In this document: in pieces, positions 1 to 32,654 of the stretch
Layout: each line of letters opens with the position of its first letter
How positions within the stretch are numbered: the first letter of the stretch is position 1
Assembly: GCA_948441255.1 (NCBI GenBank)
Contig: CAOJPS010000005.1
Coordinates: 1 to 32,654, forward strand
Direction of reading: 5' to 3'
Source of the DNA: an uncultured Eubacteriaceae bacterium
GTDB taxonomy: Bacteria > Bacillota > Clostridia > Lachnospirales > CAG-274
DNA: 32,654 bases
The notes under the pieces: generated by a model
What the model saw: the letters and a program-made list of their open reading frames with translations, nothing else
Databases searched by the model: none
What the model was told of the DNA's origin: nothing
Program-made: the position numbers and the translations under genes

Positions 1-697
1 TTAATTCTGTATGGTTTACAATTCTTTTCTTGATATTTTTTTCGGTATAAGCTGTTCCCAAAAGTTTTGTATTGAAAAATACCTTGCTTTTTTCTCCCTT
101 GAAATAAAGATATTTGCCTTGTTTTATTTTATATTTTTGATACTGCATATAACCTAAAAAATCGTCAAATGTGTTTGAATTTTTTATGGCTTCATCTATG
201 ACTTTTTTCAGTTTTTCTCTATTATTTTTTTCTTCGGGAACAATAACTGAAAGATTATTTTCTCTGCATAAATCATCGCTTACACTTCTCATTTTTTTTA
301 GATTGTTTAAATTGTTGCGAAATTTTTTATGATTTTCAAAATCAACAGCGTTTACGAGAAAATGATTGTGAATATGGTTTCTGTCAATATGCGTTGCCAT
401 AACATACTGATGATTGGGATACAGCCGTTTCATCATTTCCTGTCCTATTTCAAGAGCCTTTTGCGGCGTTATATTATCCTCCGGAGAAAATGACTGACAA
501 ATATGGTGTGCTAAATTATTTCCATAATGTTTTGCGTATTTCGCCACTTCCTCAAATTGCTTTACCGTATTTTTTGTAGAACACATATAAGAAGAAATCA
601 AAATATTATTTTCCGTTTTTTCAGGACTTTGAATATAATCTATCACTTGCTGAAGATGTGTGCCTGACTTAACACATTTAATTTTTACATAAGCCAT
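1..697 (-). CDS. Relaxase/mobilization nuclease (MobA/VirD2-type), N-terminal part, truncated by window edge
   Basis: Reading frame open from 697 to the window edge on the minus strand; my translation begins MAYVKIKCVKSGTHLQQVIDYIQSPEKT and contains ATHIDRNHIHNHF, the HxDxxxxHNHF-type relaxase metal-binding motif. Its start overlaps the mobC stop (TAATG). Confidence 0.88.
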   Translation of the reverse strand, partial: MAYVKIKCVKSGTHLQQVIDYIQSPEKTENNILISSYMCSTKNTVKQFEEVAKYAKHYGNNLAHHICQSFSPEDNITPQKALEIGQEMMKRLYPNHQYVMATHIDRNHIHNHFLVNAVDFENHKKFRNNLNNLKKMRSVSDDLCRENNLSVIVPEEKNNREKLKKVIDEAIKNSNTFDDFLGYMQYQKYKIKQGKYLYFKGEKSKVFFNTKLLGTAYTEKNIKKRIVNHTEL

Positions 698-1047
698 TAC
701 AATTTCCCTTTTTCAGCCGCCGTGAAAACTTCAAATACGCTTTGAATAATATTCTCTGTTTTGATTATTCTTTTTTGCAAATCCTCAATTTCATTCTTAT
801 AAAGATTTCCCGTTGTGTTTGCGATTTTAGCAATCTGATTAACATTTATCCCGATTTTATTTATCTCATTAGCGACTTTCATAAGCGGATTTGTATCAAC
901 CACATAAATTTTAGAATGTGTCAGCAAATGAAGAACAAAATCGCTGTAATTAGAAATCTGTGTTTTTTCTTTAAAGTTTTTAAAATATTCGGATTCATCT
1001 TCCGTAAATCTAAGAATTATCTGTTTATTCCTTGTTCTGTTTTGCAT
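697..1047 (-). CDS. MobC-like mobilization/relaxosome accessory protein
   Basis: 116 aa, N-terminal ribbon-helix-helix-like region and MobC-type NEINKIGINVNQIAKIANTTG motif; immediately upstream of the relaxase. Confidence 0.8.
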   Translation of the reverse strand: MQNRTRNKQIILRFTEDESEYFKNFKEKTQISNYSDFVLHLLTHSKIYVVDTNPLMKVANEINKIGINVNQIAKIANTTGNLYKNEIEDLQKRIIKTENIIQSVFEVFTAAEKGKL

Positions 1048-1074
1048 AATTTTCCTCTTTTCATTTTTTTATTT

Positions 1075-1235
1075 TTGCGGAGCAAAACAACAGGGGCTTG
1101 GGGATTTCCCCAAACAGATTTTAAGGCGTTGCCTTAACAAGCCGCCGTAGGATTTGCCAATTTTGAAAAACTCGTTTTTTCAATTAGGCTATCCTACGGC
1201 TTTGCTTGCAGAATAGCGAAAATTAATTTTCTCAG
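1075..1235. other. Candidate oriT region
   Basis: Directly upstream of mobC; series of inverted repeats: TTGGGGATTTCCCCAA, AAGGC-GTT-GCCTT and GCCGTAGGAT...ATCCTACGGC. Confidence 0.5.
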
Positions 1236-1510
1236 AGCCTTTTTTCTTAAATCCGTAAAATAAAGTCTTGTAATTCTAAAATACAAGTTTTTTATAAAAA
1301 AGTCAATAAAAAAAACAAAATTATAAACATTAAACGAATAAAATTATAGGCGACTTTTATTAAAAATAGCCAAAATATAAGTTTTAAAAATTATTTTAAG
1401 AAAAAAGGGGCTGATTGTTTCTAAAAAATTTTTAAAGATTGTTCTATTTATTATAGAAGGGTAAAAATGCTTTTTCCATAAATGCTTGTGTATGTAATGG
1501 AGATGATTTT

Positions 1511-1939
1511 ATGTACAGCGAAGAAGATTTAGATGTTATGAAAAGGTTTGACTCATATATCCGCAAATGTATCAAAAACTTATCTATTAATTATGATAAG
1601 AGAGAAAAAAATAAATGGTACAGCAACATTATTCTTGTCAACAATGAAGAAGATTTTAATATTAAAGATGAACTCGCTGAATTTGAAAATAGTATCCTTG
1701 CACAAGAAAAAATATTCGTTGTAAAGGATATACATATAAAAGTCAAAGGCGAAAAATTAATTAATGCTTTAGAACAGCTTTCAGAAGAACAAAGAAATAT
1801 ACTCTTGTTATATTACTTTGAGTATGAAACAGATTTAAAGATTGCACAGCAGCTTAATTCTATTCAAAGAACAATTAATAATCGAAGAAAAGCCGCTTTG
1901 AATTTATTAAAAAATATTTTAGGTTCATATAGTGAATGA
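1511..1939 (+). CDS. Sigma-70-like regulatory protein of ICE/IME type
   Basis: 142 aa; C-terminal region LEQLSEEQRNILLLYYFEYETDLKIAQQLNSIQRTINNRRKAALNLL resembles sigma region 4 helix-turn-helix. Confidence 0.72.
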   Translation: MYSEEDLDVMKRFDSYIRKCIKNLSINYDKREKNKWYSNIILVNNEEDFNIKDELAEFENSILAQEKIFVVKDIHIKVKGEKLINALEQLSEEQRNILLLYYFEYETDLKIAQQLNSIQRTINNRRKAALNLLKNILGSYSE

Positions 1940-2162
1940 GAAAAATATAAAACTTCTTGAAAGAAATGTAATTGAAGCAATCAAAGAAAATAATGAAACT
2001 GCTTTAAATAAATTATACAAACATTATGAAAAGTTTATTATCGCCTATTGTACTAAAATGAAATTTGATGAAAACGGAAAACCATATTATTTTTTTGATG
2101 AAGATAAATGTCAGGAAATAAAAAACGGTCTTTTTATTGCAGTCAAAAAATTTAAAATTTAA
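1932..2162 (+). CDS. Conjugative-transposon helix-turn-helix domain protein
   Basis: 76 aa overlapping the preceding ORF end; ERNVIEAIKENNETALNKLYKHYEKFIIAYC pattern typical of the small HTH protein paired with the ICE sigma factor. Confidence 0.65.
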   Translation: MNEKNIKLLERNVIEAIKENNETALNKLYKHYEKFIIAYCTKMKFDENGKPYYFFDEDKCQEIKNGLFIAVKKFKI

Positions 2163-2734
2163 CTATACAACAATATACACAAGCATTTATTTTGTAGATT
2201 TTATAAAGCACATAATTACTTTTTATTATATGCTTTTTAAATTTATAAAACATAAAATAATTGTACCTTGAAAATTGAATATTGCAGAATATCAATAACT
2301 TTAGATTTGTATGAGCCAATTGATGAATATGCGAAGACTGTCTGTTTCAAAATTATAGAAATTGAGTTTTGTAATTTATGAAATTGTAAACGAAGAAATT
2401 TGAGTTTTCAAATTGAAGTAAAGGCACGAGCAGAAAATATTCAGACAATAAAAATCTTTTGGCAAAAGATTTAAGCGATGATGTATAAATCCTATAATGA
2501 TACTTACAGACAACCTGTTCCGCTCACGATGAAGGGGGGAAAGCTGAAACGCTTATGCGGCTTGCTAAGCCGATTGATATTATTTTTGCAAAAATGTTCT
2601 ACAAATTATTTTCATAAAATTATTATTAAAATTATTATTGAAATCTATAAAACAATAAGAGTTTTATGAAAATTATTTTTAGAATATTTAACTTTATACT
2701 GTTTAAAATAAGTATTATATGGAGGTAACCATTT

Positions 2735-2887
2735 ATGGAAAATGATAATAAAACAAAAGCATTACTTGAATACACAGCTTTAACTGTCATAAATAATACG
2801 TTATTTAAAAACGGCTTAATTGATGAACGAATTAAAGATAATATTGAAAAAAACTTACGCAGAGATTACAGGGAAACATCTATTTAG
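2735..2887 (+). CDS. Small conserved protein of serine-recombinase elements (SHOCT-like)
   Basis: 50 aa MENDNKTKALLEYTALTVINNTLFKNGLIDERIKDNIEKNLRRDYRETSI with strong RBS (TGGAGGT) upstream; not in the supplied ORF track because of length. Confidence 0.6.
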   Translation: MENDNKTKALLEYTALTVINNTLFKNGLIDERIKDNIEKNLRRDYRETSI

Positions 2888-3150
2888 AACTTATCCCTAA
2901 ATTATTTTTGTTTATGCGTAAAAACAATCTAAGGTAAATATTATAAAAAATAAACGAATAAAAATCATATTAATTTTTTTATTTTCGTTGGATTATTTTA
3001 ACTTATTTTTAATTTAGAGATAGGCTCTTAAATAAAATTAATCAATAATTCCATAGTTAAAAAATCAGATTATTATATTGAAAATTGCGGTTCTTTGTTA
3101 TATACTATAATTAGAGTATATAATCAGAATATCGCAGGAAGGAGCGTAAA

Positions 3151-4866
3151 ATGGATATTCTGAAAATACGGGAAGAAATGAAAGTAAAACCGTTAAGAGA
3201 TATAAGGCTCAGGGTTGCTTATTACGCAAGAGTTTCAACAGAAAAAGATGAACAGTTAAATTCGCTGAAAAATCAACAGCAATATTATAAAGAATATATT
3301 GAGTCAAACAGAAATTGGGAATTAGTAGGCGGATATATTGATGAAGGTATTTCCGGCATTTCCGTAAAACATCGAGAAAGATTTCATCAAATGATTGACG
3401 ATGCGGTTAATGGTAAATTTGACTTTATCATTACTAAAGAAATATCAAGATTTGCCCGAAACACACTTGACAGTATTCAATATACAAGAAAATTACTTTC
3501 AAACGGCGTTGGAGTATTTTTTCAAAATGACAATATAAATACTCTTGATGAGGACAGCGAATTTCGTCTAACAATAATGGCAGGCGTAGCACAAGATGAA
3601 AGCCGTAAATTATCAAGCAGAATTAAATTCGGACACAAACAAGCGATAAAAAATGGTGTTGTAATGGGTAATTCAAGAATTTACGGATATGAAAAACAAA
3701 AAGGTAAACTTGTAGTAAATGAAAAAGAGGCTGAAATGGTAAAGATTATTTTTGAAAAATACGCAAGCGGAGAATACTCTACACCTATGCTTGAAAAATT
3801 ACTTTACGAAAAAGGTTATCGTAATTATAGCGGTCGCAAAATTAATCGAGGTGTAATAGGTCACATAATAACTAATCCAAAATATAAAGGATACTACGTT
3901 GGTAATAAAGTTAAAATTGTTGATATGTTTACAAAAAAACAAAAATTTCTTAATTCGGAAGATTGGATAATGTGGTATGACGAAGATGGTGAAACTGTTC
4001 CGGCTCTTATTGATGAGGAAACCTGGGAAAAAGCTAATCGTTTTTTTCAAAGCAGAAGTATGCAGATAAAAGCTCATAACTGTTCATATAAACACGACAA
4101 TTTATTTACAAGTAAAATCTATTGCGCTAATGATAACGCACCTTATTATCTTAAAGCAAGAAAAAACAGAAAGGGAGAAGATAGCGGCACTTGGTGTTGC
4201 AGTCATAAAATAAAAAACGGCGCTGATTCTTGTAGTTCTTTTCCAGTTAAACAAGAGGAACTTATTTCAATTTTAACTCAAATGCTTTTAGCTGTTTATG
4301 ATAATTTTGATATTCTTATTAATAAGTATATAGAATACTATAAATCGTCACAGCCAAAACAGGAAGATAGCAGTACAAATATTGCTGAAATAGAAGAAGA
4401 AATCGCAAAAATTGAAATAAAAAAAGATAAGCTCCTTGATTTAAGTCTTGACGGAAGAATTTCCAATGCGGAATTTGGAAAAAGAAACGATACTTTTAAT
4501 CAAAAAATCGGCGAACTTGAAAAGATGAAATCAGAACTTATTGAAAAATCAAAAAATCAGAATAATGATTTGGAAAGTCTTGATTTCATAAGAAAAACAA
4601 TTAAATCATATATAGTTGATGGACAACTCATATTTACACAAGCTTCAATTAATCAAATGATTGAGAGAATTTATGTGAAACCTATTGATAAATATTATGC
4701 CGAAATTACTATTATACTAAGGACAGGAAAAGAGCAGATTTTTCCGGCATACAGTAAAAAAATCCCTAAAAAGCCTATGAGTTGTTTCGTTAACACGTTT
4801 AAGAAAATGATTGAGGCACAAGAAAGAGAAATGGCGCAGAAAAACCAGACTCCTTCTTCAAAATAA
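3151..4866 (+). CDS. Large serine recombinase (resolvase + recombinase + zinc-ribbon + coiled-coil), element integrase
   Basis: 571 aa; N-terminal YYARVSTEKDEQLNSLKNQQQYY catalytic serine motif, GYIDEGISG, ITKEISRFARN, VAQDESRKLSSRIKFG; C-terminal coiled coil. Confidence 0.95.
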   Translation: MDILKIREEMKVKPLRDIRLRVAYYARVSTEKDEQLNSLKNQQQYYKEYIESNRNWELVGGYIDEGISGISVKHRERFHQMIDDAVNGKFDFIITKEISRFARNTLDSIQYTRKLLSNGVGVFFQNDNINTLDEDSEFRLTIMAGVAQDESRKLSSRIKFGHKQAIKNGVVMGNSRIYGYEKQKGKLVVNEKEAEMVKIIFEKYASGEYSTPMLEKLLYEKGYRNYSGRKINRGVIGHIITNPKYKGYYVGNKVKIVDMFTKKQKFLNSEDWIMWYDEDGETVPALIDEETWEKANRFFQSRSMQIKAHNCSYKHDNLFTSKIYCANDNAPYYLKARKNRKGEDSGTWCCSHKIKNGADSCSSFPVKQEELISILTQMLLAVYDNFDILINKYIEYYKSSQPKQEDSSTNIAEIEEEIAKIEIKKDKLLDLSLDGRISNAEFGKRNDTFNQKIGELEKMKSELIEKSKNQNNDLESLDFIRKTIKSYIVDGQLIFTQASINQMIERIYVKPIDKYYAEITIILRTGKEQIFPAYSKKIPKKPMSCFVNTFKKMIEAQEREMAQKNQTPSSK

Positions 4867-4906
4867 ATAAACAGTTAAATCAAAAAATGAGATATATCAT
4901 TTAAAG

Positions 4907-4978
4907 CGAAGCAATAAAAGAATGAACAAACAAACTTTAATAAAATTTAATGTATTAAGAAATTCTTTTATTGTTTCG
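4907..4978. repeat. Inverted repeat downstream of the recombinase (CGAAGCAATAAAAGAAT / ATTCTTTTATTGTTTCG)
   Basis: 17-bp arms with one mismatch separated by 38 nt, directly after the recombinase stop. Confidence 0.7.
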
Positions 4979-5004
4979 TACTAAAACTCTACAAATTTTT
5001 ATAA

Positions 5005-5045
5005 AAAACGAGAATCAAAATATATTTTTGATTCTCGTTTTTTTA
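5005..5045 (+). terminator. Intrinsic terminator
   Basis: AAAACGAGAATCAAAA-TATA-TTTTTGATTCTCGTTTTTTT: stem with T-tract. Confidence 0.8.
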
Positions 5046-5272
5046 TGGAAACACTATACTTCTTTTGAAATCTCATACTAACAATAGTACCATCAAAAAA
5101 ACATTTCATTTCGTGAGTGTCAACTTTATTGACACGCTGATATGTAGAATTTATACATATATTGCCTTTTGTCCTAATAAACTTTTATTATAAAAAAATA
5201 ATAAATATTAAACCATAATAGTGCTTTTTTAAAAATTTTGCGAATTGATATAAAAGACAAAGGAGAATTGCG

Positions 5273-6811
5273 ATGAAAACAAAAAGTATAGCAAAAGGAG
5301 CGTTAATACTCACACTAGCTGGAATAATAACACGAATATTAGGTTTCATATATCGTGTATATATGTCAAACACAATAGGTTCAGAGGGAATGGGATTATA
5401 CCAGCTTATAGTTCCAATATATATGCTTGTATGGAGCATATCCTCATCAGGAATATCAACTACAATATCAAAACTGACAGCACAAGAAAATGCCGAAAAT
5501 AAATATGGAAATATAAACAAAATATTATTTCATTCAATGCTTATATCTATCACTGTTGCCGCTTTACTAAGCGTAACTATTTATACTTTATCAGATAAAA
5601 TATGTGTAAATCTATTAAAAGACACAAGAGCAATATTATCATTAAAACTTATATGTTTTTGTTTTCCTTTTATGGCAGCCGGCTCTTGTATAAGAGGTTG
5701 GTTTTTTGGGCTACAGGAAACACTTACTCCGGCTATAAGTCAAGTTTTTGAACAATCTGTAAGAATGGCAGCAATATTTTTTCTTTCAGGCATATTAATA
5801 CCAAAAGGCGTTGAATTTGCCTCAGCGGCAGCAGTAACCGGTATGTGTCTTGGAGAAATAGCTTCATTTGTTTATGTATACATTTCACACAAATATTTTA
5901 AAAAAGAAAAAAAATTATATTCAAAACCTACAATGAATATAAGAATAGTTTACATAGCCATTTTAACAATGGCAATACCATTAACCGCCAACAGAATGAC
6001 CGGCTCATTTCTCTCAACAATAGAAAATATATTAATACCGCAAAAATTACAAGCCTTTGGTCTTACACAAAAAGAAGCTATGGAAATGTATGGGGAAATT
6101 TCAGGAATGGTAATGCCATTAATAATGTTTCCCTCATCAATTTTAACAGCACTCTCAACCACTCTGCTGCCGGCTATTTCAGAAGCGGCGGCAAAAAACA
6201 ATAACACACGCATAATATCAGCATTAAAAAAATCAATGTCTTTCACCTCTATAATAGGAATAGGCGCTTGCGGTCTTTTCATTACATATTCAAATGAAAT
6301 ATGCGAATTAATATATAACCGATACGAATTAGGAAATCTTTTATTTTTAATAGGAATAACTTGCCCTTTAACTTATTTACAGGTCACATTTTCAGGAATA
6401 CTGAATGGTCTTGGAGAGCAAATATTTATATTCAAAACAAGCATAATAAGTTCATTTATAAACATAAGTTTCATTTATTTCTTAATTCCTAAGTATGGTA
6501 TATACGCTTTTATATTAGGCTGGCTAATAAGCCTTTTAACAGTAAGTTTTATATGTATAAAAAGAACAATAAAAAGAACAGGCTTAAAATTAAACCTCTC
6601 TCTATGGTTTATAAAGCCAACAATATGTATAGCAGGGAGTTGTATAATATCAAAAGCTATTTACACAAAATATTTAATTCAGATTAATAAATTCATTTCA
6701 ATACCTTTCTCAATATGTATAATAGGCTTATTTTATATTTTGTTTCTACTATTCACAGAATGTTTTAAAATATCCTCACTCAAAGAACTTATAAAATCAG
6801 CCGTAAAATAA
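5273..6811 (+). CDS. spoVB: Stage V sporulation protein B / MurJ-like polysaccharide flippase
   Basis: 512 aa polytopic; KGALILTLAGIITRILGFIYRVYMSNTIGSEGMGLYQLIVPIYML matches SpoVB family. Confidence 0.88.
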   Translation: MKTKSIAKGALILTLAGIITRILGFIYRVYMSNTIGSEGMGLYQLIVPIYMLVWSISSSGISTTISKLTAQENAENKYGNINKILFHSMLISITVAALLSVTIYTLSDKICVNLLKDTRAILSLKLICFCFPFMAAGSCIRGWFFGLQETLTPAISQVFEQSVRMAAIFFLSGILIPKGVEFASAAAVTGMCLGEIASFVYVYISHKYFKKEKKLYSKPTMNIRIVYIAILTMAIPLTANRMTGSFLSTIENILIPQKLQAFGLTQKEAMEMYGEISGMVMPLIMFPSSILTALSTTLLPAISEAAAKNNNTRIISALKKSMSFTSIIGIGACGLFITYSNEICELIYNRYELGNLLFLIGITCPLTYLQVTFSGILNGLGEQIFIFKTSIISSFINISFIYFLIPKYGIYAFILGWLISLLTVSFICIKRTIKRTGLKLNLSLWFIKPTICIAGSCIISKAIYTKYLIQINKFISIPFSICIIGLFYILFLLFTECFKISSLKELIKSAVK

Positions 6812-6861
6812 AAATAATTTTTTATGTCCTTTTCAGATGTTTTATGTTAAAATAGTATAAA

Positions 6862-7018
6862 GGCAATACCGCATAATTAATATTTTGCAGCTTTGGATGA
6901 TATTTTCCACTGCTGTGTCAAAGGCTCTTATCATAGGCTACGACTATGATTGCGAGCCTTTTCCTTGCACTGAAAAATATCATCTCAAACCTGCTTTATT
7001 GAATTATGCGATATTGCC
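6862..7018. mobile_element. MITE-like palindromic element, family 2 (157 bp)
   Basis: TIR GGCAATACCGCATAATT at left and reverse complement of GGCAATATCGCATAATT at right; long imperfect palindrome throughout; flanked by TAAA direct duplication (6858-6861 and 7019-7022). Confidence 0.8.
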
Positions 7019-7083
7019 TAAAGAAGAAATATCATTTTAAAATATTCAGAAAGGTAAACCGCGTCAAAGCGGGGGTGGGTTTT

Positions 7084-7716
7084 ATGAGCGACAAATTTAT
7101 TGTTACAATAAGCCGTCAATTCGGAAGCGGCGGACGTGAAATAGGAAAGAAAATAGCAGATTCTCTTGGAATAGAGTTTTATGATAAAGAGCTTATTTCT
7201 CTTGCGTCAAAAGAAAGCGGATTCTGTGAAAATGTATTTGAAAAAGCCGATGAAGCGCCGTCGAATAGTTTTCTGTACTCTCTTGTAATGGGTTCAAATC
7301 CAATGAGTTCTCTTTTTTTCAGAAACGATGACCTTCTAACAAACGACAAGCTTTTTTCAATTCAGTCCAAAGTAATAAAAAACATAGCAAATGAAAAATC
7401 CTGCGTAATAGTCGGACGCTGTTCAGATTATATTTTAAGAGAAGAAAAAAACTTAACTAGAGTATATTTTCACGCCGATATGGATTTCCGTGTAAAAAGA
7501 ACTATGGAATTATATAAACAATCAGAAAAAGACGCTAATGCTTCCATTTTAAAAGCCGACAAAAAACGCAATAACTATTATAACTACTATACAGGAAACG
7601 AATGGACAGACCTAAAAAATTATGACATAATAATAAACACAAGCAAAATAGGTGTTGAAAATTCTGTAAAAGCCGTAATAAACTATGTAAATATGGTCAG
7701 AGAAATAAATAAATAA
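7084..7716 (+). CDS. Cytidylate kinase-like family protein
   Basis: MSDKFIVTISRQFGSGGREIGKKIADSLGIEFYDKELI, P-loop-like motif. Supplied ORF starts at 7006 inside the MITE; start at 7084 preferred (purine-rich GGGGGTGGG upstream and conserved N-terminus). Confidence 0.85.
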   Translation: MSDKFIVTISRQFGSGGREIGKKIADSLGIEFYDKELISLASKESGFCENVFEKADEAPSNSFLYSLVMGSNPMSSLFFRNDDLLTNDKLFSIQSKVIKNIANEKSCVIVGRCSDYILREEKNLTRVYFHADMDFRVKRTMELYKQSEKDANASILKADKKRNNYYNYYTGNEWTDLKNYDIIINTSKIGVENSVKAVINYVNMVREINK

Positions 7717-7727
7717 GTTCATCTTGT

Positions 7728-7781
7728 AAAAAAGGCTGTCACAAATAGTTAAATTATACACCGATTTGTAACAGCCTTTTT
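7728..7781. terminator. Bidirectional intrinsic terminator between convergent genes
   Basis: AAAAAAGGCTGTCACAAAT ... ATTTGTAACAGCCTTTTT, 13-bp stem with one mismatch. Confidence 0.8.
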
Positions 7782-7853
7782 AAAGAAGTGCGGACAGAGC
7801 AATCCAAAAATACTGAACAGTCAGCAGGATACGGGACTTAAATCCCTCATTTT

Positions 7854-9413
7854 TTAATGCCTGAAATGACGCATTCCTGTAAATACCATAGCTATATTAT
7901 ATTTATTACAAGCATCAATAGATTCTTGGTCCCTAACCGAACCGCCGGGCTGAATAATCGCGGTAATACCTGCTTTAACGGCAGCCTCAACACAATCACT
8001 AAACGGGAAAAAAGCATCCGAAGCCAACACAGCCCCTTTAACCACATCTTCTCCAAGCTGTTCAATACCGTGTTCAATGGCCTGATTAGTCGCCCAAATA
8101 CGATTTACTTGTCCCGGGCCAACTCCAACAGACTGTTTATCTTTACCTATAGCGATACCATTTGACTTAGCGTATTTAACAATTTTCCAAGTAAAGAGCA
8201 AATCCTCCATTTCCTTTTCAGTAGGTTTTCTATCCGTAACCACTTTTAACTCACTTTCATTTAACAATTCATTATCTATATCCTGAACAAGAATACCGCC
8301 CGAAACTTTTTTAACATCAAAGGCATTATCCAGCTGTTTTCTTCCAATGTCATCCAGCTTAAGAATACGTATATTTTTCTTTTTTGTAAGAATTTCCAAA
8401 GCATCTTCAGTAAAATCAGGAGCAAGGACAATTTCAAGAAAAATTTTACTTATTTCCTCAGCGGTATCTTTTTCAATAACACCATTAGCCACAACAATAC
8501 CGCCAAAAATAGAAACTGGGTCAGTATTGTATGCTTTCACATAAGCGTCATAAATATTCACTCCGCTTGCCACACCGCAAGGATTTGAATGCTTACAAGC
8601 AACAACTGTTGGTTCGTCATATTCTTTCAAAAGTTCCAAAGCCCCGTGAGTATCATTAATATTATTGAAAGAAAGCTCTTTTCCGTGAAGCTGAGAAATA
8701 CCTGTAAGCATACCTTTACTGTTTCCAACTTCTTTATAAAAAGCCGCTTTTTGATGAGGATTTTCCCCATATCTCATATCCTGAACCTTTTCAAAAGTCA
8801 TACTCAAAGTTTGAGGATACTTCTCAATCCCCGCCTTATCACGAAGGTAATTTGCGATAAGAGTATCATAATGAGCAGTATGATTAAACACTTTTGCCGC
8901 AAGATAAAAATTTGTTTCAGCGGAAACCTTTCCTGTATTTTTAATTTCGTCAATAATTCTATCATAATCATCAGGGTCAATAATCACAGAAACATCTTGA
9001 TAATTTTTAGCGGCAGCCCTAAGCATTGTCGGGCCTCCAATATCAATATTCTCAATAGCCTCCTCAAGCTTAACCCCATCTTTTAAAATAGTCTGTTTAA
9101 AAGGATAAAGGTTTACAACCACCATATCAATAAGTTCAACACCAAGTTCTTTCACTTGTTTCATATGCTCATCGTTACTTCTCATAGCGAGAAGACCAGC
9201 GTGAATATTAGGGTGAAGTGTCTTAACCCTGCCATCAAGACATTCAGGAAATCCTGTAACCTCCGAAATACCAATAACATCAATACCAGCGTCGGCAAGC
9301 GTCTTATATGTACCGCCTGTCGAAACAATTTCAATCCCCAAATCTCTGATTTTTTTAGCAAACTCAACAATACCTGTTTTGTCCGACACACTTATCAAAG
9401 CTCTTTTCATCAA
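7854..9413 (-). CDS. purH: Bifunctional phosphoribosylaminoimidazolecarboxamide formyltransferase/IMP cyclohydrolase
   Basis: 519 aa; [52 protein letters not shown]. Confidence 0.97.
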
Positions 9414-9436
9414 TAAAAACTCCTTTCTTAGCTTCA

Positions 9437-9496
9437 GAAAACACCAGCAAACCCAAAGAATAAAAATTGTTTTTAATATCCTTTATACGGTGTTCC
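9437..9496. mobile_element. Internally deleted MITE copy (60 bp), family 1
   Basis: Minus strand GGAACACCGTATAAAGGATATTAAAAACAATTTTTATTCTTTGGGTTTGCTGGTGTTTTC joins the first ~35 and last ~30 nt of the 141-bp element; flanks TTCA/CTCA (imperfect 4-bp TSD). Confidence 0.65.
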
Positions 9497-9513
9497 CTCA
9501 TTTTTTATTTACC

Positions 9514-9565
9514 AAAAAAAGGCCGACCAAAGAACAGACTAATAAAATCTGCCCAGACGGTCGGC
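9514..9565 (-). terminator. Intrinsic terminator, expression platform of the ZTP riboswitch
   Basis: Minus strand GCCGACC...GGTCGGCCTTTTTTT; the 5' arm is the conserved 3' domain of the aptamer, so aptamer pseudoknot and terminator are mutually exclusive. Confidence 0.85.
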
Positions 9566-9620
9566 AAAGAAATTCCGTGCTCCCTTGTGGTAATCCACAA
9601 AATCCGCCAGTAACACAGAA
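9550..9620 (-). ncRNA. ZTP (pfl) riboswitch aptamer upstream of purH
   Basis: Minus strand TTCTGTGTTACTGGCGGATTTTGTGGATTACCACAAGGGAGCACGGAATTTCTTTGCCGACCGTCTGGGCA: 9-bp P1 (UUCUGUGUU/AGCACGGAA), GUGG-AUUA-CCAC hairpin, GGCGG:CCGUC pseudoknot and the diagnostic GCCGACCGUCUGGGCA block; position upstream of purH. Confidence 0.93.
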
Positions 9621-9626
9621 TATTTA

Positions 9627-9767
9627 GGAAACACCGCACAAAGGATATTAAAAATAATTTTTTAAAGTTAAAATTTCCGTTATCGTGTCATTTTTCAAGA
9701 AAAATAACACTATCACTTCAATTTTTTTAAAAAATTATTTTTATTCTTTTAATTATGCGGTGTTTCC
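9627..9767. mobile_element. MITE-like element family 1, copy A (141 bp)
   Basis: Starts GGAAACACCG and ends CGGTGTTTCC; near-palindromic along its length; flanked by exact TTTA duplication (9623-9626 and 9768-9771); near-identical to 27014-27153 reverse-complemented. Confidence 0.88.
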
Positions 9768-9768
9768 T

Positions 9769-11094
9769 TTATACAAATAATTTTATAAAAAATATAAATG
9801 CTATTACACACATTACAATATTAACATCTTTCTTTCTGCCTGTCAATAATTTTAAGATAACATAACTTAAAACCCCAAAAACAAGACCTTCAGCGATACT
9901 ATATGTAAAAGGCATCATAACCATAGACAAAAAAGCCGGAATAGCCTCTGTAAAATCCGAAAAATCAATTTTAACTATAGAATCAGCCATAAACAACCCC
10001 ACAACAATAAGAGCCGGAGCAGTAGCAAAGCTTGGAATAGCTATAAAAACAGGAGAAAAAAACAGCGAAACAAAAAACAATCCAGCAGCTGTAATAGCAG
10101 TTAGTCCTGTTCTTCCTCCCTGCGCCACTCCTGAAGCGCTTTCAACAAAAGTAGTTGTAGTAGAAGTTCCCAAAACAGCACCCGCTACAGTTCCTACAGC
10201 GTCGGCCAAAAGCGCCGGTTTAAGTTTAGGCAGCCTGCCATCTTTGTCAACAAAGCCCGCCTTTTCAGAAACCCCAATAAGTGTAGCAATAGTATCAAAC
10301 ATATCAACAAATAAAAATGAGCAAAGCACAACAATAAAATCAAAAAATTGAATTTCACCAAAATCAATACTTTCAAAAGCCGTAAAAATATTAATATCAG
10401 TAATAGACGGAGGAAGACTTACTATACTTTCAGGTATAAGGCTTGGTGTATAAGGTGACGGCTGATACCAGCCAATAAGCTCACAGCCTATTCCCATAGC
10501 GTATGTAATCAAAATCCCCCAAAGCAAAGCTCCCTTAACTTTATAATATGACATAACGCCTATAATAATAACGCCTATAATTGTAAGGCACGGAGCAACC
10601 TCGCCAATATCTCCCGCCGTAATAAAAGTACTCTCATCAGCAACAACAATTCCAGAATTTTTCAGTCCAATAAAAGTAATAAACAAGCCAATACCAACAC
10701 TAACAGAAATTTTAAGATTTTTAGGAATAGCGTTAAAAATAGCCTCTCTGACATTTACAAAAGAAATCAGAATAAAAATTATCCCCTCAATAAAAACAGC
10801 GCAAAGAGCAATCTCCCAGCCATACTCTTTAGCGACAGTATAAGCAAAATAAGCGTTAAGCCCCATACTTGGAGCAAGAACAAAAGGATAATTAGCAAAA
10901 AAAGCCATACATAGTGTACCTACAACGGCAGCAAGAACCGTAGCGGTAAAAACAGCGCTGGAATTCATACCCGCACCGCCAAGAATATCTGGATTTACAG
11001 CAAGAATGTATGCCATAGTCATAAAAGTGGTAACCCCAGCATAAATCTCTGTTAAAACATTTGTATTATTTTCTTTAAGCTTAAAAAAGTTCAT
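9769..11094 (-). CDS. NCS2-family (AzgA-like) purine/hypoxanthine permease
   Basis: MNFFKLKENNTNVLTEIYAGVTTFMTMAYILAVNP...; internal start at 11094 preferred to the ORF-track start at 11166 because GGCGGTGAATAT RBS precedes it. Confidence 0.92.
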   Translation of the reverse strand: MNFFKLKENNTNVLTEIYAGVTTFMTMAYILAVNPDILGGAGMNSSAVFTATVLAAVVGTLCMAFFANYPFVLAPSMGLNAYFAYTVAKEYGWEIALCAVFIEGIIFILISFVNVREAIFNAIPKNLKISVSVGIGLFITFIGLKNSGIVVADESTFITAGDIGEVAPCLTIIGVIIIGVMSYYKVKGALLWGILITYAMGIGCELIGWYQPSPYTPSLIPESIVSLPPSITDINIFTAFESIDFGEIQFFDFIVVLCSFLFVDMFDTIATLIGVSEKAGFVDKDGRLPKLKPALLADAVGTVAGAVLGTSTTTTFVESASGVAQGGRTGLTAITAAGLFFVSLFFSPVFIAIPSFATAPALIVVGLFMADSIVKIDFSDFTEAIPAFLSMVMMPFTYSIAEGLVFGVLSYVILKLLTGRKKDVNIVMCVIAFIFFIKLFV

Positions 11095-11127
11095 ATATTC
11101 ACCGCCAATATATAGTAAAATTATCAT

Positions 11128-11173
11128 TAAGAACTTGTTTTTAATCAAGCTAAAAAACTCACGCAAGTTCTTA
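11128..11173 (-). promoter_or_regulatory. Hairpin in the permease 5' leader
   Basis: Perfect 10-bp inverted repeat TAAGAACTTG ... CAAGTTCTTA within the leader between promoter and RBS. Confidence 0.5.
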
Positions 11174-11216
11174 GAAACATTGATTGATAAAAAACGCCCT
11201 AATCTATAGTTTCTTA

Positions 11217-11246
11217 ATTATACTAAACACCCACACCTTATGTCAA
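11217..11246 (-). promoter_or_regulatory. Sigma-A type promoter of the permease gene
   Basis: Minus strand TTGACA-18 nt-TATAAT (both boxes match consensus). Confidence 0.8.
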
Positions 11247-11287
11247 TCAAATCAGAAAATTTCATAAAAACTAACTAAAAAATCAAA

Positions 11288-13414
11288 TTATTTCCTCTTT
11301 AAATTAACTATTTCCACTAAACCGCTATTGTCATCTTTCAATATAATATCGCCTGTACATTTTTCCTGTGTTTGAGGCAAAACCATATCAACACTTAAAA
11401 GCTTTCTATTTTTCAAAAGTTCCCTTGCGTCTTTTTTATCCAGCATCTTTCCATATACTTGAACATTATTTTTCCAAAGAGAAAATTTACATCCTCTTTG
11501 CCAGTTTGTACAATAAAAACTTTTACTGTTTTCTACAATTTCTCCATCGCCGCATTTTGGACATTTCCCCAAACTATCAAATTTCTTGCCGCCTTTTTTG
11601 CTTTTTACATTCTCTGCCGGAAAAACAACATTTTTCACAGAAATTTTAGATTGTTCAACAATATAATTAACATACCTTACAATACTTCCCATAAATTTTT
11701 TATCGTCCATTTTTCCTTTAGAAACCGAAGTCAAGCCTTTTTCCCACCTTCCTGTTGTTTCAGGTGATTTAAGTTCAGGAGGAACTACATCTATAAGTTT
11801 CATACCCTTATCAGTAGGAATAATATTTTTTCCATTTCTAAAAACATACCCTACCTGAAGAAGTCTTTCAATAATAGCCGCTCTTGTAGCAGGTGTTCCA
11901 AGACCACTATCTTTAAGCTGTTCTTTTAACTCTTCGTCCTCAACAAATCTTCCGGCGTTTCCCATAGCTGACAAAAGCATAGCCTCATTATACATTTTAG
12001 GAGGAAGTGTTTTCTTTTCAACAGATTCAGCACTTTCATTTGTAACAATATCACCTTTCTTTACATTAGGCAAAATATCTTCTTTTTTATCGTTTTTGCC
12101 CTGAATATTAAGAACTGTCCAGCCTTTTTCCAAAATAGAAGTTCCTTTAGTAATAAAATTATGTATGTCAACCGCCGTAATAATTTTTGTAGTATTATAA
12201 ACATACTGAGGATAAAAAACAGCCATAAATCGTCTTACAATCAAATCATAAACCTTAAACTCATCATCGCTCAAAGAAGAGATATTAATTTTAATGTCAG
12301 TAGGAATGATAGCGTGGTGGTCTGTAATTTTTGAATTGTCAATAATTCTTTTACCTAATGGAAGTTTTTTAAGATTTAAAATATAATCAGAAAAACTTTT
12401 ATACTGTTCAACTAAATTTATCTTATTAAGTGTTGACTTAATTTTAGGAATCATATCATCAGACAAATATCTGCTGTCAGTTCTCGGGTAAGTTATTAAC
12501 TTCCTTTTTTCGTACAAATCCTGAGCAATACTCAAAGTTTGCTTAGCGGAGAAAGAATATTTTTTATTGCAATCTCTCTGAAGCTCTGTCAAATCATACA
12601 AAAGAGGAGGAAGTTGTCTGTTCTCCTTATTTTCAACAGAAACTACAACTCCTTGTTTTCCTCTAACCTCCTCAACAATTTTCAAAGCCTTTTCCCTATC
12701 AAAAATTTTACTGTCATTTTCCTTTATATCAATCCAAGTACTTTTATATCCATCAAAAACACCGATAACTTCCCAGTACGTTTTAGGAACAAACTCGTTT
12801 ATCTCCTTTTGTCTTTGAACTAAAATAGCCAATGTAGGGGTCTGAACTCTGCCAATACTTAAAAGAGTATTATATTTAAGGGTAAACGCCCTTGAGGCAT
12901 TTATTCCCACAAGCCAGTCCGCTTCCGAACGGCATTTAGCGGATATATACAAATTATCATACTCACTTCCGTCCTTAAGATTATTAAAACCATCTTTAAT
13001 AGCGGAATCTGTCATACTTGAAATCCAAAGTCTTTTAAAACTTTTTTTGCATTTAACCAGATTATAAATATATCTAAAAATAAGTTCTCCCTCTCGCCCG
13101 CTGTCAGTAGCGCATATTATATAAGATATATCTTTTCCGTTCATAAGCTTTTTAAGTATATCAAACTGTTTTTTTGTGGAATAAATAGCTTTGGTTTTTA
13201 TATTCTCAGGAATAATAGGAAGCGTATCAACCCTCCACTTTTTCAATTCCTTATTATAGTCCTCCGGGTCATACAATGTAACAAGATGTCCCACTGCCCA
13301 AGAAACAATATACTCGTCGGAAAACAAAAAACCGTCGCCTTTTCCTCCGCACTTTAAAACCCTTGCGATATCTCTGCCAACAGAAGGTTTTTCGGCAACA
13401 ACCAAAGTTTTCAT
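11288..13414 (-). CDS. topB: DNA topoisomerase III
   Basis: 708 aa; MKTLVVAEKPSVGRDIARVL, CATDSGREGELIFRYIY, SIGRVQTPTLAILV, LITYPRTDSRYL, C-terminal zinc ribbon. Confidence 0.95.
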   Translation of the reverse strand: MKTLVVAEKPSVGRDIARVLKCGGKGDGFLFSDEYIVSWAVGHLVTLYDPEDYNKELKKWRVDTLPIIPENIKTKAIYSTKKQFDILKKLMNGKDISYIICATDSGREGELIFRYIYNLVKCKKSFKRLWISSMTDSAIKDGFNNLKDGSEYDNLYISAKCRSEADWLVGINASRAFTLKYNTLLSIGRVQTPTLAILVQRQKEINEFVPKTYWEVIGVFDGYKSTWIDIKENDSKIFDREKALKIVEEVRGKQGVVVSVENKENRQLPPLLYDLTELQRDCNKKYSFSAKQTLSIAQDLYEKRKLITYPRTDSRYLSDDMIPKIKSTLNKINLVEQYKSFSDYILNLKKLPLGKRIIDNSKITDHHAIIPTDIKINISSLSDDEFKVYDLIVRRFMAVFYPQYVYNTTKIITAVDIHNFITKGTSILEKGWTVLNIQGKNDKKEDILPNVKKGDIVTNESAESVEKKTLPPKMYNEAMLLSAMGNAGRFVEDEELKEQLKDSGLGTPATRAAIIERLLQVGYVFRNGKNIIPTDKGMKLIDVVPPELKSPETTGRWEKGLTSVSKGKMDDKKFMGSIVRYVNYIVEQSKISVKNVVFPAENVKSKKGGKKFDSLGKCPKCGDGEIVENSKSFYCTNWQRGCKFSLWKNNVQVYGKMLDKKDARELLKNRKLLSVDMVLPQTQEKCTGDIILKDDNSGLVEIVNLKRK

Positions 13415-13442
13415 AAAACAAACAACCTTTCAAAAGGAAAAA

Positions 13443-14120
13443 TCAGCAAAACATTTCTTTTTCCTTATCCTCAAATTTTTTTCTTTCAATTAAAATTTTT
13501 TCAACCTTTTTCTTAACTCTTTGCAAAGCATTGTCAATTGACTTTTCATCTTTTCCTACAATATTCGATATTTCATAATAGCTTTTTCCTCTAAGGTATA
13601 ATATTAAAACTTTACGTTCAAGCTTACTTAAATTATGAAGAATTTTTTCTTCAATATAGTTTTTATCCTCACGCCCAATCAAAAGTTCCTCAGGATTTGA
13701 AAGCTTGTCAGCAAACAACTCTATATAAGAACACTCATTATCATCGTAAATAATATTATTTAAAGAAAGCGAAGAATTAAGAGGAATATGCTTTTGTCTT
13801 GACGCGGACTTAATAGCCGTTATAATCTGCCGTTTAACACAAAGTTCCGCAAAAGAATAAAAAATATAGCTCCCATCAAAATCTCTTATGGCCTTATAAA
13901 GTCCAATCATTCCCTCTTGTATAATATCCTCGTGGTCAGCTCCGATAATAAAATAAGGTCTTGCTTTCACTCTAACAAGCTTTTTATACTTTTCAATAAT
14001 ATATTCCAAAGCTAACTCATCTCCATTATGAATAAGCTCAATAATATTCTCGTCTTTCAATTTTTCATAGTCTTTATATCCCGAATAAACAGCATATAAA
14101 CTATTATCTCCCATAAACAC
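13443..14120 (-). CDS. sigH: RNA polymerase sporulation sigma factor SigH
   Basis: 225 aa; IIEKYKKLVRVKARPYFIIGADHEDIIQEGMIGLYKAIRDF; downstream of rae1/rlmB as in Firmicutes. Confidence 0.92.
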   Translation of the reverse strand: MFMGDNSLYAVYSGYKDYEKLKDENIIELIHNGDELALEYIIEKYKKLVRVKARPYFIIGADHEDIIQEGMIGLYKAIRDFDGSYIFYSFAELCVKRQIITAIKSASRQKHIPLNSSLSLNNIIYDDNECSYIELFADKLSNPEELLIGREDKNYIEEKILHNLSKLERKVLILYLRGKSYYEISNIVGKDEKSIDNALQRVKKKVEKILIERKKFEDKEKEMFC

Positions 14121-14144
14121 ACTCTCCCAATAAACAACAAAAGA

Positions 14145-14657
14145 TTAGCCGCGGCGCATTTTTTCAAGCCAAGCAGCTGTTTCTCTGTCCAAATTATCAA
14201 TAAGCATATTATTTTTGACAGGTTTCATTTCCTCAATTTTTTCTCTTATATGCTTTCTCGCAAGTTTAACATCCTGTTCAAGTTCTCTGGCAGACATACG
14301 AACAGCGCCCTGACTCATAATAATAATCTGCTCCAAACCATCTGAAGTAGCAACTTTAACTTTATATTTATCCTTAAACACCGTTGCGGTACGTTCTATG
14401 TAATTATCAGCCGTTTCCGCCTCTTTTGTATAAACAACATAAATTTCATTATATTTATATATACTTCCAACACCGCCTTTAACCAAATGAGCGTCAAAAA
14501 CAAGAATAACATTCACTTTTTTATACCCTTGATAATCACCCATAATATTAATAAGCTTGTCCCTCGCGTCTTCCAAAGACTCCTCAGCGATTTTTTTAAG
14601 GGAGTTCCAAGCGAAAATAATATTATATCCATCAACAAGCAAATACTCATCACTCAA
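14145..14657 (-). CDS. rae1: NYN-domain ribosome-associated endonuclease (YacP/Rae1 family)
   Basis: SDEYLLVDGYNIIFAWNSLKKIAEESLEDARDKLINIMGDYQGYK; TTG start at 14657 with RBS GGGTGA preferred over the ORF-track start. Confidence 0.85.
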   Translation of the reverse strand: MSDEYLLVDGYNIIFAWNSLKKIAEESLEDARDKLINIMGDYQGYKKVNVILVFDAHLVKGGVGSIYKYNEIYVVYTKEAETADNYIERTATVFKDKYKVKVATSDGLEQIIIMSQGAVRMSARELEQDVKLARKHIREKIEEMKPVKNNMLIDNLDRETAAWLEKMRRG

Positions 14658-14667
14658 AAAAATCACC

Positions 14668-15540
14668 CTACCGTTTTTGTCTTTGGCGCACAACTTCATA
14701 CATAATAAGACCAGCGGCAACAGAAGCATTCAAAGAAGAAATTTTACCAAGCATAGGTATTTTAACGGCAAAATCGCATTTTTTTCTAACAAGCCTGCCA
14801 ACACCTTCACCTTCACTTCCAATAACAACAGCGACAGCACCATCAAGAGGCGCGTCAAAATACTCTTGACCATTCATATCGGCGCAGGCAATCCAAACCC
14901 CAAGTTCTTTAAGTTCGTCAATAGTATTAGCGATATTTGTAACCCTCGCTACAGGAACATATTCAACAGCTCCAGCGGAAGCCTTGCTAACCACCTCAGT
15001 CAGTCCAACAGCTCTCCTTTTGGGGATAATAACCCCGTGAGTGCCGCTTGCGTCAGCAGTTCTCAAAATAGCGCCAAGATTATGAGGGTCAGTAATCTCG
15101 TCAAGAATAATAATAAAAGGTTCTTCTCTTTTATCTTTTGCCGCCTGAATAATATCCGAAACCTCAACATATTCTTTCGCCGGACAAAGAGCAATAACCC
15201 CCTGACAGTTATTAGACCTGCTCATTTCAGCCATTTTATTTTTATCAACTTCCTGAATAACTATTCCTCGTTCAACGGCTTTTGCCACAATAACTTTCAA
15301 AGTTCCCTCAATTTCGCCTTTTTTAACAATAATCTTATCAATAGTTCTTCCGCTGTTAATAGCCTCAAGAACAGGGTTTCTCCCCTCAAGCTGAAATTCT
15401 CCGCAAAAATCATCATCTCTTTTATAATACTTATTAAACTTATTTAAATACCCTATATCAAATTTCTTTGGTTCCTTATTTTCAAATTCCCGTTTTTTTT
15501 GTTTACTATCAAAACCTTTTTTTCCTTTGTCATTTTTCAA
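14668..15540 (-). CDS. rlmB: 23S rRNA (guanosine-2'-O-)-methyltransferase RlmB (SpoU family)
   Basis: GRNPVLEAINSGRTIDKIIVKKG, LDEITDPHNLGAILRTADASG, VVIGSEGEGVGRL, SLNASVAAGLIMYE. Confidence 0.93.
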   Translation of the reverse strand: MKNDKGKKGFDSKQKKREFENKEPKKFDIGYLNKFNKYYKRDDDFCGEFQLEGRNPVLEAINSGRTIDKIIVKKGEIEGTLKVIVAKAVERGIVIQEVDKNKMAEMSRSNNCQGVIALCPAKEYVEVSDIIQAAKDKREEPFIIILDEITDPHNLGAILRTADASGTHGVIIPKRRAVGLTEVVSKASAGAVEYVPVARVTNIANTIDELKELGVWIACADMNGQEYFDAPLDGAVAVVIGSEGEGVGRLVRKKCDFAVKIPMLGKISSLNASVAAGLIMYEVVRQRQKR

Positions 15541-15971
15541 AATAAAATCTCCTTTTCAATACAAATATTAAAAATCTCCGCAAGCCTTTCATTTTCACCT
15601 TTTATATATAAATAACCAAATAGCGCCTCAAGACCGGTAGCGTGCCTATAATCTACAACAGAAGCGTTTTTAGCGGAAGTAAAACTCTTAGCGTTCCTTC
15701 CTCTTTTCAAAACAGCAAGCTCCTCTTGTGTAACAACGTCTTTTATTCTGTTAAACATTTCAGCCTGAGCCTTTGCGTTGACAAATTTCTTAGAAATTCC
15801 GTGAAGTTTGTTTACAGACATATTACCTTTTTCAATAACCATAGTTCTAACAAAAATCTCAAAAACAGCATCTCCTATATAGGCAAGATTCAAAGGAGAA
15901 TATTCTCCCGCGTCAGTTTTAAAATTATTCTTAAAATTATGAGAAACTGTATCAAAAAAATCCTCAATCAT
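15537..15971 (-). CDS. mrnC: Mini-ribonuclease III
   Basis: PLNLAYIGDAVFEIFVRTMVIEKGNMSVNKLHGISKKFVNAKAQA, RGRNAKS, VVDYRHATGLEALFGYLYI; likely start at MIEDFF, approximately 15971. Confidence 0.9.
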   Translation of the reverse strand: MIEDFFDTVSHNFKNNFKTDAGEYSPLNLAYIGDAVFEIFVRTMVIEKGNMSVNKLHGISKKFVNAKAQAEMFNRIKDVVTQEELAVLKRGRNAKSFTSAKNASVVDYRHATGLEALFGYLYIKGENERLAEIFNICIEKEILF

Positions 15972-15972
15972 A

Positions 15973-17373
15973 TTATTTTCTGCTCCACCTAACCCCTGCG
16001 GAAGTATCCTCAATAACAATACCTCTTTTTGCGATTTCATCTCGTATTCTGTCGGCTTCCGCCCAGTTTTTATTTTTCCTTGCCTCTTGCCTTTCAGCGA
16101 TAAGAAGTTCTATTTCCTCATCGTCAGAAGACTTGTTTTCTTTCAAAGGCTCAATTCCCAAAATATGACATAACTCAACAATTTTTAACAAAACAGCATC
16201 CGCAAACAATTTCGTTGAGTTTTCATTTACATTTTTATTAGCAAACTTAACAAACTCAAATATAGAGGAAACCGCGTCCGCCGTATTGAAATCATCATCC
16301 ATACTTTCCTCAAATCGTTCTTTATATTTCACGCATTCTTCGATAAGCTTTCGCTCACTTTCTGAAATATCACCATCTTTTCCATTAACAGCGATAAAAC
16401 TTAAATCTTTAACACAGTTTTTAATTCTGTCAAGCCCATTTCCAGCAGCTTCCATCAAATCTTTGCTAAAATTAATAGGACTTCTGTAATGACCGTTTAA
16501 AATAAAAAACCTTATAACATCATAAGGAATCACCTTAGCAATTTCTCTCAAAGTAAAAAAATTGCCCTTAGACTTTGACATTTTTTCGTTATCAACATTT
16601 ATAAAACCATTGTGCAGCCAATATTTTGAAAAAGGTTTGCCATTTGCCGCCTCACTCTGAGCGATTTCATTTTCGTGATGCGGAAAAATAAGGTCTTCTC
16701 CTCCGGCATGAATATCTATAGTATCACCGAGATATCTTTTTGCCATAACAGAGCATTCAATATGCCAGCCTGGTCTTCCATCTCCCCAAGGAGAATCCCA
16801 TTTTGGCTCACCAGGTTTAAAAGGCTTCCACAATACAAAATCCATAGGATTTTTCTTTTCCCTGTCAATTTCAATTCTCGCTCCCGCCTCAAGGTCATCA
16901 ATATTTTTTCCAGAAAGTTTTCCATATCCAGCAAAAGACTTTGTATCAAAATAGACAGTTCCGTTCACCTCATAAGCAAACCCTTTTTCAACAAGTGTTT
17001 CAATCATTTCTATAATATAAGGCATTTCCTCCGTAACACGCGGATTTTTAGTTGCCGGCTCAACATTAAGTCCATCAGCGTCTTTTATAGCCTCATTAAC
17101 AAATCTGTCAGCAATATCTTTAGCCGAAACATTTTCTTCATTAGCCCTTTTAATAATTTTATCATCTACATCAGTAAAATTCTGTACATAATTAACTTCA
17201 TACCCTTTGTATTCCATATACCTTCTTATTGTATCAAAAATAACATAAGGTCTTGCGTTTCCAATATGAATATAATCATAAACCGTAGGACCGCATACAT
17301 ACATCTTAACTTTATTTTCTTCCAAGGGAACAAATTCCTCTTTTTTTCTTGTCAATGTATTATAAAGTTTCAT
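15973..17373 (-). CDS. cysS: Cysteinyl-tRNA synthetase
   Basis: YVCGPTVYDYIHIGNARPYVIFDTIRRYMEYKGYEVNYVQNFTDVDDKII; KMSKSKGNF. ATG at 17373 preferred over TTG at 17379. Confidence 0.97.
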   Translation of the reverse strand: MKLYNTLTRKKEEFVPLEENKVKMYVCGPTVYDYIHIGNARPYVIFDTIRRYMEYKGYEVNYVQNFTDVDDKIIKRANEENVSAKDIADRFVNEAIKDADGLNVEPATKNPRVTEEMPYIIEMIETLVEKGFAYEVNGTVYFDTKSFAGYGKLSGKNIDDLEAGARIEIDREKKNPMDFVLWKPFKPGEPKWDSPWGDGRPGWHIECSVMAKRYLGDTIDIHAGGEDLIFPHHENEIAQSEAANGKPFSKYWLHNGFINVDNEKMSKSKGNFFTLREIAKVIPYDVIRFFILNGHYRSPINFSKDLMEAAGNGLDRIKNCVKDLSFIAVNGKDGDISESERKLIEECVKYKERFEESMDDDFNTADAVSSIFEFVKFANKNVNENSTKLFADAVLLKIVELCHILGIEPLKENKSSDDEEIELLIAERQEARKNKNWAEADRIRDEIAKRGIVIEDTSAGVRWSRK

Positions 17374-17375
17374 AA

Positions 17376-18110
17376 TCAACTATTCTCCTTATCATCGCCT
17401 AAAACATAATTCAATTTTTTCTGCATTTTTTCAACCTTAATTCTTAAAGCGCATATTTCCATTTCAATAGGGTCAGGAAACTTAATTTGGTCAAGACAAT
17501 CAGATGGTGTATCTTCTCCCTTATAACATTTATTATGTCTTTTAATAACTCTTGCCGGAACGCCAACAGCGGTGCAATTAGAGGGAACCTCATTCAGAAC
17601 CACCGAGCCCGCTCCTATTTTAGCATTATCCCCAACTTTAAAAGGACCAAGAATTTTAGTACCAGAACCAATCATAACATTATTGCCAATAGTAGGGTGT
17701 CTCTTTCCGTGTTCTTTCCCAGTACCTCCAAGAGTAACTCCCTGATAAATAAGCACATTATCACCTATTTCACAGGTTTCGCCAATAACAACTCCCATAC
17801 CGTGGTCAATAAAAAGACCTTTTCCTATTTTGGCGCCGGGATGAATTTCAATTCCCGTAAAAAATCTCGAAAACTGAGAAATAAGCCTTGCCGGAAAATA
17901 CAACTCCATATTATAAAGCCTATGAGAAATCTTATGGAAAATACAAGCCCAAAAACAAGGATACAAAAATACTTCCGCTTTACTTTTAACAGCAGGGTCT
18001 TTCTTTTTAATGGTTTCCATTTGCTTGTCAACTTCTTTTTTAATTCCAAAAACAACACTAAAAACAACCGCAATTTTCAAAAAGGAAAAAAACAATTTTT
18101 TCAAACTCAT
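17376..18110 (-). CDS. cysE: Serine O-acetyltransferase
   Basis: Left-handed beta-helix hexapeptide repeats [64 protein letters not shown]. Start at 18110 with GAGGTG RBS. Confidence 0.93.
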
Positions 18111-18138
18111 TAAAAACACACCTCATTTACAGTAATAT

Positions 18139-18624
18139 TTATAAGCCAACCCTTTCAACCAAACAAACGGCTTTTGCCGAAATACCTTCTTCTCTTCCCG
18201 TAAAGCCAAGCTTTTCCTCGGTAGTAGCTTTAACGCTTACAGAATCTATATCCATTTCAAGGCATTCAGAGATATTTTTCTCCATATTATTAATATATTG
18301 CGACATCTTAGGTTTTTGTGCTACAATAATACTGTCTATATTGACAATTTTATATCCATCGTTTTTAATAAGAGCATATACTCTTTTAAGAAGTTCCATA
18401 CTCGAAATTCCTTTAAATTCTTCCTCCGTATCAGGAAAAAGTTTTCCTATATCACCTTTTTTACAAGCTCCAACAATGCTGTCCATAACAGCGTGAATTA
18501 AAACGTCAGCGTCAGAATGCCCAATAAGCCCTTTTTCATATGGTATATCAACACCGCCTATAATCAGTTTTCTGTCTTTTTCAAATTTATGTACATCATA
18601 CCCAAGACCAACCCTTATATTCAA
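18139..18624 (-). CDS. ispF: 2-C-methyl-D-erythritol 2,4-cyclodiphosphate synthase
   Basis: NIRVGLGYDVHKFEKDRKLIIGGVDIPYEKGLIGHSDADVLIHAVMDSI; TTG start at 18624 with GGGAGG RBS (ORF-track start lies inside a repeat element). Confidence 0.92.
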   Translation of the reverse strand: MNIRVGLGYDVHKFEKDRKLIIGGVDIPYEKGLIGHSDADVLIHAVMDSIVGACKKGDIGKLFPDTEEEFKGISSMELLKRVYALIKNDGYKIVNIDSIIVAQKPKMSQYINNMEKNISECLEMDIDSVSVKATTEEKLGFTGREEGISAKAVCLVERVGL

Positions 18625-18651
18625 AACATAACCTCCCAAATAAAAATAAAT

Positions 18652-18877
18652 AACGTGAGTTCGACGAAAAATTATAGTGAAACTCAGCGAAACGTAGTTT
18701 CGCACAAAAGTTTTTGCCTCGCTTTTTTCAAAAAGCGAGCGGAGTTTGAGGCAGAGCCTCAAGGTTTTTAACGCTCAAAGAGCATTTTTGGGGGTTTGGA
18801 CCCTTTTTATCGGGAAAGCGTTCCCGTTTCGATAGAAAAAGGGTCCAATTAAATATAAACTTCATCGAACTCACGTT
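18652..18877. mobile_element. 226-bp multi-hairpin TIR element
   Basis: Termini AACGTGAGTTCGACGAA / TTCATCGAACTCACGTT (17-bp TIR, one mismatch) with exact AAAT duplication outside (18648-18651 and 18878-18881); five internal hairpins. Confidence 0.75.
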
Positions 18878-18933
18878 AAATAACATTAAAATTTCCGCAA
18901 ATACCCTCCGCCAAAAAGGCAGAGGGTAAAAAA

Positions 18934-19695
18934 TCAGTCATTTCTTCTGCTAAAAATAAGAAGAAGCCTTAAAAGGTTAGAAATAGCTACAGCGGCGGCG
19001 GCAACATAAGTCAAAGCGGCAGCTGAAAGCACTTTTTTAGCCGGCGCGATTTCATCATTTGAAAGATAATTATACTGACCAAGAAGTTTCAGCGCTCTGC
19101 TGGAAGCGTTAAATTCAACAGGCAGTGTAATAATCTGAAAGAAAACGACAGTAGCGAATAAAATAATACCAATTAAGAGCAAAATATTACTTCCGCTGAA
19201 ATAACCAAATAAAAGCCCAATCATAATAAGCGGCATAGAAAGCTTAGAACCAATATTTACAACAGGAAAAATAGCTGTTCTAAACGTAAGCGGAAAATAA
19301 CTTTCTCTGTGCTGAATAGCATGGCCCGTTTCGTGAGCGGCAACACCCAAAGCCGCGATACTTGAAGAAGCGTACACTGAATCTGATAACCTTAAAACCT
19401 TGCCTTTGGGGTCATAATGGTCTGTAAGATGACCTGAAATCCTCTCAACAGAAACATCATTTATTCCGGCGGAGAGAAGTAATTGTCTTGCCACATCAGC
19501 GCCCGTATATCCTCTTCTTGAGGAAACCTTCGAATATTTATCAAAAGTCGAAGAAACTCTTGACTGGGCAAAAAGCGCCAAAATCATAGCTGGTATAATA
19601 AGAAGAATAGTAGGGTCATAAAGAAATCCAAAGCCATAACCTCCGCCATAAAAGCCGTTAGTTTGTCTAACAAGCATAAAAATACTGTCAAGCAT
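18934..19695 (-). CDS. YugP-family neutral zinc metallopeptidase (membrane)
   Basis: GVAAHETGHAIQHRESYFPL HExxH-type motif, four membrane segments. Confidence 0.9.
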   Translation of the reverse strand: MLDSIFMLVRQTNGFYGGGYGFGFLYDPTILLIIPAMILALFAQSRVSSTFDKYSKVSSRRGYTGADVARQLLLSAGINDVSVERISGHLTDHYDPKGKVLRLSDSVYASSSIAALGVAAHETGHAIQHRESYFPLTFRTAIFPVVNIGSKLSMPLIMIGLLFGYFSGSNILLLIGIILFATVVFFQIITLPVEFNASSRALKLLGQYNYLSNDEIAPAKKVLSAAALTYVAAAAVAISNLLRLLLIFSRRND

Positions 19696-19758
19696 AATAA
19701 AATCCCCCTTTATAAAAAGTCTTTACAATAATATACGAATAAACTATTATATAGTCTT

Positions 19759-20700
19759 TTAATTCACTCCAAGAACCATTCCTTTTTCGATAGTATGCCC
19801 TCTCATATAATCAGCACAGGACATTTTTTTGCCGCCTTTAGACTGAACTTCTTTAATAAGAACCGCCGAATCTTTAGTTTTAACAACAAAACCTTTTTTA
19901 TTTAAAATTTCAATAATAGTACCGGCTTCACCGTCATTTGCTGAATATTCCTCGGCGCTCCATATTTTAAATACTTCCCCATTCAGCAAAGTATATGCGC
20001 CAAGAATAGGATTTAAGCCTCTTATAATATTCAAGATTTCTTTTGAATTATGGTTCCAATCAATTTCACCTAAGCTTTTATCAATTTTTTTGGCGTAAGA
20101 AGAAAGGCTGTCATCTTGTTTTTCAGGTTTAGCCTCACCATTTTCAATAAGTACCAAAGCCTCAAGAAGAGCTTCCGCTCCAATAGGCGCCATTTTATCG
20201 TGCAAAGAACCATATGTTTCATCTTTATCAATGACAATTTCTCTTTTAATAATCATATCTCCCGTATCAAGCCCTTCAGCCATATACATAATTGTAATTC
20301 CCGTAACAGTTTCTCCATCAATAATAGCCCTCTGAATAGGAGCGGCGCCTCTGTATTTTGGCAAAAGAGAACCGTGAACGTTAATACAGCCAAACCTTGT
20401 CATATCCAAAACTCTTTTGGGTAAAATCTGTCCATAAGCCACAACAACAATTATATCAGCCCCAAGATTTTCAATTTCATCAATACTTTCATCATTTTTT
20501 AAATTTTCGGGCTGAAAAACCGGAATCCCCGCCTTTAAAGCAACTTCTTTTACAGGAGAAAACATTAATTTTTTTCCCCTGCCTCTGGGCTTGTCGGGCT
20601 GAGTAACAACTCCAATAACATTATGTTTTTCAATAAGCGCTTTCAAAGATGGAACAGCAAAATCAGGAGTACCCATAAAAATAATTTTCAAAAAAACCAC
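19759..20700 (-). CDS. fmt: Methionyl-tRNA formyltransferase
   Basis: KIIFMGTPDFAVPSLKALIE, TQPDKPRGRGKKL, INVHGSLLPKYRGAAPIQRAII. Confidence 0.96.
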   Translation of the reverse strand: MVFLKIIFMGTPDFAVPSLKALIEKHNVIGVVTQPDKPRGRGKKLMFSPVKEVALKAGIPVFQPENLKNDESIDEIENLGADIIVVVAYGQILPKRVLDMTRFGCINVHGSLLPKYRGAAPIQRAIIDGETVTGITIMYMAEGLDTGDMIIKREIVIDKDETYGSLHDKMAPIGAEALLEALVLIENGEAKPEKQDDSLSSYAKKIDKSLGEIDWNHNSKEILNIIRGLNPILGAYTLLNGEVFKIWSAEEYSANDGEAGTIIEILNKKGFVVKTKDSAVLIKEVQSKGGKKMSCADYMRGHTIEKGMVLGVN

Positions 20701-20701
20701 C

Positions 20702-22249
20702 TCAAATCACATACTTTTTCAATTTAGAATGAAAATCTTTTAAAATAAAATCAATTAACAAAACAGGAAAAAGAGTATTTTCATTTTTACAATCAGCAGA
20801 AATTGTGTATTTTTGAGAAATACCATTTTCAAAAAATCTAATTCCCGTCATATTATCTATATAAGAATAATGTAAAAAAGCTTTTTCAAAGTCAAACCCA
20901 GCATCATAAGAAAAAAATATAAAATGAGAAAATAATCTTTTCAATTCCATTATTGAAATACTATGGTCAGAACCAATTTCACACAAATTCTTTTCTTTTA
21001 AAATAAATCCCCTTTTTTTCTCAAAATTCAAATTCTCAAAATGCCTTTTTATGCTAAAATCAGCGCTTTCAAAATAAATAACCGCAATAGAAAATTCTTC
21101 CAAAATAACAGAAAATCCGATTCGGCGCAATATACTTTTAAATCGTATTTCATTTGTATGATTTTTTAAAAAATTATACAAATTATCCTCTAAAAGTTTT
21201 TCCGAATATTCAAAATTCTCACCTAAAAACCAGACATTATTTTCAAACATCTTTTTCATACCTTTAGAATAATTGCTTATAACAACCGTATTGCAAGCCA
21301 TAAGTTCAAAAACGCGCCTGGCAAACATAGTATCCGAATTTTTAACAGTATTAATATTTACAGCATACTTAGCTTTTTTTATTTCTCTGCCCAATTTGTC
21401 AAACGGTATACTGCCTTTATTAAACAGAGAATATTTTTGAGGAAAAACAGTATTTACATTATTTGAATTAAAATATCTGTCATAAATTTTCAGATTTATA
21501 TTCTTATTCAAAATATTATCAAACAAGTTTTCCATATCCATACAGCGTTCTTTTTCATTGTTATACCAACTCCCAGCAAAGACAGCGAAATTCTCCTTTG
21601 GAAAACTATTCATAGGATTAAAAAACTTAGGTGTAAAACCAAACATCAGCACTTCCGTATTATTTTTTCCCAATTTTTTGTATCTTTCAACACATTCAGC
21701 ACAAGTTGTAAATATATAATCAAACTTCAAAGCTGTGTCAACAAAATCATATTTATCATTGCCAAAATACGTTGGGTCTTCCTTATTCCAAAATACGGTT
21801 TTAATATTATGCCTTTTACAATAATCCAATATACCAAAAAGGACTTTTCTTGTTTCAAAAAGGACATTATTATTTTTATAAATCTTGCCTCTCCAGCACT
21901 CGCCATATTCTTTTATACCACTCCAAGCGGACTCACAAAAAAATATATCCGGCATAAACTCGTCAAAAATATTATGCCAGTTATTTGGTGTAACAAAGCG
22001 CGCGTCGCATTCTTGTGAAAAACATTTATAAGTCATATCATCGCATATAAAAGCAACTTTAACGTCTTTTTTTAAAACAGGAGTTTTTATATCTTTAATA
22101 TATTTACGTTCTCCTTTTTTATTTGAAACACGGCAATTTTTATTTTTAAAGCCGCTCAGCATTGAATAAAGAAAAAAAGCCGCTGTACAAATAATTTTAG
22201 AATTATTTGTTTTTTTATATAAACCATAAACAAATTTTTTTAAATTCAT
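20702..22249 (-). CDS. CgeB/YkvP-like glycosyltransferase family protein
   Basis: 515 aa; FCESAWSGIKEYGECWRGKIY, FWNKEDPTYFGNDKYDF, GFTPKFFNPM, FAVFAGSWYNNEKERC, ARRVFELMACNTVVISNYSKGM pattern of CgeB-like glycosyltransferases. Confidence 0.72.
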   Translation of the reverse strand: MNLKKFVYGLYKKTNNSKIICTAAFFLYSMLSGFKNKNCRVSNKKGERKYIKDIKTPVLKKDVKVAFICDDMTYKCFSQECDARFVTPNNWHNIFDEFMPDIFFCESAWSGIKEYGECWRGKIYKNNNVLFETRKVLFGILDYCKRHNIKTVFWNKEDPTYFGNDKYDFVDTALKFDYIFTTCAECVERYKKLGKNNTEVLMFGFTPKFFNPMNSFPKENFAVFAGSWYNNEKERCMDMENLFDNILNKNINLKIYDRYFNSNNVNTVFPQKYSLFNKGSIPFDKLGREIKKAKYAVNINTVKNSDTMFARRVFELMACNTVVISNYSKGMKKMFENNVWFLGENFEYSEKLLEDNLYNFLKNHTNEIRFKSILRRIGFSVILEEFSIAVIYFESADFSIKRHFENLNFEKKRGFILKEKNLCEIGSDHSISIMELKRLFSHFIFFSYDAGFDFEKAFLHYSYIDNMTGIRFFENGISQKYTISADCKNENTLFPVLLIDFILKDFHSKLKKYVI

Positions 22250-22255
22250 AATGTA

Positions 22256-23026
22256 TCATCTTTCCAAATAGGATTTAGAATATTTTTTTACTCCATTTAA
22301 AATGTGAAAAAAAGTATAATATAAAGAGCCGCAAATACCCTTTCCATACTCTCTGTGAACCTTATAAGTCATAAAAGCAGATTTTAACTTACTCCTTGAT
22401 TTTCCATTTGGGGTCAGCCTATACTTTAAAAGCGGTTCATTTATTCCATAAGCCGTATCATATTTGCCAAGTATTTGAAGCCAATTCAAATAATCCTCGT
22501 GCAAACTGTCTTTTTTCATAGGAAACTCTTTAGCTACAGACTTCAGCAAAACAACAGAAGAACAAGGAATAGAATTTGTTTTTAAAAGTTTTTTATAAGT
22601 AGTTTTCTCCAAAACAGGAACAATCCTTCCCGTTTCAGTTCCATCATCTAATATAAGCGCTCTTGCCGTATAAGAAAACACAGCGTTTTTTTTCTCAAGC
22701 AAATCAATCTGCCGTCTAAGTTTTCCTTTTATCCAGATATCGTCCACATCTAAAAAAGCTATATACTTTCCTTTTGACACGCTAACTCCTCTGTTTCTCG
22801 TACCAGCAACTCCAAGCGATTGTTTATTTTTAAGATAAACAATATTATCATATTTTTTCAAATAGCAATTCATTATTTCATCAGTATTATCATTCGAGAA
22901 ATCGTTTATAAAAATAATCTCCAAAGGAACATTTTGAATTAAAACAGAATTTATAGCGTCATTAATATATTTAGCGCCATTATAGCTTGCTATTATAACA
23001 GAAACAATGGGTTTCATATTTTTCAA
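22256..23026 (-). CDS. Family 2 glycosyltransferase
   Basis: PIVSVIIASYNGAKYINDAINSVLIQ, IIFINDFSNDNTDEI, GVAGTRNRGVSVSKGKYIAFLDVDDIW: GT-A fold with DxD. Confidence 0.93.
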   Translation of the reverse strand: MKNMKPIVSVIIASYNGAKYINDAINSVLIQNVPLEIIFINDFSNDNTDEIMNCYLKKYDNIVYLKNKQSLGVAGTRNRGVSVSKGKYIAFLDVDDIWIKGKLRRQIDLLEKKNAVFSYTARALILDDGTETGRIVPVLEKTTYKKLLKTNSIPCSSVVLLKSVAKEFPMKKDSLHEDYLNWLQILGKYDTAYGINEPLLKYRLTPNGKSRSKLKSAFMTYKVHREYGKGICGSLYYTFFHILNGVKKYSKSYLER

Positions 23027-23048
23027 TCAGCCGCACCTCTTCTAAATT

Positions 23049-23495
23049 TTATTCCTCATCAATAATTTTATCAATATATAAAATACCGTCAAGATGTTCT
23101 GTTTCGTGACATAAAGCAATTGCCAAAAGTTCCTCACCCTCAACAACAATTTTCTCTCCGTTTCTATTCAAAGCTTCAACTCTGCAATATTCCGGACGCA
23201 AAACTTTTCCCGTTTCTCCAGGAACACTAAGACACGCTTCTTCCCAAACCCTTTCACCTCTTGTTTCAACCACAACAGGATTAATAAGTTCAATAAGTCC
23301 CTCACCAATATCAATAATAACAACCTTTTTGAGAATACCAACCTGAGGAGCGGCAAGCCCAACGCCTTCAGCGGCATACATAGTTTCAGCCATATCATCT
23401 AAAAGAGTTATAATTTTTTCATTAATTTCTTTAACTTCTCTTGATTTTTTTCTTAAAATCTCATCATCTTTAAGTCTTATTGTTCTTATAGCCAT
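23049..23495 (-). CDS. def: Peptide deformylase
   Basis: [32 protein letters not shown] (variant HExxH: HETEH). Confidence 0.95.
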
Positions 23496-23564
23496 TAAAA
23501 ACCTTTCCTTTCCAAAATCAAAACACCGATTATATTATTTTTAGTTTAATAGAAATTTTTTAAA

Positions 23565-25790
23565 TCACATAATATAAACGGGATTAAGCGTTATATTAAT
23601 ATTAATTCCACTTACGTCATAACACTCCCTAAGTCTGTCAAGGCAGTACAGAACATAATTTTTCAAATTCCTCTCACGCACTCCCTTAACAATAATTTTC
23701 CATCGATACTGATTTTTTATTTTTGAAACAGTTGCAGGAGAAGGACCTATATGTTCAAACTGATTATTTTTATTAAATTTAACCATTATATCCAAAAGAG
23801 CAAACAAAGCTTTAATAACCTTTTTCTCATCAAAAGAAACAAACATAATAAAAAATATATGAGAAAAAGGAGGATACATCATTTGTTTTCTTACAGTAAT
23901 CTCGTGATTATAAAAAGAAATATAATCATTATTTTTAGCAAACTCAATACTGTAATGCTCCGGATTATATGTCTGAATAAAAACACTGCCTTTAACAGAA
24001 GCCCTGCCCGCTCTGCCAGAAACCTGAGTAAGCATCTGAAAAGTATTTTCAGCACATTTAAAATCACCCGAATTAAGCGACATATCAGCAGCGACAACCC
24101 CCACCACTGAAACATTAGGAAAATCAAGCCCTTTAGCAATCATTTGAGTTCCAATAAGTATATCGGCGTCTCCGCGAGCGAATTTTTTAAGAATATTCTC
24201 GTGGGCATTTTTACCTGAAGTAGTATCCAAATCCATTCTAAGAATACGTGCCTCTGGAAAAATTTTTTTTGTTTCCTCCTCAATCTTCTGAGTACCCGTT
24301 CCAAAATATTTTATATATTGGGAACCACACCTGGGACAATTTTTAGGATTAGCGAGAGTTTTTCCGCAATAATGACAAATAAGTTTGTTTCCGCTCAAAT
24401 GATAAGTATAATTTACATTACAGGATTCACACTCCATAACATAGCCGCATTTACGGCAAGACACAAAAGTCGAGTAACCTCTTCGGTTTAAAAATAAAAT
24501 TGTTTGCCTGCCATTAAGAAGATTGTCCTCAATAGCGTTAAGCAAAGAAGAACTGAATACAGATTTATTGCCGTTTTCAAGTTCCTTACGCATATCTATA
24601 ACATTAATCTCCGGAAAACTCTTATTAACTCTGCTGCTTATAGTAACAAGGTCAAACTCACCAATATTAGCTTTATAATAAGTGGATATATCAGGAGTAG
24701 CGCTTCCAAAAACAGTAATAGAACCACATATTCTGCCTATCTCAATTGCAATTTCTCTAACATCATATTTAGGAGTTGTTTCTGACTTATAAGTGCTCTC
24801 GTGCTCTTCATCAATTATAACAGCGCCAAGATTAGCAAACGGAGTAAAAATTGCCGACCTTGGACCAATCATAATAGAAATCTCACCCTCACGAGCTTTT
24901 TTCCACTGGTCAAATCTTTCGCCGGCAGATAAACGAGAATGCGTAACCGAAACCAATCTTCCAAATCTGCTCATAAATCTATTAACCGTCTGAGGGGTCA
25001 AAGAAATCTCCGGGACAAGAACAATAGCCTGTTTTCCCGCTTTCAAAACAGCTTCAATAATCCGCATATAAATTTCCGTTTTCCCGCTGCCTGTAACCCC
25101 ATGAATCAAAACAGGTTTTATATCATTTGAGTAAAACTTATTCAAAACAAAATTAATCGCGTTTTTTTGTTCATCTGTAGGGACAAAGGGATTAGTCTTT
25201 TTCACAAAAGAAAAATCCAAAACATCTCTTTTAATTTCTCTGTCCAAAACATTAATAAGACCTTTCTTTTCAAGAGCGGAAATAGGCGACAAATTTATTT
25301 CAAGGAGCATTTTAATCTCGTCAACCGCTGTTCCATCAAATTCACAAAGAAAATTTAAAACTCTGCTCTGCAAATTATTCTTCGACACACATTTGTCAAA
25401 GAGAATCTGAAAATCCTCTTTCTTTCTGTTCAAATACACATATCCGCGAGTTTTGTCTTTAACAATAGATGGCATAATACACCGCAAGCATTCTGAAAGA
25501 GTAGAATAGTATTTTTCTTTCATAAATTTAGCAAGCTCAATAGCATTTTCAGAAAAAACAGGATACTTGTCCATAATAGAAATGACGCATTTCAGCTTAT
25601 CTGAAGGCACGTCCGTATATTCTGAAAAACCAATAACATATCCCTCATATTTCTTATTACCCTTTCCAAAAGGAACAATAACTCTCATACCAACACATAA
25701 TTGACCTTTGAGCGTATCAGGAATAATATAATTAAAAATTCTGTCAACATTTTTATGAGTAATAGAAATAATAACCTCCGCATATTTCAT
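23565..25790 (-). CDS. priA: Primosomal protein N' (replication restart helicase PriA)
   Basis: LIHGVTGSGKTEIYM, IIDEEHESTYKSE, zinc-binding CRKCGYVMECESCN...CHYCG, GTQMIAKGLDFPNVSVVGVVAAD. Confidence 0.97.
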   Translation of the reverse strand: MKYAEVIISITHKNVDRIFNYIIPDTLKGQLCVGMRVIVPFGKGNKKYEGYVIGFSEYTDVPSDKLKCVISIMDKYPVFSENAIELAKFMKEKYYSTLSECLRCIMPSIVKDKTRGYVYLNRKKEDFQILFDKCVSKNNLQSRVLNFLCEFDGTAVDEIKMLLEINLSPISALEKKGLINVLDREIKRDVLDFSFVKKTNPFVPTDEQKNAINFVLNKFYSNDIKPVLIHGVTGSGKTEIYMRIIEAVLKAGKQAIVLVPEISLTPQTVNRFMSRFGRLVSVTHSRLSAGERFDQWKKAREGEISIMIGPRSAIFTPFANLGAVIIDEEHESTYKSETTPKYDVREIAIEIGRICGSITVFGSATPDISTYYKANIGEFDLVTISSRVNKSFPEINVIDMRKELENGNKSVFSSSLLNAIEDNLLNGRQTILFLNRRGYSTFVSCRKCGYVMECESCNVNYTYHLSGNKLICHYCGKTLANPKNCPRCGSQYIKYFGTGTQKIEEETKKIFPEARILRMDLDTTSGKNAHENILKKFARGDADILIGTQMIAKGLDFPNVSVVGVVAADMSLNSGDFKCAENTFQMLTQVSGRAGRASVKGSVFIQTYNPEHYSIEFAKNNDYISFYNHEITVRKQMMYPPFSHIFFIMFVSFDEKKVIKALFALLDIMVKFNKNNQFEHIGPSPATVSKIKNQYRWKIIVKGVRERNLKNYVLYCLDRLRECYDVSGININITLNPVYIM

Positions 25791-25821
25791 TTAACTACCG
25801 TCTTTCAAAAAAATAAATTTT

Positions 25822-25850
25822 AGAAAGCACTTGTTAAACAAGTGTTTTCT
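25822..25850. terminator. Hairpin overlapping the rpoZ stop codon (possible terminator or processing site)
   Basis: AGAAAGCACTTGTTAAACAAGTGTTTTCT near-perfect palindrome at the end of rpoZ. Confidence 0.5.
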
Positions 25851-26365
25851 CATTCTTCCTCAGCGTCAGATTCATCGTCATCTGTTTCCTCAAAATCAGT
25901 ATCATCAATTATTTCATCATCTAATTCATCAGTATCAAAAGTTTCATCATCCAATTCATCAAAATCCGAAACATCAAATACATCAAAATCATCCGTTTCC
26001 TCGTCTATTTCTTCAGAAATATTCTCATCAAGCCCATTATCCATATTAGTATTATCTTCCGGTTTTTTACTTAAATAATCTTCTTCATTAGTAAAATAAT
26101 CTTCCTCATTAAAAACAGGGTGAAGATTCAAAACAGTACCCTCTCCCTCAGGAACTACCTTAATTTTTCCTTCATTAATTTCTTCAACGGCTGTAGAAAG
26201 CGGTTTTCCCTTTGTATTCTCAACCATAGGCTCATCACCGTCAATAATTTGTCTTGCTCTTTTCGAAGCCGCAATAACAATAGTATAACGGCTAGTAATC
26301 TCCGAAGCGTCCTCAGTATCTTTATTAAGTACCTCCATTAATTCCGCATAAGATGGTTTAAGCAT
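25850..26365 (-). CDS. rpoZ: DNA-directed RNA polymerase omega subunit with long acidic C-terminal extension
   Basis: MLKPSYAELMEVLNKDTEDASEITSRYTIVIAASKRARQIIDGDEPMV is the omega core; position next to gmk; followed by ~75-100 aa Asp/Glu-rich tail. Confidence 0.92.
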   Translation of the reverse strand: MLKPSYAELMEVLNKDTEDASEITSRYTIVIAASKRARQIIDGDEPMVENTKGKPLSTAVEEINEGKIKVVPEGEGTVLNLHPVFNEEDYFTNEEDYLSKKPEDNTNMDNGLDENISEEIDEETDDFDVFDVSDFDELDDETFDTDELDDEIIDDTDFEETDDDESDAEEE

Positions 26366-26974
26366 TTAATTATCTCCTTTCAAAATATGTTTTAAGTTCA
26401 AATTTCTGCAAGCTTTCATTTTTTCGGACTTAACTATACAATTAATATCGCAAGCAGCTTTTTCAACAGAGTCATTAATAACAATATAATCGTATTTATC
26501 AATAATGTCAAATTCTTCTTTGGCTCTTTTAAGTCTAAGCTCAATTTTTTCGGGAGTTTCTGTCGCGCGTCCCAAAAGTCTTTTTTCAAGTTCTTCCATA
26601 TTTGGCGGAGTAAGAAAAATAAGTACAGCTTCTGGATAAATTTCTTTAACTTTCAAAGCGCCCTGAACCTCTATTTCCAAAATAACAACCTTATTATTTC
26701 GAATATTTTCATTAACATAGTCAATAGGCGTACCATAATAATTTCCGCAAAAACAAGCATACTCAAGGAGCTTATTATTATCAATCATATTTTGAAATTC
26801 TTCCATAGTTTTAAAAAAGTAATGAACTCCATTTTTTTCATTGTTTCTTGGCTCTCTTGTGGTTGCCGAAATTGACAGCATATAAGAATCGTCTTTTTTA
26901 AGCTGTTCCACAACAGTACCTTTTCCCGCTCCTGACGGACCTGAAATAATTATAAGAATACCCTTATCATTCAT
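26366..26974 (-). CDS. gmk: Guanylate kinase
   Basis: GILIIISGPSGAGKGTVVEQLKKDD, SISATTREPRNNEKNGVHYFF. Confidence 0.97.
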   Translation of the reverse strand: MNDKGILIIISGPSGAGKGTVVEQLKKDDSYMLSISATTREPRNNEKNGVHYFFKTMEEFQNMIDNNKLLEYACFCGNYYGTPIDYVNENIRNNKVVILEIEVQGALKVKEIYPEAVLIFLTPPNMEELEKRLLGRATETPEKIELRLKRAKEEFDIIDKYDYIVINDSVEKAACDINCIVKSEKMKACRNLNLKHILKGDN

Positions 26975-27013
26975 TATATTAAATCTCTCCTGTTTTTTAA
27001 ATATTTATTCTAA

Positions 27014-27153
27014 GGAAACTCCGTATAATTCAAAAATAAAAATAATTTTTAAAAAAAATTGAAGTGATAGTGTTATTTTTCCTGAAAAATGACACGATAA
27101 CGGAAATTTTAACTTTAAAAAATTATTTTTAATATCCTTTGTTCGGTGTTTCC
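27014..27153. mobile_element. MITE-like element family 1, copy B (140 bp, inverted relative to copy A)
   Basis: Reverse complement nearly identical to 9627-9767; TIRs GGAAACTCCG / CGGTGTTTCC; exact CTAA duplication (27010-27013 and 27154-27157). Confidence 0.88.
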
Positions 27154-27212
27154 CTAAAAAAACTGTTTTTTCAGTATAAAAAAATAAATTTTATACTATA
27201 AACAATAGAACT

Positions 27213-27264
27213 TATCTGAAAACTACCATAAGACATCAGTTGTGTATATTTTAGTTTTCAGATA
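27213..27264. repeat. Perfect 13-bp inverted repeat downstream of remA
   Basis: TATCTGAAAACTA ... TAGTTTTCAGATA separated by 26 nt; no T-tract on either side. Confidence 0.8.
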
Positions 27265-27268
27265 CGCT

Positions 27269-27574
27269 CTAGCTATTATTTTCATCATCAATATCATCAA
27301 TTTCAATTTCATTATGATATATATCATTGTCCTTTGCGATAATTCTGTTCGCAACTGTTTCTGGCTGAATAGATGATAAAATAATATGGTCACTGTCAGT
27401 AATAATAACAGCTCTGGTTCTCCTGCCATATGTAGCGTCAATAAGCTTACCCTCATCTCTGCCATCTTGAATAAATCTTTTAATAGGCGCAGATTCAGGG
27501 CTTACAACAGCAACAATCCTATTTGCGGGAACAATATTCCCAAAACCGATGTTAATAAGCTTAGCGTTGTTCAT
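27269..27574 (-). CDS. remA: RemA-like extracellular matrix regulator (DUF370)
   Basis: [73 protein letters not shown]; between yicC and gmk. Confidence 0.92.
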
Positions 27575-27746
27575 AAATTAAAATTCCTTTCGATAGCAAA
27601 ACAATAAAATAATAAGTCAGTATTTACTAAAATTTACACTTCGTTAATTACAAATATTTTTTTATGAAATAAATATGAATAATCTTTGAATATTATCAAA
27701 AATTTTTTTGTTGTTTTCAGTTTAAAGTTTTGTAAATTGTCATAAA

Positions 27747-28628
27747 TCACTCAATATTTTGAATTTGTTCTCTAATTTTTTCAATATCGCTTTTAATTTC
27801 AATAATTATATTAGTAACCTCTAAATCAGTAGTTTTAGAGCCAATTGTATTTGCCTCCCGATTCATTTCTTGTACAATAAAATCAAGTTTTCGTCCAACC
27901 GGCTCCGTTTCCTCCAAAAAAGACTTCATTTGTGAAATATGACTAAAAAGTCTTGTAATTTCCTCATCAACACACACTTTTTCAGAAAACACCGCAACTT
28001 CCGTCAAAATTCTACTCTCGTCAAATCCCATATTTCTAAGTTCTGAAAGTTTATCACGAAGTCTTTCCTCATATTTCTTCTCCGCAAAAGGGGCTCTCTC
28101 CTCAACCTTTTTAATATTATCATAAATAATATCAAGTTTGCTAAGGAGATTTTCTTTAATAGCGTCACCCTCAGCCTCACGCATATTTATAAACATAGTA
28201 AGCGCTGTTTTAACAGCATTGAAAAGCGGCTCCGTAATTTCATTTTCCTTTTCCTCAGTCAAAAAATTTTTCTCAACAGTAAGAATCTCGGGAAACTTTG
28301 AGATAAGCCCAACTGATATATCGTCAATTGCGCCATATCTTATTTTAATATTCTCAAGAGCATTTACATAGCTATCCGCAAGAACCTCATTCAAATTTAT
28401 TTTAATATCATTTTTGGAATATGTATCAAAAGACACATAAACATCAGTTTTCCCCCTAAAAACCTGTTTTCCAACTATTTTTCTCACATAATCCTCAAAA
28501 GCAGTCATAGATCTTGGCATTTTTACACTGATATCATTATATCTGTGATTAACAGATTTAATCTCAACAACAAATCTGCGGTTGTAAAGAGTATGTTCGC
28601 CTCTCCCATACCCTGTCATACTTCTCAT
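27747..28628 (-). CDS. YicC family endoribonuclease/stress-induced protein
   Basis: MRSMTGYGRGE N-terminus, EIKSVNHRYNDISVKMPR, VQEMNREANTIGSKTTDLEVTNIIIEIKSDIEKIREQIQNIE C-terminus; start 28628 with GGAGGTG RBS. Confidence 0.95.
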   Translation of the reverse strand: MRSMTGYGRGEHTLYNRRFVVEIKSVNHRYNDISVKMPRSMTAFEDYVRKIVGKQVFRGKTDVYVSFDTYSKNDIKINLNEVLADSYVNALENIKIRYGAIDDISVGLISKFPEILTVEKNFLTEEKENEITEPLFNAVKTALTMFINMREAEGDAIKENLLSKLDIIYDNIKKVEERAPFAEKKYEERLRDKLSELRNMGFDESRILTEVAVFSEKVCVDEEITRLFSHISQMKSFLEETEPVGRKLDFIVQEMNREANTIGSKTTDLEVTNIIIEIKSDIEKIREQIQNIE

Positions 28629-28662
28629 AAATAAACACCTCCGAAATAGCAATTATAAAATA

Positions 28663-28692
28663 TTGACTATATGCCGTATATTCTATTATAAT
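28663..28692 (+). promoter_or_regulatory. Sigma-A type promoter for rqcH
   Basis: TTGACT-18 nt-TATAAT in the divergent yicC/rqcH intergenic region. Confidence 0.65.
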
Positions 28693-28745
28693 ATGTAATG
28701 AAAACTATTGCAATAATTTATGAAAAAACTTTGGAGGATTTACAA

Positions 28746-30506
28746 ATGGCACTTGACGGAATAACAATATCAAATATAATAAACGAATTAAAAACAAAGC
28801 TTCTAGGAGGGCGTGTAGATAAAATATATCAGCCTGAAAACGATGAAATAATAATATCTATAAGGAGTTTGGGAAAAGCCCACAAGCTTTTAATAACAGC
28901 AAACGCCTCCCACCCAAGACTGCATTTAACAGAAAAAAGCAAATCCAATCCAATGCAGCCTCCTCTTTTTTGTATGGTATTAAGAAAATATCTCACAAGC
29001 GGAAAAATAATTGGCATAACCCAGCCAAACTTCGAGAGAATAATAAATATCCATATAGAATCAATAAACGAACTTGGAGATTATTCCACAAAAAAACTTA
29101 TTGTAGAAATAATGGGCAAACACAGTAACATAATTTTAACAGATGAAAACGATATAATTCTTGACGCCGCAAAACACATAAGCCACGAAAAAAGTTCCAT
29201 AAGAGAAGTTCTGCCAGGAAAAACTTATTTTTTTCCACCGTCAAATAAATTTGACGCAATGCTTTTAGACGAAAAAAATTTCAAAATTTCCATACAAAAA
29301 AGTCACACAAAAAAACTTCAAAATTTAATATACGAACATTACAATGGAATAAGTCCTTCTTTTGCCTCGGAAATTTGTTTTCGCGCTTCGCTCGACCCAT
29401 CGGACAATGTTTCTCAAACTTCCGAAAATGACTTGAATAAATTATACCAAAACTTCAAATCCATAGTTGAAAACATAAAAAACGGCAATTTCTCACCAGA
29501 AGTAATTTATTCAGAGAAAAATAAGCTTTTTGAGTTTTCATCAATAGAAATGAAACAGTACAATTTGTTAAAAAAACAAAAATTTTTATCAATATCCGAT
29601 TTGCTAGAGTTTTTCTATGCTGAAAAAGATGCTCAATACAGAATGAACCAAAAATCACAAGACTTAAAAAAACTCATAAATCACAACATAGAACGCTGCG
29701 CAAAGAAAAAGGATATGCAGATAAAAACATTAAAAGAAATATCAAACCGTAACACACTAAAGCTGTATGGTGAACTTATAACAGCAAATATATATTCCAT
29801 ACCAAAAGGAGCCGAAGTCTTTACAACACAAAACTTTTATGATGAAAAACTCTCAGAAATTACCATTCCCCTCGACCCCACACTTACAGCGCCGGAAAAC
29901 GCGCAAAAATATTTCAGGCGATATAATAAAGAAAAAAGAACTTTTTCAGCTGTACAAACACAAATGAAACAAAATGACGAAGAACTTTTATACCTTGAGG
30001 GAATACTAACGTCAGTACAAACCTCAACAGACGAACAGGACATAAAAGAAATACGTCAGGAATTGTACGAACAAGGTTTTATAAAAAAATTAAAACAGTC
30101 TAAAGGCAAAATAAAAACTGAAAAATCAAAACCGCTGCATTATATTTCTTCAGATGGTTTTCATATGTACGTAGGAAAAAACAATCATCAAAACGACGAA
30201 CTTACACTAAGATTCGCCAAAGGAAACGATATGTGGTTTCACACAAAACAAATTCCAGGCTCTCATGTAATAGTAGTAAGCGAAGGAAAAGTCATTCCAA
30301 ACAAAACATTAAATGAGGCGGCGTCACTCGCGGCATTTTACAGCAAAGGAAAAAATTCCGCTCTTGTCCCTGTAGACTATACCCTCAAAAAATTTGTAAA
30401 AAAGCCTGCCGGCGCAAAACCAGGAATGGTCATTTATGAAACGAACAAAACAGCCTATATCACCCCAAATGAGGAAGATATTTTAAAAATAAAAAAAGCC
30501 GATTAA
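28746..30506 (+). CDS. rqcH: Rqc2/RqcH-family NFACT protein (fibronectin-binding-like)
   Basis: MALDGITISNIINELKTKLLGGRVDKIYQPENDEIIISIR; C-terminal NFACT-R SSDGFHMYVGKNNHQNDELTLRFAKGNDMWFHTKQIPGSHVIV. Start 28746 after GGAGG preferred over 28698. Confidence 0.94.
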   Translation: MALDGITISNIINELKTKLLGGRVDKIYQPENDEIIISIRSLGKAHKLLITANASHPRLHLTEKSKSNPMQPPLFCMVLRKYLTSGKIIGITQPNFERIINIHIESINELGDYSTKKLIVEIMGKHSNIILTDENDIILDAAKHISHEKSSIREVLPGKTYFFPPSNKFDAMLLDEKNFKISIQKSHTKKLQNLIYEHYNGISPSFASEICFRASLDPSDNVSQTSENDLNKLYQNFKSIVENIKNGNFSPEVIYSEKNKLFEFSSIEMKQYNLLKKQKFLSISDLLEFFYAEKDAQYRMNQKSQDLKKLINHNIERCAKKKDMQIKTLKEISNRNTLKLYGELITANIYSIPKGAEVFTTQNFYDEKLSEITIPLDPTLTAPENAQKYFRRYNKEKRTFSAVQTQMKQNDEELLYLEGILTSVQTSTDEQDIKEIRQELYEQGFIKKLKQSKGKIKTEKSKPLHYISSDGFHMYVGKNNHQNDELTLRFAKGNDMWFHTKQIPGSHVIVVSEGKVIPNKTLNEAASLAAFYSKGKNSALVPVDYTLKKFVKKPAGAKPGMVIYETNKTAYITPNEEDILKIKKAD

Positions 30507-30511
30507 AACTT

Positions 30512-30556
30512 AAAACGCTGATTATTTCAAATTATATTTGAAACAATCAGCGTTTT
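30512..30556. terminator. Bidirectional terminator between convergent genes
   Basis: AAAACGCTGATTATTTCAAA-TTATA-TTTGAAACAATCAGCGTTTT: 20-bp arms, one mismatch. Confidence 0.85.
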
Positions 30557-30563
30557 AAAAAAC

Positions 30564-31070
30564 TCAATTTCCGGTTCCCCTAAGTTCCTGTCTATTTTTA
30601 TATACAAGGTCAATTTCTTTACTAAGAAAATCTTCAGTTTCTCTTGAATTTCTCGCAAATTCCTCAAGCGTCACCCTAATAGCCTGCTCCGTTTGAGCCA
30701 ATAAATTATCAGCGTATTCAACAGCCGCAATACGCATCTCTCTTGAAGTATCTTTTGCCTCTCCCATAATAATTGAAGCTTCTTCCCTTGCCTTCTTGGC
30801 TATTTCGTGTTCACTGATAAGCCTTTCACACTTTTCTTCGGCATCCTTAATAATACTTTGCGCTTTGTTATTGGCGTCATTAATAATTTTATCACAATTA
30901 TCAGCAATTCTCTGTGCCTGTTTAATTTCACCTGGCAAACTTAATCTTATATCGCCAATTATCTCAAATATCTCATCTTTGTCAATAGAAATTTTTTTTG
31001 AAAAAGGTCTTGGTGCGCTTTTATCCAAAAGGTCTTCAAGATCATCAAGCAAATCAAATATAGAATTCAT
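30564..31070 (-). CDS. Coiled-coil 'ATPase'-annotated/DivIVA-like protein
   Basis: MNSIFDLLDDLEDLLDKSAPRPFSKKISIDKDEIFEIIGDIRLSLPGEIKQAQRIADNCDKIINDANNKAQSIIKDAEEKCERLI; adjacent to coaD as commonly seen in Clostridia. Likely start approximately 31070. Confidence 0.7.
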   Translation of the reverse strand: MNSIFDLLDDLEDLLDKSAPRPFSKKISIDKDEIFEIIGDIRLSLPGEIKQAQRIADNCDKIINDANNKAQSIIKDAEEKCERLISEHEIAKKAREEASIIMGEAKDTSREMRIAAVEYADNLLAQTEQAIRVTLEEFARNSRETEDFLSKEIDLVYKNRQELRGTGN

Positions 31071-31154
31071 AAAAACCCCCCTATAGCAAATTTTCAAATT
31101 TTCAAAAATTCATCTTACAGCAATTCTCAAAATTTTTAAATCAAATAACAAAAA

Positions 31155-31649
31155 TTATTTTTTACGCGATATTTCCTTAAATTTATCAACAATAATATTT
31201 TTCAAAACCTCTGGAACCATTCCCGAAATGTCCCCTCCAAACATAGCTACCTCTTTAACAACACTCGAACTCAAGTACAAAAACTGTGTACTTGTAGGAA
31301 TAAACAAAGTTTCAATATTTTCATTTAAACTTCTGTTTGTAAGTGCCATCTGAAATTCATACTCAAAATCAGTAACAGCTCTAAGTCCTCTTATAACCAG
31401 CTTAGCGTCAACTTTTTTAACAAAATCGCACAAAAGTCCCGAAAATGGCATAACTTCAACATTAATCAAATCTTCTGTAAGTAATTTAATATGTTCAACC
31501 CTTTCTCTAATAGAAAAAAGAGAATTTTTAGACGGATTTTCCAAAACACCCACAACAAGACTGTCAATAAAACCTGAAGCCCTTTTAATAATATCAAGAT
31601 GGCCATTTGTAGTAGGGTCAAAACTGCCTGGATAAACTGCTTTATTCAT
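31155..31649 (-). CDS. coaD: Phosphopantetheine adenylyltransferase
   Basis: KAVYPGSFDPTTNGHLDIIKRAS, VIRGLRAVTDFEYEFQMA, YLSSSVVKEVAMFGGDI. Confidence 0.97.
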   Translation of the reverse strand: MNKAVYPGSFDPTTNGHLDIIKRASGFIDSLVVGVLENPSKNSLFSIRERVEHIKLLTEDLINVEVMPFSGLLCDFVKKVDAKLVIRGLRAVTDFEYEFQMALTNRSLNENIETLFIPTSTQFLYLSSSVVKEVAMFGGDISGMVPEVLKNIIVDKFKEISRKK

Positions 31650-32214
31650 TTTCTAAATCCTCCGAATAATTATATTCGATAAACGTCATTTTAATTTTAT
31701 TATAGTTCTTTATCCTAAAAACATTAAAACCCTCCGCGATAATATCCGTTTCAGACGCTGACTGTTCCGCAATAATAAAGCCATTACTTCTAAGAACCTC
31801 TGCCTTTAAAATCATTTTTAAAGTTTCTTCAACCAAGCCTTTTTTATATGGAGGGTCCATAAAAATAATATCAAATTTCTGTTTTTCTCTTCCAAATTTT
31901 AAAACAGCGTCAAAAACGTCAGATTTTAAAATTCTTGCTTTTTCAAAAAGACGAGTAAACTTCAGGTTTTCCTCAATAACGCTGACACTTTCCCTTGATG
32001 AGTCAACAAAAACAGCACTTTTTGCCCCTCTTGATAAAGCCTCAATACCAATCCCGCCGGAACCGCTGTACAAGTCCAAAAAATCGATGTCATATAAATC
32101 ATTCGCGATTATATTAAATAAAGATTCCTTAATACGGTCAATAGTAGGTCTTGTGTCTATTCCAATCGGAGCCTTAAGTCTAAGCCCCCTTGCGTTTCCC
32201 GATATAACACGCAT
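31642..32214 (-). CDS. rsmD: 16S rRNA (guanine(966)-N(2))-methyltransferase RsmD
   Basis: MRVISGNARGLRLKAPIGIDTRPTIDRIKESLFNII, LDLYSGSGGIGIEALSRGA, FIMDPPYKKG. Confidence 0.95.
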   Translation of the reverse strand: MRVISGNARGLRLKAPIGIDTRPTIDRIKESLFNIIANDLYDIDFLDLYSGSGGIGIEALSRGAKSAVFVDSSRESVSVIEENLKFTRLFEKARILKSDVFDAVLKFGREKQKFDIIFMDPPYKKGLVEETLKMILKAEVLRSNGFIIAEQSASETDIIAEGFNVFRIKNYNKIKMTFIEYNYSEDLENE

Positions 32215-32344
32215 ACAAAAACATCCTTACAAATAAAAAATAAATAAAAGTGTATTCTAAAATTATATAAATCAAATACACACTAACTATCATTATACAA
32301 TATATTAATTAAACTGGCAAATAATTTTTTAAAAAATTTTCAAA

Positions 32345-32654
32345 TCAATCAATTTTTCTAAAAAATCGTTCTATTTCGAGTGATAATTTTCTATTTTGCT
32401 CTTTTTCAAAAAGCGGGTCGTCAATATATAATTCTTCCGTAGCTTTCTGAGCCATTTTTAAAATATCAATATCCTTATAAAGATTAGCAATTTTAAGTTC
32501 AGGAACACCGTGTTGTCTTGTCCCAAAAAAATCTCCTGGTCCCCTCAGATTAAGGTCTTTTTCAGAAATCTCAAAACCATCCGAAGAACTTGTCATAATT
32601 TTCATACGCTCTTTTGCCACCTTATTTTTGGAGTCACTCACCAAAATACAGTAC
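32345..32654 (-). CDS. recG: ATP-dependent DNA helicase RecG, C-terminal part (truncated by window edge)
   Basis: MTSSSDGFEISEKDLNLRGPGDFFGTRQHGVPELKIANLYKDIDIL is the RecG C-terminal signature. Confidence 0.9.
   Translation of the reverse strand, partial: YCILVSDSKNKVAKERMKIMTSSSDGFEISEKDLNLRGPGDFFGTRQHGVPELKIANLYKDIDILKMAQKATEELYIDDPLFEKEQNRKLSLEIERFFRKID

Follow-up and report, generated by a model that had tools for sequence, protein, structure and literature searches.

Introduction

In ZTP (pfl) riboswitches, ligand blocks strand displacement into the terminator (PMC10085676), and purH is among the genes most commonly placed under their control (PMC2864571). A small repeat within a riboswitch leader has been described in Streptococcus pneumoniae, where a BOX element lies between two T-box riboswitches in the trp leader and RNA-seq suggests that control still works (Croucher et al. 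2011, PMC3049150). A 2024 review of MITEs (PMC10969869) discusses promoters, processing by RNase III and possible connections with riboswitches. In the open-access literature we found no closer precedent involving a MITE and a metabolite riboswitch, whether of the ZTP or another class. Riboswitch leaders that contain a repeat are already documented, and we describe a further example, in which a lineage-specific MITE insertion lies in a purH ZTP leader that is canonical in other respects.

The locus lies in a 32,654-nt stretch of DNA (the window) from a 2.62 Mb genome in 282 contigs, 94% complete. We compared it with three genomes of the same genus (G001, G002 and G003) and one of the same family (G005).

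Organization of the locus

The features of the locus are as follows.

11217–11246, minus strand: predicted permease promoter, TTGACA-18-TATAAT, 12/12 consensus match
9769–11166, minus strand: purine permease gene, xanthine/uracil type (PF00860, Pfam 136 bits; permease-purH synteny in G001, G002, G003 and G005)
9818–9846, minus strand: predicted purH promoter in the permease 3' end, TTGACA-17-TAATAT with extended -10 (TGT), from motif and conservation
9768–9771, unstranded: copy of the target duplication (TSD) TTTA that holds the permease stop codon
9627–9767, minus strand: element A, a 141-bp MITE with terminal repeats GGAAACACCGCA
9623–9626, unstranded: TSD copy TTTA on the aptamer side, abutting P1
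9544–9624, minus strand: ZMP/ZTP riboswitch aptamer (RF01750, 69.1 bits)
9509–9565, minus strand: intrinsic terminator overlapping aptamer P3, GCCGACC...GGTCGGC plus T run (sequence; fold pair probability 0.99–1.00)
9436–9498, minus strand: element B, about 60 bp, a decayed MITE relative inverted with respect to A, lying after the terminator and before the purH ribosome-binding site
7854–9413, minus strand: purH, AICAR formyltransferase/IMP cyclohydrolase (PF01808 and PF02142)

The purH open reading frame was called from a TTG at 9413, but the next ATG, at 9410, is the likelier start. A sequence-only reading had given the minus-strand order as permease stop, element A, ZTP aptamer, overlapping terminator and purH, an order that the sequence, the RF01750 match and Pfam all bear out; its interval of 9514–9771 correctly covers the terminator through the permease stop. 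Element B (9436–9498) and the promoter at 9818–9846 were absent from it.

The worry that RF01750 might fail to score the proposed riboswitch proved unfounded. Using cmscan, the model matched at 9544–9624 (minus strand) over its full length (1–86) with 69.1 bits, above the gathering score of 39, and the match is followed by an expression platform and a purine gene, purH by Pfam. The terminator arms are GCCGACC from 9565 and GGTCGGC from 9528, with the T run after them. By its RF01750 match, the RNA is a candidate ZMP/ZTP binder. The duplication does adjoin P1, as had been claimed, but not at a distance of exactly 2 bp: the outermost P1 position of the Rfam model (9622–9571) is a U-U mismatch, so the model leaves 0–1 nt between the aptamer-side TSD and P1.

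Element A and its family

Element A is 141 bp long and AT-rich, with GGAAACACCGCA exact at both ends as 12-bp terminal repeats and no ORF of at least 80 aa. Copies of TTTA stand at 9623–9626 and 9768–9771, and the permease stop codon (9769–9771) falls entirely within the second. The exact ends and the two located duplication copies confirm the insertion of a MITE whose TSD includes the permease stop. The element has several features of a MITE: it is short, AT-rich and non-coding, with terminal inverted repeats, a TSD, many dispersed copies and empty sites in relatives.

Of the 85 segments of the genome that BLAST matches to element A, about 18 are full-length copies with at least 92% identity. 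Allowing up to two mismatches, the end motif occurs 483 times, against 76 for a reversed-pattern control. Exact copies of the 12-mer end number 127 here, compared with 22 in G003, seven in G001 and three in G002, and the control has none in any of these genomes. Element A is thus repeated far beyond chance, and by the exact counts the family has expanded most in this lineage. A further full-length copy, 95% identical and with a CTAA duplication, lies in the window at 27014–27153.

In a 396-kb sample chosen as element-rich, we found 65 paired elements, 40 of which have perfect 4-bp TSDs; the sampled TSDs are mostly TTAA, TTTA, TATA, TTAG and CTAA. By crude gene calls, 46 of the 47 sampled elements with a recognisable duplication are intergenic. 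Targeting of stop codons was considered and rejected: five of these 47 have a stop codon, by crude calling, no more than 10 nt away, and most are merely intergenic.

Searches for a parent transposon focused on PF01609, and around PF01609 transposase loci of this genome and its congeners there are no paired ends of the GGAAACACCGCA type. Inward-facing end pairs spaced 1.6 kb (contig C2) and 2.4 kb (contig C76) were rejected as candidates. The genes between them are ordinary, presumably encoding, as judged from the sequences, a D-Ala-D-Ala-carboxypeptidase-like protein (C2) and a CCA-adding-enzyme-like protein (C76), and each pair is therefore two separate elements. Elsewhere (L158, 961–1881), a DDE (PF01609) transposase ORF runs into a stray MITE end and then into unrelated sequence, a junction produced either by recombination of one element with another or by a chimeric assembly.

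Empty sites in relatives

Permease and purH are adjacent in G001, G002, G003 and G005, and in all four orthologous loci the element is missing between them. G002 provides a natural empty site, in which the stop TAA is followed by 12 nt and ACTGACGG; removing the element and one TSD copy from the window gives TAA, 12 nt and ACTGGCGG. The gap from TAA to ACTGRCGG is thus 12 nt in both G002 and the reconstructed window, and it is 11 nt in G005. The aptamer is intact in G002 (65.8 bits) and kept in G005, which also lacks the element. The sequence-only reading had proposed an ancestral junction with the permease stop a few nucleotides from the aptamer and had suggested ortholog comparison as a check. 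Real empty sites with identical (G002) and near-identical (G005) spacing now confirm that junction, and the element does not belong to the conserved leader.

Predicted start of purH transcription

The motif TTGACA-17-TAATAT, with an extended -10, lies at 9846–9818 on the minus strand, inside the permease gene and no more than 80 nt from its end. Its predicted start is near 9811, about 44–45 nt ahead of element A, and 0.01 occurrences of the exact motif are expected in the window. In the alignment, G001, G002 and G003 have it at the same codons, and G005 has TTGACA-17-TAGTAT there; G001 keeps it though the riboswitch is gone from that genome. Across five genomes, no other 29-nt window of the permease gene is as conserved in nucleotides (23 of 29 positions invariant), and its ten codons have a synonymous codon identity of 0.84, compared to 0.53 gene-wide (permutation p ~0.001). 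Part of the conservation is protein-level, since the stretch also encodes the conserved residues LTGxxKDVxI.

Ancestral purH had been proposed either to be read through from the permease or to use a promoter inside the permease gene. The conserved motif largely settles this choice in favour of the predicted intragenic promoter. Read-through may add to purH transcription, since the permease has a perfect promoter of its own at 11246–11217. With a conserved promoter upstream of it, the element most likely forms part of the purH leader, 3' of the promoter and 5' of the aptamer. It appears from this locus that a conserved promoter within the preceding gene can serve a purH riboswitch.

Folding of the leader

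Element A folds on itself with -49.5 kcal/mol (z = -9.8), in agreement with the earlier suggestion that it adds a hairpin of about 140 nt, and it forms a closed hairpin in minimum-energy leader folds. Mean aptamer pair probability is 0.85 with the element and 0.79 without it, and terminator stem pair probability is 0.99–1.00 either way, in folds that ignore the pseudoknot and cotranscriptional kinetics. There is no promoter-like site of at least 9/12 within 9627–9767. We rejected element A as a terminator because no U-tract follows its stem. Lacking both, the element should neither start nor stop purH transcription.

The closest relative of element B, a decayed short subtype, is a 60-bp copy in L208 (2153–2212). 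Elements A and B are 84% complementary over 44 nt and pair together in the full-leader fold. This pairing would form only after the terminator has been passed; it could alter the leader beyond that decision, affecting stability or translation and not the switch itself.

Proposed explanation

We consider it probable that the MITE entered the promoter-aptamer spacer of a purH ZTP leader whose main promoter is the intragenic one, and that switching was retained. The element would have transposed into a short, weakly constrained spacer between the existing promoter and the aptamer. purH would be mostly transcribed from the permease 3' end, possibly with some read-through from the permease promoter. 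The transcript would carry element A as a 141-nt self-paired hairpin 5' of the aptamer, whose start would shift from about +43 to near +188. As the element pairs with itself, aptamer and terminator would be left free, and bound ZMP/ZTP should still prevent the terminator from acting and turn purH on. The insertion, the empty sites of the relatives, the intact aptamer and terminator and the conserved promoter motif can be read directly from the sequences; from these we infer actual use of the promoter, retained switching and little net effect on expression. Nothing we found predicts a changed ZTP switch logic. The locus is a clean case of a mobile element in a riboswitch leader, with natural empty sites and with congeners that have lost the same riboswitch, and it allows the tolerance of a riboswitch for upstream RNA to be tested.

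The hairpin might instead be a site of RNA processing or stability control, of RNase III or RNase Y type, setting the permease mRNA apart from the purH leader and tuning each of them. A very stable hairpin at the permease stop would suit this role, and RNase III cuts Correia transcripts (PMC10969869), but most purH leaders could be made independently of the permease transcript, given the intragenic promoter. We regard this alternative as possible but unlikely.

Riboswitch loss in the genus

Under the insertion into a tolerant spacer that we favour, the riboswitch would still work; a less likely reading is that the element impairs it and that purH control is decaying in this lineage. Relatives give some reason to consider this. 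In G003 the aptamer is degenerate, with P1 visible but P2 and the conserved core not, and RF01750 is unmatched at E-values up to 5. In G001 the permease-purH gap is only about 60 nt, and RF01750 has no match anywhere in that genome. With G003 at 78% completeness and G001 at 9% contamination, absence from the whole genome is less certain there than the state of the locus itself. ZTP control thus appears to have been lost repeatedly within one genus, and since two of four congeners have a lost or degraded riboswitch, it should not be assumed to be under strong selection at present. Two elements also flank the aptamer-terminator unit in the window. Against impairment, the window aptamer (69.1 bits) outscores those of all relatives tested, and its terminator and predicted fold are intact. 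We consider impairment doubtful.

The loci L095 (1441–1500) and L096 (1250–1500) keep the intragenic promoter with the purH ZTP riboswitch missing (G001) or degenerate (G003). In a genome labelled Candidatus Epulonipiscium (L021, 1–1670), a purine riboswitch, a permease and a ZTP riboswitch occur in succession.

A parallel at the lysine riboswitch

The sole lysine riboswitch of the genome, in the asd leader (L188, 1497–1827; G000:C108:8196–8526), shows the same order of promoter, MITE and aptamer. From its sequence, we take the gene below it to be aspartate-semialdehyde-dehydrogenase-like. The element is 140 bp long with a TTAG duplication, and the predicted promoter is TTGACA-17-TATATT (11/12, extended -10). 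Immediately upstream of this promoter there is another element end. G002, G004 and G005 have a similar promoter 36–47 nt before the lysine aptamer with no element between.

This leader bears on whether an outward promoter on the element now drives purH, as the sequence-only reading had allowed. Other MITEs, such as Correia, do carry promoters (PMC10969869), and the end of the lysine-leader element forms with its flank a weak TTGAAT-17-GATAAT (9/12). However, element A faces purH with the opposite end, has no site of that strength inside it and already has a strong conserved promoter upstream. An element-borne promoter is therefore not supported, and we judge it very improbable.

The parallel also raises the idea that the family repeatedly builds promoter-hairpin-aptamer leaders, the hairpin being a useful insulator or RNA-processing separator from the upstream gene. 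If so, an insulator hairpin would let the riboswitch fold independently of the upstream coding sequence. We give this little credence. A preference of the family for riboswitch leaders is hardly credible and we do not claim it: an element lies within 20 nt upstream in two of the 11 leaders checked (ZTP and lysine, with seven T-box, one TPP and one SAM leader having none directly upstream of the aptamer), and the rough chance probability of ~0.003 for two includes the ZTP case through which the element was found, leaving ~0.075 for at least one among the other ten. The AT-richness and weak constraint of promoter-aptamer spacers suffice to account for the two insertions. An Rfam scan of 300 kb of element-rich contigs found one T-box and tRNAs only.

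Comparison with known systems

In its canonical aptamer, overlapping terminator and canonical gene, the leader resembles known ZTP riboswitches ahead of purH (RF01750; PMC2864571, PMC7266159), from which it departs only in the flanking inserted elements and the intragenic promoter. The element A family shares with the bacterial MITEs Correia, RUP and QMITE (PMC10969869, PMC3049150) short length, AT-richness, terminal inverted repeats, a TSD, multiple copies, intergenic location and a strong hairpin, but has its own terminal repeat, GGAAACACCGCA, and a 4-bp TSD. Like the pneumococcal BOX/T-box leader (PMC3049150), the locus places a small non-autonomous repeat in a riboswitch 5' leader to give a composite RNA. 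Whereas BOX is modular and sits between two T-boxes, the repeat here is a 141-bp MITE with terminal inverted repeats before one ZTP aptamer, in the spacer between promoter and aptamer.
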